64,000 nt of DNA from Halobacteriales archaeon YIM A00010 (GTDB taxonomy: Archaea; Halobacteriota; Halobacteria; Halobacteriales; Haloarculaceae): assembly GCA_025041175.1 (NCBI GenBank), contig JAKCFJ010000002.1, positions 496,001 through 560,000 of the forward strand. The letters run 5' to 3'. This document shows positions 1 to 64,000 of the stretch, piece by piece. Position 1 is the stretch's first letter, and each line of letters opens with the position of its first letter. A program made the position numbers and the translations under genes. The notes beneath the pieces are model-generated. The model was not told where the DNA came from. It did no database searches and was given only the letters and a program-made list of their open reading frames with translations.

Positions 1-79
1 TGATCTCCATCGTGCGCTACCAGTACCGTTCAGTCGGGGGTGCTAAAATCTTTCTGTCAGTGAAATTTTCCACGGCAAC

Positions 80-949
80 TCAGTCCAGCCCGACCAGGCG
101 GCGGAACGACGTTTCCGTTATCCACGCGCGGTCGGTGTCCGACAGCGTTTCGACCGCTCGGAGCCAGTTGTGCGATTCGGCGTAGCTGGCAACATCGCTG
201 ACGTTGGGGTAGTCCGACCCCCAGACGACGCGCTCGCGTCCGAACGTGTCGAGGAACCACCGCACGTGCTCGTGCATGTCCCCGTAGGGAAACGTCGTCT
301 CGGACTGGTGGGGGATCTCGGAGAGCTTCACCGCCACGTTGTCGTACGCCGCCAGCTCGGCGAACCGGGCGAACGTGCCCTCCTCGATCGGCGTCTCCGG
401 ACCCGCGTGGGCGAAGTGATCGAACAGATACGTGAGTTCGGGGTACGCGTCGACGAGTGCCAGCGCCTGGTCGAGTTGGCGGTGGTCACAGAGGATCTGT
501 ACGGTCGCGTCCGTCTCGATGGCCGCCTCCCAGAACGCCGTTTCCTCGATCGCCTCCTCGAGCCAGGTGACGCTCGGGTCGAACGTCTCCCACATTTGAT
601 CGTACGGACAGGCCGCGCCGAGTCGGAATCCGAGGACTCCTTCGGTGTGCATGCAACGGCGCAGGTGATCGGCCGCGCCGGCTGCGAACGGATCGAGCAT
701 CACGACGCCGTACAGCCGGTCGTACTCCTCTGCGACCCGCACCGTGTACCAGTTCTCTACCCAGTCGCAGATGGGGTAGCCGACAACGACGGCCTCCTCG
801 ATCCCGTTTCGATCCATGTCGGCCAACAGCCGGTCGGCGGTGTAGACAGTGTGAACGTCGAAACCGTCGACGAGATCCAACAGCGGTCCGTTCACCCACG
901 GATGGGTCTCGCTCGCTGGTCCCCACGCGTGGGTGTGCGTATCGAGCAT
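80..949 (-). CDS. Amidohydrolase_2-family sugar lactonase-like hydrolase
   Basis: A 289-residue TIM-barrel metal-dependent hydrolase of the amidohydrolase_2 / COG3618 type. The N-terminus LDTHTHAWGP carries the HxH metal motif. A mid-protein DHFAH supplies another His, and WGSDYP near residue 255 supplies the late Asp. Length and start fit L-fucono- and L-rhamnono-lactonases and related 2-pyrone-4,6-dicarboxylate hydrolases. It is divergent from an L-rhamnose mutarotase, so hydrolysis of a deoxy-sugar lactone in the cytoplasm is the best inference; the substrate is not proven. The ATG at 949 lies about 25-30 nt below a TATA-like box, which fits leaderless transcription. Confidence 0.85.
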   Translation of the reverse strand: MLDTHTHAWGPASETHPWVNGPLLDLVDGFDVHTVYTADRLLADMDRNGIEEAVVVGYPICDWVENWYTVRVAEEYDRLYGVVMLDPFAAGAADHLRRCMHTEGVLGFRLGAACPYDQMWETFDPSVTWLEEAIEETAFWEAAIETDATVQILCDHRQLDQALALVDAYPELTYLFDHFAHAGPETPIEEGTFARFAELAAYDNVAVKLSEIPHQSETTFPYGDMHEHVRWFLDTFGRERVVWGSDYPNVSDVASYAESHNWLRAVETLSDTDRAWITETSFRRLVGLD

Positions 950-972
950 ACGAAGGACGTGGGAAGGCTCCG

Positions 973-987
973 TACTAAATCTTATCT
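973..987 (-). promoter_or_regulatory. TATA-like box for the lactonase-type gene
   Basis: On the minus strand the segment reads GATAAGATTTAG, about 24-36 nt upstream of the ATG at 949. That is the expected spacing for a leaderless haloarchaeal promoter. No Shine-Dalgarno sequence is seen. Confidence 0.4.
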
Positions 988-1046
988 ACGGGGAAAGTTC
1001 CACTCCCCAGAAGAACTAAGCACGGCGGTGTCGAACCGGGAACCGG

Positions 1047-1346
1047 ATGGAGCGAATCGCGTTTCACCTCCGTATCGAGGACGGAAAGCGAGCGGCGTAC
1101 CGAGACGAACACGAGGACGTTCCGAACGAACTCGAATCGGCGTATCTCGAGGCGACCGAAGTGGAAACCTACAGCGTTTTCGAGAAGGATGGGCACGTGT
1201 TCGGATACATGGAGGTCGACGATCCCGAAGCCATCCGGAACGTTATGGCAGAGAGCCAAGCACAGGCCGAATGGGACGACGTGATGGCGTCGATCCTCAT
1301 CGACGAGACCGATCCCTGGATGGAGGAAGTGTATCGCATGGTGTGA
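1047..1346 (+). CDS. rhaM: L-rhamnose mutarotase family protein
   Basis: A 99-residue alpha/beta-barrel dimer-type protein that matches L-rhamnose mutarotase in length and pattern: N-terminal MERIAFHLRI, then EHEDVPNELESAY, then the YSVFEKDGHVFGYMEV strand pair and a late WDDVM helix. The family interconverts alpha and beta anomers of L-rhamnose; relatives act on other sugars. It is divergent from the lactonase-type amidohydrolase at 80-949, so the two probably serve the same deoxy-sugar route. The ATG at 1047 follows a weak A/T-rich element about 30 nt upstream. No transporter or kinase for rhamnose lies next to it. Confidence 0.85.
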   Translation: MERIAFHLRIEDGKRAAYRDEHEDVPNELESAYLEATEVETYSVFEKDGHVFGYMEVDDPEAIRNVMAESQAQAEWDDVMASILIDETDPWMEEVYRMV

Positions 1347-1431
1347 CGAATCGACTGATTGTGGCTAGCTTCCGGTGATGGCGGATACAGTTCGATCACC
1401 GGGGAAACGACCTCGGTGCTCCTCGAACAGT

Positions 1432-1528
1432 ACACTGTCGAACAGGGGTGATCGCACATCGGCTGCTGGTGAATCGCAAGATAGCAGCCGGATATTCCGT
1501 CGCACTCCGTCCGCAGGGCCGACAGTAT
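1432..1528 (+). repeat. Short terminal-inverted-repeat element, copy A
   Basis: About 97 bp. It begins ACACTGTCGAACAG and ends in CCGACAGTAT. The interior shares GCTGGTGAA, CAGC and ATTCCGTC blocks in the same order as the copy at 54811-54911. The left end is degenerate (ACACTG instead of ATACTG). No ORF is inside. It could be a MITE or a structured RNA/DNA element. Confidence 0.7.
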
Positions 1529-2287
1529 AGGGCCGTGCGTTCTCTACGCCTCCTGGACATCGACGGAATCAGGTTCGGCGCGAGTGTTCCCGATTTGGGC
1601 GGAGTACCGGAGCAATCACGGGCGCTTTATCCGGTATTGACGGAGACAAGTGAAACAGGCCGTTCGTTACCCGTGGCAAATCCCACGATCGAACCACTAA
1701 CTCGACAGTGTCGACGTTCGTGGCTTTCACTGCCGCGTGGACTGGAACCCTCCACGATCGTCCGGTGATAACGAACGAAGAGCTGGCGCTCGAAATCACG
1801 GTGTGCGGGGTGAACGTCATCCGATCATCACAAAGGTACTGCTGTAATGGGATGAGAGAAGCGGCAACGCGGGTGCTCATCCGGAAACGATCTACCGCGA
1901 ACCGGCCCAGTCCGGAAGCACGGGAAACGACGGGACGCGTTCCCGACAGGCGTGGCAACACGACGTCATCCGCCTTGCTTCCGACTGACGGAGAATAAGG
2001 TTCTCGTTCTGATATAGATTAGTTTTGAACTTTTCAGACGGTAGTCTCATAGCTAGTGATTGGAGAAGACACTTATCTAGAATAACTACTATATTCTCAT
2101 CCGGTGTGTTCGTGAGTATTCTCTTTCGGATGCCGTACTGCCAACGCTTCCATCTAGAAAGCTGCGTTACAGCCAGTTATCGAGTCCCGACTATTCATAG
2201 TACAATAACGGAATCAAAATAATAATGACTATAATTATTAGACGCCAATTATCTTAGAAAATATTGGTGGCGGCTTTAGGTGTGATA

Positions 2288-2312
2288 TTGATTCGTGAAT
2301 TCCATGAATCAA
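2288..2312. repeat. 25-bp near-perfect palindrome centred on GAATTC
   Basis: The arms TTGATTC and GAATCAA flank a central AATT core, with only one mismatched pair. It lies about 38 nt downstream of the stop of the small membrane ORF at 2350-2532 (minus strand) and could be a hairpin terminator for it. No other assignment can be supported. Confidence 0.4.
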
Positions 2313-2349
2313 ATATATTACCTAGGTGGTATTTAAGGGGCGAACGTTG

Positions 2350-2532
2350 CTACCGTCGTTCCCAGACACAGCCGAGCACGGTGCCACCCAGGAACGTGAG
2401 CGTGAGATGTGGGAACGCCACCAGCACTAGGATGGCACATAGAACGGCCGAGAGCGCGAGCGACACCCTCAACGGGGGCGCAGGACGGCGGTGTTCGTAG
2501 GCAAGTCGGCTTTCGTGGGGTCTCTGTCGCAT
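2350..2532 (-). CDS. Small two-segment membrane protein, hypothetical
   Basis: 60 residues: a basic N-terminal tail (about residues 1-22), then two hydrophobic stretches, VSLALSAVLCAILVLVAF and LTLTFLGGTVLGCVW, and a short charged end. This basic-tail plus hairpin layout is common in tiny haloarchaeal membrane proteins and is unlike the Arg/Ser-rich shadows around it. No family is recognised. The ATG at 2532 has no clear promoter. It may be real, but composition is the only evidence. Confidence 0.4.
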   Translation of the reverse strand: MRQRPHESRLAYEHRRPAPPLRVSLALSAVLCAILVLVAFPHLTLTFLGGTVLGCVWERR

Positions 2533-2969
2533 GTGTTGTAATCGAAGCGGTCAGTGGACAGTACGACACCCAGCCAACGAGTGGACAAGCCACGGGCTGG
2601 ATGGAATCGATGGGACGATCGATGGACCCGACGGTCGATGGCGACCGAACGCGCGTCCAGAAACGGCCACACGGCCGGCTCGATCGCTGGAACCACGGAG
2701 AGCGGTGTACGTGGGAGGAGGCGACGGTACCACTGGTGGCGCGGAACGCTCTCTGCGGTCGCGTCGGCGGAACGACCCCGACAGTGCTCGGGGCAGCGTG
2801 CGCCGTGCGTATGGATCAGGTCATGATGTCACCGAATGTGCGCTCGCGTTCGAAATATTCGATGGACATCACTTAACGGTTGCTCGGGATTGTTAGACAG
2901 CATCACACCGACCAACGCCCGTATCAGGATCGACGAAACAGCCGTCGCGCTACAGGGAGTGTCGGATGC
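2533..2969. other. Intergenic stretch with no supported gene
   Basis: Both strands have open frames, but all look like shadows (W/R/G-rich, no hydrophobic core, no motif). I see no repeat or RNA gene. It could be decayed coding sequence because G+C stays high. Confidence 0.5.
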
Positions 2970-3974
2970 TCACAGCAGCGGCTCGAGAGCGTTCATCGTC
3001 GCTTCTTTGTCGTCCTGATCCATTCCACGGACGAATCCGACGCGCACTGCGTCCACGCCGTCGATCGCCCCGAACCGCTCGATCCGCTCGCGGACCTCTT
3101 CGGGAGTCCCTGCCGCGGCGAGTTTGTCCAGCAGCCCATCGGGGAGTGCTGTGGCCATGGTCTCCGTATCCCGGTCCTCCCCCGCGGCGCGGATCGCGTT
3201 CACGACGTCTCCGTACCCTTGTTGTGCGACGGACTGACCGTAGAACGGACCGTACGCGCCGATGAGGAAGGCTACCATCGAACGGGCAGTTTCACGAGCG
3301 CGGTCGCGGTCCTCGCTCGCAAAACAGCGCACGAGCGGCGCGACACGGAGCGCCGACGGCTCCCGGTCGCCTAGCTCCGTCCCGCGTCGCAGATCGTCCA
3401 TCCGTTCTCGTAGCCCGTCGGGCGTGAACAGCTGTGGCACCCACCCATCGGCGAACCGACCGGCGAGCTCGACCGCCGTGGGTCCGAGCGCAGCCACGTC
3501 GATCGGCGGTGGTTCCTCGGGCGTCGGCCGGTCGTATGAGAGCCCGTCGAGTTGGTAGACGTCGCCTTCGTACTCGACTGACCCACCGGAGTACACCGCC
3601 CGAACGATGTCGATCGTCTCCCGGAGTCGCCGGAGCGGCCGGTCGAAGGAGCCACCATGCCACCGCTCAGCAATGGCGGGCGAGCTCGTGCCGACTCCGA
3701 GCCGAAACCGGCCCCCGGTTGCCTCGTGCATCGTCAACGCCGTCTGTGCGAGGACAGTCGGCGCGCGTCCGTAAGGAGACAGCACGTCGGTCGAGAGACC
3801 GATCCGATCGGTGCGCTCCCCGATGACGGCAAACGTGGTTATCATGTCCCGCCCGGTGGTCTCACCCGCAGACACCCGTGCGAATCCGAGTGCTTCAGCC
3901 CGGCGGGCCTGCGACGCGACCGCATCCAACGTATCGTGGTCCGAAACGCTCACAACGAGGTCTAACTCGCTCAT
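2970..3974 (-). CDS. LLM-class coenzyme F420-dependent oxidoreductase
   Basis: A 334-residue luciferase-like monooxygenase fold of the F420-dependent type. Landmarks are an N-terminal LDLVVSVSD strand, RRAEALGFARVSAGETTGRD, then LGVGTSSP after the TGGRFRLG turn typical of F420 binders, and LAGRFADGWVPQ in the second half. It should transfer hydride between reduced F420 and an unknown organic substrate in the cytoplasm. It stands alone, with low-information DNA on both sides, so the substrate cannot be inferred from neighbours. The start at 3974 gives the usual family N-terminus. Confidence 0.9.
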   Translation of the reverse strand: MSELDLVVSVSDHDTLDAVASQARRAEALGFARVSAGETTGRDMITTFAVIGERTDRIGLSTDVLSPYGRAPTVLAQTALTMHEATGGRFRLGVGTSSPAIAERWHGGSFDRPLRRLRETIDIVRAVYSGGSVEYEGDVYQLDGLSYDRPTPEEPPPIDVAALGPTAVELAGRFADGWVPQLFTPDGLRERMDDLRRGTELGDREPSALRVAPLVRCFASEDRDRARETARSMVAFLIGAYGPFYGQSVAQQGYGDVVNAIRAAGEDRDTETMATALPDGLLDKLAAAGTPEEVRERIERFGAIDGVDAVRVGFVRGMDQDDKEATMNALEPLL

Positions 3975-4376
3975 CGAGTAGCACGATACGACAGACGCTA
4001 ATAAGGTTTCTCACGGTGTTCGTGGACGGGAATTCTGTAGCTGTTCCTGTCGAGTCCGGGCCGGCGTACCATAACTCCATGATATATAATGTTGTGATGT
4101 TATTCATATCGAAATCCTACACCCATCTGCCGGCAAAAAGGATTGTCGGCGATCGTGCACTTTTGGATCGGGAGCATTGTTCCGGTGTGCGGTCACTCGC
4201 ATACCTCACGTAGTATTTCGGTCGTACAAAGGCGTATTGCGCTACAACGAACAGCGAGCACAATCCGACGTTTCAACCCGGGACACCCCTGCTTGCGGTG
4301 GGTATTGTGGAATAAATGGTAATGATTCATTCACGAATAGATATTATTAAGGCAATGGGACTAGTTCTATTCTTTG
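3975..4376. other. Intergenic A/T-rich region with promoter of the Thr-rich secreted protein
   Basis: No gene is supported. The segment carries the divergent promoters for 2970-3974 and 4377-5516. The right one includes an ATATTATTAAG box near 4341-4351. Confidence 0.5.
4341..4351 (+). promoter_or_regulatory. TATA-like box for the Thr-rich repeat protein
   Basis: An ATATTATTAAG segment about 27-35 nt upstream of the ATG at 4377. The spacing fits a leaderless or near-leaderless transcript. Confidence 0.4.
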
Positions 4377-5516
4377 ATGTCTTCCTATCAGGTAGATGTC
4401 CCAGCCATCCTCACGGTCATTATCGTGGCTGGAGCAATGATCACGACGATGTGGGTTCCCCACCAAGTCGGAGCTGTCGGGACAACAGCCGACACCTCAC
4501 CTCCCGCCGTTCCGATCGATTCTGGGAGCCCTGTGACTGACGAGATCGAGCCGGGAACAGACGCTGATTACTACTCAATTACGGCTAGCGGAGCTGGTGA
4601 TATGATTGTCAACGTTTCTGCCGTCGACGGCGATGGAACGTACGTGTCCGCCGATGTGTTGGCGTTCGATGGCACTCATCTCGGAATGGCTACCTCCTCT
4701 GCGGAGGTCCCACTAACGCTCGATATCCCTACGTCCGGTACGTATTATGTCAGAGTAAATGCGGAAGAAGAAACGAAATACACCCTCACCGTGAGTATCG
4801 AACAGACAACATCGATAGAGACACCGACGGAAATTCAGACCACAACGCCAGATACTACGGATACACCGACCGAAACGCAAACCGTAACGACAACTCAGAC
4901 GGACACACCGACGGAAATTCAGACCACAACGCCGGATAATACGGATACACCGACCGAAACGCAAACTGTAACGACAACTCAGACAGATACAACCGAGACG
5001 CAACCCACGACGCAAGACGATACGAACACTCAAACCACGACGCAAGACGATACGAACACTCAAACCACGACCCAAGACGATACGAACACTCAAACCACGA
5101 CGCAAGACGATACGGACACCCAAACCACGACCCAAGACGATACGAACACCCAAACCACGACCCAAGACGATACGAACACTCAACCCACGACGCAAGACGA
5201 CACGGACACCCAAACCACGACGCAAGACGACACGGACACCCAAACCACGACGCAAGACGACACGGACACTCAAACCACGACGCAAGACGATACGAACACT
5301 CAAACCACGACGCAAGACGATACGAACACCCAAACCACGACGCAAGACGATACGAACTCCCAAACCACGACGCAAGACGATACGAACTCCCAAACCGAGA
5401 CAGACCGGAACGAAGAAACGGCAACTTCGTCAGAACCACCCAACGAGTCAGTGTCCGAGGATAGCGAGTCGACCGAATCAGATAGCGACGATACGCAGGA
5501 CGAAGAAGGCTGCTAG
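4377..5516 (+). CDS. Exported PPC-like protein with Thr/Asp/Gln decapeptide repeats
   Basis: About 379 residues. A hydrophobic segment (about 9-27, PAILTVIIVAGAMITTMW) acts as Sec signal or anchor. Residues of about 45-145 form a small beta domain (DEIEPGTDADYYSI ... SGTYYVRV) resembling the bacterial pre-peptidase C-terminal (PPC) fold. Next come two copies of a 28-residue Thr/Pro unit, then about 13 tandem decapeptides of consensus QDDTNTQTTT, and a Ser/Glu/Asp-rich tail ending in Cys. The low-complexity acidic Thr tract is probably an extracellular, O-glycosylated stalk. There is no C-terminal membrane helix or PGF-type sorting signal, so attachment, if any, is by the N-terminus. I chose ATG at 4377 over the upstream TTG. 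Confidence 0.85.
   Translation: MSSYQVDVPAILTVIIVAGAMITTMWVPHQVGAVGTTADTSPPAVPIDSGSPVTDEIEPGTDADYYSITASGAGDMIVNVSAVDGDGTYVSADVLAFDGTHLGMATSSAEVPLTLDIPTSGTYYVRVNAEEETKYTLTVSIEQTTSIETPTEIQTTTPDTTDTPTETQTVTTTQTDTPTEIQTTTPDNTDTPTETQTVTTTQTDTTETQPTTQDDTNTQTTTQDDTNTQTTTQDDTNTQTTTQDDTDTQTTTQDDTNTQTTTQDDTNTQPTTQDDTDTQTTTQDDTDTQTTTQDDTDTQTTTQDDTNTQTTTQDDTNTQTTTQDDTNSQTTTQDDTNSQTETDRNEETATSSEPPNESVSEDSESTESDSDDTQDEEGC
5008..5398 (+). repeat. Tandem 30-bp coding repeat, about 13 units
   Basis: In-frame 30-bp units encode QDDTNTQTTT with small variants (N to D, T to S, T to P). Units differ mainly at synonymous or near-synonymous sites, which suggests recent slippage or recombination. There are no spacers, so this is not a CRISPR array. 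Confidence 0.9.
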
Positions 5517-5524
5517 CGGAGCTT

Positions 5525-5539
5525 CTTTTTTCTTATTTT
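5525..5539 (+). terminator. T-rich terminator after the repeat protein
   Basis: A run rich in T (CTTTTTTCTTATTTT-like) begins about 9 nt after the stop at 5516. Archaeal termination commonly occurs at such oligo-T tracts. It sits between convergent genes. Confidence 0.5.
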
Positions 5540-5581
5540 ACGCGTGACTGATCAGAGGATCCCCACGGAATTCCTCCGACG

Positions 5582-7324
5582 TTATTCTCCGAGCCGTTCG
5601 GGATCGAGACGTGCGTATCGAACGATGGCGTCGAACGCTTCATTAGACAGACGGCTGCCGTTGATGATTCCCCGGCCGGTACGCTCACGCACGTACGAAG
5701 CAACGAATCGGCGGGCAACGAGTGCCTTGCGGGCGTCGTTCTGGTCGAGTTGGCACTGCGCTTGCTCGAGCAGGATTGCGGCGGTCGTCACATCGAAGAT
5801 GTAATCCGCGAGTTCCTTGGCCTGAAACTGTGCGTACTCGGCGTCTGCAGTACCGATGGTAGCGATGGCGGTTTCCAACCCATCGCGTTCGGTTCGGATG
5901 ACTTCGGCCAAATCCTCGAGTGCCGGATGGGTGACCGCGTCGAGTCGTTCGTCGATCAGCGCGAGCAACGGCTCATGGGCGGCTTCGCGGGCCATTGCCC
6001 GGAGTACGTCGAGCGCCATTACGTTCGAGGCACCCTCCCAGATGGGGAGTACCTGGGCGTTACGCAACAGTCGTGGGTGGACGAACTCCTCGACGTAGCC
6101 GTTCCCCCCTTTGATCTCCATGGCGTAGGAGGCAGTGTCAACGGCCATTCGCGCCGTGCGATATTTCGCAACCGGAATGAGAACGCGCACGAGGCGGTGT
6201 GCCCTCTCGTCGTTCCCGCGCTCCTGACGGTGGAACGCTTCGACGGCTTCGAAGGTGAACGCAAGCGCCGCCTCGTGGTCGACGGCCATCTCAAGGAGGT
6301 CCCGGCGCATCAATGGGTGTTCGTCGAGTCGCTTGCCGAACGCCTCCCGATTGGCGGCGTGGACCTTCGACTCCAACAGTGACCGCCCCATCGCGCCACA
6401 GGCGGAGATAGCGTTGTAGAGACGTTCGGCGTTCAGCATCTCGGACATCTGCTTGAACCCGTTCTCGGGCTCGCCGATGAGATACGCCTCGCTTCCCTCG
6501 AAAACGACTTCGCCGGTCGGCACGGTTGTGGTGCCGAGCTTGTCTTTCAGGCGGCGAAACCGGTAGTCGGTCGGCTCGCCAGCGCGGTCGTGTGTCGAAA
6601 CGAGAAAGAGCGACAGTCCGTCGGTGCCTGCGGGCGCGTCGGACCGCCGTGCGAGCACGAGCGCGGCCGGCGAATCGAGATTCGAGCAGAACCACTTCTC
6701 TCCGTACAGTTCGTAGGTGCCGTCCTCCTGTGGCTCGGCAGTCACCTCGTTCGCGCCGACGTCGCTTCCCCCTTGTTTCTCGGTGAGAAACATCGCACCG
6801 GTCATCAACTCGTCGTACTCCCGTGCTGTCAGGCCCTCGTAAAACTCCTGAAGGGAGCCGTCGTCGAACGAATCCAGAACGAGCGCAGCTCCCCCCGTCA
6901 TCGCTCCCGGACAGCCGAGTCCGACGCTTGACGCGTACTCCATCAGGTAGAACTGGCCGAAGTGATACGGGAAGGAAACGGGAGCATCTCGACCGGGCGG
7001 AGCCTCGAAGACATCGGCAATAACGCCTGCTTCGTACACCAACCGCTCGTTTTCGATGTGAGCAGGATGGTACTCGATCTCGTTTGTGACCGCACCGTGC
7101 TTGTCGTGGGTGCGGAGTTCGGGGGGATTGTCAGCGGCGGTGTCAGCGTTGTCGACCACGGTGTGACCGATCGTCTCGCCAAACTCGCGCAAGCGCGACT
7201 CGCCCCAGTCCAGCTCCTCGCTCTCACAGCGCTGTCGGAGTTCGAACTGAAGCGCGCGGTCATAGGTGTAGTAGTTGCAGTGACGCCCTTCCTCCAGCAC
7301 GGCGTAGTCGAGGGGATCGGACAT
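5582..7324 (-). CDS. AidB-like acyl-CoA dehydrogenase
   Basis: About 580 residues, the length of the AidB/long acyl-CoA dehydrogenase group. FAD-binding landmarks are MTGAMFLTEKQGGSDVGAN (close to the AidB form MTEKQGGSD) and WFCSNLDS. The helical C-terminal half contains KGGNGYVEEFVHPRLLRN and PIWEGASNV, which define the flavin and dimer contacts. It probably oxidises an acyl-CoA or related thioester in the cytoplasm; AidB itself is linked to alkylation protection and has weak activity. A GTG at 7345 would add seven residues. I prefer the ATG at 7324 because the family starts nearby. No partner electron-transfer flavoprotein genes are adjacent. Confidence 0.92.
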   Translation of the reverse strand: MSDPLDYAVLEEGRHCNYYTYDRALQFELRQRCESEELDWGESRLREFGETIGHTVVDNADTAADNPPELRTHDKHGAVTNEIEYHPAHIENERLVYEAGVIADVFEAPPGRDAPVSFPYHFGQFYLMEYASSVGLGCPGAMTGGAALVLDSFDDGSLQEFYEGLTAREYDELMTGAMFLTEKQGGSDVGANEVTAEPQEDGTYELYGEKWFCSNLDSPAALVLARRSDAPAGTDGLSLFLVSTHDRAGEPTDYRFRRLKDKLGTTTVPTGEVVFEGSEAYLIGEPENGFKQMSEMLNAERLYNAISACGAMGRSLLESKVHAANREAFGKRLDEHPLMRRDLLEMAVDHEAALAFTFEAVEAFHRQERGNDERAHRLVRVLIPVAKYRTARMAVDTASYAMEIKGGNGYVEEFVHPRLLRNAQVLPIWEGASNVMALDVLRAMAREAAHEPLLALIDERLDAVTHPALEDLAEVIRTERDGLETAIATIGTADAEYAQFQAKELADYIFDVTTAAILLEQAQCQLDQNDARKALVARRFVASYVRERTGRGIINGSRLSNEAFDAIVRYARLDPERLGE

Positions 7325-7741
7325 ATTCTGGTATTGGTGTGTCACATTTTCAGTCTTCTGTTTGGGGGACGTTGTCGAACCTCGACCGCTTTCGGAGCGA
7401 GAGACAACGATCGGTATTCATACTGTCAGCTATGGTCCGTTGACCACTCATAGGGACTGTTGTGATTCCGTCCCGCTGTAGCGAAACAGAACGGTTCGTA
7501 AAACCCCAGAGCAGTCGTCAGTCAGCGACCGTGCCGAAAATACTCACAACAGTCACTATCAGTTGCCGTTTACCACACGTCCCATCTCCGCGACACAGAC
7601 CACCGTCGATGTCACGTACGTATGACCGGCAGTATCAGCGGATCGGAACGACGCCGTGCCGAGCGGGGGGCAAGCGGATTTGATAGCGGTCGCCCCAGAC
7701 ACTAACCATCTGCCCGGAGTAGAACACGTGGGTGACGCGCA
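7325..7741. other. Divergent intergenic region, no gene seen
   Basis: It holds the promoters for the acyl-CoA dehydrogenase (minus) and the rhodanese/MBL gene (plus). A TTCATACTGTCAG at about 7417-7429 resembles one end of the short inverted-repeat family, but no matching second end is clear. Confidence 0.45.
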
Positions 7742-8887
7742 GTGTTTAACCAGATCACAGCCGACGAACTGACCGAGAAGCTCGACACTGGCGAATCGTT
7801 CACCCTCATCGACACCCGTCCCGAAGACAGCTACGACGCGTGGCACATCGGAGCCGCCGAGAACGTGCCGTTTCCTCCAGGGGGTGAACTGAGCGAGGAC
7901 CAGCGACACCGCGTGAATGAACTCACTGATGGGCAACCAGTGGTAGCCATCTGTGGAAAAGGGCTCTCTTCGACCTCGTTCGCCGCCGAACTCGATGCCA
8001 ACGGCTACGACGACGTGACCGTCGTGAAAGGTGGAATGGAAGTGTGGAGCAAGGTGTACGAAGTCGTTCCCGTCCGGACCCGCCACGACGATCTCGTACT
8101 GCACCAGGTTCAGCGCCGTGCCAAAGGCTGTCTCGGTTACATCGTCGGGTCGCGCAGCACTGGTGAGGCGATTGTCGTCGACGCCACGCGCCAGACGGAC
8201 GTGTTCAAGATCGCTGCCCAGGAAGCGGGGCTGACGATCGCGCGCGTCCTCGACACTCACATCCACGCCGACCACATCTCCGGTGGGCGAACGCTCGCCC
8301 GTGAGCTTGCTGTCCCGTATCACCTCAGTGGCCACCTCGACGACCGAGACGCGGAGATCGAGTACGCGTTCGAACCAGTGGAAGCGGGAGACGTGTGGAC
8401 GATCGGAGAGATCGAAATCGAAATGTTGCACACACCGGGCCACACTAGCGAGATGATCAATCTACTCGTTGACAGCGTGGCGTTGACGAGCGATACGCTG
8501 TTCGTCGACGGCGTCGGCCGAACCGAACTCCAGTTCGGTGACGAAGACGCCCGCGGCGCGGAACTGCTGTACGAGTCCGTAAACGACGTGCTCGGCGCGG
8601 TAGACGACGCCGTGGTCCTTCCGGACCACGTCACTGTCACCCAGGAGGGGGAGTTCGACCCCGGCAACCCTGGCGATCCCATCAGGGCGCGGCTCGGCGA
8701 CCTTCGGGACCGACTCGACGTCTTCACGCTCGAGAAGGAGGCGTTCGTCGAACAGATCACTGAGCGTTCCCCGGAGAAGCCACAAAACTACGAAACCATC
8801 ATCAGCGTGAATGTCGGCAGCGAATCCACGGACCGTGAGGGAGAAGCCACAGAACTCGAACTCGGACCGAACAACTGCGCGGCGTGA
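7742..8887 (+). CDS. Rhodanese - metallo-beta-lactamase fold protein
   Basis: 381 residues with an N-terminal rhodanese domain (about 1-105; the active-site loop AICGKGLSS places Cys at residue 71), then an MBL-fold domain with the HIHADH metal motif at 173-178 and a later HTPGHTSE. It is probably a sulfur-transfer or persulfide dioxygenase-like enzyme of the ETHE1/glyoxalase-II group in the cytoplasm. The domain order is rhodanese first, the reverse of the better-known MBL-rhodanese fusions. The start codon is GTG at 7742; no ATG gives a full rhodanese domain. It is monocistronic. Confidence 0.9.
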   Translation: MFNQITADELTEKLDTGESFTLIDTRPEDSYDAWHIGAAENVPFPPGGELSEDQRHRVNELTDGQPVVAICGKGLSSTSFAAELDANGYDDVTVVKGGMEVWSKVYEVVPVRTRHDDLVLHQVQRRAKGCLGYIVGSRSTGEAIVVDATRQTDVFKIAAQEAGLTIARVLDTHIHADHISGGRTLARELAVPYHLSGHLDDRDAEIEYAFEPVEAGDVWTIGEIEIEMLHTPGHTSEMINLLVDSVALTSDTLFVDGVGRTELQFGDEDARGAELLYESVNDVLGAVDDAVVLPDHVTVTQEGEFDPGNPGDPIRARLGDLRDRLDVFTLEKEAFVEQITERSPEKPQNYETIISVNVGSESTDREGEATELELGPNNCAA

Positions 8888-9289
8888 CAGCTCTCTCTGT
8901 GTTATTACTGAAAATCATACGTTGCGGTCGAGGGGGGTCCCCATAGGAACCGTACACGAGAAGATCACTCGGGTGACTGATACTGTCGGACAGACCACGG
9001 ACGGATTGTGACGGACTATCCATCTGCTGCCTGGCGGTTCACCAGCATCCGATAGTCAATCATCTCTGTCCGACAGTATGAACAGCCCGTGTCGGTGGCT
9101 AGCCATAAATTATTAAATAGCGATATTATATCGATTTTCGATAGAACTATTCACTCACAACCTCCGGGATTACTCCCTGAGAATCTGTTTGGATAGAATT
9201 GGTTTATCGTATCGGCATCAGAATCGGAATTGTGACAGCTCAGAAATCGATTTCGTATACTACATACGGGGGGACGCCTCCATACCCGG
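8888..9289. other. Intergenic region with inverted-repeat element B and A/T-rich promoter DNA
   Basis: No gene is supported. The region contains the 100-bp element at 8980-9079, then A/T-rich DNA (from about 9106) that should carry the promoter of the NarK-like gene at 9290. Confidence 0.55.
8980..9079 (-). repeat. Short terminal-inverted-repeat element, copy B
   Basis: 100 bp with perfect ends ATACTGTCGGACAG and CTGTCCGACAGTAT. Read on the minus strand it aligns along its length with copy D (54811-54911), sharing GATGCTGGTGAACCG, CAGCAG and TCCGTC blocks in order. No ORF is inside. Confidence 0.8.
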
Positions 9290-10630
9290 ATGATGGACGA
9301 GCACAATCAGCTGGCAGACGAGCACGGAGTGACAGGAACTCCAAAGCGGGGCCTGATAATGGCTACCTTCGGTTTTTTCGCAGGACTGACGACGATCGTG
9401 TTTTACGGTGCTGCGGGACCGGTGTTGGAGGAACAGTTGGCCCTCACTGGGATCTTCCACGGGCTACTGTTGGCCTCGCCCCACCTCAGCAAAGCCGTTC
9501 TCAGAATCCCTTTCGGGGCGTGGGTGGACGACGTTGGGGGAAAGAAGCCGATGCTCATTCTCCTCGCATCGACGCTGGTCGGGATCAGTGGATTGGTCGT
9601 GACACTGTTTCTGACGTATCCCGAGAATTTCGATATGAGTCTGTACCCGCTTTTGGTCCTCTTCGGACTCCTCGCGGGAGCAGGCGGTGCGACGTTCTCG
9701 GTCGGGATTACACAGACGTCCTACTGGTCTCCGAGTGAGAAACAAGGGTTCGCGCTGGGTGCGTTCGCTGGCGCTGGGAACATCAGCCCGGGCATGGTGA
9801 CGTACGTCTTGCCCGTGCTGATCGGGGTCGGTGGGTTGACTATGGCGTATTCGACGTGGTTGGTGTTTGTACTCGTCGTCACCGTCGTGTACGCGCTACT
9901 GGCTGTCAACCCGTTTTACTTCCAACTCATCGAAAAGGGAGAAGACGAAGACGAAGCGAAGCAGATCGCTAACGACCTCGGACAGGACATTTTTCCCTCG
10001 GGTGGCACGTGGGATTCGCTCAAAACGTCCGCCGCAAATCGACGAACGTGGGTCCTCGTGTTTCTCTATACGGTCTCCTTCGGCGGTGGATTCACCTCCC
10101 TGTCCGCCTGGTTCCCGACGTACTGGGATCTGTTCCACGAATTGAGCCTCGCCAACGCTGGTCTCTTGGCCGGGATCTTCATCGTCTACGGCTCGCTCAT
10201 CAGAATTCCGGGTGGAAGCGTCAGCGACCGATTCGGCGGTGAAAACGTCGCGATAGTGAGCTTCGGTATCATGGCGATCGGCGGCGCGATCATGACGCTT
10301 GCCACCGGATTCTGGCTTGCATTCGTCGGGATGATGGTTCTGGGAACCGGGATGGGAATCGCCAATGCGGCAGTGTTCGAGCTGGTTCCGAAATTCGTTC
10401 CGGAAGCCGTCGGCGGTGCATCGGGATGGATCAGCGGTATTGGCGGTGGTGGCACGCTCGTTATTTTACCGGTTATGGGTTACTTCGTGGACGTGTTCGG
10501 TGAGATCGGCTACGCTCGTGGGTTCGCTACCTTCGTCGTCCTCAGTGTGATGTGTGTTGGGGTCGCGGTCGCTCTGAAACTGTTCATCTCCGAACCCGAA
10601 GAAGCGACCGACGAAGCCGCTCTCCACTGA
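9290..10630 (+). CDS. narK: MFS transporter, nitrate/nitrite (NarK/NNP-like) type
   Basis: 446 residues with about 12 predicted membrane helices. Family signs are RIPFGAWVDDVGGKKP (the loop 2-3 MFS motif with Arg and Asp), a glycine-rich GAFAGAGNISPG in helix 5 and ANAAVFELVPKFVPEAVGGASGW in the C-terminal half. The last two match the nitrate signature segments of NNP transporters. It should move nitrate or nitrite across the membrane. No nitrate reductase gene is in the window, so direction (uptake or nitrite export) is open. Two ATG codons overlap at 9290 and 9293. Confidence 0.85.
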   Translation: MMDEHNQLADEHGVTGTPKRGLIMATFGFFAGLTTIVFYGAAGPVLEEQLALTGIFHGLLLASPHLSKAVLRIPFGAWVDDVGGKKPMLILLASTLVGISGLVVTLFLTYPENFDMSLYPLLVLFGLLAGAGGATFSVGITQTSYWSPSEKQGFALGAFAGAGNISPGMVTYVLPVLIGVGGLTMAYSTWLVFVLVVTVVYALLAVNPFYFQLIEKGEDEDEAKQIANDLGQDIFPSGGTWDSLKTSAANRRTWVLVFLYTVSFGGGFTSLSAWFPTYWDLFHELSLANAGLLAGIFIVYGSLIRIPGGSVSDRFGGENVAIVSFGIMAIGGAIMTLATGFWLAFVGMMVLGTGMGIANAAVFELVPKFVPEAVGGASGWISGIGGGGTLVILPVMGYFVDVFGEIGYARGFATFVVLSVMCVGVAVALKLFISEPEEATDEAALH

Positions 10631-10695
10631 AACCCGTTCGAATCGCTGTTTTCCGGCACGACAGCCGCCCTGCCGCCGATCGAGGAGTACGAACG

Positions 10696-11154
10696 CTAGT
10701 CTTCGGGCTTTCGATGCACAGTCAAGACGGGGACATCGGAGTGTCGAACGACGTTCTCGGTCACGCTCCCCAACAGCGCCCGTTTGACCCCGGTTCTACC
10801 GTGGGTCCCCATGACGATCACGTCGACGTCGTGTTCGGTTGCATACGTGAGGATGTCGTCGTGGGGGCTTCCTCGACGAACCGCCGTTGTCGTCTCGATA
10901 TCGTCGATCTTGGCCCGATCTGCGACCGCGTCCGTTGCGCGGTGGCCTTCCTCTTCCAGTTCGTTCAGGAGGTTGTCCAGACCGGCAAACCCCTCTCCTG
11001 TGCCGGAAACGGATGAGGGCTGGCCGACGATAAAGAGAACGTGGAGCATCGCGTCGTACGTTTTGGCGAGATCGAGCGCCGTCTCCACTGCTGGCTCGAC
11101 TGCATCGCTACCGTCCGTAGGAATGAGTACTCGATCGAACATGCGCTGGTTCAT
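10696..11154 (-). CDS. Universal stress protein, UspA family
   Basis: 152 residues with a single Usp domain. It starts FDRVLIPTDGSD and ends with the ATP-binding signature VIVMGTHGRTGVKRALLGSVTENVVRH (in form G-2X-G-9X-G-S), so it is of the nucleotide-binding type. The cytoplasmic role is general stress or signalling; the family is very common in haloarchaea in many copies. It is convergent with the NarK-like gene, with a 65-nt gap. Confidence 0.93.
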   Translation of the reverse strand: MNQRMFDRVLIPTDGSDAVEPAVETALDLAKTYDAMLHVLFIVGQPSSVSGTGEGFAGLDNLLNELEEEGHRATDAVADRAKIDDIETTTAVRRGSPHDDILTYATEHDVDVIVMGTHGRTGVKRALLGSVTENVVRHSDVPVLTVHRKPED

Positions 11155-11251
11155 ATTACTTCGTGGCGCAGTATAACAGTGGCTACGGAGTCGCCGACCC
11201 AGCCACGATCAGAAGGAACGACGCTGTCGGCAGTACCGGAACGGGCTGCGT

Positions 11252-12367
11252 TCAGACGGCTTCAGTGAGGTGGGTAACGCGGTCTCGAAGCGACGACTGG
11301 AAGCGATCCGTAGCGAACCGGTCGGGGGGGAGCGTCGGTGGTTCGTCGGTTTCGATCGCCCGCGCTATGAGGGTGACCGCCTCCTCGATCCCGTCGAACA
11401 GTCGGTCGGACCGGTTGCCGAGCACCTCCTGCTGGCCGCCACTATCAGGAGCGAACGCGACCATCCCGGCGGCACTGTACTCGGCGACGGACATCCCAAA
11501 ATGCTCTTCTTCTTTCATGTTCAGGCCGTATTTGTGCGTGCAAAGCAGCCGTTCGAGGCGGTCTCTCGAGACATCGCGCTCCACCGAGACGTACGACCGC
11601 TCGTCGGCCGCATCAGTGATCCGTGCAACGTAGTCTCGATACGCTCGCGGCGTGGATCCGACGACGTGAAGGTGGAGGTCGTGACCCTGTTCACGAAGCC
11701 GGTCGATCACCCTGATCGCATCGAGCGCCCGTTTGTCCGGAGCGAGTCGCCCGACCACGACGACGCCGTTTTCGCGGTCCGACCACGCGCCGCACGAAAT
11801 CGGGTCGACAGGCGGGTAGACCACTGACGGTCGCACGTCGTAGACATCACCGACCACCGACGCCGTCCACGCAGAGTTCGAGAGAAGCGACACGTTGCCG
11901 GCGAGCTCGGTTCGGGTCGGTCCTGCGAGCCGGCTCCAGAGCCGATTCAGACGCCCGGGAGCGGCGTCAGGGAGGCGGTGGAGATAGAACTGGGGGTGGT
12001 GGACGTACTGGACCGACGGAATCGAGAGTGAGAACTCGTTTGCCGTGCTCACTGCGAGATCGAACGCGTCGGCGGACGACCGGAAGTAGCGATGGAGGAC
12101 GACGCTCCGGAACGCGAGCTGGGGTCCGACCCACGGGGCAACGGCCGAGAGCGCACCCGCGATCGTCGTCGCGCCGTGTGGCATCCTGACCCTGACGTTC
12201 TCGATGTGGACGCCAAAGCGATCCGCGAGGTCCGCGGGTGTCGTCTCCGAGACGGTGAACAGCGTGACCTCGTGGTCCGTTCGAAGCGCTTCACAGGCTG
12301 CGAGGCAGACGGCGTCGGCCCCGCCCTGGAAGTCGAGCGTGTTGTGGAGGACGGCAACTCGTGCCAC
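11252..12367 (-). CDS. Glycosyltransferase family 4-type protein
   Basis: 371 residues, GT-B fold. The N-terminal Rossmann part begins VAVLHNTLDFQGGAD, with the glycine-rich acceptor loop. The C-terminal part has GVVVVGRLAPDKRALDAIRV and then the EEEHFGMSVAEYSAAGMVAFAP block, which holds the family-4 E-x7-E retaining motif. It should transfer a sugar from a nucleotide sugar to an unknown acceptor. The start is GTG at 12367; longer frames run into the divergent operon. Divergence from the operon beginning at 12432, with 64 nt between, suggests shared control and pathway. Confidence 0.88.
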   Translation of the reverse strand: MARVAVLHNTLDFQGGADAVCLAACEALRTDHEVTLFTVSETTPADLADRFGVHIENVRVRMPHGATTIAGALSAVAPWVGPQLAFRSVVLHRYFRSSADAFDLAVSTANEFSLSIPSVQYVHHPQFYLHRLPDAAPGRLNRLWSRLAGPTRTELAGNVSLLSNSAWTASVVGDVYDVRPSVVYPPVDPISCGAWSDRENGVVVVGRLAPDKRALDAIRVIDRLREQGHDLHLHVVGSTPRAYRDYVARITDAADERSYVSVERDVSRDRLERLLCTHKYGLNMKEEEHFGMSVAEYSAAGMVAFAPDSGGQQEVLGNRSDRLFDGIEEAVTLIARAIETDEPPTLPPDRFATDRFQSSLRDRVTHLTEAV

Positions 12368-12431
12368 GCGTGGGCTTCGTGTCGGTCCGCAATAACTCCA
12401 TATTTTTGCGTTTCGGGCCGAAAGGCGTGTC

Positions 12432-14396
12432 GTGAACTGTGCGTTCGTCGGCGCGGGCGCGGTCGCCGAGAAGTACGCGGCTAGCCTCGCCGGGTCCTCG
12501 CTCGAACTGACTGCGGTGTGTGACCTCGACGCTGACCGAGCCGAGCGGCTCGCGGCAGCCAACGGGGCCGTCCCGTACACCGATCTCGATGAACTACTCG
12601 CCAACGAGGCGACGCCGCTGGTCGTGAACCTCACGAGCCACGGCGCACACGCGCCCGTCACGAAGCAGTGTCTCACAGCCGACCGACACGTTTTCAGCGA
12701 GAAGCCGCTCGCGCTCGACGCCGAGGCGGCGGAGTCGCTCGTCTCGACTGCCGAGCACCGCGGACTCGCGCTCGGGTGTGCGCCGATCAACCACCGGTGT
12801 GACGCCCAACGACACGCACAATCGTTGCTCGGAGACGGCCGCCTCGGTCCGATCCGGCTGGGATACGCCCACGCCCACGTCGGGCGCGTGACGGAGTGGC
12901 ACGACGATCCAGGTGCATTTCTCGATGTGGGACCGCTGTACGACGGTGCCGTCTACCCGCTGACCCTTCTCGTCTCGTGGTTCGGTCGGATCGAGCGCGT
13001 CCGGACCGCGGATGCGCTCGACGCGTGGCCCGACCGGGAGTCACGGTCGCCAAAGCGACCCGCACACGTGGAAGCGACCGTCGAGCTGGCGGCTGGGCCG
13101 GTGGTCCGTCTCACGGCGAGCCTGTACGCCCCCCACCGGAGCCGGGAGTTCAACAGCCTCGAACTCCACGGCGACGACGGCTCGCTCTACCTCGCAGACA
13201 GCGGGGCGCTCGCTGCCGAGGCAGACACCGTCTCGGTCGGCGGCGCGAAACGAGCATACGTCGCCGCACCCCACCCGTTCCCGCCGTGCGAGCGGCCGTA
13301 CCTCGACGGTCCCGAGCGGCTCGCGGTCGCCGTCGAACGCGGGAAGCGCCCGACTGCCGGCGGCCGGCGCGCTGCGCACGTCGTCGCTGTTTGCAACGCT
13401 GTCGAGGCGGCCGTGTCCGACGGGCCGATCCCGGTCGAAAACTCCGGCGTCGCGCTCCGGACGCCCTCCCCGCCACCTGTCCGGCCCGCAGAACACGCCG
13501 ACGGAAGCGAACCCACCGCAGCGATACGACTGCCGCCCATCGGCTTCGGGTGTTCGCGCTACCGGGACGGCGAGTACGTCGACCGACGAGAGTCCATCGC
13601 CACCGCGCTCGATGCGGGCTACCGGCTGTTCGACTCTGCGGAGCTTTATGGCAACGAACAGCGCATTGGCGAGCTGCTCGACGCCCCCGGCACGCCCGAC
13701 CGCGACGGGCTGTTTCTCGTGAGCAAGGTCTGGAACACGAACCACACGCACGTCGCGGAGGCCTGCGCGGGAACCCGCGACGCGCTCGGTGTGGACGCGC
13801 TCGACTGTTACATGCTCCACTGGCCCAAAGCGTGGGCGTATCAAGGCCCGCTGCAGAATCTCGCCGCGAAGCCACCGGCCGAACAGGAGGCGCTGACGTT
13901 CCCGACCGACAGCGACGGGGACCCGGAGACGGTGGACGCGCCACTGACCGAGACGTGGCGGCGGATGGAGCGGCTCCACGACCGCGGTCTCGCACGAACC
14001 CTCGGCGTCTGTAACGTCACGCTCGATCAGTTAGAGACCCTCCTCTCTTCGGCGCGCGTCCCGCCGGCCGTCGTGCAGGTCGAGTCACACCCCTACCGGC
14101 CCCGGTCCGAACTCGTTCGGGCGTGCCACGAGCGAGGGATCAGGGTGATGGCCCACTCGCCGCTGTCCGCGCCGGAGCTCCTCGATGAGCTCGCTGGTGT
14201 CGCCGAGCGCCACGGCGTCTCGCCCGCAGCAGTCGTGCTCGCGTGGAACGTCGAGCGCGGCGTCGTCCCCATCCCGTCCAGCATCGATCCCGACCACATC
14301 GTCGGAAACCTCGCGGCCGCCCGGCTCCGGCTCACCGACGCGGACCGCGAACGAATCGCGTCGCTCGAAGATCCGGAGTCCGAACGATACCCGTGA
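12432..14396 (+). CDS. Fusion: Gfo/Idh/MocA dehydrogenase - aldo/keto reductase
   Basis: 654 residues made of two complete oxidoreductases. Residues 1 to about 345 are a Gfo/Idh/MocA enzyme: N-terminal FVGAGAVAEKYAASL dinucleotide fold, and SEKPLALD at 89-96 with the catalytic Lys. After a Pro-rich linker (about 345-365), residues 366-654 form an aldo/keto reductase with the intact tetrad Asp401, Tyr406, Lys432 and His463 (DSAELYGNE, SKVWNT, YMLHWPK). It is probably a two-step NAD(P)H redox catalyst on a sugar-like substrate. The GTG start at 12432 is the only start giving the full Rossmann motif. It overlaps the next gene by 4 nt (GTGA). Confidence 0.9.
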   Translation: MNCAFVGAGAVAEKYAASLAGSSLELTAVCDLDADRAERLAAANGAVPYTDLDELLANEATPLVVNLTSHGAHAPVTKQCLTADRHVFSEKPLALDAEAAESLVSTAEHRGLALGCAPINHRCDAQRHAQSLLGDGRLGPIRLGYAHAHVGRVTEWHDDPGAFLDVGPLYDGAVYPLTLLVSWFGRIERVRTADALDAWPDRESRSPKRPAHVEATVELAAGPVVRLTASLYAPHRSREFNSLELHGDDGSLYLADSGALAAEADTVSVGGAKRAYVAAPHPFPPCERPYLDGPERLAVAVERGKRPTAGGRRAAHVVAVCNAVEAAVSDGPIPVENSGVALRTPSPPPVRPAEHADGSEPTAAIRLPPIGFGCSRYRDGEYVDRRESIATALDAGYRLFDSAELYGNEQRIGELLDAPGTPDRDGLFLVSKVWNTNHTHVAEACAGTRDALGVDALDCYMLHWPKAWAYQGPLQNLAAKPPAEQEALTFPTDSDGDPETVDAPLTETWRRMERLHDRGLARTLGVCNVTLDQLETLLSSARVPPAVVQVESHPYRPRSELVRACHERGIRVMAHSPLSAPELLDELAGVAERHGVSPAAVVLAWNVERGVVPIPSSIDPDHIVGNLAAARLRLTDADRERIASLEDPESERYP

Positions 14397-15169
14397 CCAC
14401 GACCGCCTGGGCCAGTCTTCGGAACGACTGGACCGCCGTTACCACCGTCGTTACGCTCGCGCTCGTGACGGGGGCGTGCGGGATCGCTGTGGTCACTGAG
14501 CTTCCGGTAGCAGCACGCTGGTCTGTGCCAACCCTCTGCGTTGTGGCCTTCGAGCTCTGGTTTCTCCGCCAGCATCTCGACACAAACCACACCGAAGGCG
14601 CGGAGACGAGGCTGTACGACACGCTCGGCGTAGCGAACAGGGTGACGCTCGCCCGCGGCGGGGTCTTCGCGGCCGTCGCCGGCTTCGCCGCCGTCGAACC
14701 GACGCCCGCCCTGGCGTGGCTTCCGTCGCTCCTCTACGGCACGGGCTGTGCGCTCGACTGGGTGGACGGACTCGTGGCCCGCTACACGGGACGAACGACG
14801 GTTCTCGGCGCGAAGTTGGACATGGCGTTCGACACACTCGGCTTCCTGGTCGCGCCATGGGTCGCCGTGCTCTGGGGACGGTTGCCCGTCTGGTATCTGT
14901 CGCTCTCGTTCGCCCGATACCTGTTCAGGGCCGGTCAAGGACTCCGTCGCCGCCGAGGAAAGCCGGTCGGCGAACTCCCCCCGAGCGCGGTTCGTCGACC
15001 GCTTGCGGGGCTACAGATGGTGTTCATCACCGTTGCGCTTGCGCCCGTTCTCCCGCTAGAAACGGTCGGACTGCTCGCTGCTGTCGTCCTCCCGCCTTCC
15101 CTCCTCGTGTTCGCGCGGGACTACCTCGTCGTGGCGGGTCGCCTCGGTCGGCAGAAGGATAATTATTGA
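14393..15169 (+). CDS. CDP-alcohol phosphatidyltransferase family membrane enzyme
   Basis: 258 residues with about six hydrophobic segments. The full CDP-alcohol signature D-x2-D-G-x2-A-R-x8-G-x3-D-x3-D is present (Asp122, Asp125, Gly126, Arg130, Gly139, Asp143, Asp147). The family condenses a CDP-alcohol with a second alcohol to form a phosphodiester, usually in phospholipid or compatible-solute synthesis. The GTG start overlaps the preceding stop (GTGA), indicating translational coupling. Neighbouring glycosyl, reductase and methyltransferase genes point to a modified lipid or polar head group. The substrate is unknown. Confidence 0.9.
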   Translation: MTTTAWASLRNDWTAVTTVVTLALVTGACGIAVVTELPVAARWSVPTLCVVAFELWFLRQHLDTNHTEGAETRLYDTLGVANRVTLARGGVFAAVAGFAAVEPTPALAWLPSLLYGTGCALDWVDGLVARYTGRTTVLGAKLDMAFDTLGFLVAPWVAVLWGRLPVWYLSLSFARYLFRAGQGLRRRRGKPVGELPPSAVRRPLAGLQMVFITVALAPVLPLETVGLLAAVVLPPSLLVFARDYLVVAGRLGRQKDNY

Positions 15170-15181
15170 CCGAGAAGTAAC

Positions 15182-15376
15182 GTGGGTGTGAACAGCTCAG
15201 GCAACCGCACTCCCGTCCGGATCGACGAGTGGGGACCTCTCACGGTCGCGCCCGAACCACGGCGAGCCGGCGTGACCGACGCTCGCGTTCGGGACGCCAC
15301 TGGGACCGAAGCGACGCACCCACCAGCGGCGTTCGGAGGACCCCGGGCGTGCATCGGCGTCGGGGAGATCGACTGA
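15182..15376 (+). CDS. Small hypothetical ORF inside the operon
   Basis: 64 residues from a GTG at 15182, with no recognised family (Pro/Arg/Gly-rich, EWGPLTVAPEPRRAGVTDARV). Support is positional: it begins 12 nt after the preceding stop, and its TGA overlaps the ATG of the next gene (TGATG), as at other junctions of this operon. It could be a truncated relic or a chance frame; it has no membrane segment or obvious fold. Confidence 0.35.
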   Translation: MGVNSSGNRTPVRIDEWGPLTVAPEPRRAGVTDARVRDATGTEATHPPAAFGGPRACIGVGEID

Positions 15377-16374
15377 TGGACCGACGATCGCTCTATTTCA
15401 CCGATCCGCGCGAGACCGAACTCAGGACGACGACGTTCACGCCCGACGACGACGAGGTGGTCGTCGAGAGCCGCGTCTCGGCGATCAACGGAGGAACCGA
15501 GCTTCTCCTCTACCGCGGCGAGGCACCGACAGATATGTCGGCAGACGAGACAATCGACGCGCTGAGGGATGATCTTTCCTTTCCACTTCGGTACGGCTAC
15601 GCCGCGGTCGGCGAGGTCGTTTCGACCGGCAAAGCGATCGCGGGGGACTGGACGGGCCAGCGCGTGTTCGCGTTCAACCCCCACGAATCCCGATTCGCGG
15701 CGCGGCCCGATTGTCTCGTTCCCGTCCCTGACGACGTGACCGCCGAAACGGCGGCGATGCTCCCGTCGGTGGAGACGGCGACGTCGCTCGTGCTCGATGG
15801 CCGTCCCCGGATCGGAGAGCGGGTCGTCGTCTTCGGAGCGGGCGTCGTCGGGCTGTGTACGATCGGCGTGCTCTCTGCGTTCCCTCTCGAACGGCTCGTC
15901 GCTGTCGACCCGCTCTCCGACCGACGCGAACACGCCCGACGGATGGGTGCTGACGAGGCGGTCACACCCGAGGAAGCGTCGACCGCAGTTTCGGATGCCG
16001 ACGGCGCGGATCTCGCGTACGAACTCTCCGGTCGCCCGGCGGGACTCGACGACGCGATCTCCGTCACGGGCTACGACAGCCGCGTCGTCGTCGGGTCGTG
16101 GTACGGGACCAAGCGGGCACCGCTCGACCTCGGAACGGAGTTCCACCGCGACCGCATCACCATCGAATCGAGTCAGGTGAGCACGCTGTCGCCCGAGTCC
16201 CGCGGCCGCTGGAGCAAGGCGCGCCGGATGAACACCGCTCTCGAGCATCTCCGGGCGCTCCCGGTCGAGTCATTGGTCACCCACCGCATCCCGTTTTCCG
16301 ACGCGCCGTCCGCGTACCGACTGCTCGACGAACGGACCGACTCCCCGCTGCAAGTCCTCCTCGTCTACGCATGA
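15376..16374 (+). CDS. MDR-family zinc-type alcohol dehydrogenase-like protein
   Basis: 332 residues of the medium-chain dehydrogenase/reductase fold. The N-terminal catalytic domain has SAINGGTELLLYRGE instead of the usual Cys-containing zinc site, so catalytic zinc may be lacking. The nucleotide domain has VVVFGAGVVGLCTIG followed by VAVDPLSDR. The late DGADLAYELSGRP and VVVGSWYGTK match a subgroup that includes BchC/threonine dehydrogenase-like proteins. It should carry out an NAD(P)-linked redox step in the cluster pathway. The ATG at 15376 overlaps the preceding TGA; the next gene overlaps by ATGA. Confidence 0.88.
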   Translation: MDRRSLYFTDPRETELRTTTFTPDDDEVVVESRVSAINGGTELLLYRGEAPTDMSADETIDALRDDLSFPLRYGYAAVGEVVSTGKAIAGDWTGQRVFAFNPHESRFAARPDCLVPVPDDVTAETAAMLPSVETATSLVLDGRPRIGERVVVFGAGVVGLCTIGVLSAFPLERLVAVDPLSDRREHARRMGADEAVTPEEASTAVSDADGADLAYELSGRPAGLDDAISVTGYDSRVVVGSWYGTKRAPLDLGTEFHRDRITIESSQVSTLSPESRGRWSKARRMNTALEHLRALPVESLVTHRIPFSDAPSAYRLLDERTDSPLQVLLVYA

Positions 16375-16775
16375 CCGAGACCACAAACCAAACGTACGAG
16401 CTCGCGGTCACGCGCGACTTCGTCGCACAGCACTTTCTCACCGTTCCCGATGCGGGGGCGGAAGGCGAGATTCACAGCCACCACTTCACCGCCGAGGCAC
16501 GGTTCGGCGGGCCAACGCTCGGCGAGTACGGCTACCTCGTCGACATCGACGACGTGAACGCCGTTCTCGACGGTCTGGAAGGGCGGTACCGGGACGCGCT
16601 GCTCAACGATCTCCCGGAGTTCGAGGGGCACAATCCGAGCGTCGAACGCTTTGCCCGCCTGTTCGGCGACCGCATCGAGGACGCGATGGCGGAGCCGAAT
16701 CCGACGGTGCTCGTCGTGCGCCTCTGGGAGGACGACTCGGCGTGGGCGAGTCACCGGCGGTCACTCGACCGATGA
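16371..16775 (+). CDS. 6-pyruvoyl-tetrahydropterin synthase / QueD-like protein
   Basis: 134 residues, T-fold. The expected zinc ligands are present: His21 in FVAQHFL, and His35 and His37 in IHSHHF. The usual catalytic Cys between them is not seen, so the standard 6-carboxytetrahydropterin or pyruvoyl chemistry may be altered. ARFGG and YLVDIDDVNAVL follow, as in QueD/PTPS. It overlaps both neighbours by ATGA and so is translationally coupled. No other pterin or queuosine gene is in the window, so a specialised role in this operon is inferred. Confidence 0.85.
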   Translation: MTETTNQTYELAVTRDFVAQHFLTVPDAGAEGEIHSHHFTAEARFGGPTLGEYGYLVDIDDVNAVLDGLEGRYRDALLNDLPEFEGHNPSVERFARLFGDRIEDAMAEPNPTVLVVRLWEDDSAWASHRRSLDR

Positions 16776-17596
16776 ACCACGCAGCGCCCCGGTATCTCGA
16801 AGCGAAGCGGTCGGTCGATGACCGGGCACTCTCCTCTCGGGTCCGCGAGCGACTGCTGGCCGAGCGTCCCGAGGAGCCGCGCATTCTCGAAGCCGGGTGT
16901 GGGACGGGCACGATGGTTCCTCGACTCCACGCGTGGGGCGTCGAAGCCGGGAGTTACCGCGGCGTCGATCGTTCGGCCGCAGTGCTCGAACGCGCCCGCA
17001 AGCGGCGGGCCGAACTCGACGCCGAACCGATCGATGGCGGCTTTCGCGTCGACGATCTCGACGCCCGGTTCGAGCGGGGCGACGCTCTCTCGGCGTTCGA
17101 TGGAGAGCAGGCCGATCTCATCGTCGCGGCCTCGTTTCTCGATCTCGTCCCGATTCGGGAGGCGTTCGACGCCTTCGAGGACGCCCTCCAGCCGGGTGGG
17201 CTGGTGTATGCGCCGCTCACGTTCGACGGCGGAACGATCTTCCAGCCCGACCACCCGGCCGACCGGGCGATCGAGGCGGCCTACCACGACGACATCGACG
17301 GGCGGCCCGGACGCGACGCGCGCGCCGGGCGACACGTGCTCGACCACCTTCGCGAGTGCGGAGGGCGTTTGCTCTCGGTTGCGTCGTCGGATTGGATCGT
17401 TCGGCCGCGTTCAGGGGACTACCCGGCGGCCGAGCGGACGTTCCTTGCCATGATCCTCGGATTCGTCGCCGACGCTGTCGGCGATCAGCCCGAGGCCGAC
17501 GACTGGCTCCAAACACGACGACGACAGCTCGAAAACGGGGCGTTGAGCTACGTTGCACACCAGTACGACGTTCTGTATCGGACCCCCGAACCGTGA
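16772..17596 (+). CDS. SAM-dependent class I methyltransferase
   Basis: 274 residues. Motif I, ILEAGCGTGTMVPRL, lies at about residues 38-52, followed by the acidic YRGVDRSAAVLERA (motif II) and ADLIVAASFLDLVP (post-motif II), then the ALQPGGLVYAPLTF strand. It should methylate a small molecule or lipid head group; the substrate is unknown. The ATG at 16772 overlaps the preceding stop by 4 nt, and its TGA overlaps the next ATG, so it is a core operon member. Confidence 0.9.
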   Translation: MNHAAPRYLEAKRSVDDRALSSRVRERLLAERPEEPRILEAGCGTGTMVPRLHAWGVEAGSYRGVDRSAAVLERARKRRAELDAEPIDGGFRVDDLDARFERGDALSAFDGEQADLIVAASFLDLVPIREAFDAFEDALQPGGLVYAPLTFDGGTIFQPDHPADRAIEAAYHDDIDGRPGRDARAGRHVLDHLRECGGRLLSVASSDWIVRPRSGDYPAAERTFLAMILGFVADAVGDQPEADDWLQTRRRQLENGALSYVAHQYDVLYRTPEP

Positions 17597-18147
17597 TGGT
17601 TCTCACCCACATCGCTGTCGGGATGGCCCTGTCGCTGCCGGTGGCGCTCGTTGCCCCCCAGTTCGCGACCGTCGCTGCCATCGGCGGGGCTGTCGGTGGC
17701 AGTGTCCCCGACGTGGATCTCCTGATCGGCGAGCACCGGCGGACGCTCCACTTTCCGGTGCTGTACTGGCCGCCAGCGATCGCAGCGTGTGCGCTCGCGC
17801 TGGCTGTGGCGTCGCCCGCTGCCGTCGGCGTTGCGCTCGCGGTCGTGGCGGCGGCCGTCCACTCCACGAGCGACGTGCTCGGTGCCGGCGAGGAACTCCG
17901 GCCCTGGGAACGGACGAATCCGGATGCCGTCTACGACCACCTCCGTGGGCAGTGGCTTCGCGCGCGGTACGTCGTCCGGTACGACGGAGCGCCCGAGGAC
18001 CTCGCGCTCACGGTGGCGTTTGCGACGCCGGTCGTCGTCTCTCTCGACGGAGCGCCGCGGTGGATCGCGGTCTCGATCGTCGTCGTCGCCGTTCCGTACG
18101 CGTGCTTCCGGAAGCGTCTCCCCAAATACTTCGAGCGGATTCTGTAG
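17596..18147 (+). CDS. Membrane-bound metal-dependent hydrolase-like (DUF457/YdjM type)
   Basis: 183 residues with about four hydrophobic segments. Early MVLTHIAVGMAL and GGSVPDVDLL give the His and the P-D-x-D of the LexA-regulated, membrane-bound, metal-dependent hydrolase group. HRRTLHFPVLYW and AAVHSTSDVLGAG supply further His/Asp ligands. Biochemistry of the family is poorly known; a phospholipase-like role has been suggested. It is the last gene of the operon, joined by a TGATG overlap. It is convergent with the gene at 18189-18578. Confidence 0.82.
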   Translation: MVLTHIAVGMALSLPVALVAPQFATVAAIGGAVGGSVPDVDLLIGEHRRTLHFPVLYWPPAIAACALALAVASPAAVGVALAVVAAAVHSTSDVLGAGEELRPWERTNPDAVYDHLRGQWLRARYVVRYDGAPEDLALTVAFATPVVVSLDGAPRWIAVSIVVVAVPYACFRKRLPKYFERIL

Positions 18148-18188
18148 CCCTCGCGTGGAACACAGGCCGTGTCTATCACAAGCGGTGG

Positions 18189-18578
18189 CTACCTGGACTG
18201 GGCGTTCGACGTTCCCCCTCGCTCGCGTCGGTAGAGAACGACGAGCAGGACGATCAGGAGGATCTGGGCGGCCTTATCGATCCCTTCAACCGGGGAAACC
18301 GCCGGATCCGCCGTCTGGTTGATCAACAGATACAGCACGATCTGGAGGGCGACGAACGGGATGCCGGCCAGGTAGAGCAGGCGGCGACGGTAGCCACGCA
18401 GGAGCAGAACGATTCCACCGAAGAACCCGAAGCCAGCGAGGAGGAAGGCGACGGGCAACGCTCCTGGGAAGGACATGACACCCAGGGCCAGATGGATGGC
18501 CCCGGTGATGATTGTGAGGCCAATGGCGATCCAGTGGAGGGCCGTAAGCGACTCGGTATCGAGGTCCGATACGTTCAT
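18189..18578 (-). CDS. Four-helix haloarchaeal membrane protein, hypothetical
   Basis: 129 residues from the ATG at 18578 (an upstream start would add 14). Four hydrophobic helices are visible: WIAIGLTIITGAIHLALGV, VAFLLAGFGFFGGIVLLL, LYLAGIPFVALQIVLYLL and AAQILLIVLLVVLY, ending in a basic tail. It resembles small haloarchaeal integral membrane proteins seen in many genomes, with no assigned function. It is convergent with the preceding operon, and no neighbour hints at a role. Confidence 0.75.
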   Translation of the reverse strand: MNVSDLDTESLTALHWIAIGLTIITGAIHLALGVMSFPGALPVAFLLAGFGFFGGIVLLLRGYRRRLLYLAGIPFVALQIVLYLLINQTADPAVSPVEGIDKAAQILLIVLLVVLYRRERGGTSNAQSR

Positions 18579-18881
18579 GTCGTGTGGTAACAACCGATGG
18601 TCAATAAATGGATTGTTCACAAAGGATACATTCTAGTATATCTTCATTTTCATTCGGGTTTGGGGACATTTCGATGTAATGGACACGGTCGACGTCATCT
18701 AGTGAGGCTTTGGTCAATCGATCGGATCGTTCTCCAATACGCGCATTCCCATAAAAATTTCAATAGTTCCCAAATTATTGGTAACTATCGGATATACGAA
18801 AATCTCGATCTGGGTGTCGCAACCAGTGAACGCCACTGCAATCGGTCGCTTCGCGCCGCGGAACAGTCGCAGCAGCACCAC
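18579..18881. other. Intergenic A/T-rich stretch, no gene seen
   Basis: It contains the promoter side of 18189-18578 and the downstream side of the PHP gene. No ORF or repeat is supported. Confidence 0.5.
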
Positions 18882-19544
18882 TCAGCCATCGGCGTAGCCT
18901 TTGAACTGGTGAATCCGTCCGTATAACCGGCGCAGCAGACGGAGTGGGAAGGATTCGTTGAGGCGGTAGTCGGTCCGTCCGTTCCGGACTGCCCTCACGA
19001 CCGCTTCGGGCGTGAGTTCGTCGGTCTCGAGCCACGTGTACGCCCGTCCGACTTCGAAGGGGTAATGGGCGTCACTGCCGCCGACGAGCGGCTTATCCAT
19101 CGTTTCAGCCAGCTGTTGGAGGCGGGCGATCTCCACCGAGCGCTTTCCGTTGACCTCGTAGGCGTCGAACGGTAGATCGAAATCTCGGACCCCGCTGTTC
19201 CGGAAGGGATGGGCAGCGATCGACGCACACCCCCTATCGCGCGCGATATCGATGGTCTCCTCCGGTGTGAGCTCCCCTCGATTCGTCCGAGACGGCGGAT
19301 CCGGCCCGATCAACAGCACGTGACCGGCGGTCGTCGACACCTCGATGCCCGGGATGACAGTCAGGTCCCCCGTGTCGATGTCGAAGCGGCTGTAGTAGTC
19401 GTGGTTGGTCACCGCGATGGCGTCGAGTTCACGCCACTGTGCGAAGGCGACCAGGAGGCGCGCGCCAACTGGATCGAAGCCGGTGGGTCGACCACCGAAC
19501 GCGTGAAAAAATCGGGTGTGGGTGTGGAGATCTACCTTGACCAT
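18882..19544 (-). CDS. PHP-domain metal-dependent phosphoesterase-like protein
   Basis: 220 residues of the polymerase-and-histidinol-phosphatase fold. Metal motifs in order are VDLHTHT at the N-terminus, TNHDYYS, VIPGIEVST, SIAAHPFR and GGSDAHYPFEVG, all characteristic of the TrpH/PHP group. It likely hydrolyses a phosphate monoester or nucleotide in the cytoplasm. The C-terminal 40 residues are basic (LRLLRRLYGRIHQF). It is monocistronic, with no useful neighbours. The ATG at 19544 gives the family N-terminus. Confidence 0.88.
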   Translation of the reverse strand: MVKVDLHTHTRFFHAFGGRPTGFDPVGARLLVAFAQWRELDAIAVTNHDYYSRFDIDTGDLTVIPGIEVSTTAGHVLLIGPDPPSRTNRGELTPEETIDIARDRGCASIAAHPFRNSGVRDFDLPFDAYEVNGKRSVEIARLQQLAETMDKPLVGGSDAHYPFEVGRAYTWLETDELTPEAVVRAVRNGRTDYRLNESFPLRLLRRLYGRIHQFKGYADG

Positions 19545-20111
19545 TCTGATTTCCTCGATCGAGACGGCTCACACGATCGTGAAGCGATGAGTCAGTCGAA
19601 CGTGTCCCTTGCACAGTAAAGCATGCTGGAAGAGGTGACGAACGTGTGTTTCGCTTAGTAGGTGGTTTACGTTCGATACATATAAGAATCACTGAAGACG
19701 TGTACGTCGTTCGATCATTTTTCGAGCAGCGAAACCGGGACGCACAGAGGGATCCTAACCCGAGTCTGGGTACGACGAGATCGAATCGCGGTACTACAAC
19801 CCGCCCCAGACAGCGAAGCGCCAACGATCAACTCCCTCACGTGAGACGGCCGGTAGGGAACTGCGCCGCACTGAACAGATGATATGCGGATGGAGGCGTT
19901 CTGTCGAGCGTGATTCGTTACGTAGCACCGACTGATACACGGACAATCTGAATACCGCGCTGATGTGAGTCGGCATCAGATTTCGATGTCCGGACAGGGA
20001 CTGCAAAGAACTCCTCGATTGTGCATTGCTGAGCCACTACTCGACATCAGTAACAACGGGTATTGTTAAATAAGTTGATAAGTCTTATTAGCGCCTGCAG
20101 CCGATCGTCAA
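19545..20111. other. Intergenic region, no gene seen; promoter of MFS gene at right end
   Basis: No motif-bearing frame on either strand. The right end is A/T-rich and holds an inverted repeat (20051-20068) just before the MFS gene. Confidence 0.5.
20051..20068 (+). promoter_or_regulatory. Inverted repeat TAACAA-N6-TTGTTA upstream of MFS gene
   Basis: A perfect 6-bp inverted repeat (TAACAACGGGTATTGTTA) about 44 nt before the ATG at 20112, next to A/T-rich promoter DNA. The position suits an operator, possibly for the neighbouring TrmB-type regulator. This is inference only. Confidence 0.35.
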
Positions 20112-21398
20112 ATGATGGTTTTTGGAAAACATCTGCCGGACCTGGTAGTGGGCCTGCTCGATGGACGGGAAGACACCGAGAAGTCCGCGACGGAGCAGGC
20201 TTCAGGGGGGTTCTCGATTCTATCGCAGTCGACGAGCGACACGCCGCGACCAGCTCGTCTCGCAGATTCGGTCGTATTTGCCGTTCTCGGGGCGATGTTT
20301 GCGACGTGGGCGGTTCGTATCCCCGCAGTAAGCAGCTCCCTCGCCCTTTCGGAGGGCGACATCGGGATCGCGCTGCTCGGGCTCGCGAGCGGGAGCGTAA
20401 TCGGGCTTGTGACGAGTGGCATCCTCGTTTCACGCTACGGCGGCCAGCGGGTGATCCGGGTCGGACTCGGCGTCTACAGCCTCGCACTCCTGTGTATCGC
20501 GTTCGCTACCGGGCTTGCCACGCTCGTTGGTGTGGTCCTCGTGTTCGGGTTCGGTAAGGGATTGGTCGACGTTGCAGCGAACGCCCAGGGGGTTCGGATC
20601 GAACGGGCCTATTCGGGCCAGATCATGGGCAGTTTCCACGCCCTGTTCAGCGGCGGCGGCTTGGTCGGCGCAGGTCTCGGTGCCGTCGCTACCAGCGTCG
20701 GCCTCTCTGTGCAAACCCACTTCGCACTTGTCGGGATCACCCTTCTCACCGCCGGGTTCGTAGCGAGCAGGTGGTTGCTCCCGAAGAATCCCACCACGAA
20801 CGCTGGACCGGCTGTTACGCTGCCGTCCCGGAAGCTCGTGTGGTTCTGTGTCATCGGCTTCTGTGCGCTGTTCATCGAGGGCGTCGGCAACGATTGGAGC
20901 GCCGTCTTCCTCGAAACCAGTGCTGGCACGTCCGCAACCGTCGCCGCGCTCGGATTCGCAGCCTTCTCCTGTACGATGATGCTCGGGCGGTTCCTCGCCG
21001 ATCGGGCCGTCGAATGGGCCGGGCCGAAGCAGTTCCTCCGCCTCACTGCGGTCGTCGCCGCCATCGGGGTCGGACTAACGCTCCTTGCCCAGCCGATTCT
21101 CACACTGATCGGATTCGGGGTATTGGGGCTCGGACTCGCCGGAATCATGCCGGTTGCGTTGAGTGTCGCGGGGACCTACGACCCAGATACACCCACAGAG
21201 CAGGCGATCGCTGCTGTGTCAACAGCGGGCTACGCCGGATTCGCAGTCGGCCCGGTCGTGATCGGTCTCATCGCAGAAGCGACGTCGTTGCGCGTCGCGT
21301 TCGTACCCGCCCTTGGCCTGACTGCTCTCGTCGTCGTGTGTGCCGGGTTTCTCCCGACCGCTATCCGGGCAGCCAGCAACAGCGAGACGCCCGCGTAG
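20112..21398 (+). CDS. MFS transporter (YbjJ/fucose-permease-like)
   Basis: 428 residues. A polar 45-residue N-terminal extension is followed by about 12 membrane helices. Landmarks are MFATWAVRIPAVSSSLALSEGDIG in helix 1 and its loop, SRYGGQRVIRVG as the loop 2-3 motif, FGKGLVDVAANAQGVRIE, and GRFLADRAVEW in the second half. This pattern belongs to the YbjJ/FucP-related sugar-permease branch. The substrate is unknown but may be a sugar, given convergence with a TrmB-type sugar regulator 34 nt away. The extended N-terminus is uncertain; a later start is possible. Confidence 0.85.
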   Translation: MMVFGKHLPDLVVGLLDGREDTEKSATEQASGGFSILSQSTSDTPRPARLADSVVFAVLGAMFATWAVRIPAVSSSLALSEGDIGIALLGLASGSVIGLVTSGILVSRYGGQRVIRVGLGVYSLALLCIAFATGLATLVGVVLVFGFGKGLVDVAANAQGVRIERAYSGQIMGSFHALFSGGGLVGAGLGAVATSVGLSVQTHFALVGITLLTAGFVASRWLLPKNPTTNAGPAVTLPSRKLVWFCVIGFCALFIEGVGNDWSAVFLETSAGTSATVAALGFAAFSCTMMLGRFLADRAVEWAGPKQFLRLTAVVAAIGVGLTLLAQPILTLIGFGVLGLGLAGIMPVALSVAGTYDPDTPTEQAIAAVSTAGYAGFAVGPVVIGLIAEATSLRVAFVPALGLTALVVVCAGFLPTAIRAASNSETPA

Positions 21399-21432
21399 CG
21401 CCGCAGTTCGACCGCCGCGCCGGCCGTGCGAT

Positions 21433-22527
21433 TCAGGACGTTGGTGGATCGTCCTCGGCACCGATTCGATCGATCGTGAAGCGCTTGCCAGCGACGTCTT
21501 CGATGTGCGCACCGCGCCCGCCAACCGTGTAAACGGTCTCGTCCGTCGCAAAGCGGATCCGCGCCTTAGCAGCGAGCTTCACGAGCGATGCACTGCCCTC
21601 CTCGGGCTGTGAACCGGTGTAGTCGACAGCAACGAACCGCCCGGCGAGCTGGCACTCTTGGCCGGTTTCGGTGAACATACCGTTGATCCGTCCCATCACC
21701 GTTCCATCTTCTTTGAGGAGTGGCTCGACGGCGCGAATGCATTCGGTGATCTCGACGAAGGAGCATGGTGGCTGGTCGCTACGATCGTCGTACACCGTCT
21801 CGTACACCTCCCAGAGCCGCGTCAGGTAATACCAGTGGAAGACGTACGCTGTGGTGTAATCGTCGATCAAAACGCCGTACTCCTGTGAAAGCCGATCCGG
21901 GGTGGCATAACACGCACGCTCCCGGTCGACCAACACGAGAAACGGACCGGAGAGTTCACGCCGGCGAACTTCGGTGCACACCCCCTCGAATTCGGTCGCG
22001 TCGAAGGGAAGATCTTCGCCAGGGGGCAAGTAGAGCGAGAGGTGAACGTGAACTCCCCGGTCGTAGGCTTCACTCAACAGCGGCTGTAGAGCGGTGAACC
22101 GGCTGGGGGTGGCCGCCAACTGAATGTGATCACGGGCCGTCTCGACAGCGTCACGAGCGTGGTCGAACACGGTCCGTAACCGCTGGACGAGGCTCACGTT
22201 GCTGTCCTCGACTTCTGGCTCCTGATACCGCGTTTCGATCTCGTCGATGGCGGATTCGTACTGCTGGATCGCCGTTTTGAGCCCGGAAAGCGCGTCCTCT
22301 GGGTCGTTTGCCCGAGCATACAAGCGCTCTCGGTCGTAGACCGTGACGTATCCCTGCTCGTCGAGCGCGCGGAGCACGTCGTAAATCCGCGGTTGGGGAA
22401 CGTCGCTCGCTGACGCGATTTCGCTCGCGGCTGCGGACCCGAGTTTGAGAAGCGTTGCGTACGCATCCGCTTGGTATGGAGACAGTCCGGCGTCTTCGAG
22501 AACAGCGATCAATTCGTCGGTCTCCAT
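21433..22527 (-). CDS. TrmB-family transcriptional regulator
   Basis: 364 residues. The N-terminal winged helix-turn-helix (ELIAVLEDAGLSPYQADAYATLL, then VPQPRIYDVLRALDEQGYV) is the TrmB DNA-binding domain. A coiled segment (about 90-115) leads to a ligand-sensing C-terminal region (about 130-364). TrmB proteins sense sugars and control gluconeogenesis or sugar transport in archaea. The ATG at 22527 starts exactly at the wHTH; longer reading upstream is Arg-rich and not protein-like. It may control the convergent MFS gene or the sugar ABC locus at 28-32 kb. Confidence 0.88.
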   Translation of the reverse strand: METDELIAVLEDAGLSPYQADAYATLLKLGSAAASEIASASDVPQPRIYDVLRALDEQGYVTVYDRERLYARANDPEDALSGLKTAIQQYESAIDEIETRYQEPEVEDSNVSLVQRLRTVFDHARDAVETARDHIQLAATPSRFTALQPLLSEAYDRGVHVHLSLYLPPGEDLPFDATEFEGVCTEVRRRELSGPFLVLVDRERACYATPDRLSQEYGVLIDDYTTAYVFHWYYLTRLWEVYETVYDDRSDQPPCSFVEITECIRAVEPLLKEDGTVMGRINGMFTETGQECQLAGRFVAVDYTGSQPEEGSASLVKLAAKARIRFATDETVYTVGGRGAHIEDVAGKRFTIDRIGAEDDPPTS

Positions 22528-22660
22528 TGCCGGTCGTAAGTTCCTCCGGCGAGCACATAAACGTCCGCAAGCCGACGAAGATACTGTTCTACTTCTCCAT
22601 CGAGAATGGTGAAAATGAACTCCACGTTCCGATGGATTAATAGTTCGATAGAAGTGACGT

Positions 22661-23386
22661 ATGGATGCCATGGGAGACGTGCCACGCGGTCCGACCACAC
22701 CGAGTTCCGGGGTGGATCAGGATCTGGATCCGTTCGCCACCGCACTTATGCGACTCAAACGCCGGGGGTGTTGTGTGCTCGTGACCGGACAGGTAGACGA
22801 ACAGGTGCGTGCCGCCCAATCCCGCCGGCTGTTCGGGCAGAGCGACGAATCCAGACGGCGCGTGCTGGTACTCACTGAGGGAACACCGAGCCTCACAGCC
22901 CAGTATCTTCCCGATGACATCACGCCAGCGCACTCGTCCGTAACGAAGCTCGATTACACGAACGAGATACGAGACGCTGCAACCGCCGATCCATCACCGC
23001 AGCCGCGACCAACCGCCACCGGTTCGGAGGAATCAGCACCGATGACCGACCTCGGTACGTCGTTGTATGATCCGATCGCTGACGCTGTTCGAACTGACTC
23101 GCCGAGTCCGGGCGAGCTCCGGCTCGGCATCGCGACGCTCGGTGCTCTCATCGACACCGATGGCCTCACAGCAAGCCGGGCGTTCGTCCGTGCCGTCCGA
23201 GGCGACGTGTTGGCCGTCCACGGGATGGGCCACTTCCATTTTCCCGGTGAGCCCGATACCGAAACGTTCGCCGCGCTACGACCCCTGATCGACATTCACA
23301 TCGAACTTCGGAATCTTAATGGGGTTCCCGAACATCGCTGGCATCTACTCGAGGCAGGCCACTCGACCGGCTGGATCCGGCTGTGA
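22661..23386 (+). CDS. DUF7504-like haloarchaeal protein paired with CHAT gene
   Basis: 241 residues with no catalytic motif I can name. The N-terminal part has the alpha/beta pattern CCVLVTGQVDEQVRAAQSRRLFGQ and RRVLVLTEG, like a reduced RecA/P-loop fold without a Walker A. The C-terminal part includes LRLGIATLGALIDTDGL and VHGMGHFHFPGEPD, then IHIELRNLNGVPEHRWHL. It matches what I recall of the haloarchaeal DUF7504 group. It ends in a GTGA overlap with the CHAT gene, so the pair is translationally coupled and probably acts together. Confidence 0.7.
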   Translation: MDAMGDVPRGPTTPSSGVDQDLDPFATALMRLKRRGCCVLVTGQVDEQVRAAQSRRLFGQSDESRRRVLVLTEGTPSLTAQYLPDDITPAHSSVTKLDYTNEIRDAATADPSPQPRPTATGSEESAPMTDLGTSLYDPIADAVRTDSPSPGELRLGIATLGALIDTDGLTASRAFVRAVRGDVLAVHGMGHFHFPGEPDTETFAALRPLIDIHIELRNLNGVPEHRWHLLEAGHSTGWIRL

Positions 23387-25569
23387 CGATGAGCTCAGTA
23401 TCCCTCAAGGAAGCCGTTCGCGTCGACCCACAGCCGGAGGCTCAGCCACCAGCACTCGAGCTGATCGATGACATACAGGGCGTCCGCGCGCAGCTCTCGA
23501 CGGATCGTGGCTGTCGCCCGACACACTGTTCGACCGATCCGTTTCTCTTCCCCGTCGATGTGGCCTACGATCTCTCGCCGCTCGTTTTGCGGACGCACCG
23601 ACTCAATCCGATCATCGTCCGCGACACCGATGGACCCGTCCGTGCCGAAATCACGAACCGTGAGGCTGCGTCCCTCCCGGACGGACAGTACCTCGTTGAC
23701 GTCTGTTCGATGGGATTGAAGGTGTATCTGATCGTTCACGGTGAGCTAGAGATCTCATCCAGCGAGGGACGGCGGACGATCGATTGCTCGGCCGCCGAGA
23801 GCGTACGGCTCGGACTGCGCTCGTTTCACGAGTCCCCGACGGCCACGGTGACGACGACGGATCGACCGCGTGATGTCATGCGCGCGCTTTCGTGTCTCGG
23901 GTCGGCGCTCAAGACCACTTCCTGTGAACGATCGTTTCCGACGCTCCGGGGCCATCCGCCGCTGCTCGAACGCGGCGAGCGCTTTCGCGATCCCTCGGGG
24001 CTCGAGCGGACCGAGGAGACGGCGAGCGTCCGCATCGAGGTGCCGCCGACGCTCGAATCCATCTACCCGGTCGCGCCGCTCGCCTACTACCTGAACGCCG
24101 TGGTTCGGCCGGGCGAGGATTCGCGGATCGTTGCGGACGGTGCCACCGTTCCCCTCGATCGGGGCGACGGACCGGAATCCGGCGCGGCACAGCTGCTCAA
24201 ACGCGTGTTCACGCTGGATTGCATCACCCGAACGGAGGGCGTCTATCCGTTCACGCTCGATGAACGAACGAGGCTCGAAGAACGCCTGACTGACGCGGGC
24301 ATCGAGATCGATTTCGCCGCGCTCTACGAGCAGACGTTAGCCGAGCGGATGGAGGGCTACGTCTCGATCCCGTTCGATCTCCTCGATGGTCTCGTGCCGC
24401 GCTGGCTGCTCACTGCCGACGTGTCTCCAGCGGCGAAACACCTTCCGTCTCTTCCGTTCATCGTGGACAGTCTCGGCACGGTTCGGTGTCTGTCAACGAA
24501 CCGTTCCCAATCGGCAGCTCCAAATCCGCCGGAGATCGAGGCGTTCTATCGGCACGCACAGGCCGAACGCCCAGGGTTTACGCGCAGTGGATCGACCGCG
24601 CCGACGCGGTCGGGACCCTCGACGCGTTCGTCGGAGAGTGTCACTGATCTCGATCGCCCGTCGAACATCCACACTCCCCCTGAAACTGGCAGTATCGCCC
24701 AGCTCTGGCTCGCCGATGGCTATCCGATGCAGGGCGCGAAACCGACGCTACCCGCGTTCGAACGCCGTCTCGATGCAGTCCCGGCCGACACGATCGACGT
24801 CGCCGTCATCAGTAACGACACGGCGATGCAGGCCGAATCGGACGTAGCCGACCTGTACAACCAGCGCGATCGCATCGCTTTTGACGTGACGGTGCACGAG
24901 GAACTGTCCAAACAGGCCCTCTCTGCGGTGTTTGCCGACGACTACGATCTCGTCCACTACGTGGGCCACGTCGATACACGGGGGCTCCAGTGTGGGGATG
25001 GGTGGCTGGATGCCCCCACACTCGACACCGTCAACGCCCGGGCGTTCATGCTGAACGGCTGTCGGTCCTACGAGCAGGGATTGGCGCTCATTAATGGCGG
25101 CGCAATCGGCGGGCTGTGCACGCTCACGAACGTGGGGAACACGCCAGCGACCCGGATCGGTCGCACCGTTGCTCGACTGCTCAACGCGGGGTTTAGCCTC
25201 GCCGGAGCCCTCGAACTCATCAGCGAAGAGTTCGTTACCGGACAGCAGTACATGATCGTGGGCGATCCAACGCTCGCAATCGTCCAGAGCCGCGAAGACA
25301 CCCCGATACTGGCCGAGATTACGCCAGCGCCGGACGACGACACGTTCGTCGTGGACATCCACGGCTATCCATCGAGTCAAACGCCGATCGGAATGCCCTA
25401 CGTTCCCAACGTCGGAGAGAACGAGACGTACTTCCTCAACAGCGGACACCTAACAACGCTCGAGGCCTCACGCACGACAGTGAAGGAATTCCTTCAACAC
25501 GATGACTTTCTCGTTCGGATTAATGGAACGATAACCCGGAGCAAGGACGCTCGTCTCGATTCGATCTAG
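23383..25569 (+). CDS. CHAT-domain (caspase-like) peptidase, haloarchaeal
   Basis: 728 residues. The N-terminal 400 residues are mixed alpha/beta with no named domain; a Ser/Thr-rich linker lies at about 395-430. The C-terminal part (about 430-660) has the CHAT hallmarks: DLVHYVGHVD with the catalytic His at about 529, and AFMLNGCRSYEQG with the catalytic Cys at 560, then GGAIGGLCTLTNV and a helix GFSLAGALEL. It is predicted to be a cytoplasmic cysteine protease activated by partner signals. It starts with GTG overlapping the previous stop (ATG at 23389 is an alternative). A 42-residue hydrophobic peptide gene lies tail-to-tail 4 nt away. Confidence 0.82.
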   Translation: MTMSSVSLKEAVRVDPQPEAQPPALELIDDIQGVRAQLSTDRGCRPTHCSTDPFLFPVDVAYDLSPLVLRTHRLNPIIVRDTDGPVRAEITNREAASLPDGQYLVDVCSMGLKVYLIVHGELEISSSEGRRTIDCSAAESVRLGLRSFHESPTATVTTTDRPRDVMRALSCLGSALKTTSCERSFPTLRGHPPLLERGERFRDPSGLERTEETASVRIEVPPTLESIYPVAPLAYYLNAVVRPGEDSRIVADGATVPLDRGDGPESGAAQLLKRVFTLDCITRTEGVYPFTLDERTRLEERLTDAGIEIDFAALYEQTLAERMEGYVSIPFDLLDGLVPRWLLTADVSPAAKHLPSLPFIVDSLGTVRCLSTNRSQSAAPNPPEIEAFYRHAQAERPGFTRSGSTAPTRSGPSTRSSESVTDLDRPSNIHTPPETGSIAQLWLADGYPMQGAKPTLPAFERRLDAVPADTIDVAVISNDTAMQAESDVADLYNQRDRIAFDVTVHEELSKQALSAVFADDYDLVHYVGHVDTRGLQCGDGWLDAPTLDTVNARAFMLNGCRSYEQGLALINGGAIGGLCTLTNVGNTPATRIGRTVARLLNAGFSLAGALELISEEFVTGQQYMIVGDPTLAIVQSREDTPILAEITPAPDDDTFVVDIHGYPSSQTPIGMPYVPNVGENETYFLNSGHLTTLEASRTTVKEFLQHDDFLVRINGTITRSKDARLDSI

Positions 25570-25573
25570 TAAT

Positions 25574-25702
25574 TCACGGACCGTGAACGGCACCACCAGC
25601 AGCAGCCACTCCGCTCAACGACAGCGCGGTGATACCCGACACGAGAATGCCGGTCAGTTTTGGGTGCTTTGCCATATACGCCGCGATCGTACCATCGAAC
25701 AT
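25574..25702 (-). CDS. 42-residue hydrophobic peptide, DUF7503-like
   Basis: Read directly from the minus strand: MFDGTIAAYMAKHPKLTGIL, then a hydrophobic segment VSGITALSLSGVAAAGGAV and the end HGP. The layout (a short basic N-terminal helix, one membrane or signal-like helix, terminal GP) matches a family of tiny haloarchaeal proteins I know as DUF7503. Its stop lies 4 nt from the stop of the CHAT peptidase gene, and it is convergent with it. The function is unknown; a membrane peptide acted on by the CHAT protease is a hypothesis. Confidence 0.65.
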   Translation of the reverse strand: MFDGTIAAYMAKHPKLTGILVSGITALSLSGVAAAGGAVHGP

Positions 25703-26198
25703 GACATTTCTACACACGGACCATATGACAAAATACTTATCTAATCATTTTTAATAGGAGCGTTCAGATTAGAAGGGGCGGTGTATCCGGCTGCGTGGTC
25801 GAGCAGGGTGATTGTCACCTATCGCTTACGACAGACGACAGCAGATCTCTCCAGGCGTCCCCTCCGCTGTACTGGTGCTCGAAACGCATAGTAACCCAGA
25901 CCCATATGATAGAAATAATTATAGAGGTTATAAATAGATAGTGCTACAGGAAGACTTGGAATAATAATTATAAGAGAATAACTGTTAGTTAGGTATTATA
26001 CAGATAAAGCCACTACTGAACTCCAGAAAATAATACTAGCAATCATATATTTCTCCAATAAATAAAATATTAGATATACAATTATAGGAATTATTATAAT
26101 AATATATTATTGTTATCTGAGTGGTGATAGAGGTATTAATAAAATATGATTATGACATATATCTAAACATCACTCCTTCGTCGATTCAGCCATCTGGA
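25703..26198. other. Very A/T-rich intergenic island, about 490 bp
   Basis: From about 25730 to 26170 the DNA is strongly A/T-rich, full of TAATAT/TTATAA runs, in contrast to the high-G+C surroundings. I see no ORF, repeat array or RNA gene. It holds the promoter of 25574-25702 at its left end and lies downstream of 26199-27278. Recent insertion or a structural/insulator role are possible. Confidence 0.6.
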
Positions 26199-27278
26199 TC
26201 ATTCGGTCGTGATCGATCGTCGTGCGTCCGCGAGCAACGACTGTACGTAGACCGGTTCTCCGGTTTGGCTGCTTTCCATTGCGGCCGCTATCAGCGCCAT
26301 CGACTGGAGATTGTCCTGCACGTTCGTCGCCATCGGTTCGCCGCCGTCCAGCCAGTCCACGAACTGCTCGACGAGCCACGTGTTGCTCCATTTGTCCTGT
26401 TCGTCGAGTGGCACCGGATCTCCGTCCGTCGTACGCCCTCCAACGACCCCCTCGCGCCCGGGATCGTACGGATAGCGGACCAGCTCGCGGTCGTCAAGGA
26501 CGAGCGTCTCGTCTCGACACTCCGCGCGAAGGTAATCGCTGTTCCACCCGTTGAGCGTGACTGCGTTGGCCTTTGCGCCTTCCCACGTCGCTCGCGTGCC
26601 GTTCTCGAACCGGAGCTGGACGAGCGCCTGCACATCCCCCTCGTATTCGGCCCACTCGGGACACCACGTGTCCGCGTACACCGTTTCACAACGGCTTCCG
26701 GCCGTGTCAGCGATGAAGTCGAGTTGGTGTACCGCCCCCTCGATCATGAGCACGTCCTCCATCTCGTGGCGGAACGCTCCCCACGTCCCGTAGGAGCGCG
26801 CGTTACACGTGAATCGGCCGACAAGGTAGTCGAGCGGCCCGGAATCGTTCCGGCGTAGCTGTCTCCTGAACGATGTCTTGTCCCGGTCGAACCGGTGGCT
26901 CATCGTGACACCCATCTTCAGACCGGCACGGGAGACCTTCTCGGCGATGCGGACGGACGCTTCGAGCGAGTCGGCGATCGGCTTCTCGCTCAGGATGTGG
27001 AGATCGTGCTCGATGGCCGCGTCGACGACGTCCTCGTGAAGCCACGGAGGGATTACGATCGTACAGGCGTCGGCGTCGACCGCCTCGAAGGCAGTCGCCG
27101 CGTCGGTGTAACACTGCTCCTCGTCCACGAGTTCGGTCGCGTTCTCGTGTTGTTCGGGATCGACGTCGACCGCGGCAACGACGTCGATCCGACCGTCCTC
27201 GACGTTCTCGGGCAGATACGTCGAACACCAGCGTGCGCCCTGCCCGCCCGTTCCGACCTGGATGATTCGATACGTCAT
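26199..27278 (-). CDS. Gfo/Idh/MocA family sugar dehydrogenase (paralogue 1)
   Basis: About 359 residues from the ATG at 27278. An unusual N-terminal Rossmann motif, IIQVGTGGQGARWCSTYLP, is followed by VVAAVDVDPEQ and the catalytic block ILSEKPIADSLEASV with Lys. Later MSHRFDRDKTSFRR and GAVHQLDFIAD hold the active-site His. It should oxidise or reduce a sugar or sugar derivative with NAD(P). It is a close paralogue of 32593-33729 on the other side of the sugar ABC operon: both share VGTGGQG/IGTGGQG, MGVTMSHRF and a C-terminal EQFVDW.DGGEPM-like segment. Confidence 0.9.
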   Translation of the reverse strand: MTYRIIQVGTGGQGARWCSTYLPENVEDGRIDVVAAVDVDPEQHENATELVDEEQCYTDAATAFEAVDADACTIVIPPWLHEDVVDAAIEHDLHILSEKPIADSLEASVRIAEKVSRAGLKMGVTMSHRFDRDKTSFRRQLRRNDSGPLDYLVGRFTCNARSYGTWGAFRHEMEDVLMIEGAVHQLDFIADTAGSRCETVYADTWCPEWAEYEGDVQALVQLRFENGTRATWEGAKANAVTLNGWNSDYLRAECRDETLVLDDRELVRYPYDPGREGVVGGRTTDGDPVPLDEQDKWSNTWLVEQFVDWLDGGEPMATNVQDNLQSMALIAAAMESSQTGEPVYVQSLLADARRSITTE

Positions 27279-27436
27279 GCTACGATCGGTCGAGACAGCG
27301 TCGTCCAATAACTGTTACTGATTCGGACGTACGTGCGCGCGATCACTTCCCGGAAATTATGCAACTATGACAGTATGAAACAGTGCGGCTGCTCACGAAT
27401 CAGAGGGTCTAGAAGTACTGGCTTGGGTGATTGGAG

Positions 27437-27844
27437 TTATCCAGTATCTCCGATATGTTTGACAAATAAGTCGCCAGTCTCTTCAAGGTATTCGATAGTC
27501 GCATGGTAGGTAACCGGAGTTACGACATCTGGACAGACCACGCTCGTGTCCCTGATGAATTCGATAACAGCGACATCACCGAAATCGGTTTTCTCGAACC
27601 CCTCAAAACGAATCTCCGTCGGGCAGTCCGAACCGTACACGACTCCGCCGGTGGCAATGGTAGAGCCATCGTCCTCATACTCCACGCGGTAGCCCTCCCT
27701 GACATCAGTGAGGAAGTCAACAGCAACGTCTTGCTCGAAATCAACGAGAACTGGACCGCCGTCGTTGGCACTGACTGCGCCGCTAGCCATCACTCCTCCG
27801 AGCGCCGATGCACCGATCGCCTTGAGTGCTGTGCGTCTTTGCAT
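27437..27844 (-). CDS. Small Tat-exported protein, hypothetical
   Basis: 135 residues with a Tat signal at the start (MQRRTALKAIGASALGGVMA, cleavage near SAN at about residue 26). The mature part of about 108 residues is acidic and beta-rich, with two Cys (DCPTEIRF and VVCPDV) that could form a disulfide outside the cell. No family is recognised. It lies between the Gfo/Idh/MocA gene and the sugar permease genes, all on the minus strand, but with its own A/T-rich upstream region. Confidence 0.75.
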   Translation of the reverse strand: MQRRTALKAIGASALGGVMASGAVSANDGGPVLVDFEQDVAVDFLTDVREGYRVEYEDDGSTIATGGVVYGSDCPTEIRFEGFEKTDFGDVAVIEFIRDTSVVCPDVVTPVTYHATIEYLEETGDLFVKHIGDTG

Positions 27845-27977
27845 AGCAGTAGTAAAATAGACAGTGACAGCTTAAATTTTATCCTTGAACTAATATTTTC
27901 CAAGAATTAAGCTCGCGTAAATGTCGATGTGCCGCTCGTCGAGCAAGCAACGACAGCCCGGCTGGCTTCCGGTTCAG

Positions 27978-28895
27978 TTACTCCTTGAGCGCACCCTGTG
28001 TGAGACCGCTGACGATGCGATCCTGGGCGATCATCACGAGGATCGCCACTGGGACGACGCCGATGATGCTCGCAGCGGCCATCAGGTCGTAGGCCACCTG
28101 TTGGCTCCCCTGGAACTGAAAAATCCCGTGCAAAACCGGGGCCCACTCGCCAGCAGTCCCGCTCACCATCAGATAGGAGAAGAAGAACTCGTTGTAGACG
28201 ATGATGAACGTGAGGATCCCTGCGGTAGCGAATCCGGGGGCCGAAAGCGGAATGATGATCCGAAAGAGTGCTCCGATCCGCGTCGAGCCTTCGATCCGCG
28301 CGGCGTCCTCCAGCCCATCGGGGATCTGCCCGTAGAAGGTCGAGAGCAGGAAGATGATCAGCGGCATCGTGAGCGCGCTGAGCGGCATGACGATGCTCCA
28401 GGGAGTGTTATACAGCATCGGTGAGTGCACGCCGAGGAACGCGATGTTCTCGGTGAACAACTGGAACAGCGGGATCAGAAACGCCACGCCGGGGAAATAC
28501 GAGATCACGAGCACGACCAGCAACAACGGCGTGCGCCCCGGGAAGTCGTATCGACCGAAGACGTAGCCAGCGATGCTGCCGACGAAGAGCACGATGATCG
28601 TCGTCAGCGTGGCGATGATGACACTGTTCAGCATGTAGATGTGGAAGGGTATCTGCTCGAACACATCGATGAACACGCCCGGCTGAAAGCCCTTCGGGAG
28701 CAGTCCCATATCGACGATCGATCGATTCGGCGTCAGAGCGATCACGAACAGCCAGTAAAACGGGAACAGCGACGCGATCAGGAAGAACGCGAGCGCGACG
28801 TACAGGAGCACGCGATAAGTCGATTGCGGACGCTCGATGGCCTGTTTGGCGTAGCGCTGGACGAGATTTCGTTCCGTCTCCTCGCTCCCAGCCAT
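27978..28895 (-). CDS. Carbohydrate ABC transporter permease (MalG/UgpE-like)
   Basis: 305 residues with six membrane helices. The EAA-loop segment DGLEDAARIEGSTRIGALFRIIIPLSAPG is the ATPase contact of binding-protein-dependent permeases. It forms the second subunit of the sugar importer. The ATG at 28895 overlaps the preceding gene's TGA (TGATG), so it is translationally coupled; longer upstream frames are shadows. It is the last gene of a four-gene operon. It belongs to the CUT1 class (di- and oligosaccharides or glycerol-3-phosphate). Confidence 0.94.
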   Translation of the reverse strand: MAGSEETERNLVQRYAKQAIERPQSTYRVLLYVALAFFLIASLFPFYWLFVIALTPNRSIVDMGLLPKGFQPGVFIDVFEQIPFHIYMLNSVIIATLTTIIVLFVGSIAGYVFGRYDFPGRTPLLLVVLVISYFPGVAFLIPLFQLFTENIAFLGVHSPMLYNTPWSIVMPLSALTMPLIIFLLSTFYGQIPDGLEDAARIEGSTRIGALFRIIIPLSAPGFATAGILTFIIVYNEFFFSYLMVSGTAGEWAPVLHGIFQFQGSQQVAYDLMAAASIIGVVPVAILVMIAQDRIVSGLTQGALKE

Positions 28896-29887
28896 CAGAT
28901 ACCAAGCCCCCCGCCTTCCTCGCCGCGGAACTGGACGAGATAGATCAGTAACAACAACCCAATGGCGATCGCAATGAGAAACGCGATCGCCGCCGCCGAA
29001 CCGTAGCGATGGGCGTTCCACGTCGTCACAACGAGACAGCTCACCGTCGGGACCGTGTTACAGCTAGCGACGGTCTCGACGACGCCGTACACTTTGAGCG
29101 CTGCGATCGTCCGAAAGAGCAGGGCAACGAGCAGCGCCGGCAACACGAGGGGAAACGTGATCGTCCGGAAGCGCTGGAGCCGCGAGGCACCTTCGACCTT
29201 GGCGACCTCATACAGCGACCGGTCGATGCTCTGGAGGCCGGCGAGGATCAACAGCGCCATGAACGCCGACTGTTTCCAGATGTCGGCGAGGATGCTGATC
29301 AGGAGCGCGTCCTGGCTGTTCGCAAGCGGCGAGGAAGAGATGAGCCCGAGATCGCTCAGCGGACCGACCGCGAAGCCGATAGAGGGCTGGAACATGAGAT
29401 AGAAGATCATCCCCTGGATCACGATTGGAACCGCCCACGGAAGGATCAAGGCGACGCGCGCAAAGCGCCGACCGCGAAACCGCTGATCGAGCACCAGCGC
29501 CATCGCAAAACCCAGAATCGTCTCGACGACGACCGCGCCGAGCGTGAACAGGATCGTCACGGGCACGGCGCTCGTGAAGGGCCGGCTCAAATCGAAGAAG
29601 GGCCGACGGAGGATCGGGTTCGCCTCACCGGTCAGCAGATCGACGTAGTTCTGCAGCCCGACGAAGCCGCCGACGATGTCGGGGCTGAGTACGTTGTCGG
29701 CGTGCAACGAGAGGTTCGCCGTGTAGAGTAGCGGCCAGATCGCCATCGATCCCAACAGGAGTAGCACAGGGACCAACATGAAATAGACGAACTGGGTTTC
29801 GCTCAGGCGTTCGATGCGGTTCAACAGGGCGAGATCGAGCCGGTATCTCGGTCGCCGGTCCGTTAGTGGTGTGTTTTCCGTTGCCAT
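28895..29887 (-). CDS. Carbohydrate ABC transporter permease (MalF/UgpA-like)
   Basis: 330 residues with six or seven membrane helices. The EAA loop reads RSLYEVAKVEGASRLQRFRTITFPLVLP. The N-terminal cytoplasmic stretch and helix 1 (VYFMLVPVLLLLGSMAIWPLLY) fit CUT1 permeases. It starts 3 nt after the stop of the binding-protein gene and overlaps the next permease by 1 nt, so the operon is compact. A short insertion, ASCNTVPTVSC, holds two Cys on an outer loop, which is unusual in this family. Confidence 0.94.
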   Translation of the reverse strand: MATENTPLTDRRPRYRLDLALLNRIERLSETQFVYFMLVPVLLLLGSMAIWPLLYTANLSLHADNVLSPDIVGGFVGLQNYVDLLTGEANPILRRPFFDLSRPFTSAVPVTILFTLGAVVVETILGFAMALVLDQRFRGRRFARVALILPWAVPIVIQGMIFYLMFQPSIGFAVGPLSDLGLISSSPLANSQDALLISILADIWKQSAFMALLILAGLQSIDRSLYEVAKVEGASRLQRFRTITFPLVLPALLVALLFRTIAALKVYGVVETVASCNTVPTVSCLVVTTWNAHRYGSAAAIAFLIAIAIGLLLLIYLVQFRGEEGGGLGI

Positions 29888-29890
29888 ATC

Positions 29891-31348
29891 TTACACTGAT
29901 CCTTCGATCCGTTCGAGACGGTTCGCAAGCCGATCCATCCCCTTCTCTGGTGTGCTGTCTCCCATGATGACCCCGTTTGCCTCCTGGGCGACGACCTGTG
30001 ACTGCTCGGGCCAGATCGCCGTCGCCGGTCTGGCGAGCGAGTGCTTGCTGGCGTAAGTGAGCGTCTCGACGTACCGTCCCATGACCGAAACGTCGGTCGC
30101 ACTCGCGAGCACGTCCGGGATCGGCGGAATGTGACCGATGAGTGAGAAGTTTGCGAGCTGGAAGGACTCGGTCGTGAGCGCTTCGAGGAACTCGACGCAG
30201 GCGTCGAGGTGTTCGGTTTCGGGGTTCACCGCGAAGTTCCACCCACCGAGGGCGGCGATCGACCCGCCCGTACCGGGGTATTTTCCCTCGCCGTCGGGAA
30301 CGCCGTAGGGGATCGGCATCACGCCCATTGATTCGCCGAGAGCATCGCTGGCCCCGTTGATGTTGATCGAGTACGGCCAGTTGCGCAGCGCAACCGCGTT
30401 GCCCTGCGTGAACGGTCGCATCGACGGCGAGAGTCCCCACTGGAAGGCATCCGTCGCGGTGATACCCCCCGCGAATCCGTCGAGGGTGTCCGGTGCATCC
30501 GTTCCGTGGATGAACGTCCGGGCCATCCGGAGAGACTCGAGCACGGGCTTTTCGGTGACCGTCACCGGCCGACCGCCGATCGTGTAGAGGTTTTCCGTGG
30601 GGTTGCCGAAATACGCACCCCCCCACGAACTCAGAAACTCGTTGAACACACAGCACGCGAGCTGCAGTTCGGAGGCGGCCTGCCAGTTGAATCCGTATTC
30701 GACATCCGACTGCTCGTGGATGTCCTTGATCTCGGCGGCGAACCGCTTCCACGAGAGCGGATCGGTCGCGTGTTGTTGCCAGTCGTAGCCGGCGTTCTCG
30801 ACGAGATCGCGTCGGTACTGGATCGTCGGCAGATCTGGATACAGCGGCACAGCGTAGAGATTCCCGTCGTCACCGGTCGCCGACTGGACGCTCTGTTCGA
30901 CGTACTGCTCGCGGATCCGCGTGAGCGTCTCGTCGGGAAGAACGTCGTCCAGACTCAACAGTTGCCCCCTGACGATGAACGGGCGGATCCAACCGACGTC
31001 ACAGACCAACAGGTCGGGGGTAGAGAGTCCCGCCGACAGCCACTGCTGGTACTGCGAGAGCGAGTCGTCGGTCGTCTGGCCCGGGCTCGCCATCTCGACG
31101 CGGATGTCCTCGGACATGCCCGCATCGTAGAGGTTCTGCGTGACCTCCGAGGCGGCGTTGCGCCATTCGTCCGGTGCGGTTATCTGGATCGTCGTCCGGT
31201 TCGATCCGCTCGATGACTCACCCCAGCCCAGACAGCCCGCCAGGCTGACGATTCCACCCGAGCCGACCGTTCTGAGGAGGTTCCGTCGATCGATCGATCT
31301 TTCAGAGCCACGAAAACGAGTCCGCGACTGGTGTGAACGGTCGCTCAT
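29891..31348 (-). CDS. Extracellular sugar-binding lipoprotein of ABC importer
   Basis: 485 residues. A Tat-type signal (Arg21-Arg22, DRRNLLRTVGSGG) is followed by the lipobox SLAGC with Cys at 39 and a Gly/Ser linker, so it is a Tat lipoprotein. The rest is a solute-binding protein family 1 fold, with YAVPLYPDLPTIQYRRDLVENAG and GGWNFAVNPETEHLDACVEFLEALT, as in MalE/UgpB. It should capture oligosaccharides outside the cell for the two permeases. Its start overlaps the ATPase gene stop by ATGA. Confidence 0.92.
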   Translation of the reverse strand: MSDRSHQSRTRFRGSERSIDRRNLLRTVGSGGIVSLAGCLGWGESSSGSNRTTIQITAPDEWRNAASEVTQNLYDAGMSEDIRVEMASPGQTTDDSLSQYQQWLSAGLSTPDLLVCDVGWIRPFIVRGQLLSLDDVLPDETLTRIREQYVEQSVQSATGDDGNLYAVPLYPDLPTIQYRRDLVENAGYDWQQHATDPLSWKRFAAEIKDIHEQSDVEYGFNWQAASELQLACCVFNEFLSSWGGAYFGNPTENLYTIGGRPVTVTEKPVLESLRMARTFIHGTDAPDTLDGFAGGITATDAFQWGLSPSMRPFTQGNAVALRNWPYSININGASDALGESMGVMPIPYGVPDGEGKYPGTGGSIAALGGWNFAVNPETEHLDACVEFLEALTTESFQLANFSLIGHIPPIPDVLASATDVSVMGRYVETLTYASKHSLARPATAIWPEQSQVVAQEANGVIMGDSTPEKGMDRLANRLERIEGSV

Positions 31349-32502
31349 CGTGGTGTTTGGGTCGGCTCCGCGATGCCGTGTGCGATCGCTTCGCCCGTCG
31401 CGGTCTCGAAGAGGTGGACGCTCGTCCGATCGAAGACGATCTCGACGGATTCGGCTTCCTCGATCTCTGATTCGGAGGGCGCACTCATCAGGAACTTCGA
31501 GCGCCCCCTGGTCTCCTCTTGGGCATCGGCCAACTCCCCGCCGGCGGTCTCGTCGATCTCCGCATCCAGATAGACGAAGATCTTCTCCCCGATCGGTTCG
31601 AGAACGTCAACGGTCGCCTCGATCGGCTCAGTGCGCTCGGGCGGCTCGGCGTCGGCGAAGTAGATGTCCTCAGGACGAATCCCGAGGGTGACGCCGGTCA
31701 CGCTGTCGAGAGCGACGCTGTCGAGACCGACACGCAGGGTCTCCGAGACGAACTGCTCTCCCTCGATCGTCCCCTCGACGAAGTTCATCGACGGGGATCC
31801 GATGAAGCCAGCGACGAACCGGTTGGCCGGCTCGTTGTAACAGGTCAGCGGCGGCGCGATCTGCTGGAGCTTCCCGTCGTTAATCACAGCGACCCGGTCG
31901 GACATCGTCATCGCCTCCTCCTGGTCGTGCGTGACGTAGATCGTCGTCACGTCGAGCTCGCGCTGGATCTGTTGGAGTTCGGTGCGCATGTGCACGCGCA
32001 GCTTCGCGTCCAGATTGGCGAGCGGTTCGTCCATCAGAAAGACCGACGGGTTGCGGACGATCGCGCGACCGATTGCGACGCGCTGGCGCTGACCGCCCGA
32101 CAGCTCACTCGGGCTGCGCTCGAGCATTCCTTCGAGCTGGAGAGTCTCGGCGGCCTGGTTCACTTGCCGGTCGATCTCCTCTTTGTCGGTGTTGCGGATC
32201 CGAAGCCCGTAGCTGATGTTCTCATAAACGTTCATGTGGGGAAACAGCGCGATGTTCTGAAAGACCATCGCGAGATCACGATCCTTCGGCGGAAGGTCGG
32301 TGATATCGTTGTCGTCGATGAACACCTGACCCTCACTGGGCATCGTTAACCCCCCGATCATCTCGAGCGTCGTCGATTTCCCACAGCCGGAGGGACCGAC
32401 GAGCGAGATGAACTCGCTATCGGCGATATCGAGATCGATTCCATCGACTGCGACGACATCGCCGTACTGTTTGGTAACCGTTGCTAAACGAAGCGAACCC
32501 AT
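31345..32502 (-). CDS. Sugar ABC transporter ATPase (MalK/UgpC-like)
   Basis: 385 residues. Walker A GPSGCGKST is near residue 37, with Q-loop MVFQNIALFPHM, signature LSGGQRQRVAIGRA, Walker B VFLMDEPLANLDA and H-loop VTHDQEEAM. A C-terminal TOBE/MOP-like regulatory domain follows (about 240-385). It energises the sugar importer. It is the first gene of the operon, an order different from many bacterial mal operons. The ATG at 32502 lies about 25 nt below a TTTATAG box, so it is probably leaderless. It is divergent from the Gfo/Idh/MocA gene at 32593. Confidence 0.94.
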   Translation of the reverse strand: MGSLRLATVTKQYGDVVAVDGIDLDIADSEFISLVGPSGCGKSTTLEMIGGLTMPSEGQVFIDDNDITDLPPKDRDLAMVFQNIALFPHMNVYENISYGLRIRNTDKEEIDRQVNQAAETLQLEGMLERSPSELSGGQRQRVAIGRAIVRNPSVFLMDEPLANLDAKLRVHMRTELQQIQRELDVTTIYVTHDQEEAMTMSDRVAVINDGKLQQIAPPLTCYNEPANRFVAGFIGSPSMNFVEGTIEGEQFVSETLRVGLDSVALDSVTGVTLGIRPEDIYFADAEPPERTEPIEATVDVLEPIGEKIFVYLDAEIDETAGGELADAQEETRGRSKFLMSAPSESEIEEAESVEIVFDRTSVHLFETATGEAIAHGIAEPTQTPR

Positions 32503-32522
32503 ACTGCCCCACATTTTCACTC

Positions 32523-32534
32523 ACACTATAAATA
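32523..32534 (-). promoter_or_regulatory. TATA-like box of the sugar ABC operon
   Basis: The minus strand reads ATTATTTATAGT, about 22-30 nt upstream of the ATG at 32502. The same A/T-rich segment could serve the divergent gene at 32593 in the other direction. Confidence 0.45.
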
Positions 32535-32592
32535 ATTGTTGGTCATCGGGGTATTTTCCGTCGGCGAGCGTACCGACAAAGTAAAGATACGA

Positions 32593-33729
32593 ATGAGCAA
32601 TCAACGTAGTATGGTCCAACGACTGCTACTGATCGGTACTGGTGGGCAGGGCGAGGCGTGGTGTCGGGAATTTCTCCCGCCCAACGTCGCTGATGACACC
32701 CTCGAACTCACCGCAGCCGTCGATACCAACGAAGCGGCGCTCACGAACGCGACCGATCCGGAGGGTCTCGGTCTCCCGGCCGAGCGGTGTTACACCGATC
32801 CGGAGACGGCAATGGACGCCCATTCCCACGAGACGGACGCCGTTGCGCTCGTCGTTCCGCCGCAGTTCCGCGAGGACCTCGTTGCGCTCGCGCTCGACCA
32901 CGACCTCGATATCCTGACCGAGAAGCCGCTCGCGGACTCGATGGCGAGCGCGCTACGGATCGTCGAAAGCGTCGAGGATGCTGGCGCAAAGATGGGCGTG
33001 ACGATGAGCCACCGATTCCGCCGGGACGTCACGTCGTTGCGGCGACGGCTGCGCTCCGGTGGGGCGGGACCGGTCGATTACCTCTATGGGCGCTATGCGG
33101 TCAACGCCCGTTCGCGTGGGAGCTGGGCTGGCGAACGACTGTACGATCTCGAGGAGCATCCGCTGCTCGTCGACGGTGCAGTCCACCACCTCGATCTACT
33201 GGCGGATATGGCCGGCAATCGCACAGCAACGGTGTTCTGTCACGCCTGGAACCCGCCCCACTCCGATTTCGCGGGCGAGCCAAACGCCGTCGTCCAGCTC
33301 GTCATGGAAAACGGCACGGCGGTGACCTACGAAGGACTCAACACCGCCGCAGCGACGCTCAACGGCTGGTGGGCCGAACACATCCGGGCGAACGGCGCTG
33401 AGGAGACGCTCGTGCTCGATGATGGAGCGCTCCGTCGGTTGCCCTACGACCAGGCGGAGGAGGGCTGTCTCGGTGCTACTCCTTTCGAGACCGGCGAGCA
33501 ACTCGATCTCGCTGCCGGCGAAAAGTGGGCCAACACGTGGCTGATCGAACAGTTCGTCGACTGGTGTGAAGGCGGCGAGCCGATGGAGACGAACGCTCGG
33601 GATAATCTCCAGGCGATGGCGCTGGTGTTCGCCGCGATCGAGAGCGCGGAAACCGGCGAGACTGTCGACGTTCAGGCGTTTCTCGACGACGCGAAAGCAG
33701 ACGCTAGCGGTCTCGGCCCGACACGATGA
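32593..33729 (+). CDS. Gfo/Idh/MocA family sugar dehydrogenase (paralogue 2)
   Basis: About 378 residues from the ATG at 32593 (a second ATG lies at 32611). It has the N-terminal LLLIGTGGQGEAWCREFLP, catalytic ILTEKPLADSMASAL, then MGVTMSHRFRRDVTSLRRRL and DGAVHHLDLLADMAG. It is a paralogue of 26199-27278 and shares the rare GTGGQG nucleotide motif and most of the C-terminus. It is an NAD(P)-dependent sugar oxidoreductase of unknown substrate, probably acting on the sugar brought in by the divergent ABC operon. It is convergent with the GH2 gene. Confidence 0.9.
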   Translation: MSNQRSMVQRLLLIGTGGQGEAWCREFLPPNVADDTLELTAAVDTNEAALTNATDPEGLGLPAERCYTDPETAMDAHSHETDAVALVVPPQFREDLVALALDHDLDILTEKPLADSMASALRIVESVEDAGAKMGVTMSHRFRRDVTSLRRRLRSGGAGPVDYLYGRYAVNARSRGSWAGERLYDLEEHPLLVDGAVHHLDLLADMAGNRTATVFCHAWNPPHSDFAGEPNAVVQLVMENGTAVTYEGLNTAAATLNGWWAEHIRANGAEETLVLDDGALRRLPYDQAEEGCLGATPFETGEQLDLAAGEKWANTWLIEQFVDWCEGGEPMETNARDNLQAMALVFAAIESAETGETVDVQAFLDDAKADASGLGPTR

Positions 33730-33795
33730 GCGTCGTCCGCCTTCCCGTTTCGAAATCGTCGTTTTCGGTGTTTTCAGGCCGCTAGCAGGACGCTA

Positions 33796-36700
33796 CTACT
33801 CGGTTGGAGGTGTCCGGTTCACAACCCGCATCGGGTCGTCTCCGTCCGTGATCGGACACAGCGTGACCGTGAATTCGGTCGTCTCGGGCTGTACCTGATG
33901 CTCCGCTGGCGTGGCAACGGGAGTGCCACCGACGCCGGTCACCGCGTGGTCGAGGTTGAATCCGATCGAATCGCGCGCTTCGAGTTCGTACTGGTAGTCG
34001 GCGGTAGCGAGGTTGGCGTACTGTTCGAGGCTGACGTTCAGCGTGGACTGGCCGTACGCGACCAGACCGCTGCTCCCGTCGGTCAGGGCGGCCCATCGGG
34101 TGTCGGTCTTGTTGCCATTGTCCTGGGGCGGGAGGTAGGGAACGTACTGCTCGTCGACAGCGCCTGAATACCGGTCGATCCGCGCGCCGGTCTTCCGATC
34201 GGGGTAGCTCTCTTCAGGACCACGGCCGTACCACTCGAACCGATCGAGCGAGCGCGGCGTTTCGAGCTGCAAACCGACTTTCGGCAGCCATTCGCCAGCG
34301 TCCTCGACGAGCCGGTCTGTGGGTTCTGCCCGGACCGCTACGCGCACCGCACCAGTGCCGAGCACGCGGTAGCGGTACGTCGTCTCGTATCCGGCTGGCG
34401 GTCCCTCAGTCGCTCCGAGGGCGCGCCCGTGCACTACGATGTCGACGCTGCGTTCGCCCTCCGACGCCTCGATGCTATCGACCTCGTGTCGAATGTCGTC
34501 CAGCCCGAGTTCGTACCAGTTTGTCGCGGGAGAGGAACCCCAGTCCTGGAGCTCGTTCATGATCGGGGCGCGCCAGAAGTTGAACAACGGACCGCGCTCT
34601 ATCAGCTCCGTTCCGTGGTGTTTCATCGAGGCGAACGTACCGAGTTCCTCCTCGAAGGCGTATTCGAACCCCTTGCCCGCGACGAGGACTCCGGTATCGG
34701 ACCGCTCGACGGAGAAGGACGCCGGTCGATCGATCGAGACCTCTTTCGGGCTGGTATCGACCGGGAGCGCGAACTGCTCGAAGGCGATCTCGTGCCCGTC
34801 GTCGCTCCAGTCGGTGCTTTCTGCCACCGAAACCGAGAGATCCAACCAGTACTCCGTTCCCGGATCGTGGTTCGCTGGCAGCTCGAAATCGATCTCCACG
34901 ATTTCAGTCGTACCCGGCGGCGTTTCGAGGTCGAGCGTGCCGTCCCGTACTGTCTCGTCGTTTGCCGAGAGCGACCACGCGACGTCGAACTCGTCCAGGC
35001 TCGTGAACTGGTGGTAGTTCGTGACGTAGATTTCGCCGTTCGTGAGATTGCGCGGCGTCGCTTTCACCGGTTGGTGGCACTGTTTGAGCTGCCACATCTC
35101 GGGCTGGGGCCGGCGATCCGACCAGATCGTCCCGTTGAGGCAGAACGCCCCGGCCGGTCCGTCGCGGTGATAGAACTGAAACGGCTCGCCGTCTGCGGTC
35201 TCGTCGTTCAGGTCCTGGTTCACCCAGTCCCAGATGAACCCGCCTTGGAGGCTCTTGTCCCGGAGCAGGTCGTCGAAATCGTACCACAGAACGGTGTCAT
35301 CGCCCGGTTCCTCCCGGCCGATCCCGTCGTCAGACAGCGCCGTTCCGTGAACGGCGACCCGTTCGACGGTCGCATCGAGGAAGCGCCCGCGGTCGTCGTG
35401 GCCGATGCGCAGGGAACTGTCGGCTGCTTCGACCGGATCGTGCTCGGCGCTGTCGACTTCCTCACCGTCCACGTAGAGAGCGAGCCAATCGTCCGAGCAG
35501 ACGCCCGTCAGCGTGTGCGTCCCCGTATCGTCGCCCGGACCGGCGACCGACTCCTCACCGACAGTGAATTCGAGAGTCCCGTCCGCGGTGACCGCGAGCG
35601 TGGTGTGCTCGCTCGTAATGATCGGCGCGGGCGCGGTAGCGTCGAGATCGCTGAGCGTTACCTCGACGGTGAACGCCGAATTTGAGAGCGACCGCTCGGA
35701 CCGAGCCTCGATGTAGTCGGTGCTGCCGTCGAGCGCGAGTGCGCCGCCGTCCGATCCCGAAACGACCGTGGGCGAGCCGACGAGCACGCCGTCTCCGTCA
35801 CCGATCCGATCGCGCACGCGGTGGACAGGAGGCTGAATGTGGCCGTTCCACATCCCGTCGATCAACCCGAGGCTGTTGCCCATTGCGTGGTTGTACTCGC
35901 CCATGACGACGGAGCGTTCGCCGTTGCCGGGCGACCCGTCCCCGCTCGAGCGGTCCCCGAACCGATCGCTGTCGCTGACGTCCGCACCCTCCCCGAGCGC
36001 CAGGAGCGTCTCGGTGTCGATGTAGCGCGGACCGAGCATATCGCTGTACTCGACGTCCCACCCGCCGTGGTTGGGCTGGTGGTACATGATCCGGTCGGAC
36101 GAGAGGGGTGTGACGCCATCCGCATCGAACGATTCGACCGCTTCGCCCGACAGGCGCGTCGTGTCGCTCGTGTCTTCGGGAAGCGTCGGAGCGTCGCCGA
36201 GCGCCAGCGCGGCCATGTTGAGGTGTTCGGCCGCGGTACCGGCCTCGTTGCCGGTCGACCACGAGAACACCGAGGCGTGGTTTCGATCCCGCAGCACCAT
36301 CCGCCGGAAGCGCTCGACACACTGGTCGTGGTAGGCCGTCGTCTCCGCCAGCACGCCCTCCCACCAGTGCGTCTCGCAGTCGACCTCGTCCTGGACGTAG
36401 ATCCCGTACTCGTCGGCCAGTCGGTAGAATGTCGGGTCGTTCGGGTAGTGGGAGGTCCGCACAGCGTTGAGGTTGAACCGCTTCAGCAGCTCGCAGTCCG
36501 CCCGCATCGTCTCGATCGGCAGCGTCCGTCCCGTGTCGGGGTCGGTTTCGTGGCGGTTGACCCCCCGAACGTTGACAGGCTCACCGTTGACAGTGATGTG
36601 ACCGCCCGGCCCGCGATTTGTCTCGTACGATCTGAATCCAACCTTCTCGAGCAGTACTTCGCTCGGATCGTCGGCGTCGGCCGGGAGCAACTCCAGAACC

Positions 36701-37848
36701 AGCGTGTACAGCTCCGGTTTCTCCGCAGACCACTTCTCGGGATCGTTCACCTCCGTTTCGAGCGTTGCAACACCGCCCCCATCGTCGAGTGATATCGACT
36801 CTTCGCGGGTCACGACTTCCGTCCGCTTATCTGGTTCGTACAGGGTCGCTCGGATCGAACGGTCGCCGCCGTCAGTCCCCGAGTAATCGACGAGTTCGGC
36901 GTCGATCCGGAGGGTTGCGTCCTCGTACGCGTCGTCGAGTTCGGTGCGAACGGCAAAGTCACGGACGTGAACCGGCGGCGTCGAAAACAGGTAGGCGCTC
37001 CGGTAGATGCCGGCGTACTTGTGCATGTCGATGCACTCCATCGCCTCGCCGTCGCTCCAGCGATAGGCCTGGACGGTCAGTTCGTGGTTCCCGCCAGCAC
37101 GGAGGTGGTCAGTGACGTCGAACTCGCCGGGCGTCATCGATCCCTGCTGGAAGCCGACGTACTCGCCGTCGATCCAGACGAAATACGCCTGCTTGACGCC
37201 CTCGAAGTGGAGGAATATCTCCCGGCCGTCCCACTCGGCCGGAACGTCTACTGTCCGGCGGTAAACACCGACCGGATTGGGTCCGTCGTCGCCGACGCCC
37301 GGAACGTCGACCCGCCCCTGATCGTCCGGTTCGAGCTCCCACTCCAGGTCGGAGTCGTACCCGGTCCACGTCGGCTGCCAGTTCGTGTAGACGCGCTTGT
37401 CGTAGCCTTCGGTCTGCCACGGACGGGGGACCGTGATCTCCTCCCAGTCGATCGCATCGAACGAGTCGGGAAGCGCCGAGGGTCGCTCGAAAAACCGGAA
37501 GCGCCACGATCCATCGAGACGTTCGAAGTACGGCGAGCCGTCGAACCGCTCTTCGAGTTCGGTAAACGGGACATCCGATTCCATCGCTTGCGCCGCCGAC
37601 TCGTACGGAACCGTCGTCGGCGTGTGTGTTGGCTCGCGGTGCTCCTGAAAAACGCCGGGATCCTCGAGGTACGCGGGGAGGTTCCGAATCCGTCCCGGCC
37701 CGCTCAGATCCGATTCATTCGCGCTGACGCTCGTACTGCCCAGTACGCCGAGTGTGGCGACCCCGCTGATCGCCAAAAACTCCCGCCGCGACGCCGATAG
37801 TCGTGCTTCGACCGACTCCGTTTCCGTCCGGTTACTGTTGGGACTCAT
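33796..37848 (-). CDS. Tat-exported GH2 beta-galactosidase-like enzyme with inserted LamG-type domain
   Basis: 1350 residues. A Tat signal (residues 21-44, SRREFLAISGVATLG) precedes a LacZ-type layout: sugar-binding jelly roll (about 105-290), Ig-like domain (about 295-410), TIM barrel from about 415, and a C-terminal beta-galactosidase small-chain domain (about 1080-1345). The acid/base is Glu535 (STGNEAG) and the nucleophile Glu651 (MGEYNHAMGNS). Between GMWNGHIQ (about 671) and LQGGFIWDWVNQ (about 867) the barrel is interrupted by about 190 residues with a LamG/concanavalin-like pattern (ALDGSTDYIEA ... LRIGHDDRGRFLDATVERVAV). It is probably an extracellular exo-beta-glycosidase feeding the sugar importer. 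Confidence 0.9.
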   Translation of the reverse strand: MSPNSNRTETESVEARLSASRREFLAISGVATLGVLGSTSVSANESDLSGPGRIRNLPAYLEDPGVFQEHREPTHTPTTVPYESAAQAMESDVPFTELEERFDGSPYFERLDGSWRFRFFERPSALPDSFDAIDWEEITVPRPWQTEGYDKRVYTNWQPTWTGYDSDLEWELEPDDQGRVDVPGVGDDGPNPVGVYRRTVDVPAEWDGREIFLHFEGVKQAYFVWIDGEYVGFQQGSMTPGEFDVTDHLRAGGNHELTVQAYRWSDGEAMECIDMHKYAGIYRSAYLFSTPPVHVRDFAVRTELDDAYEDATLRIDAELVDYSGTDGGDRSIRATLYEPDKRTEVVTREESISLDDGGGVATLETEVNDPEKWSAEKPELYTLVLELLPADADDPSEVLLEKVGFRSYETNRGPGGHITVNGEPVNVRGVNRHETDPDTGRTLPIETMRADCELLKRFNLNAVRTSHYPNDPTFYRLADEYGIYVQDEVDCETHWWEGVLAETTAYHDQCVERFRRMVLRDRNHASVFSWSTGNEAGTAAEHLNMAALALGDAPTLPEDTSDTTRLSGEAVESFDADGVTPLSSDRIMYHQPNHGGWDVEYSDMLGPRYIDTETLLALGEGADVSDSDRFGDRSSGDGSPGNGERSVVMGEYNHAMGNSLGLIDGMWNGHIQPPVHRVRDRIGDGDGVLVGSPTVVSGSDGGALALDGSTDYIEARSERSLSNSAFTVEVTLSDLDATAPAPIITSEHTTLAVTADGTLEFTVGEESVAGPGDDTGTHTLTGVCSDDWLALYVDGEEVDSAEHDPVEAADSSLRIGHDDRGRFLDATVERVAVHGTALSDDGIGREEPGDDTVLWYDFDDLLRDKSLQGGFIWDWVNQDLNDETADGEPFQFYHRDGPAGAFCLNGTIWSDRRPQPEMWQLKQCHQPVKATPRNLTNGEIYVTNYHQFTSLDEFDVAWSLSANDETVRDGTLDLETPPGTTEIVEIDFELPANHDPGTEYWLDLSVSVAESTDWSDDGHEIAFEQFALPVDTSPKEVSIDRPASFSVERSDTGVLVAGKGFEYAFEEELGTFASMKHHGTELIERGPLFNFWRAPIMNELQDWGSSPATNWYELGLDDIRHEVDSIEASEGERSVDIVVHGRALGATEGPPAGYETTYRYRVLGTGAVRVAVRAEPTDRLVEDAGEWLPKVGLQLETPRSLDRFEWYGRGPEESYPDRKTGARIDRYSGAVDEQYVPYLPPQDNGNKTDTRWAALTDGSSGLVAYGQSTLNVSLEQYANLATADYQYELEARDSIGFNLDHAVTGVGGTPVATPAEHQVQPETTEFTVTLCPITDGDDPMRVVNRTPPTE

Positions 37849-38003
37849 GAGTATCTGTGGAAGACGGTATCGAGCGGGTGGTCCGTTCGTGTCTTCCCAC
37901 TGTGAGCGCTACGAACACCAGTAAGAATATAAATATTAGGACGTACGAGATTTACATAATTATTTTTATTTATAAATGCTTCCTCTCTGGTGGGAGCGTT
38001 CGA
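37849..38003. promoter_or_regulatory. Spacer between GH3 and GH2 genes with A/T-rich promoter elements
   Basis: 155 bp. On the minus strand an ATATTTATATTC box lies about 77-88 nt before the GH2 start, and a second A/T-rich block lies just below the GH3 stop (about 37950-37980). The GH2 gene may therefore have its own promoter with a short leader in addition to read-through from GH3. Confidence 0.4.
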
Positions 38004-40943
38004 TCATTCGAGCCGGATCGTGTTCACGCGGACAGTACCACTGCGGGCCAGGACGTAGAGATCCTGTTTGTGTCCGGTCGCTCGATCCAACGGCATCGCG
38101 TGTTCCGTGTACTCGTACACGCCACCGGTCGAGGGCACGTCACCCCGGCCGAGTAGCCGACCGGAGGGGGAGCCACGGCGGAGTTCGATCGTCGCCGCGC
38201 CGCTCGGTGCTCGGGCGACCGAGACGATCGCTTCAGTTGGCTTGCTTCGGAGGTCGACGTCAGCGAACGACACCCACGACCCGTCGGACATGCCGACGAC
38301 CGTTCCCTCGGCCCGCGACCGGTCGAGCAGCTCGATCTCCGACCACGACCAGTCGTCGGCGTCGACCGCCCGCGTCTCCTCGGATAGATCGCGCGGTGGG
38401 ATCCGCTCGCCGTCGACCCGCAGCGCTCCGCGCAGCCGGATGTCGTCGGATGCGGAGCCGACGAACACCGAGTGGGTCGCGCGTTCGACGGTCCGTTTTC
38501 GCCGTGTCACGTCCCAGAACGAGAACGCTTCGTGATCGATGGAGCGTTCGATGGTCGTGCGCTCGCCGGGAGCGAGATGAATCCGCTCGAATCCGCGGAG
38601 AATGCGGTCCGGTTGCTGGGCTTGCGAGCGGCGCTGCTCGGTGTAGATCTGGACGACTTCGTCGGCGGCCATCGATCCGGTGTTGGTCACACGAACGCTG
38701 ACGGTCGCACTATCCCCCGATTCGAGCGGCTTGCTCGGGGAGACGCGCAGGTCGTCGTATTCGAAGCTGCTGTAGGAGAGCCCGTGACCGAACGCGTACA
38801 GCGGATCCGCCTGTCCGTAGCGGTACGTCATCCCCGTTTCGGCGATGTTGTATTCCTTTATGTCCGGCAGTTGATCGACCGAGCGCGGCCAGGTCTGGGG
38901 TACTCGGCCGCCGGGGGAGACGTCGCCGACCAACACGTCGGCCAACGCGCGACCGGTTTCCTGGCCAGCGTGACTCGTCCACAGGATCGAGGGGACCCGC
39001 TTCTCCGCCTCGACGCGAACGGGGTAGCTGCTCTCTACGATCAGCACGGTCCGCGACTGGGCGTCGGCGACGCGTTCGACGAGTTCCCGTTGAGACGGCG
39101 CAATGGCGAGATCTTCGCGGTCCCGGGTTTCACGGCCCCCCATCAGCGGATGCGTGCCGACCACCACGACGGCGACGTCGGCGTTGGTCGCGGCTTCGAC
39201 CGCCGCCTCGTGGCCAGCGTGGCGCACGTCGACGGTGAATAGGGCAGCGTCGGACTGCTGTTCGGCGTCGGCGTGAAGCGACCCGTCCGTGATCGTTACG
39301 TACCGGTCGCTGCTCGGGTGGTACAGCGCGACACTGTCGTCGACGGAGACGAACTCGAACGCCTCCCCGACCACTTCCCAGCCCGCGGGCCGTTCCGCGG
39401 CGTTGACGAGCTGTTCACCGTCGACGGTCACGTAGCGACCGTTCGCCGTTGCCCGAAGCGTCCGGGCGGTTTCCGTCCACTGGATGGTCTCGAACAGCTG
39501 TACGCTGGGGGCGTCGGTATCGCTCAGCCCGAGGACGCCACCACCCTTTCCGACGCCAGCAGTGACGTACTCGTCCGAGGAACGTTCCCGAAGCGCGATC
39601 CGATCGGCGCCGACAGCGGTGTGAACCCGGTCGGCTCCGAGCCGATCGCGTACACCGTCTTCGGGGGTGCTGCGATACGGCATCGTCCCGCTGTACCAGT
39701 CCTCGAACACCCGATCGGAGAGTGGTCCGAGAAGGGCGACGCTGTCGTCCTCCGAGAGCGGGAGCACGCCGGATTCGTTTTTGAGGAGAACGGTCTGCTC
39801 GCGCGCCGCCTCGCGGGCGAGCTCCCGGTGAGCAGGACGCCCGATGACGTCGCCAGTGATGTCTGCGTAGGGATCCTCCGAGGGGGGCAGCTCCCCGAGT
39901 AGCGACCGGACCGACAGAACGTGACCGACCGCCCTGTCGAGATCGTTCTCGCTCAGACGCCCGTTGTCGAGCGCCCCGAGTATTGCGTCGGTCGTCACCG
40001 AACTGTCGGATCCGTGCTCGGTGAAGCTGTCTAATCCCGCGATCAGTGCGGCGGCGCGGGCCGTTTCCTCCGATTCGAAGTAGTCCTGGGCCTCGGTCAG
40101 ATTCACTGGTGCCCACGCGTCGCTGACGTTCAGCACCGCTCGGTCGGGTGCCCAGTCCCGGACGAATCGGTTCAACAACGGCGACACGGTCATCGGCCGT
40201 CCGTTGACGAGGTTGTAGGACGCCATCACTCCGACCGCGTTCCCCGCCTCGATCGGTGGACGGAAGAACGGGAGGTAGTAGTCGTGCAACAGCCTGGGCG
40301 GTATCTCGGCGTTCGTCGTCGTTCTGTCCGTCTCGTTGTTGTACCCGATGAAGTGTTTGAGTATCGGCGCGGTTTTGAGATGCTCCGGATCGTCGCCTGT
40401 GAGACCGTCCGTGTACGCCGTCGCGATCGCACCGCTCAACAGCGGGTCTTCGGCGTATCCTTCCTCGTTTCGCCCCCACCGAGGATCGCGGAGCGGATCG
40501 ACCGTCGGAGACCAGACGTTGAGACCGACCCCACTCGCGTTGTGTTTTCCTCGGACCTCATCGCCCACGGCACTGCCGACGCGCTCGATCAGTTCCGGAT
40601 CCCACGTGCTCCCGAGACCGATGGCCTGGGGAAAGACGGTCGCTTCGCCCGACCACGCAACGCCGTGTAGCGCCTCCGTCCCGGTCCGGAACGAATCGAG
40701 ATCGACGCTTGGAATCGGCGGCTGGTACTGGTGCAGTAGCGATACCTTCTCCTCGGTGGTGAGGCGACCGACCAAATCCTCAACGCGCTCGTCGATCGAT
40801 TGCTCCGAGTCGTGTAACGGTTGCTCTTCCCCACTATTGTCTCCGGTCCTCGCGCTCACGGAGTTGCCGGTTAGCGCAAGTCCAGCACCTACGATTGCAA
40901 GTACGTTTCGGCGGGTCGTATCTACCATCTTTCGGAACTCCAT
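38004..40943 (-). CDS. Tat-exported GH3 beta-glucosidase/xylosidase with fascin-like insert and CBM6
   Basis: About 979 residues from the ATG at 40943. A Tat signal (TTRRNVLAIVG) is followed by the GH3 N-terminal barrel, with nucleophile Asp275 in VLNVSDAW and KHFIGYNNETDR as substrate-binding Lys-His. Next is the GH3 C-terminal alpha/beta domain, into which a beta-trefoil/fascin-like segment (about 450-580: RATANGRYVTVDG, HPSSDRYVTITDG) is inserted. A fibronectin III-like domain (about 700-790) and a C-terminal CBM6-like domain (about 850-979) follow. It is an exo-beta-glycosidase outside the cell. NagZ motifs are absent. A TATA box 22-32 nt upstream supports this start. Confidence 0.88.
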   Translation of the reverse strand: MEFRKMVDTTRRNVLAIVGAGLALTGNSVSARTGDNSGEEQPLHDSEQSIDERVEDLVGRLTTEEKVSLLHQYQPPIPSVDLDSFRTGTEALHGVAWSGEATVFPQAIGLGSTWDPELIERVGSAVGDEVRGKHNASGVGLNVWSPTVDPLRDPRWGRNEEGYAEDPLLSGAIATAYTDGLTGDDPEHLKTAPILKHFIGYNNETDRTTTNAEIPPRLLHDYYLPFFRPPIEAGNAVGVMASYNLVNGRPMTVSPLLNRFVRDWAPDRAVLNVSDAWAPVNLTEAQDYFESEETARAAALIAGLDSFTEHGSDSSVTTDAILGALDNGRLSENDLDRAVGHVLSVRSLLGELPPSEDPYADITGDVIGRPAHRELAREAAREQTVLLKNESGVLPLSEDDSVALLGPLSDRVFEDWYSGTMPYRSTPEDGVRDRLGADRVHTAVGADRIALRERSSDEYVTAGVGKGGGVLGLSDTDAPSVQLFETIQWTETARTLRATANGRYVTVDGEQLVNAAERPAGWEVVGEAFEFVSVDDSVALYHPSSDRYVTITDGSLHADAEQQSDAALFTVDVRHAGHEAAVEAATNADVAVVVVGTHPLMGGRETRDREDLAIAPSQRELVERVADAQSRTVLIVESSYPVRVEAEKRVPSILWTSHAGQETGRALADVLVGDVSPGGRVPQTWPRSVDQLPDIKEYNIAETGMTYRYGQADPLYAFGHGLSYSSFEYDDLRVSPSKPLESGDSATVSVRVTNTGSMAADEVVQIYTEQRRSQAQQPDRILRGFERIHLAPGERTTIERSIDHEAFSFWDVTRRKRTVERATHSVFVGSASDDIRLRGALRVDGERIPPRDLSEETRAVDADDWSWSEIELLDRSRAEGTVVGMSDGSWVSFADVDLRSKPTEAIVSVARAPSGAATIELRRGSPSGRLLGRGDVPSTGGVYEYTEHAMPLDRATGHKQDLYVLARSGTVRVNTIRLE

Positions 40944-40963
40944 CATCAAACTGGCAAAGGGGG

Positions 40964-40976
40964 GATAAAAAGATGT
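40964..40976 (-). promoter_or_regulatory. TATA-like box of the GH3 gene
   Basis: The minus strand reads CTTTTTATCC, 22-32 nt upstream of ATG codons at 40943 and 40946. This decides for these starts over the longer frame beginning at 41066. Confidence 0.45.
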
Positions 40977-41235
40977 CGCAGACAGTGACAGAAAATTCAC
41001 GGGATGATCCGGTGAGAGACACGAACGAGCGATCGTGAAACCATTGACTGGCTCTTGGGCTCCCAACCAGCTTTCGTTGGTACGTGCGGCGGCGGATATC
41101 GAACACAGGGAGACGCGCCATCATTTCACAACTCGCGCGACGGTTCCCACTCCAAGTGGATGCAGTGACCGGAGCAGGGACTGGGAACCGACGGACAAGC
41201 GGAACGTTTTAGAACGGTTCGTGCGATGAGCCACC

Positions 41236-42204
41236 ATGGACGTAGGTGTTCTAACAGTCTCACTGTCCGATGCGTCACTCGATGACGCGCTCGCATACCT
41301 CGCCAAACACGATGTCGGCGCGGTTGAACTCGGCTGTGGGGGCTTTATCGGCGACGACCATCTATCACGTGAGAAGCATCTCGACAACGAGGATGCACAG
41401 ACCGAACTCCAAGGCCTGCTCGAGGAGTACGATCTGTACGTCTCAGCGCTCGCCACCCATAATAATCCGCTTCATCCCGACGGAGAGCGTGCGCGAGCGG
41501 CTGATACGGAACTCCGAGAGACGATTCGGCTGGCCTCGCAGCTCGGTGTCGACACTGTGACCACCTTCTCAGGACTGCCAGCGGGCGGCCCGAACGATGA
41601 AGTTCCCAACTGGGTGACCGCTCCATGGCCGGACGAACATCTCGACGCCCAGCAGTACCAGTGGGACGAAGTGGCGATCCCGTACTGGTCGGAACTCGCC
41701 GACTATGCTGACGACCACGACGTGGATATCGCTATCGAGATGCATCCGAACATGCTCGTTTATGAACCACGCGGGATGGTCAAACTCCGCGAGGCCACCG
41801 GCGAGCGTATCGGTGTGAACTTCGATCCCTCGCACCTGTTCTGGCAAGGTATCAACATTACCGACGCGATTCGGCTGCTGGGCGAACACGACGCTATCCA
41901 CCACTTCCACGCCAAAGATACGAAGGTCTACGATGCGAACGCCCATGAGAAGGGCGTCCTCGACACTGTACCGTACACTGAAGAAGCTGATCGCTCGTGG
42001 CTATTCCGATCGGTTGGCTACGGCCATAGCGAGGCGTTCTGGAAGGATGTCGTCTCGACGCTGCGAATGGTGGGCTACGACGGCGCGCTTTCCATCGAAC
42101 ACGAGGACTCGCTCACGTCAGCGCGTGAGGGTCTGGAAAAGGCCATCGACGTGCTCGATCGGGTAGTCTTCGAAACGACCCCTAGTGAGGCCTACTGGGC
42201 CTGA
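41236..42204 (+). CDS. Sugar phosphate isomerase/epimerase-like TIM-barrel protein
   Basis: 322 residues of the xylose isomerase-like / AP-endonuclease-2 superfamily. Metal ligands come in order: Glu in IAIEMHPN, Asp/His in VNFDPSHLFWQG, His in HHFHAKDTK and Glu in LSIEHEDS. Such proteins (IolE, IolI, hydroxypyruvate isomerase relatives) isomerise or dehydrate keto-sugars. Placement beside GH3/GH2 enzymes and Gfo/Idh/MocA dehydrogenases suggests a catabolic route through a keto-sugar intermediate. The ATG at 41236 is the only start matching the first beta strand (DVGVLTVSL). Confidence 0.9.
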   Translation: MDVGVLTVSLSDASLDDALAYLAKHDVGAVELGCGGFIGDDHLSREKHLDNEDAQTELQGLLEEYDLYVSALATHNNPLHPDGERARAADTELRETIRLASQLGVDTVTTFSGLPAGGPNDEVPNWVTAPWPDEHLDAQQYQWDEVAIPYWSELADYADDHDVDIAIEMHPNMLVYEPRGMVKLREATGERIGVNFDPSHLFWQGINITDAIRLLGEHDAIHHFHAKDTKVYDANAHEKGVLDTVPYTEEADRSWLFRSVGYGHSEAFWKDVVSTLRMVGYDGALSIEHEDSLTSAREGLEKAIDVLDRVVFETTPSEAYWA

Positions 42205-42739
42205 TCGAAACGAACGAGCCACCGCCCTCGGGAGGCGCCCGCCGTCGACCGCAACGATCTCCTCGTACCACTCGATCACACCACGCGAACGAACCGATCC
42301 TATACGATCCTCCGTTTCTGTGCCTCACACATGTTTTCAGTGATTCATCATACTGTCGTTGAACCACCACTCCGTCGGACGCCGTCGAGCCGAGTGTTGT
42401 AACTTCGTTCTGTGTTTCAGAATCAACCGATCGAGTCGTATTCCCGGCTGCCATACCCCAATATCGCTGCAACAGACGATCGAGGATTACAAGCGTACGT
42501 TTGTAACAAAACGAAGAGAGAATCGCGGTAACTACCGGATAAAAGAACGAAATAGAGAACATCCTGCCGACCGCTATGCTGATTTCGGAACCGTAGCGTT
42601 TGGATCCAGGGTCTGTGCTCGCGCTGCGCCGGCACACCCGGTGATGTTCATTCTTTATCACAGAACACCATTATCCGTCAATTATGCACTTAAACGAACA
42701 CATTACACACACAAACATGGGCTAGCGTCGTGATTTGTT
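42205..42739. other. Intergenic region with palindrome copy 1, otherwise no gene seen
   Basis: No motif-bearing ORF. It contains the CGTACG-centred palindrome at 42485-42507, an ATCATACTGTCG similar to one end of the short element family at about 42346-42357, and A/T-rich DNA before the pseudogene. Confidence 0.5.
42485..42507. repeat. CGTACG-centred palindrome, copy 1
   Basis: A near-perfect palindrome with arms TTACAA and TTGTAA around CGTACG. Two more copies lie at 43524 and 60847. It lies 233 nt before the plus-strand start of the GH3 pseudogene. It is probably an operator or a mobile-element end. Confidence 0.65.
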
Positions 42740-43200
42740 ATGGTGAATATAAGCCGTCGAAACCTACTTGTAGGCGTTAGCACGGCAGCACTGTCATCAG
42801 CCATGCGTAGATCGGCTCACGCTCGCGGAGAAGCTGTCGTTGTTACACCGGTATCAGCCCCGATACCGCGTCTGGATCTCGATGCGTTCAGGACGAGACC
42901 GAAGCGTTACACGGCGTGTCATGGTTGAGGCGACCGTTTTCCCACAGCCGATCGGGTTGGGCAGCACATGGGATCCGGAGCTGGTCGAACGTCGTTTTCG
43001 GGACCGGACGCACCGTTGACCGAGGGACCGGGTGCGATGTCGCGGAACGACGCCGTCGCGGGCTCGGATTCCCACCCATCAGGGGCGTCGAGCGTCGAAC
43101 CGGAAAAGCCATGTTGGGAGCACTGCCCGACGAACGGGTCGATCGCACCCTCGATACGCACGGTCTTCTGGAGCTACGACCGCTTCGAGCTGGTAGGATG
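42740..43200 (+). pseudogene. Decayed GH3 glycosidase gene (5' fragment)
   Basis: The frame starts as a Tat-exported protein (NISRRNLLVGVSTAALSSAM) and continues APIPRLDLDAFRT, which aligns with PPIPSVDLDSFRT of the GH3 enzyme at 38004-40943. The frame then shifts: EALHGVSW is read in another frame, and after a second shift near 42927 comes ATVFPQPIGLGSTWDPELVER, again nearly identical to the intact gene (ATVFPQAIGLGSTWDPELIER). Similarity fades after about 43015; a weak AMLGALPDERV near 43110 may be a later fragment. At least two frameshifts and a large deletion make it nonfunctional. Confidence 0.85.
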
Positions 43201-43512
43201 AAACAGACGAGTGAGACAGTACGGGAACAGATAGCGCTGATTATCGTGGTGTCACTGTATCGGGTGAATCGGATACAAGACTCCGAACAGTCGGGCGGTT
43301 ACCCGCGCCGACGAGGAACTCACCGCCCGCTTCCTCGCCCGGACCGGACATACCAATATAATTTCTTACACAATGCGTTGTCGTCGCACCGGCGTGTGCT
43401 CCGAGGACGTAGCCGGCGGTTCCTTTCCAGTGATTTCGACGCGTCCGAAATGCTATTGCCTCCTCGAGAACGGGGTGTTTCGGGGGTCCGACAGAGGATC
43501 TATAACCGTCAG

Positions 43513-43529
43513 GTAATCGTGACGATTAC
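43513..43529. promoter_or_regulatory. Perfect palindrome GTAATCGT-G-ACGATTAC
   Basis: Perfect 8-bp arms around one central base, overlapping the CGTACG palindrome by 6 nt. It lies in a gap upstream of an HTH regulator, so an operator is possible. Confidence 0.4.
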
Positions 43530-43546
43530 ATCGGTACGTTTGTAAC
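43524..43546. repeat. CGTACG-type palindrome, copy 2
   Basis: It reads GATTACA, then TCGGTACG, then TTTGTAAC, matching copies 1 and 3 with a GGTACG core variant. About 194 nt upstream of the ATG at 43740. Confidence 0.6.
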
Positions 43547-43739
43547 GCGCTGATGTTCGGTCGGGAACGAGCAGCCACCGACGGCAGGGTTCTCTGTGCG
43601 TAGATCGGTGCTGTGTCCATCCGTTTCGACTCGGTCGAAACGGGGTCGATCGATGAGGACCTCGTGACATCCACCCTAGGTCGGATCAGTGTAACAACAA
43701 ACGACAGTTCTTTGATTCAGTATCCCGGTGCAATTATGT

Positions 43740-44477
43740 ATGAGTGTGATTAACACTCTGGAACCAGGTGACCACGACGACGAACTCCGGCAAGTCGAAC
43801 TAACCCTTCAGCATCCAGGCTGCTGGACACTGGAGGCTACAGCACAGTATCCGGACACACACATCGTCGAACGATCGCTCTACCCCGGAGAGAACGTGAT
43901 CAAGGGTGATTTCGTCCTCGTGAGCAAGAGCGACGTGTCTATTGTTGAATTCGCCGCCGCCATTGACGAGTTCGATGTCGTCGAGAGCGTCACCGTTCTC
44001 AACCAGTCCCACAACAGGGCGCGCGTGGTCGTCGTCTACGAACGCCACAGCAGTATCGTTCCCGAAATGGTGAATTCAGAGTGCATGCCCATTGCACCCG
44101 TCCACATCACGGCAGGCCGAGAACACTGGACGGTGCTCGTCCGTGCGAGCGCCCTCAGTGATGTCGTCGAGTCGATGGAGTACGATGTCGAGTTAGATGT
44201 CGTCCAAGCGGTCGATCTCTCCGAGGACGTTCGGAAAGTGGACATTGTCGACCGAATATACAGCGATCTCTCCGTCTGTCAGCGTCAGAGCCTCCGTACC
44301 GCCCGAGATCGGAACTACTACACGTGGCCGCGTGGCAGCTCCGCGAGCGAAATCGCTGACGTTTACGGAGTCAGTGAACCGACGTTCCTCGAACATCTCC
44401 GCCGGGGGGAACAGAAGATACTCCACGCCGTCATCGACGAGATGGAACGCCGCCACGAGGAGTTCTCACGCCCGTGA
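43740..44477 (+). CDS. HTH_10 (Bat-type) transcriptional regulator
   Basis: 245 residues. An N-terminal beta-rich sensory region (about 1-185) without a named domain is followed by the haloarchaeal HTH_10 helix-turn-helix at about 190-235: LSVCQRQSLRTARDRNYYTWPRG, then SASEIADVYGVSEPTFLEHLRRGEQKI. This is the usual C-terminal DNA-binding domain of bacterio-opsin activator-like regulators. It opens the murein-peptide region and could control it. The ATG at 43740 is preferred to a GTG four codons upstream. It is convergent with the epimerase gene, 32 nt away. Confidence 0.9.
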   Translation: MSVINTLEPGDHDDELRQVELTLQHPGCWTLEATAQYPDTHIVERSLYPGENVIKGDFVLVSKSDVSIVEFAAAIDEFDVVESVTVLNQSHNRARVVVVYERHSSIVPEMVNSECMPIAPVHITAGREHWTVLVRASALSDVVESMEYDVELDVVQAVDLSEDVRKVDIVDRIYSDLSVCQRQSLRTARDRNYYTWPRGSSASEIADVYGVSEPTFLEHLRRGEQKILHAVIDEMERRHEEFSRP

Positions 44478-44509
44478 CGGGATCAGGTACATCGTCACCA
44501 GCGGTGCAT

Positions 44510-45565
44510 TCATCCGTCGATCTCGACGCCGTGACCGGGGCCATCGATGTCGATCTCGGGACCGTACGTGACAGGGTGGACGTCGGTTTCGAGCGAGAAA
44601 TTGCCGTCAAGGTCGACGTGGTCGAAAGCGCCGGTGCCAGCGGCGAGGTGGGCAGCAGTGTGGATACCGATGCTCGACTCCAGCATACACCCGATCATCA
44701 ACTGAAGGTCGTGAGCACGGGCGATTCCGAGGATATCGAGCGCACCGACGAGACCCGACTTCATCAGTTTGACGTTGAGGACATCCGCGGCGCTGGCGCT
44801 GGTGACCCGTCGGGCATCCGAGGGCGTGAAGACGCTCTCGTCGGCAGCAACGGGGACAGAAACGGCGTCCCGAACGCGCCCAAGTCCGGAGATATCCTCG
44901 CTGGGAACCGGTTGCTCCAGTAGATCGATGTCGACGTTGGCGTCGTGGAGCCGGTCGACGAACGCGATGGCCTCCTTGGGCGTGTACCCCTGGTTCGCGT
45001 CGACCGTGATTGCGGCGTCGGGCGCGGTGTCGGCTACCGCGCTGACGCGCGCGGCATCGCGCTCGATATCCCCGCCGACCTTCACCTTCAGGTCAGTAAA
45101 GCCTGCCTCGACGGAGCTAGTCGTGTGTTCCCGAGCCACTGTCGGTGTGACGATGCTGATAGTGTCGTCCGTGCGAACAGTCTCGTCTCGGCCGCCGACG
45201 AAGTCAGCGAGCGAGCAGCCGAGATGGCGACAGAAGGCGTCGAAAACAGCCATTTCGACCCCAGCACGCGCAGTCGATTGGGGCCCGAGGTTGGCGGCGA
45301 GCACTGCGGCGATCCCCCTGTAATTCTGGACGCGTTCCCCGACAACGAGGTCTCGGGCGGTGTGGCAGGCCGCGAGAGCTGTTGCCTGCGTCTCGCCCGT
45401 GATGTGGGGGACGGGAGCGGCCTCCCCGACGCCGGTGACGCCGTTCGAGAGGGTGACCGTGATGAGAACGTTCGTCAGTTGTTGCTGTTCGCCCGTGGCG
45501 ATGACGAACGGCGACGTGAGCGGGGTCGTGAGCTCTTCGACGGCGATGGATTCTATCGTTGGCAT
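44510..45565 (-). CDS. ykfB: Dipeptide epimerase (L-Ala-D/L-Glu epimerase), enolase superfamily
   Basis: 351 residues. The enolase-superfamily active site is complete: KVK in FTDLKVKVGGD, metal ligands in TVDANQGYT, LLEQPVPSED and VAADESVF, and the second catalytic Lys in LNVKLMKSG. VDLDGNF near the end supplies the D-x-D that in Ala-Glu epimerases binds the dipeptide amino group. It should convert L-Ala-D-Glu, released from murein peptides, to L-Ala-L-Glu in the cytoplasm. Neighbouring D-aminopeptidase, NlpC/P60 and Dpp importer genes support this specificity over muconate or succinylbenzoate chemistry. Confidence 0.85.
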   Translation of the reverse strand: MPTIESIAVEELTTPLTSPFVIATGEQQQLTNVLITVTLSNGVTGVGEAAPVPHITGETQATALAACHTARDLVVGERVQNYRGIAAVLAANLGPQSTARAGVEMAVFDAFCRHLGCSLADFVGGRDETVRTDDTISIVTPTVAREHTTSSVEAGFTDLKVKVGGDIERDAARVSAVADTAPDAAITVDANQGYTPKEAIAFVDRLHDANVDIDLLEQPVPSEDISGLGRVRDAVSVPVAADESVFTPSDARRVTSASAADVLNVKLMKSGLVGALDILGIARAHDLQLMIGCMLESSIGIHTAAHLAAGTGAFDHVDLDGNFSLETDVHPVTYGPEIDIDGPGHGVEIDG

Positions 45566-45811
45566 CGTTCGAGGCGTTCGAGGCGGTCAACCAAAGTTCC
45601 CTCCCACGTATGCTAGGCGTGGAATCCTTGATCGACGCGTCCAAACGATCACGAATGAACCGGATCAGTAACTGCCAGCCGCTTGCGGTTCGCCGGGGAC
45701 GCTATGGGCCCAAGGGATTCGAGCGGCGGGGTCGTGTCGTTTCCCACGAGAGCCCCGAGAGCAGCGGGATCGGAGGTACTGACGAGAACGAAACGGGCGA
45801 CCGTTGACGCC

Positions 45812-46654
45812 ATGCGTCCCACCCCCGAAGTACCCGACAGGGAGGCGCTTGCCGCGTACGTCGAAGACTGCGCTGCGCGCGTGGATGGCAGACTCGGCGT
45901 GCTCCTGGGACGGCCAGCGGGACCGACGTTCGACGACTTCGATGTCCTAGTGGCCCACGGGACCGACCGGGAGTACGCCAGCGCCTCGGTCATCAAGCTC
46001 CCTATCCTCTACACCCTCTACCGGGAATACGACGGCAACCTCGACGCACTCGACGATCCCCACGGCATCACCCCGGAGAACAGCGTCTCTGGCTCCGGAC
46101 TGTTTCACCTGCTCGATACACCGACGCCGTCGCTTCGGGATCTCGCGCGGGCGATGATCGCCGTCAGTGACAACGCCGCCACCAACGAACTCATCGATCA
46201 CGTTGGAATGGAGACCGTCGGCGAGACCGCCGCTACCCTCGGGATGGAACGGACCCACCTCGGGCGAAAGATGATGGCGACGCTGTCGGGGGACGCCGCC
46301 GACTCGCCGATCAACACGACATCGCCACGGGACTGCGCACGGCTGTTCTCGGCGCTTCTCCACGGTGATGCGCTGGGAAAACAGGCCCGCGAGGGACAAC
46401 TCCAACTCCTCCACGACCAGAAGAACCGGTCGATGTTTCCGCGCTACTTCCCCTACGAGATACAGCTCGCTCACAAGACCGGCTGGCTCCCCGACGCCGC
46501 GCTCGACACGGGGCTGGTGGTGAGAGACGGGTTCAGGGATCCGCCGCTGTTTTTCGCCGTCTTCTGCGACCGGTGTGTCCACGGCGGTGACGCGATGGAC
46601 TGCATCGCTGAAATCGGCGACGCAACGCTCGCGTGGGCACGAGACCACACGTGA
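45812..46654 (+). CDS. Serine hydrolase of the class A beta-lactamase fold
   Basis: 280 residues with the penicillin-recognising enzyme motifs: SxxK as SASVIKLPI (about residues 57-65), SDN in AVSDNAATNELI, and KTG as LAHKTGWLPDA. No signal peptide is visible, so it is cytoplasmic. This fold includes beta-lactamases, D-Ala peptidases and, in Bacillus, the muramyl-peptide amidase AmiE. In a haloarchaeon lacking murein, hydrolysis of imported D-amino-acid peptides or muropeptides is more plausible than drug resistance. The ATG at 45812 is chosen; upstream frame is not protein-like. It precedes dppA by 43 nt. Confidence 0.85.
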   Translation: MRPTPEVPDREALAAYVEDCAARVDGRLGVLLGRPAGPTFDDFDVLVAHGTDREYASASVIKLPILYTLYREYDGNLDALDDPHGITPENSVSGSGLFHLLDTPTPSLRDLARAMIAVSDNAATNELIDHVGMETVGETAATLGMERTHLGRKMMATLSGDAADSPINTTSPRDCARLFSALLHGDALGKQAREGQLQLLHDQKNRSMFPRYFPYEIQLAHKTGWLPDAALDTGLVVRDGFRDPPLFFAVFCDRCVHGGDAMDCIAEIGDATLAWARDHT

Positions 46655-46697
46655 CTCGGTCCCCCGCCTTTATCCCGACGGACGTCCTTCCCGACAC

Positions 46698-47540
46698 ATG
46701 GACGTGTTCATCTCTGTGGACATGGAAGGTATCTCGGGCATCGCTGCGGCCGAGGACGTCGTCCCCGAGGAACCGGAGTACGACCGGGGAACCAAACTAC
46801 TGCACGCTGACGCCAACGCCGCCGTGGCGGGAGCGGTGGCGGGCGGTGGGGAGTCGGTGGTGGTAAACGACTCCCACGGATCGATGCGGAACCTAGACCG
46901 CGACCGACTGGACGACCGGGCGACCCTCATCCGCGGCAACACTAAGCCGCGGTCGATGATGCAGGGGCTGACAGCCGACCACGACGTCGCGCTGTTCGTG
47001 GGGTACCACGCGAAGGCGGGGACTCCAGAGGCGGTGCTCAACCACACCTTCTTCGGCCACGAGCTGGTCCGGCTCACGGTCAACGGGACCGAGGTGGGCG
47101 AACTCGGGTGGAACGCCCGGTTGGCCGGCGCTCTGGGGGTTCCCGTCGGACTGGTGACCGGCGACGACGCGACCGTCGTGGAGGCCAACACCGAACTCCC
47201 CGATCCCGAGACAGTCGTGGTCAAAGAGGGCATCGATCGGTTCACGGCGGCCTGTCGTCCGACAGCTGACACGGGACCGGAAATCGAGTCCGCCGCGCGC
47301 CGCGCTGTTCAGCGGGCTGGGGAGGGTGATCTCGCGGTTCCGGACGCCGAGACCCCGACGACAGTCACGGCCGCGTGGACGACCACGAACCAGGCGGCCC
47401 GCGCGGCGTGCGTCCCCGGCATCGAGCGCGAGGGCGGACGGCAAACAGCCGTCACGGCCGAGCGGTACCCCGACGCCTTCGAGGCGGCAGTCGGAATGCT
47501 CCGGACCGGCGCGACCGGCACCGACGGGCAGTACGGCTGA
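46698..47540 (+). CDS. dppA: M55 family D-aminopeptidase (DppA-like)
   Basis: 280 residues with all M55 landmarks: VDMEGISGI at the start (Asp and Glu zinc ligands), VVNDSHGSMRN, VGYHAKAGT (His), NHTFFGHE (catalytic His region) and NGTEVGELGWNA (Glu). B. subtilis DppA cuts D-Ala-D-Ala and D-Ala-Gly peptides and is encoded in the dpp importer operon. Here the gene faces the Dpp operon tail-to-tail (41 nt) and follows the serine hydrolase by 43 nt, forming a likely two-gene unit. It is cytoplasmic. The ATG at 46698 starts precisely at the metal motif strand. Confidence 0.92.
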   Translation: MDVFISVDMEGISGIAAAEDVVPEEPEYDRGTKLLHADANAAVAGAVAGGGESVVVNDSHGSMRNLDRDRLDDRATLIRGNTKPRSMMQGLTADHDVALFVGYHAKAGTPEAVLNHTFFGHELVRLTVNGTEVGELGWNARLAGALGVPVGLVTGDDATVVEANTELPDPETVVVKEGIDRFTAACRPTADTGPEIESAARRAVQRAGEGDLAVPDAETPTTVTAAWTTTNQAARAACVPGIEREGGRQTAVTAERYPDAFEAAVGMLRTGATGTDGQYG

Positions 47541-47581
47541 GTCACCACCCACCGGTTTCGTTCGTCCCTCGTCCACACAGT

Positions 47582-48622
47582 CTATCGTGTCTCAGGACCG
47601 TGATTCGGGGCGTTCGCACGGGCCTCCGGTGAATCGACGCTCTCATCGTGGATGACACACGCAGACTCGTGTTGGTCCCCGACGGAATGAAACTCGGGAT
47701 GGATTCGTTCGCAGACGTCGCCGACTTTCATCGGACATCGCGTCTGAAACGGGCAGCCCGACGGCGGATCGGCCGGGCTTGGTGGCGAGCCGTTCAGAAA
47801 GATTCGATCCCGAACCGAATCCGGGTCTGAATCGGGGACTGCCGAGAGCAACGACTGTGTGTACGGATTTTTCGGATTTTCGAAGATCGACTCGGAGTCA
47901 CCGATCTCCATGAGATTGCCGAGATACATCACGCCAAGCGTATCACAAATGTACCGGACGACAGAGAGATCGTGGCTGATAAACAGGTACGTTAGCCCGT
48001 ATTCGTCCTGAAGCTCGTCGAGGAGATCGAGAATTTGGGCCTGCACCGAGACGTCCAGCGCCGAAACGGGTTCGTCGCACACCACGAAATCCGGACGGAC
48101 GCTCAGCGCCCGCGCAATCCCGATCCGTTGGCGCTGCCCGCCCGAGAACTCGTGGGGGTAGCGGTCGTAATGAGCCGCGTCCAGCCCGACCCGTTCGAGG
48201 AGTTCCTTACACCGCTCCTCGCGCTCATCGCTGGTTGCATCGGTGAGTAGCTTCATCGGCTCGACGACGATGCTACCAACAGTCATCCGCGGGTTCAGGT
48301 TCGATGTCGGGTCCTGGTAGATCATCTGCATCCGCTTTCGGAGCTCTCGCAGCTCACTCCCGTCGCTGTCGCTGATGTCCGTGCCATCGAACGACACCCG
48401 GCCGCTGGTCGGTTCGTGTAACCGCACGATCGTTTCACCGAGCGTGGTTTTTCCACAGCCGGACTCGCCGACGATACCGAGCGTTTCCCCGGCTGGGATG
48501 TCGAACGACACACCATCGACGGCTTTCACGCGGCGCGTGTTGCCTAGAAGGCGATCGACGACACCGTTTCGGCTGATGTAGTGCTGTTCGAGATCACGGA
48601 CTTCCAACAACGGTTCAGTCAC
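47582..48622 (-). CDS. dppF: Peptide ABC transporter ATPase (DppF/OppF-like)
   Basis: 346 residues. Walker A GESGCGKTT, signature FSGGQRQRIGIARAL, Walker B FVVCDEPVSALD, and the C-terminal oligopeptide-transporter extension with its Cys set (GCPFQTRCPMKVGDVC), which may hold an iron-sulfur cluster. It is the second ATPase of the importer. The GTG start at 48622 overlaps the preceding ATPase gene by 8 nt; longer readings are shadows. Specificity for di- or tripeptides is inferred from family and context. Confidence 0.93.
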   Translation of the reverse strand: MTEPLLEVRDLEQHYISRNGVVDRLLGNTRRVKAVDGVSFDIPAGETLGIVGESGCGKTTLGETIVRLHEPTSGRVSFDGTDISDSDGSELRELRKRMQMIYQDPTSNLNPRMTVGSIVVEPMKLLTDATSDEREERCKELLERVGLDAAHYDRYPHEFSGGQRQRIGIARALSVRPDFVVCDEPVSALDVSVQAQILDLLDELQDEYGLTYLFISHDLSVVRYICDTLGVMYLGNLMEIGDSESIFENPKNPYTQSLLSAVPDSDPDSVRDRIFLNGSPPSPADPPSGCPFQTRCPMKVGDVCERIHPEFHSVGDQHESACVIHDESVDSPEARANAPNHGPETR

Positions 48623-49652
48623 GATACAACGCCTCCAGGGTCTCCTTGCCGTCCACTGTTGCCGCGCTTCCGGGCTTTTCGGGCGGCGATGGATGCAGGT
48701 GACAGGCAACGTCTCTGGCATCCCGGGTACGGAGCGTCGGGGAGCGCTCTGTACACGTCTCCATTGCTGCTGGACACCGCGGATGGAACCGACACCCCGA
48801 CGGCCGATCCGTGCCGGTCGGCATCCGCCCGGCGATCGGTGACAGGCGTTCGACGTTCTCGTGGGGGGTCAGTATGCTGTTCAGTAACCCGTGCGTGTAG
48901 GGGTGGCGCGGATCGCGGTACACCCGCCCAACCGATCCTCGTTCGACGATGGTACCCGCGTACATCACGCCGATCGAGTCGCACACTTCCGAAACGACGT
49001 TGAGATCGTGGCTCACAAACAACATCGACATACCGAGCCGTTCTTGCAACTCTGATAGCAGGTCGAGGATCGACGCTTCGATGGTCACGTCGAGCGCAGT
49101 GGTCGGTTCGTCCGCGATGATCAACGCCGGATCGTTCGCCAGTGCGATTGCGATCATCGCGCGCTGTTGCATCCCGCCGCTGAACTGGTGGGGATACTCT
49201 TCGGCGCGCTCGGCCGGATCGGGAATCCCGACAGCGTCGAGCATCTCGACGGCACGCTCCCACGCCGCTCTCTTGCCCTTGTCCTGGTGAATTCGGACTG
49301 TTTCGGCGATCTGTCGACCCACGGTGTGTGAGGGATTGAGCGCGGTTTCAGCATTTTGAAATATCATTGATATATTACCACCGCGTAGCTGCCGGAGATC
49401 GTCGTCGTCCATCCGGAGGATGTCTTCGCCCCGAAACCGAATGGATCCCGATTCGATTTCCCCGGGAGGAGACTGGATCAGACGAAGAATCGAAAGCGAT
49501 GCAACGCTTTTTCCGGCACCGGATTCGCCGACGAGACCGAACGCTTGGCCTGCTTCGATGGTGAACGAAACACCGTCAACGGCACGGACAGTGCCCTGGT
49601 CCGTCTGGAACGATACTTCGAGGTTTTCGACTTCGAGCAGTGGTGGTGTCAT
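48615..49652 (-). CDS. dppD: Peptide ABC transporter ATPase (DppD/OppD-like)
   Basis: 345 residues. Walker A GESGAGKSV, signature FSGGMQQRAMIAIAL, Walker B LIIADEPTTALD, H-loop FVSHDLNVV, and the C-terminal Cys-rich GCRFHPRCPAAMETC of oligopeptide ATPases. It pairs with DppF to drive uptake. It lies about 112 nt downstream of the dppC stop on the same strand and is probably in one transcript. Confidence 0.94.
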   Translation of the reverse strand: MTPPLLEVENLEVSFQTDQGTVRAVDGVSFTIEAGQAFGLVGESGAGKSVASLSILRLIQSPPGEIESGSIRFRGEDILRMDDDDLRQLRGGNISMIFQNAETALNPSHTVGRQIAETVRIHQDKGKRAAWERAVEMLDAVGIPDPAERAEEYPHQFSGGMQQRAMIAIALANDPALIIADEPTTALDVTIEASILDLLSELQERLGMSMLFVSHDLNVVSEVCDSIGVMYAGTIVERGSVGRVYRDPRHPYTHGLLNSILTPHENVERLSPIAGRMPTGTDRPSGCRFHPRCPAAMETCTERSPTLRTRDARDVACHLHPSPPEKPGSAATVDGKETLEALYRD

Positions 49653-49764
49653 TTGTTGTCGGATTTGTGCGGGTAGAATACGACGCTGGTCGTACGTAAT
49701 TGGTTCGCAGCGAACTCGCGCACACCGGTACGACCGGGAGTAACAGCAGGCGGTGCCATGTCCA

Positions 49765-50688
49765 TTACCTCACGCGTTCTGAATTCCGTGGATCGAGCGC
49801 GTCGCGCAACCCATCGCCGAACAAGTTCGCGGCGAGCACGGTGATCATGATCGCCACGCCGGGAACGGTGGAGATCCACGGTGCCTGGATCAGGTACGAT
49901 CGGCCGTTTGCGAGCATGTATCCCCACGAAGCGGTCGGCGGTTGGACCCCGGCACCGAGGAAGTTCAACCCGCTAGCGATCAGGATCGCGCTTGCGAGGT
50001 TAATGGTCGCTTGGACGATGATCTCCGAGATCCCGTTCGGGATGATGTGTTTGAACAAAATGTACGGTCGGCTGCCACCGCTGGTGAACGCGGCCTTCAC
50101 GAACTCTTCTTCGCGCAAGGCGACGGCGTTACTCCGGATAACGCGGGCGAACTGCGGGGTGAACACCACGGAGATAGCAAACGCCGCGTTCCACATCGAG
50201 GGACCGAACGTTGCCATCAGGATGAGCGCAAGGACGAGCGACGGGAACGCGAACAGTACGTCCATTCCTCTCATCACGGTTTCATCGGTCCAGCCGCCGT
50301 AAAAGCCCGCTGTGGCTCCCAGAATGGTGCCCACCACGCTCGAAATGCCGACCGCAGTCAGTGCAAGGATGATCGATGTGCGCGCACCGAAAACGATTCG
50401 GCTGAGGATGTCACGGCCGTACATATCGGTGCCGAGCAGGTGCGCCGTGCTCGGCGCTTGCAGTGGTTGACCGACGAACTGCTTTATCGGATCGTACGGT
50501 GCCAACACCGGCGCTAACACGGCTACGACGACGATTCCCAGCATCACAGTGAGACCGACGAGGGCGGCTTTGTGCCGCGCCAAACTCCGCAGAACCCGGC
50601 GGCGGCGGCCAGAAAGCAGTTCGATGTTCCAACTCCGTGTGTCGTCCTCGTCCGAATCCGTCTCGATAGGGGGTGATGCACCGGTCAT
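49765..50688 (-). CDS. dppC: Peptide ABC transporter permease (DppC-like)
   Basis: 307 residues with six membrane helices. An N-terminal OppC-type segment (LARHKAALVGLTVMLGIVVVAV) is followed by LLGTDMYGRDILSRIVFGARTS, diagnostic for DppC/OppC. The EAA loop is REEEFVKAAFTSGGSRPYILFKHIIPN. It forms half of the membrane channel. The ATG at 50688 overlaps the dppB stop (TAATG), so the two are coupled. Confidence 0.94.
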   Translation of the reverse strand: MTGASPPIETDSDEDDTRSWNIELLSGRRRRVLRSLARHKAALVGLTVMLGIVVVAVLAPVLAPYDPIKQFVGQPLQAPSTAHLLGTDMYGRDILSRIVFGARTSIILALTAVGISSVVGTILGATAGFYGGWTDETVMRGMDVLFAFPSLVLALILMATFGPSMWNAAFAISVVFTPQFARVIRSNAVALREEEFVKAAFTSGGSRPYILFKHIIPNGISEIIVQATINLASAILIASGLNFLGAGVQPPTASWGYMLANGRSYLIQAPWISTVPGVAIMITVLAANLFGDGLRDALDPRNSERVR

Positions 50689-51638
50689 TAGTCGTACCTG
50701 ATTTTTGGGTTGATGAACGTGTACAGGACATCGACGATCAGATTCATTATAATGAACACCAGTACCACCACGAGGGTGATGCCCTGGATGGTCGGGTAGT
50801 CGAATTTGGTGATGGCGCGGACGAGTAGCCGCCCGAGCCCACCGATCCCGAAGACGGTTTCGGTGAGAACGCTTCCCGCCATCAAGAACCCGATCTGAAC
50901 ACCGACAACAGTGACGATCGGAATCATCGCGTTGCGAAACGCGTGGTCTTTGATGATCGCCCACTCGCTCACACCCTTTGCGCGTGCCGTCCGGATGTAA
51001 TCTTCATTGAGGACTTCGAGCATCGCTGACCGGGTTAACCGAACAGTGAGCGCGGTGATGCTCGTACCGAGCGTAATGGCGGGTAAGAGCATGTGCTTGA
51101 GGTGAACCGGCAGGCTTGCGTCCATAGCAAATCCACTACTTGGCAGCCACCCCAGCACGTAACTAAACACGAAAATTGCCAGGATACCCTGCCAGAACAC
51201 GGGCATCGAGACGCCCGTTAGCGCGAGAACCGTTGCCGTGTAATCGGTCTTCGTGTACTGTTTGACCGCGCTGATAACACCCGCAGGGATGCCAACGACG
51301 ATGCTGATGATCCACGCGGAGACGGCCAGTTGGAGCGTGATCGCGTACCGATCGACGATCATGGCAGCCACGGATCGTCGGAACGTAAACGACGTGCCGA
51401 GGTCGCCGTGAAGAGCGCCCCAGAGCCACAGCAGATACTGCCTCCAGAGCGGCTCGTTTAGGTGGAACTGCTGACGAACAGTCCGTAACATCTCCTCAGT
51501 TATTTGCCGTTTTCCGAGGATGAGCCGGGCGGGATCGCCGGGTGCTGCGTGGAGCATCAGGAAGATGATCAGCGTCGCTCCGATGCTCACCGGAACTAGC
51601 AACACTAGTCGCCGACTAATATACCTCGCGAGTGTCAT
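50688..51638 (-). CDS. dppB: Peptide ABC transporter permease (DppB-like)
   Basis: 316 residues with six helices. MTLARYISRRLVLLVPVSIGATLIIF at the start, APGDPARLILGK in loop 1 and the EAA region LNEDYIRTARAKGVSEWAIIKDHAFRNAM are diagnostic for DppB/OppB. It is the partner of DppC. It starts about 95 nt downstream of the stop of the peptide-binding lipoprotein gene on the same strand. Confidence 0.95.
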   Translation of the reverse strand: MTLARYISRRLVLLVPVSIGATLIIFLMLHAAPGDPARLILGKRQITEEMLRTVRQQFHLNEPLWRQYLLWLWGALHGDLGTSFTFRRSVAAMIVDRYAITLQLAVSAWIISIVVGIPAGVISAVKQYTKTDYTATVLALTGVSMPVFWQGILAIFVFSYVLGWLPSSGFAMDASLPVHLKHMLLPAITLGTSITALTVRLTRSAMLEVLNEDYIRTARAKGVSEWAIIKDHAFRNAMIPIVTVVGVQIGFLMAGSVLTETVFGIGGLGRLLVRAITKFDYPTIQGITLVVVLVFIIMNLIVDVLYTFINPKIRYD

Positions 51639-51732
51639 TTATAATCCTGTGGTGTGAGTGAGGATCCCCCGGGCCGATCACGGTGGCCGCGGAATGTTGC
51701 GAATCTGCTGGTGGTTCCAAACCGGCCGCGTC

Positions 51733-53319
51733 TCATTGTTCGGTGCGGCGTACCAGATTCTGCCAGTACCACATCGGCGTAACCGGCGGAAACTCCATGT
51801 CAGTGTTCACGCCGAAGCCTTTCTCGGTGATCATCCCCCAGATGCACGGACAATCCTCGAGGATGAGTTTCTGGGCCTCCATGTACTTCTGTTTCCGCGT
51901 GTCTGTGTCCGTCGTCTGTCGAGCCTCTTCGAGCAGCGCATCGACCGCCTCGTTTTTGTACCACGACTCGTTGTTGTTGGGCGGGAAATTGTTGGAGTGG
52001 TACTGGGCGTAAAGCATCCCGTCGGGGTCCGGGTAGTCGGTTCCCCACGATGAGTTGAGTACGTCGTAATCGCCCTCTTCAATCAGCGGCAAGAGCTGTT
52101 CGTAGGGCATCTTCCGGATGTCGACCTCGACGCCCAGAATGTTCTGCCAGTGGTCCTGACAGAGAACCGCGACGCGGGCGGAGGGACCTTCTGCCGCGAT
52201 GAACTCGATCGGTCGATCGATGCCACCACTTTCCTCGTAGTGGCGTTTGGCTTTCTCCTCGTCGAATCCGTAATTCTCTAGCTCCTCGTTGAACCACTCC
52301 ATGTTTTGGGGAAGCGGTCCCTTCTCCATGGTGGCGTGGTTGAAGTACACCGTGTCGACGATTTCCTCCCAATCAGTGGCGTACGCGAACGCCTGCCGGA
52401 GTTTTTTGTCCGACTTCCACGGCTCTTTCTGGTTGTGGAACGCGAGCTTGTTATCGAGGTACGTCGTCCCGCTTTGCATCGATGCGCCGTTCTGGTCTTC
52501 GACCTGCTGCCATTGCTGGGGCGGTACGTCGATAACCAGATCGGTCTCACCGGTCTTCAGCCCGGTGACGCGTGAGGAGCCTTCCGGAACGACCTCGAAC
52601 GTCACTGCCTCGTACACCTGGTCGGCGCGGCGGTGATCGCCGAACCTCGATAACTGAATTTTGCTGCCCTGCTCCCAGTCGTCGACTTGAAGCGGACCGC
52701 TTCCCACAACAGTTCCGGGGTCGCGCCCGAACGCCTTGCCGTGCTCTTGCATCGCGCTCTCGGGACCGATGCCGACAAACGTCGGCATATACTTCCAGAC
52801 CGGGCTCTCGCCCTGGAGATTGAACCGGATCGTTTCCTCATCGACGGCTTCGATGCCCGCGTCGCCCTCTTTGAGATCATCGAGCGCCCACGACAGCGGT
52901 GAGGTCATATCCGGGTTACGCACCCGTTCGTAGCTCGCCTTGACATCAGCCGCGGTGATCGGATCGCCGTTGTGAAAGGTGGCGTCGCGCAACGTGTATT
53001 CGTACGTGGTGGCGTCAGGCTGCTCGGTCTCGGCTGCGAGTCCGTTCCGGATCTCCGGCACGTCGTCGAACGTGTACTCCAGCAACGTGTCCCAAATCGG
53101 GTTGGTGACGTTGTTGGTCGTAAAGTCGTACGCAAGCGCGAAGTCGAGCGCAACGATCGACTGTTGGAGTGCGACCGTAATCCGAGTAGCCTGCGCTTGG
53201 CTGCTGCCGTTACCCCCCTCTTCACCACCTGTACAACCCGCGAGGCCCACCATTCCACCTCCGGCGATCGCTCTGAGTAAGCGCCGCCGCTGGGTGTTCA
53301 CACCGTTATCTTGTGCCAC
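51733..53319 (-). CDS. Peptide-binding lipoprotein of the Dpp/Opp importer
   Basis: 528 residues from the GTG at 53319. A Tat signal (RRRLLRAIAGGGMV) and lipobox GLAGC (Cys29) are followed by a Gly/Ser linker. The solute-binding family 5 fold shows YEYTLRDATFHNGDPITAADVKASYERV, FNLQGESPVWKYM and a late WGTDYPDPDGMLYAQYHSNNFP. It should capture peptides outside the cell for DppBCDF. It is the first gene of the importer operon. The start is fixed by a TATA box about 28 nt upstream and by the Tat motif; the ATG at 53391 would place the Arg pair too deep. Confidence 0.92.
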   Translation of the reverse strand: MAQDNGVNTQRRRLLRAIAGGGMVGLAGCTGGEEGGNGSSQAQATRITVALQQSIVALDFALAYDFTTNNVTNPIWDTLLEYTFDDVPEIRNGLAAETEQPDATTYEYTLRDATFHNGDPITAADVKASYERVRNPDMTSPLSWALDDLKEGDAGIEAVDEETIRFNLQGESPVWKYMPTFVGIGPESAMQEHGKAFGRDPGTVVGSGPLQVDDWEQGSKIQLSRFGDHRRADQVYEAVTFEVVPEGSSRVTGLKTGETDLVIDVPPQQWQQVEDQNGASMQSGTTYLDNKLAFHNQKEPWKSDKKLRQAFAYATDWEEIVDTVYFNHATMEKGPLPQNMEWFNEELENYGFDEEKAKRHYEESGGIDRPIEFIAAEGPSARVAVLCQDHWQNILGVEVDIRKMPYEQLLPLIEEGDYDVLNSSWGTDYPDPDGMLYAQYHSNNFPPNNNESWYKNEAVDALLEEARQTTDTDTRKQKYMEAQKLILEDCPCIWGMITEKGFGVNTDMEFPPVTPMWYWQNLVRRTEQ

Positions 53320-53342
53320 ACCACCAGTATCATTCCGCTTGT

Positions 53343-53354
53343 TTATAATTATTT
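53343..53354 (-). promoter_or_regulatory. TATA-like box of the peptide importer operon
   Basis: The minus strand reads AATAATTATAAA, 24-35 nt upstream of the GTG at 53319. The transcript is therefore probably leaderless at that GTG. Confidence 0.5.
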
Positions 53355-53620
53355 TGTTTATCACCACTTCCGGATCGAGTACAGAGGCCACGGGATCGGC
53401 CGTGAGACGGCACTCCCAAGCTTCGGTGCTGGCGAAATGTTACCCAGTCCTCGGCATCCCGTGTACACGGCAGTCCGCTGCGCGAAGCGGGCACACCTGC
53501 GGTTTCGACCGTACCGAATTCCGAGAGGAAGTGCTCAAATTCCTACACGATCGTTCATCAGAATGATCTCTTCCCCACCGTAAATTACAAATATCATGTT
53601 ATTGCTTGTATGATTGTGGC

Positions 53621-54748
53621 ATGATGGATGATTTCGACCGATTAGACATTACACGACGAACAATCATGAAAGCGGTGGGAGTGGGTGTCGCCGTTGCAAA
53701 CCTCGGGAACGTCACAGCCGCGCCATCTTCCCGGACATCGGACACACCCCAGACGGCTGTGAACGTCGCGCTCGACCGGTGTGAAACGACGTACGCTCCC
53801 GATTCTCGCGTCGCCCACTACGACATCGAGGCCCACGAGAAGGAGGGAGCTGGAGTCTCGCTCCACGGCGCGGTCCAGAGTGAGTATCTCAGAAAGAAGG
53901 CGATCGACGCCGCCCGTTCGATCGCCACACCGATCGAGGCGAACGATCTCGCGGTGTTGGACGCGAGTGCCTGGACACGGACCGTTGGGACCGCCATCGC
54001 GCCGGTTCGGGGGGCTCCGGACGGGGATTCCGAACTCGTCACTGAAGCCCTCTATGGAGCGCACGTGACAGCGTTCGAGCGCACGTCCGGGTGGACGCGG
54101 GTCCGTGTGCCGGACGGTTACCTCGGGTGGATCCGGACTGACCGCCTCACCGACGCGGTTGGCGGCTCGTTCGACGCGCTCCTCCACGAGGATACCGATG
54201 TGTCCATCGATGGGCTCGACAAGCTGTATGCGGGCACGGATTGTGCAGTCGTATCCCACCGGCAGAACGAGAACGACACCGAACACACGAGTAGCGAGCA
54301 GATCACCGTGAGATTCCGCACCGGTGTCACCCTGGAGCTCCCGGCGGATGCAGTGGTGCAACCGGAGCCAGTACCGACCAAAGAGACGATCGTCGCCAAC
54401 GCCAACTACTACCTCGGTAAGGACGTGCCATACCTCTGGGGCGGGATGACGACGGAAGGGATCGACTGTTCGGGGTTCGTCTGGATGGCGTACAGGATGG
54501 GTGGTCTCACGCTCCCACGGGACAGCGACCAACAGCAGAAGATCGGTGAACAGGTGGGCCGGGACGAACTGCGTTCGGGCGATCTCCTCTGCTTTCCGGG
54601 ACACATCGCTATCAGTATCGGGGGGGCCAGGTTCATCCATTCGGCCGGGAGCGCAAACGGTCCGACGACAAACAGCCTCGATCCGGACGATGATGACTAC
54701 TACGAATACCTCGACGAATCGTTCGAGGAGGCACGACGGATCCTCTGA
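53621..54748 (+). CDS. ykfC: Tat-exported SH3-SH3-NlpC/P60 endopeptidase (YkfC-like)
   Basis: 375 residues. A Tat signal (TRRTIMKAVGVGVAVANLG) is followed by two SH3b-like domains (about 120-178 and 190-250) and a C-terminal NlpC/P60 domain (about 255-375). The catalytic Cys283 is in EGIDCSGFVW, with His328 in FPGHIAI and His340 in FIHSAG. The architecture equals Bacillus YkfC, a gamma-D-glutamyl-L-diamino acid endopeptidase that cuts L-Ala-gamma-D-Glu from murein peptides. Here it is exported rather than cytoplasmic, so digestion would precede uptake. It is divergent from the peptide importer operon. ATGs at 53621 and 53624 are equivalent. Confidence 0.9.
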   Translation: MMDDFDRLDITRRTIMKAVGVGVAVANLGNVTAAPSSRTSDTPQTAVNVALDRCETTYAPDSRVAHYDIEAHEKEGAGVSLHGAVQSEYLRKKAIDAARSIATPIEANDLAVLDASAWTRTVGTAIAPVRGAPDGDSELVTEALYGAHVTAFERTSGWTRVRVPDGYLGWIRTDRLTDAVGGSFDALLHEDTDVSIDGLDKLYAGTDCAVVSHRQNENDTEHTSSEQITVRFRTGVTLELPADAVVQPEPVPTKETIVANANYYLGKDVPYLWGGMTTEGIDCSGFVWMAYRMGGLTLPRDSDQQQKIGEQVGRDELRSGDLLCFPGHIAISIGGARFIHSAGSANGPTTNSLDPDDDDYYEYLDESFEEARRIL

Positions 54749-54810
54749 TTCCGTTGTTGCGTAGTACCATCACGGGTCTACCCGCTTCGTCGATCCGAGA
54801 CGCGGTCCTG

Positions 54811-54911
54811 ATACTGTCGGACAGGGATGATCGAATAGCAGATGCTGGTGAACCGACAGACAGCAGCTGGCTATTCCGTCTCGATCTGTCTGTGGCTCTG
54901 TTCGACAGTAT
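54811..54911 (+). repeat. Short terminal-inverted-repeat element, copy D
   Basis: 101 bp from ATACTGTCGGACAG to TTCGACAGTAT. The interior has GATGCTGGTGAACCG, CAGCAGCTGGCTATTCCGTC and TGTGGCTCTG. It lies between the NlpC/P60 and amidase genes. It aligns along its length with copy B (reversed) and copy A. Confidence 0.8.
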
Positions 54912-54986
54912 GAACTTCCACTACATATCATTATATTTATTATTATCATAACTTTTATTATGTTATAGTTTATTGTGAATACTGTA

Positions 54987-55589
54987 ATGTCTCAAACAAG
55001 GCGAGACTTGCTAAAGAGAGTCGGAACGATCGGTGTAGCTGGTGTCGGCGGTGCTGTGCTATCGAGCAGCGCTGTCGCGGCGAAGCCAGCAGTCGATTGG
55101 CGGCCAGCCCATTCGAGCAATTACACCGCAGCGAACCGTGGTGCGGCGGAGATCGACGCCATCGTCATCCACGTTGCGCAGGGATCGGCCGAGGGGACGG
55201 TGAGCTGGATACAGAACCCGGACTCCAACGTCAGCGCCCACTACACCATCCGAGATGATGGGTACAAATACCAGTCGCTGAGCGACATCAACATCGGGTG
55301 GCACGCTGGCGGTGTCTCGTGGTACAACAACGCCACGATCGGCATCGAACACGGCGGATACGTGAGCAGTGGCTTCCCGGACGCACAGTACCGAAGCTCC
55401 GCGGAGCTCGTCCGCTGGCTGTGTAACGAGTACAACATCCCGAAGAGCCGCGTCTCCGGCATCGCATCGTGCGGCGGGGAAAGCGGTATCATGGGCCACC
55501 ACCAGGTGCCCGAGGCCGACTGCGGTTGGAACGACCACACCGATCCCGGGTCGAACTGGGATTGGGGGTACTACATGAGCCTCATCTAA
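54987..55589 (+). CDS. Tat-exported N-acetylmuramoyl-L-alanine amidase (amidase_2)
   Basis: 200 residues. A Tat signal (SQTRRDLLKRVGTIGVAG, cleavage near SAVAA at about 28-32) precedes a single amidase_2/PGRP fold: AIVIHVAQGS with zinc ligand His62, ISAHYTI-like segment VSAHYTIRDDG, HAGGVSWYNN, IGIEHGGYV, and MGHHQVPEADCGWNDHTDPG near the C-terminus with the second His and an Asp/Cys. It should cut the bond between N-acetylmuramic acid and L-Ala in bacterial peptidoglycan outside the cell. Haloarchaea lack that polymer, so prey or debris is the substrate. A GTG at 54975 is an alternative start. Confidence 0.9.
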   Translation: MSQTRRDLLKRVGTIGVAGVGGAVLSSSAVAAKPAVDWRPAHSSNYTAANRGAAEIDAIVIHVAQGSAEGTVSWIQNPDSNVSAHYTIRDDGYKYQSLSDINIGWHAGGVSWYNNATIGIEHGGYVSSGFPDAQYRSSAELVRWLCNEYNIPKSRVSGIASCGGESGIMGHHQVPEADCGWNDHTDPGSNWDWGYYMSLI

Positions 55590-55674
55590 GCAGGCGCAGT
55601 ACGATGGATCGCATCACTGGAAAAACGCGCTCGGGCCGGGAGTCCCAGTAGCCGGCAGTCCCGAAACCGCAATC

Positions 55675-56862
55675 ATGACCGAGAAAGACACACGGACCTC
55701 AGGCGACGAACGAGCATCGAAACGTACTGCCCAAACATCGACCCCAGTCTCATCGAGGCGGGCGTTCCTCAGAGGGACCGGGATGGTGATGGCGACAGCG
55801 GCGTTGGGATCGCGCGAGGTGAACGCACACGGTGGTTACGGCAACCGTGTCGTCGGGTATTATCCCGCGTGGGCGGGCGAGTATACGCCCGAAGACGTGC
55901 CGTACGACAAACTCACCCACTTGAACTACGCCTTCCTCGAGCCCCAATCGGACGGAACGGTCGTCGTCGGTGACGCTTCGGAGAAAGCCCTTCTCAGGGA
56001 ACTGTCGGCCTACGACGACACGGACACCGTGTTCATCCTCTCCATCAGCGGGGGCTGGTACCCTCAGGAATACTCCGACGCCGCGGCCACGGCCGAGAGC
56101 CGAAAGCGGTTCGCCGAGACGGCCGTCGACATAATGGAGGAGTACAGTTTCGACGGTCTCGATCTCGACTGGGAGTACCCCGATGGGACGACCCGTGATG
56201 CGGATCCACACAACTTCACGCTCCTCCTCGAAGCGTGTCGCAACGAACTCGATTCGAGATTCGGCTCGTGGACCCACCTGACGATGGCGGCCTCTCCCAG
56301 CCCGAACATCGTCGACGCCTACGAAGTGGGAGCGATGGGTGAGTACCTCGATCACGTCAACGTGATGACCTACGATTACCACGGCGATTGGAGCAACGAC
56401 ACCAATTTCAACGCGCCGTTTGCCCCACCGACGGAGGATCCGGATGGGCAACAGAACTGGAGCGCCAGCGATCACATGGCGTACTGGGGGAGCAAACCGA
56501 TAGCGAAAGAGAAGCTCCTCATGGGAATGCCGTTCTACGGCCGTTCCTTCTCGGGGGTGGCATCGTCCAACGACGGACTGTTCAATCCGTTCGATTCGTC
56601 AACGTCCGAAACGTACTACGACATTCGGGAGAACATCGCCCCACAGCCCGACTACGAACGCCACTGGCATCCGGATGCGAAAGTGCCGTGGTTGTACTCC
56701 GAAACGGAGTCCACGTTCATCTCTTACGACGACACCGATTCGATCTCGAACAAGGTTGACTACGCGAAAAACAACGGTTTCGGCGGGGCGATGTGTTGGG
56801 AGCTTTCCCAGGATCCCAGCAACACGCTCATCGGCGTGATGCACGATCGGTTACACGCGTGA
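55675..56862 (+). CDS. Tat-exported GH18 glycoside hydrolase (chitinase type)
   Basis: 395 residues. A Tat signal (SSRRAFLRGTGMVMATAALG, about 26-45) precedes a GH18 barrel: RVVGYYPAWAGEY, LTHLNYAFLEP, SISGGWYP, the catalytic FDGLDLDWEYP with Glu167, VNVMTYDYHGDW and GGAMCWELSQD at the end. It hydrolyses beta-1,4 bonds between N-acetylglucosamine units; some GH18 enzymes act on peptidoglycan glycans. No chitin-binding domain is fused. It follows the amidase gene by 85 nt and is likely co-expressed, so a role in opening cell walls or chitin is inferred. Confidence 0.92.
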   Translation: MTEKDTRTSGDERASKRTAQTSTPVSSRRAFLRGTGMVMATAALGSREVNAHGGYGNRVVGYYPAWAGEYTPEDVPYDKLTHLNYAFLEPQSDGTVVVGDASEKALLRELSAYDDTDTVFILSISGGWYPQEYSDAAATAESRKRFAETAVDIMEEYSFDGLDLDWEYPDGTTRDADPHNFTLLLEACRNELDSRFGSWTHLTMAASPSPNIVDAYEVGAMGEYLDHVNVMTYDYHGDWSNDTNFNAPFAPPTEDPDGQQNWSASDHMAYWGSKPIAKEKLLMGMPFYGRSFSGVASSNDGLFNPFDSSTSETYYDIRENIAPQPDYERHWHPDAKVPWLYSETESTFISYDDTDSISNKVDYAKNNGFGGAMCWELSQDPSNTLIGVMHDRLHA

Positions 56863-57060
56863 ATTCCACCCCGTCGACAACGCGGTACGGCAGGAGACCG
56901 GGCCGTTCGTTCGTGATGTGCCCGCTCGGAATCGAAACCGACAGAGTTAGGGGAGCGCCGTCTAGACACAGTACGTCAGTTATGACTGTGAAGCGATGAG
57001 ATGCCCAGTTTCGAGTAGGTGCTCGGCCAACACTGGTGGATGTGCCGCCTCGACGGAAGA

Positions 57061-57082
57061 AGATATTTACATCGACCGTAAA
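57061..57082 (+). promoter_or_regulatory. Promoter/operator of the IclR gene with TTTAC-N7-GTAAA repeat
   Basis: A TATA-like GATATTT at about 57062-57068 overlaps a perfect 5-bp inverted repeat (TTTAC 57066-57070, GTAAA 57078-57082) centred about 19 nt before the ATG at 57093. A site covering the core promoter suggests autorepression. Confidence 0.4.
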
Positions 57083-57092
57083 AATGGGATAG

Positions 57093-57863
57093 ATGGAGGG
57101 CATGACGAACGAACGATCCCAACCCGTCCGGACGACCGCGCGCTCGTTCGATGTTATCGAGACGCTTCGTGAGCTCGATGGTGCGCGCCTCACGGAGATT
57201 GCCGATCACCTCGATCTTCCCAACAGCACTATCCACAACCACCTCAGTACGCTCGTCCAACGGGGATACGTCATCAGAGAAGAGGACACGTATCGGGTGA
57301 GTCTGCGCTTTCTCGACTTCGGGGAATTCGCACGCTCCCGGCGGAAGATTTACGAGGTTGCGAAACCGGAAATCGACGAACTTGCGGACGAATCCGAAGA
57401 AACGGCGAGCCTACTCGTCGAGGAGAACGGTGAAGGGGTCTACCTCTACACCGCCCAACCCCGAAACGCGGTCCCGCTCGATGTGTATCCAGGGAAACAC
57501 GTGGCCCTCCATACGACAGCCCTTGGTAAGGCGATTCTCGCGTATTTTCCCGAGGACAGGACCCGGTCGATTCTCGACCGCCATGGACTGCCAGCCCGGA
57601 CCCCGAAGACGATCGTCGACCGCGACGAGCTGTTTGAGGAACTGGAGACGATTCGTGACCAGGGGTACGCTGTCGACGACGAGGAGCGGGTTCGTGGGAT
57701 GCGGTGTGTGGCGGTTGCGATCAAGAGCGAGAACGGCCTAGTAATCGGTGCCATCAGCGTTTCTGGCCCGTCGAGTCGCCTCAGACCCGATCCGACCGAG
57801 GGGTGTCTCGACGACCTCTTGCGAACGAAAAACATCATCGAACTCAAACTCGCGCATTCGTAG
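57093..57863 (+). CDS. IclR-family transcriptional regulator
   Basis: 256 residues. The N-terminal winged HTH (RTTARSFDVIETLRELDG, LTEIADHLDLPNSTIHNHLSTLVQRGYV) is followed by the IclR effector domain (about 90-250) with LHTTALGKAILAYFPEDR and AVDDEERVRGMRCVAVAI. It is probably a local regulator of the murein/chitin genes or the peptide-binding proteins around it, sensing a small catabolite. The ATG at 57093 lies about 25 nt below a TATA-like box; a second ATG is three codons later. It is convergent with the NamZ-like gene, 29 nt away. Confidence 0.92.
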   Translation: MEGMTNERSQPVRTTARSFDVIETLRELDGARLTEIADHLDLPNSTIHNHLSTLVQRGYVIREEDTYRVSLRFLDFGEFARSRRKIYEVAKPEIDELADESEETASLLVEENGEGVYLYTAQPRNAVPLDVYPGKHVALHTTALGKAILAYFPEDRTRSILDRHGLPARTPKTIVDRDELFEELETIRDQGYAVDDEERVRGMRCVAVAIKSENGLVIGAISVSGPSSRLRPDPTEGCLDDLLRTKNIIELKLAHS

Positions 57864-57892
57864 TCCGCGAGATGATCCGTTGGTACCCCAAC

Positions 57893-59056
57893 TCAGTATC
57901 TGAGATGGCGTGCCCGGTCGTCGTCGAACTCGGCGCGGTCCTCCGTCCAGCGGTCGGAGATCGTTTCGGCAACTGTCCGTGGGTCGTCCCCCGCGTTCCC
58001 ATCGATCGTCTCGCGCAGATAGCTCTCGCCTGCGAGTTTATCCACGAAGAACTCGTCGTCGTACTCGATCCAGTCACACTGATCGTACAGCTCGAACACC
58101 GACGCGAGCATCGTCAGCCCGGTTTTGACGGGGGCAATAGCGTCCCGGTCGAGCAGATGCAGTTGGACCCCTTCGATGTGCTGCTGTTCGTGTTTCGAGA
58201 ACGTCGGCGAGAAATACGCCGGCCGAAACGCGACGCCAGGAAGGTCCTGCGCCGCCAGCACTTCGGCCCACTCGTCCGCGCTGATCCACGGCGCACCCAC
58301 GAGTTCGAAGGGCCGGGTCGTCCCTCGTCCCTCCGAGAGGTTCGTTCCTTCGAAAAAACACGTTCCGGGGTAGAGCATCGCTGTCCCGACGGTCGGCATG
58401 TTCGGCGAGGGGGAAACCCACGGAAGGTCCGTGTCGGAGAACCAATCTGAGTGGGACCAGTCGCTCATCTCGACGACCGACACGTCCGCGCCGATAGCGA
58501 ACTCCTCGTTCATGTAGCTCGCCAGCTCGCCGACAGTCATTCCGTGAATGATGGGGAGTTCGTACCCGCCCACGAAAGACGCGGCGTCCTCGTCGATCCG
58601 GTTGCCCGCCGTTGCCAGCGGTGCGATGGGATTCGGCCGATCGAGGACGAACAACCGCTTGTCGACCTGGGCGACGCTCCAAAGCGCGTTGCCGAGCGTG
58701 TAGATGTTCGTGTAGAACCGACAGCCGATGTCCTGTATGTCGTAGACGATGGCGTCGAGATCTTCGATCATCTCCGGTTGCAGGCGGCGCTGTCTCCCGT
58801 AGAGACTCGTAACGGGAAGCCCCGTTCGTTCGTCGGTGCTGTCCTCGACTTTCACCCCCACCTGCGCGTCGCCCCGGATGCCGTGTTCCGGCCCGAACAA
58901 CCGCCGAAGGTCGAACGCATCACTGTCGTGGAGCTGATCGATCGTGGTGTTGAGATCGCCGTCAGTACCGGAGGGATTCGTGATGAGACCCAGCCGCTGA
59001 TCCTCGACCACGCTAGTCTTGTCCGTCAGCAGTCGTTCTACCCCGAGTCGAACCAT
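57893..59056 (-). CDS. namZ: DUF1343 / NamZ-like exo-beta-N-acetylmuramidase
   Basis: 387 residues, close to the family length. DUF1343 landmarks: RLGLITNPSGTDGD, the RLFGPEHGIRGDAQVG block, YDIQDIGCRFYTNIYTLGNAL, LDRPNPIAP, WVSPSPNMPT and FFEGTNLSEGRGTTRPFELVGAPW. The founding member, B. subtilis NamZ (YbbC), releases N-acetylmuramic acid from the non-reducing end of glycan chains. No export signal is present, so here it acts in the cytoplasm or on imported fragments, unless a non-classical route exists. In an organism without murein this strongly marks cell-wall scavenging. Confidence 0.9.
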   Translation of the reverse strand: MVRLGVERLLTDKTSVVEDQRLGLITNPSGTDGDLNTTIDQLHDSDAFDLRRLFGPEHGIRGDAQVGVKVEDSTDERTGLPVTSLYGRQRRLQPEMIEDLDAIVYDIQDIGCRFYTNIYTLGNALWSVAQVDKRLFVLDRPNPIAPLATAGNRIDEDAASFVGGYELPIIHGMTVGELASYMNEEFAIGADVSVVEMSDWSHSDWFSDTDLPWVSPSPNMPTVGTAMLYPGTCFFEGTNLSEGRGTTRPFELVGAPWISADEWAEVLAAQDLPGVAFRPAYFSPTFSKHEQQHIEGVQLHLLDRDAIAPVKTGLTMLASVFELYDQCDWIEYDDEFFVDKLAGESYLRETIDGNAGDDPRTVAETISDRWTEDRAEFDDDRARHLRY

Positions 59057-59134
59057 ATCCTCTGAAAGAGCGGCCCTCCTAAAAATCTTAGCGTAGTCCG
59101 CGTTCCGTCCCGCGGTGGGGGCGTCGACCGCGGC

Positions 59135-60319
59135 TTAGTGGGGCCGACGCTCTAGTACCTCCCGAGCGGTGTCGAGCCAGTCGAGGTGTGCGTCGCTCAT
59201 CAGCGCGTGATTGTACACGTGAACGCCGTCGCCGAGACCGCCGACGGTGGAAAGGAACGTCATCCACTCCGATTCCGTTTCGAGCACGTCGGGATCGAGT
59301 GAGACGCCGACGTCCACCGGGATGTCGACGGTCTCGTGATACCGTCGGACGCGGCGGCGCGCCGCGTCGTGGTCGGCCGTATAACAGAGGGCAACGATGC
59401 GGTCGAGATGCGTCTCCACCCGATCGAGCGCGACTCCCGCTGGCCATCCATCGCCGGGATCCCGACCGAGACCGTCCGACGCCGAGTACGTGAGTCCAAC
59501 GTCATCGCTTGCCACCGCCAGCTGGCCGAGCAACGAATCGATGACCGATGCCCGAAAATCGAAGAGGTCCTCCAAGACCGGATGTTCCGTCGTCAGCTCT
59601 TCGAGAGACACTACGTGTTGGCGTGGATATCCGAGCGCGTTCCGGGCGAGGCGCTGGACTACTTCGCGCGCCCGATCGAAGTCGACGGCGTGATCGGTCG
59701 CTCGCTCCTGGCAGGCCGAACAGAAACACTGCGAGAGGAGCAGTTCCTCGGGCCGTCCGCGGACGACGTGATTTTTCGCGTGTCCGAACGTCGTGCCGTG
59801 GCTGTGGAAGGCGTCCGGATACCCGATCGACTCGAGGTTGATGCTCTCGATGTCGTAGTCCGCGAGCGACCGGACGACACCCGTCAAATAACGTTGTACC
59901 TCCGGATGGGAGGGGCAAAACGCGTGGTCGTGCGCGTCACCGAAGGCGCTACGAACGCGGTATCGTGGGTTATCGGCGCCGAGCTTCGAGTTGTGAAAGC
60001 AGACGAGCCACGCGTTCACGTCGAGACCGTGTCGAGCAGCACTGTCGACGATGGCTCCAAACGGATCCTCGTACCCGGATACGTCGTTTACAGGGGGATC
60101 GATGGGCGTGTTTGCGAACCGCCCGGGATCCGGGGCGAAGTAACAGCCTCCCTCGTACGATTCGAAGAGTTCGCCGTTCGAACGGGGGTCGAGCGTCCGG
60201 ATCGAGTGGTAGTGGGCAGCGACAGTGAGACCTGTGACGCCCCTGTTAGCGAGGTCCCGGCACGTCGCATCGACGTTATCGAAGAGGAGACTCCAGGGAT
60301 AGCTCCAAACTACAACCAT
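59135..60319 (-). CDS. Unrecognised TIM-barrel-like protein, glycosidase-like
   Basis: 394 residues, no signal peptide. The start (MVVVWSYPWSLLFDNVDATCRDLANRGVTGLTVAAHYHS, read in pieces) and repeated beta-strand endings (GLDVNAWLVCFHN, ESINLESIGYP, HVYNHALMSD) look like a TIM barrel. It carries a Cys cluster CFCSACQ near residue 195, similar to metal sites in some glycosidase-like proteins. No family can be named. It sits 78 nt upstream of the NamZ-like gene on the same strand, so the two are probably co-transcribed, and a role in cell-wall sugar processing is an inference. Confidence 0.7.
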   Translation of the reverse strand: MVVVWSYPWSLLFDNVDATCRDLANRGVTGLTVAAHYHSIRTLDPRSNGELFESYEGGCYFAPDPGRFANTPIDPPVNDVSGYEDPFGAIVDSAARHGLDVNAWLVCFHNSKLGADNPRYRVRSAFGDAHDHAFCPSHPEVQRYLTGVVRSLADYDIESINLESIGYPDAFHSHGTTFGHAKNHVVRGRPEELLLSQCFCSACQERATDHAVDFDRAREVVQRLARNALGYPRQHVVSLEELTTEHPVLEDLFDFRASVIDSLLGQLAVASDDVGLTYSASDGLGRDPGDGWPAGVALDRVETHLDRIVALCYTADHDAARRRVRRYHETVDIPVDVGVSLDPDVLETESEWMTFLSTVGGLGDGVHVYNHALMSDAHLDWLDTAREVLERRPH

Positions 60320-60486
60320 ACTTCACCAACCGTCCGACGGGGCATAAATGTTGTCTGGTATTGTCAGGGTTGGAATTCAGTCCCACCCGGCCCAGGCGGT
60401 CGAACCGTCCGGCGGCGGTCATCGCGTGAAAGCGCTCACGGAAGCGGATCAGCCCCGTTTCCGTGCCGTTGTACACCTGGTTGGTG

Positions 60487-60595
60487 ATACTGTCGGTCAT
60501 AATTACGTACACCGGCAGTGGACGCTTCGGGGTCGTGGAGCGCGCTGCTGGCTGAACCGGCGACCGAGCGTTCACAGATCGATGACCGACAGTAT
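60487..60595 (+). repeat. Short terminal-inverted-repeat element, copy C (divergent)
   Basis: 109 bp with perfect 14-bp ends ATACTGTCGGTCAT and ATGACCGACAGTAT. The interior is mostly unlike the other copies apart from GCTGGCTGAACCGG. The ends differ from the other copies in three positions but match each other, so both arms changed together. Confidence 0.65.
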
Positions 60596-60846
60596 GAGCA
60601 ACACGGCGAACCGGTCGCGGTCGTGGTCGTAGGTAGCGGCGATGGCCGACGCGTGGGCGCCGGACCGAGCCGCGAATCGTCCGTGCCCGCCGGTCCAAAC
60701 ACGAGGGTGTCCGCGAGGTCGGTGGAAACTCGTGGGAGGCGTTCGTTTCGACGCAGTCGAAGCGGGGTGTACACCGCCGCGATAGCGGGTAATGCAGTCT
60801 GACAGCCGCGGTATCGGCGTCTGACCGTCCCTGCCCGGTGTTCGGA

Positions 60847-60869
60847 TATTACAATCGTACGTCTGTAAC
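60847..60869. repeat. CGTACG-centred palindrome, copy 3
   Basis: It reads TATTACA, ATCGTACG, TCTGTAAC, matching copies 1 and 2. It lies 179 nt upstream of the ATG at 61048. Downstream flanks of copies 2 and 3 also look loosely similar (GGTCGGGAACG and GGCCGGGAGCG). Confidence 0.6.
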
Positions 60870-61028
60870 GCATCGCTCGTCGGCCGGGAGCGTCCGCCGT
60901 CGGATCGGGCCGTTCGCTACCGATCACCGGCAAGCGAACGGGAATTCGGATGCTTCGAAACCACCCTGTGGAGGGAGCAGATCCGATATGATACACAAAA
61001 ATACACAACGCTTATGTGTTAGGGATTA

Positions 61029-61046
61029 ACAATCGTTAATCGTTGT
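61029..61046 (+). promoter_or_regulatory. Start-proximal repeat at the peptide-binding protein gene
   Basis: ACAATCGTTAATCGTTGT contains a tandem AATCGTT direct repeat and is also an imperfect palindrome (ACAA, TTAA, TTGT in register). It ends one base before the ATG at 61048, a position suited to a repressor site. Confidence 0.35.
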
Positions 61047-61047
61047 A

Positions 61048-62886
61048 ATGCCGAATATGACCGATTCCAACCGCAATCATTCGATAACACGGAGAAACCT
61101 GCTACGAGCAGGGGTCGGTGGGATTCCCGTTCTTCTTGCCGGGTGCACCGGCGACGACCCTGCAGCCAACGACGATGGCTCGAACGGGGCGACGTACCGC
61201 TCGTTCGCCAGTTACGTCCCCACCGATACGCAGTTTAACCCGCACAATCCGACGAACAAAATCGTTCAGGGGACCCTCATCCACTGGGCGCCACTGATGC
61301 AGTACCACGTCGGATCCGACCAGTGGATCCCGATGATCGCCTCGGACTGGCGGATGGAGGGAACGTCGGTCGTCATCGAGGTCTCCGACGCGTTCACCTG
61401 GCACAACGGGGACGCCGTCACCGCGGAGGACGTGGTCACCCGGCTCAAGCTCATGTACTACATGGATTCCCCGCTCGCCGACTACCTGTCGGAGCCGCCC
61501 GTCGTCGGGGACGGGACCGTGGAGCTATCGCTGGCGAGTGAGGTACAAGGGAAGATCTTCTGGCCCCAACTCACCGCCAACGACGAGTACCACACGGTCG
61601 AAACGCCAGCAAGCATCTACGGGGAGTACGTCGAGCGGTTCGAAGGCGCGAGTTCGGACAGCGAACGGGAACAGGTGCAGTCGGATCTCCTGGAGTTCGC
61701 GCCGCAGAAACCGGGGGAGGAGGTGCTCGGTAACGGTCCCTTCGAGTTCGTCGAAGCGACCGAGAACGAACTAGTCTTCGAGCGCCACGACGAGTACCCC
61801 GTCGAGTACGTCCAAAAGAAGGTTTCCGAGACGATCGATTACGACTTCTCCGAGTGGCCCGACGAGATCACCGTCGAACGGTTCGAGTTCCGCGACGTTG
61901 GGGACCTCTGGTCCGCATACCGCTCCGGTACGCTCCACGGCGGAGCGAACGACGCTCCTGCGGAAGTGTACAGCGAATTTCCCGACAGCTACAACCAGGT
62001 CGGCGTGCCGAGAGACGAGATGTGGGGGCTCACGTTCCAATACGACGACGACATCTACGGCCGCCGAAACGTCCGGAAGGCGTTCGCTCACCTCATCGAA
62101 CGATCGAAGAAGCTCGCAAATCAGATGTTCCCGCTGGGGAAAGCGGTCGACTACGACTCGGGGATGACGACCACGATGACCGAAGAATGGGTCTCTTCCG
62201 GGGTCGTCGACGGCTTTACCGACTACACGGGACAGAACCACGACGAGGCCGCTGCGCTGTTGGAAGCGGAGGGATTTTCTCAGGACGGCGAGGAGTGGTA
62301 CACACCTGGCGGCGACCGCTTCCAGATGGAGCTTCGGTTACCGTCGTACGACGACATCGTCGCGGGAATGCAGGTCGTCGAGGCACGAATCTCGGAGTTC
62401 GGCATCCAGACCGAATTCAACGCGATGGAGCTGGCGACGTTCACTGGCGACGTCGAACCGACCGGCGACTTCACAGTCATCGCATCGTCGTTAGGAAACC
62501 AGCCCCACCCTCTGCAGGCGTACCAGTTCAACTGGTTGGATCAGATGGCCCAGACCAACTACGATCTGACAGTGGAGGTGCCAGAGATCGGTGACGCTGG
62601 CGGAGACCCGACGAGAGAAGTCGATATCGAAGCGCTACTGATCGAGCTCACGGAAACGGCGGACGCCGACAGAGAACAGGAGATCATCGACGTGCTGGCG
62701 TGGGTTCACAACCAGGACATCCCGTACGTCGCTTGTGCGGAGAAAGCACACCAGTACTGCGTTTCCTACTCCGACTGGGAGATGCCCGAAACGGCCCACG
62801 AGCAGGCGCAGGGACACGATCCACTGGCAATGACGCACACGCCGTGGCATTTCCCGATCCACTGTGGCGCGATCCGGCCGAAGTAA
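61048..62886 (+). CDS. Peptide-binding lipoprotein, family 5 (second copy)
   Basis: 612 residues. A Tat signal (SITRRNLLRAGVGG, Arg15-Arg16) and lipobox LLAGC (Cys33) precede a solute-binding family 5 fold: VVIEVSDAFTWHNGDAVTAEDVVTRLKL, WGLTFQYDDDIYGRRNVRKAFAHLI and WVHNQDIPYV. It binds an oligopeptide or related ligand outside the cell. No permease or ATPase is next to it, so it may use the Dpp complex at 47582-51638 or belong to a system outside the window. It is only distantly similar to 51733-53319. ATG at 61057 is an alternative start. Confidence 0.9.
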   Translation: MPNMTDSNRNHSITRRNLLRAGVGGIPVLLAGCTGDDPAANDDGSNGATYRSFASYVPTDTQFNPHNPTNKIVQGTLIHWAPLMQYHVGSDQWIPMIASDWRMEGTSVVIEVSDAFTWHNGDAVTAEDVVTRLKLMYYMDSPLADYLSEPPVVGDGTVELSLASEVQGKIFWPQLTANDEYHTVETPASIYGEYVERFEGASSDSEREQVQSDLLEFAPQKPGEEVLGNGPFEFVEATENELVFERHDEYPVEYVQKKVSETIDYDFSEWPDEITVERFEFRDVGDLWSAYRSGTLHGGANDAPAEVYSEFPDSYNQVGVPRDEMWGLTFQYDDDIYGRRNVRKAFAHLIERSKKLANQMFPLGKAVDYDSGMTTTMTEEWVSSGVVDGFTDYTGQNHDEAAALLEAEGFSQDGEEWYTPGGDRFQMELRLPSYDDIVAGMQVVEARISEFGIQTEFNAMELATFTGDVEPTGDFTVIASSLGNQPHPLQAYQFNWLDQMAQTNYDLTVEVPEIGDAGGDPTREVDIEALLIELTETADADREQEIIDVLAWVHNQDIPYVACAEKAHQYCVSYSDWEMPETAHEQAQGHDPLAMTHTPWHFPIHCGAIRPK

Positions 62887-62891
62887 GCGGC

Positions 62892-63698
62892 TCACGGTGG
62901 ACTGTCGACATCGTACATCGTCGTTTCGAGATCAGCGTGGGTGCCCCGGGCCGTCAACCCGCCGTCGACAGGGAGGGAGACGCCGGTGATCCATCCCGCC
63001 GTCTCCTCGTCAGCGAGAAACGCGACGGCGTTGGCGACGTCCTCGGGCCGCCCGAGCCGCTCGATCGGGTACTGTTCGACCCATGCCCGGTGGACGGGCG
63101 AGCTTTCCTCGGCGACCGCTGCGGCCGATCCGGGCGTGAGAACCGTTCCGGGAACGACTGCGTTCGCGCGAACGCCGTGGCGTCCGTATTGTGCGGCAAG
63201 GACGCGGGTCAATCCGAGCAGTCCGGCTTTCGCCGAGGAGTACGCACCGAGACCGATGCCCGCGATCGCGTTGGCCGAGGACACCGTTACGATCGATCCA
63301 CCGCCGTCAGCGAGCGCGGGGAGCGCCTCGCGGGCGCAGACGAACGGTCCCTTGAGATTCAGCCCGAGCACGCGATCGAGCGCGTCGTCGTCAACAGCGT
63401 GTGGGGCACCGTCGTCCAACGATCCGCCGGCGTTGTTCACGAGCACGTCCAGCGCTCCGTACTCCTCGACCGTCGCGTCCACGAGCGACCGAACGTCCGC
63501 CGTCTCGGTGATGTCCGTCTCGACGAACGCCGCCGTTCCGCCGTGATCCTCGACGGCTCGCACCGTTTCCCGACCGCCCTCACGATCCACGTCTGCGACG
63601 ACGACCGTGGCACCGCCGCGTCCCAGGCGCACCGCGGTAGCGCGACCGATTCCCGAAGCAGCACCCGTCACGATAGTGGGCGTTCCGTTCAGGGTCAT
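62892..63698 (-). CDS. SDR family oxidoreductase
   Basis: 268 residues of a classical short-chain dehydrogenase. The N-terminal cofactor motif is VTGAASGIGRAT, followed by VVADVDREG, the NAG of VLVNNAGG, catalytic Ser in VTVSSANAIAG and the YSSAKAG Tyr-Lys pair. The C-terminal GWITGVSLPVDGGLTARG is typical. It oxidises or reduces a sugar or alcohol with NAD(P). The next gene on the same strand upstream encodes an enolase-superfamily protein, so a sugar dehydrogenase-dehydratase pair (for example for L-rhamnose or L-fucose) is a reasonable inference. Confidence 0.9.
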   Translation of the reverse strand: MTLNGTPTIVTGAASGIGRATAVRLGRGGATVVVADVDREGGRETVRAVEDHGGTAAFVETDITETADVRSLVDATVEEYGALDVLVNNAGGSLDDGAPHAVDDDALDRVLGLNLKGPFVCAREALPALADGGGSIVTVSSANAIAGIGLGAYSSAKAGLLGLTRVLAAQYGRHGVRANAVVPGTVLTPGSAAAVAEESSPVHRAWVEQYPIERLGRPEDVANAVAFLADEETAGWITGVSLPVDGGLTARGTHADLETTMYDVDSPP

Positions 63699-63735
63699 GC
63701 GTTGAGGTGTGACGGAACCAACAAAAAGGTATCCC

Positions 63736-64000
63736 TCAGTCGACCCGGTACTCGGAGAGTTTCCCCTCGTCGACCGTAACGCCGAGTCCCGGTCCCTCTG
63801 GCACGTCGATAGTCCCGCTCTCGACCGCGAGCGGTTCAGCGAGGATGTTGTCAGCCCAGCCGTAGTAGACCGAATCCGGCGGCAGGTTCAGCGCCGGTGT
63901 GCTCGCGTACAGATGGAGGACGGCAGCCTGTTTCACTCCGAGGTCGAAGCCGTTGTGGTGGGTCACCGACAGGCCCGCCTTCGAGGCAACCGCGATCTGC
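63736..64000 (-). CDS. Enolase-superfamily (mandelate racemase/dehydratase type) protein, 3' end only
   Basis: The last 87 residues are present; the gene runs off the window at its 5' side. The readable part is QIAVASKAGLSVTHHNGFDL, then GVKQAAVLHLYASTPALNLP and a closing beta segment IDVPEGPGLGVTVDEGKLSEYRVD. This is the typical C-terminal capping region of mandelate racemase / muconate lactonising enzymes and sugar-acid dehydratases. The catalytic residues are outside the window, so the reaction cannot be assigned. It is probably co-transcribed with the SDR gene 37 nt downstream. Confidence 0.8.
   Translation of the reverse strand, partial: QIAVASKAGLSVTHHNGFDLGVKQAAVLHLYASTPALNLPPDSVYYGWADNILAEPLAVESGTIDVPEGPGLGVTVDEGKLSEYRVD

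Follow-up and report, generated by a model that had tools for sequence, protein, structure and literature searches.

In bacteria, CHAT proteases switch on membrane killers or cut partners that are linked to them, and securin binds the groove of separase. In Archaea, Haloferax volcanii was reported to possess high zVAD-sensitive caspase-like activity, and the authors noted that archaea are without gene homologues (PMC3615174). The haloarchaeal CHAT family analyzed here is a candidate for the gene source of this activity. In the literature that we searched, neither DUF7503 nor DUF7504 was found, nor was any pairing of "CHAT domain" with haloarchaea or with Haloferax volcanii. We report here that most Halobacteria encode a predicted caspase-like protease together with a dedicated partner peptide, an association undescribed in the same literature.

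The locus and its paralogous copies

The window is a stretch of 64,000 nucleotides from Halobacteriales archaeon YIM A00010, whose genome measures 5.97 Mb and has its nearest relatives in the genus Halocatena. The three ORFs of interest, namely, those of a DUF7504 protein, a CHAT-like protease, and a DUF7503 peptide, were found at the coordinates at which the first-pass annotation had placed them. The features of the locus are the following.

21433..22527, minus strand: TrmB-family regulator (PF11495, 147.7 bits), divergent from DUF7504
22661..23386, plus strand: DUF7504 protein (PF24336, 147.6 bits, cut-off 27), with a predicted RecA/KaiC fold without Walker A
23383..25569, plus strand: CHAT-like cysteine protease of 728 aa, GTG start, fold match of the AF2 model to proteases
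24697..25287, plus strand: predicted CHAT catalytic domain (approximately residues 439-635), the part of the model that aligns with clan CD proteases
24967..24969, plus strand: codon CAC of the catalytic His529, invariant in 91/91 relatives
25060..25062, plus strand: codon TGT of the catalytic Cys560, invariant in 91/91 relatives
25574..25702, minus strand: DUF7503 peptide of 42 aa, with HPKLT motif, hydrophobic helix, and Gly-Pro tail (PF24335, 26.7 bits)
25577..25603, minus strand: C-terminal tail AAGGAVHGP of DUF7503, retained or multiplied in relatives
25727..25758, minus strand: promoter-like element of the DUF7503 gene, TATTAAAAATGATTAGATAAGTATTTTGTCA, found in nearly the same form ahead of the peptide gene in relatives

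The DUF7503 ORF is convergent with the CHAT ORF, with 4 nt between it and the stop codon of the latter. For DUF7504, the paralogues suggest Met4 at position 22670 as an alternative to the start at 22661. The GTGA overlap of the DUF7504 and CHAT genes, read initially as translational coupling, depends on the CHAT start: with the GTG at 23383 the two genes overlap, and with the in-frame ATG at 23389 a 2-nt gap would separate them. We consider a true overlap probable, though not assured. The TrmB-family protein is a possible local regulator of the cassette, and Halocatena pleomorpha (L016) has a TrmB gene at the equivalent position. Farther along the window, positions 33799-41066 encode two large glycoside hydrolases, one of the GH2 beta-galactosidase type that carries a laminin-G domain and one of GH3 that carries CBM6, next to genes of a sugar ABC transporter.

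Five further loci of the same genome contain all three genes (L009 to L013, of which L013 has diverged), another holds a lone CHAT gene (L014), and yet another holds DUF7504 and a truncated CHAT gene (L015). The flanks of these paralogous cassettes share little, with few weak matches of ~29-43% between pairs of loci once cassette genes and shadow ORFs were set aside. In L012, the CHAT and peptide genes are 5.4 kb apart, and the segment between them (L012:8417-13846) includes an ORF of 614 aa, the HELGH motif of which is typical of M3 oligopeptidases. Additional DUF7504 genes of this genome, members of a large haloarchaeal family, are distant from any CHAT gene (L096, L097, and L098).

The Pfam CHAT profile gave no above-threshold match on the window protein and matched 15 of 53 relatives weakly (best E value, 0.0011), and a PDB sequence search with the protein returned no match. 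Its AF2 model (pLDDT 88, pTM 0.88) matched best the fold of gingipain RgpB (Z 20.4 over 242 residues), followed by SAVED-CHAT (Z 17.8, rmsd 2.3 over 168 residues), separase (Z 17.4), and TPR-CHAT (Z 14.2), and these structural matches span approximately residues 340 to 635. In the alignment, H525, H529, N558, and C560 are invariant in all 91 CHAT relatives, within HxxGH and (N/A)C.S contexts; the His-Cys pair described initially as intact is thus shared by all of these relatives. Although the Pfam CHAT match remains below threshold, the predicted fold confirms the ORF as a CHAT/clan CD protease with a caspase-like fold and an intact His-Cys dyad.

The protein labeled initially as DUF7504-like is a true DUF7504 member according to its PF24336 score. 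Its AF2 model (pLDDT 87) superimposes on KaiC (Z 16.8, rmsd 2.9, 175 aligned residues), and the Walker A motif GxxxxGK[ST] was found in none of 52 DUF7504 sequences. The family is thus predicted to share the RecA/KaiC fold but, since Walker A is missing, is not filed here as a KaiC ATPase. With respect to 92 CHAT genes, DUF7504 was located (i) directly upstream in 49 cases, (ii) downstream beyond the peptide in 15 cases, and (iii) at neither position in 28 cases. It was present in all 59 genomes sampled, with 1 to 15 copies each, including five without CHAT (G001, G007, G014, G017, and G021). DUF7504 is hence an optional neighbor of the CHAT-peptide pair that comes from a large family, and the fixed three-part unit proposed in the first-pass annotation did not hold. 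HalX response regulators were found near 14 loci, in several of them near DUF7504, and they are also located upstream of the Haloplanus peptide gene; this proximity suggests a two-component control of the cassette. A relay centered on DUF7504, in which CHAT cleaves DUF7504 and the peptide is a mere anchor, would fit the 49 upstream genes and the nearby HalX regulators. We consider it highly improbable, given the 28 CHAT genes that have no DUF7504 nearby and the presence of DUF7504 in every sampled genome, the five CHAT-less ones included.

The CHAT-peptide pair across Halobacteria

CHAT was detected in 179 and DUF7503 in 164 of 194 sampled Halobacteria genomes, and the 15 genomes without CHAT were all missing among those positive for DUF7503. 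The CHAT distribution is near-universal, and the gene is mostly present as a single copy. The protease and the small peptide had been read as a functional pair from the window locus, and this reading passed the adjacency check: a convergent partner was found at the 3' end of 143 of 152 distinct CHAT genes, a set that leans to close relatives since it was composed of the best 80 of 378 genome-scan matches plus the loci from the listed distribution rows. The spacing between CHAT and its partner is at most 50 nt in 118 of the 143 pairs, and in 33 the two genes overlap by 4 nt. Nine of the 152 CHAT genes have no adjacent partner. Among the matches listed, some CHAT genes appeared without a peptide, mostly because of the listing cut-off: of 20 such genes whose DNA was inspected, 16 had the peptide. 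Haladaptatus litoreus (L080) has two tandem CHAT genes and no peptide, and another sampled genome (L105) also carries CHAT without the peptide.

The CHAT and peptide distances are correlated with a Mantel r of 0.51, which exceeds the values of all 5,000 within-genome paralogue shuffles of the peptides (mean 0.38, sd 0.022). We read this correlation as co-inheritance, although physical linkage alone could produce the same r. That CHAT and DUF7503 form a conserved convergent pair is, in our judgment, nearly certain.

We also inspected the loci for signs of defense and mobility. PADLOC gave no match for the DUF7504 protein, the CHAT protein, or the peptide of the window, and none among 53 CHAT relatives. 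Its matches in the neighborhood are generic (an ABC ATPase, a beta-galactosidase, and PHP), and the neighborhood consists of sugar-metabolism genes; the locus was accordingly rejected as a defense island. No relatives were found on IMG/VR viral contigs, and CHAT occurs on 25 haloarchaeal plasmids, none of which is predicted to be mobilizable, so that a viral or mobile origin was rejected as well. The role in defense offered by the first-pass annotation is weak because the gene is near-universal, the unit has no PADLOC match, its neighbors serve sugar metabolism, and no copies were found in the viral contigs searched.

Tail and helix of the DUF7503 peptide

The 42-aa ORF of the window scores 26.7 bits with the DUF7503 profile, against a cut-off of 27, and the alignment together with its position places it in this family. 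The pooled dN/dS of the peptide gene is ~0.13 over 17 close pairs of relatives, and the promoter-like element recurs almost unchanged ahead of the peptide gene in L009, L010, L011, and L016, with a similar version in L017. Given this dN/dS value and the retention of the element among the Halocatena copies, the ORF is a real gene and not a chance ORF, and the sequence comparison indicates that it is under purifying selection.

Three parts can be told apart in DUF7503 peptides: the [HN]P[RK] motif, the hydrophobic helix, and the tail, for which Gly-Pro is the typical end. The helix, with conserved Gln and small residues, is marginally hydrophobic in most members (the 19-aa Kyte-Doolittle value of the window peptide is 1.74). 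The size of the partners ranges from 28 to 200 aa. A Gly-Pro terminus is found in 128 of 143 partners and is missing in 15, corresponding to ~7 changes on the CHAT tree; no CHAT alignment column tracked this loss convincingly. Several partners end just before the Gly-Pro, for example, with ...NGGTIS (L053, L055, L069, L075, L085, L093, L112-L114, L118, L172, and L173). Divergent partners have cysteine-containing tails, mostly with CxxC, followed by GP, such as CAKCGVRGP and CIQCGTAGP (L070, L107, L108, L063, and the second CHAT of L074).

In Haloplanus, two forms occupy the partner slot. Three loci (L191-L193) have a canonical DUF7503, e.g., MSESDSGTVATYLKNNPRMMGVLFTMLLLLSQAGTVAAGNSGAISGP, and at least eight others have a helix-less protein of tandem tails, e.g., MSESDSGTVAASREESGTVADGNGGGISGPYNADGNGGGISGP... 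in L120. Both forms start with MSESDSGTVA. The core unit of the tandem tails is GNxxG[IV]SGP, and the exact units counted in eight repeat proteins amount to 2, 4, 5, 7, 7, 10, 13, and 14. In eight Haloplanus genomes, the exact pattern was not found beyond the partner locus; in three of these genomes there are variant units that it does not capture. Within each repeat protein the nonapeptide core is identical and its codons differ: summed over the eight proteins, within-protein pairwise comparisons of the core units gave 852 synonymous and 0 nonsynonymous codon differences, counts that are pairwise and thus represent nonindependent events. Since the codons differ while the residues are identical, the pattern reflects selection on the tail peptide rather than recent copying. 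The units are joined by [YFMS][TN]AD, canonical tails are preceded by AAA, and across both sets we found no cleavage site conserved on both sides.

The repeat forms occur in two places on the CHAT tree. L073, with 2 units, groups with the canonical L192 (support 0.996), at a distance from the remaining repeat forms; the change from helix to repeat thus arose twice or was exchanged. The CHAT proteins of species with and without the helix are 77-87% identical, and the helix is missing in most Haloplanus sampled. The partner of Halocatena marina (L017) lacks the helix independently; this peptide, which at 28 aa, MMFDTITTTTAKHPELTCDTDGHTIGGP, is the shortest of the range, keeps HPELT and GHTIGGP. 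It may be decaying, but it is in frame and the sibling promoter element is intact. Because the helix can vanish while the tail stays and multiplies, the selected element of DUF7503 is the C-terminal tail and not the hydrophobic helix.

The original proposal that the protease acts on the membrane peptide calls for revision: the pairing stands, but the peptide can do without its helix, and it is the Gly-Pro tail that selection preserves. In its gasdermin-like form, CHAT would act on the peptide and the freed helix would permeabilize the membrane or signal in death or defense. Such an effector would suit the marginally hydrophobic helix of most DUF7503 peptides, with its conserved Gln and small residues, and the analogy with bacterial CHAT proteases that activate membrane killers or cut linked partners. 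It is nevertheless very unlikely in view of (i) the absence of the helix from most Haloplanus sampled and from L017, in which tail and CHAT are kept, (ii) the near-universal, mostly single-copy distribution, and (iii) the lack of PADLOC matches and of viral copies in the searches described above. A simple pore-forming effector in particular is disfavored by the loss of the helix in relatives.

The main rival to cleavage at the tail is a securin-like regulator, the tail of which would occupy the active-site groove of CHAT, serving as inhibitor, chaperone, or pseudosubstrate, and would not be released as a signal; the real substrates would be other proteins, and tandem tails would titrate more protease. 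Several observations are in line with this alternative: separase is among the closest folds of the CHAT model, each protease has one co-inherited partner, the tail persists where the helix has been lost, and a separate promoter of the peptide gene, as the promoter-like element suggests, would suit a constitutive inhibitor. However, an inhibitor has no need of 2 to 14 identical copies joined by a linker that varies at one residue, and it would be expected to possess a conserved protease-resistant feature, whereas Gly-Pro alone is conserved. We regard the securin-like regulator as unlikely.

Proposed mechanism and comparison with known systems

Our preferred reading is that DUF7503 is a dedicated CHAT substrate, the tail of which is recognized and released as a short signal peptide; as a whole, we give this explanation an even chance. 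Being the selected and multiplied element, the tail is the best candidate for recognition by CHAT. From the sequence comparisons, the peptide is rather probably a direct CHAT substrate, and the released tail may act as a signal, a step on which we are more tentative. CHAT would be triggered, possibly via DUF7504 and HalX or TrmB signaling, and the activated protease would cut beside the tail, so that a short peptide of ~9 to 13 residues would be freed as the signal; the helix would normally retain the precursor within the membrane or the protease. In Haloplanus, a soluble multicopy precursor would replace the helix-anchored form, its tandem units and short linkers constituting a multiunit substrate from which CHAT or another peptidase would free short peptides. 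Such a substrate is the easiest explanation of the tandem units, with multivalent binding or inhibition as the main alternative. The Haloplanus partners combine the short unit, purifying selection, and tandem multiplication expected of a peptide-signal precursor. Several observations speak against this mechanism: the charges of the canonical tail predict that it faces outside, whereas an obvious signal peptide is missing from CHAT, and neither an exporter nor a receptor was identified. The lack of a cleavage site conserved on both sides, the 15 partners without terminal GP, the nine CHAT genes without an adjacent partner, and the failure to find a second protein with the exact unit in the eight Haloplanus genomes weigh in the same direction. 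Possible but rather unlikely is a class-wide archaeal system of peptide signaling, in which a caspase-fold protease frees a short tail, typically with a Gly-Pro end, from a tiny precursor that is either membrane-bound or soluble, and in which the multicopy precursors of one genus had more than one origin.

Processing of the peptide, if it takes place, could provide archaea with a peptide signal of known protease, and the Haloplanus repeat form offers a ready-made assay substrate. One experimentally studied haloarchaeal quorum signal, that of H. volcanii, is described as a small molecule; as this signal is proteinase K resistant, we claim no link between it and the CHAT-peptide pair (PMC12240190).

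CHAT proteases with linked substrates are already known as a kind, whereas we found no description, in the literature searched, of a partner that is tiny, occurs throughout an archaeal class, and has a selectable tail that multiplies. Four described systems can be compared with the pair. (i) Csx29 (TPR-CHAT)/Csx30 and SAVED-CHAT of type III CRISPR systems share with it the predicted CHAT fold (Z values of 14.2 for TPR-CHAT and 17.8 for SAVED-CHAT), the His-Cys dyad, and a partner encoded beside the protease, but we found neither a SAVED domain match nor a CRISPR effector beside the window locus, and the haloarchaeal partner, with 28 to 200 aa, is not a large protein like that of Csx29. (ii) Separase and securin resemble it in the related caspase-like fold (Z 17.4) and in the dedicated small partner, and differ in that the haloarchaeal pair has no cohesin context, its partner has no similarity to securin, and the tail is tandemly repeated in one genus. 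(iii) Bacterial gasdermins with their CHAT-type proteases likewise consist of a protease adjoining a membrane-associated partner, whereas the haloarchaeal partner is tiny (42 aa for the DUF7503 of the window), has a dispensable helix, and is no gasdermin homologue. (iv) Precursors of the yeast alpha-factor type have in common with the Haloplanus proteins the identical short tandem units and the strong purifying selection, whereas the haloarchaeal repeat form is made without a signal sequence and most species carry a single tail on a helix.
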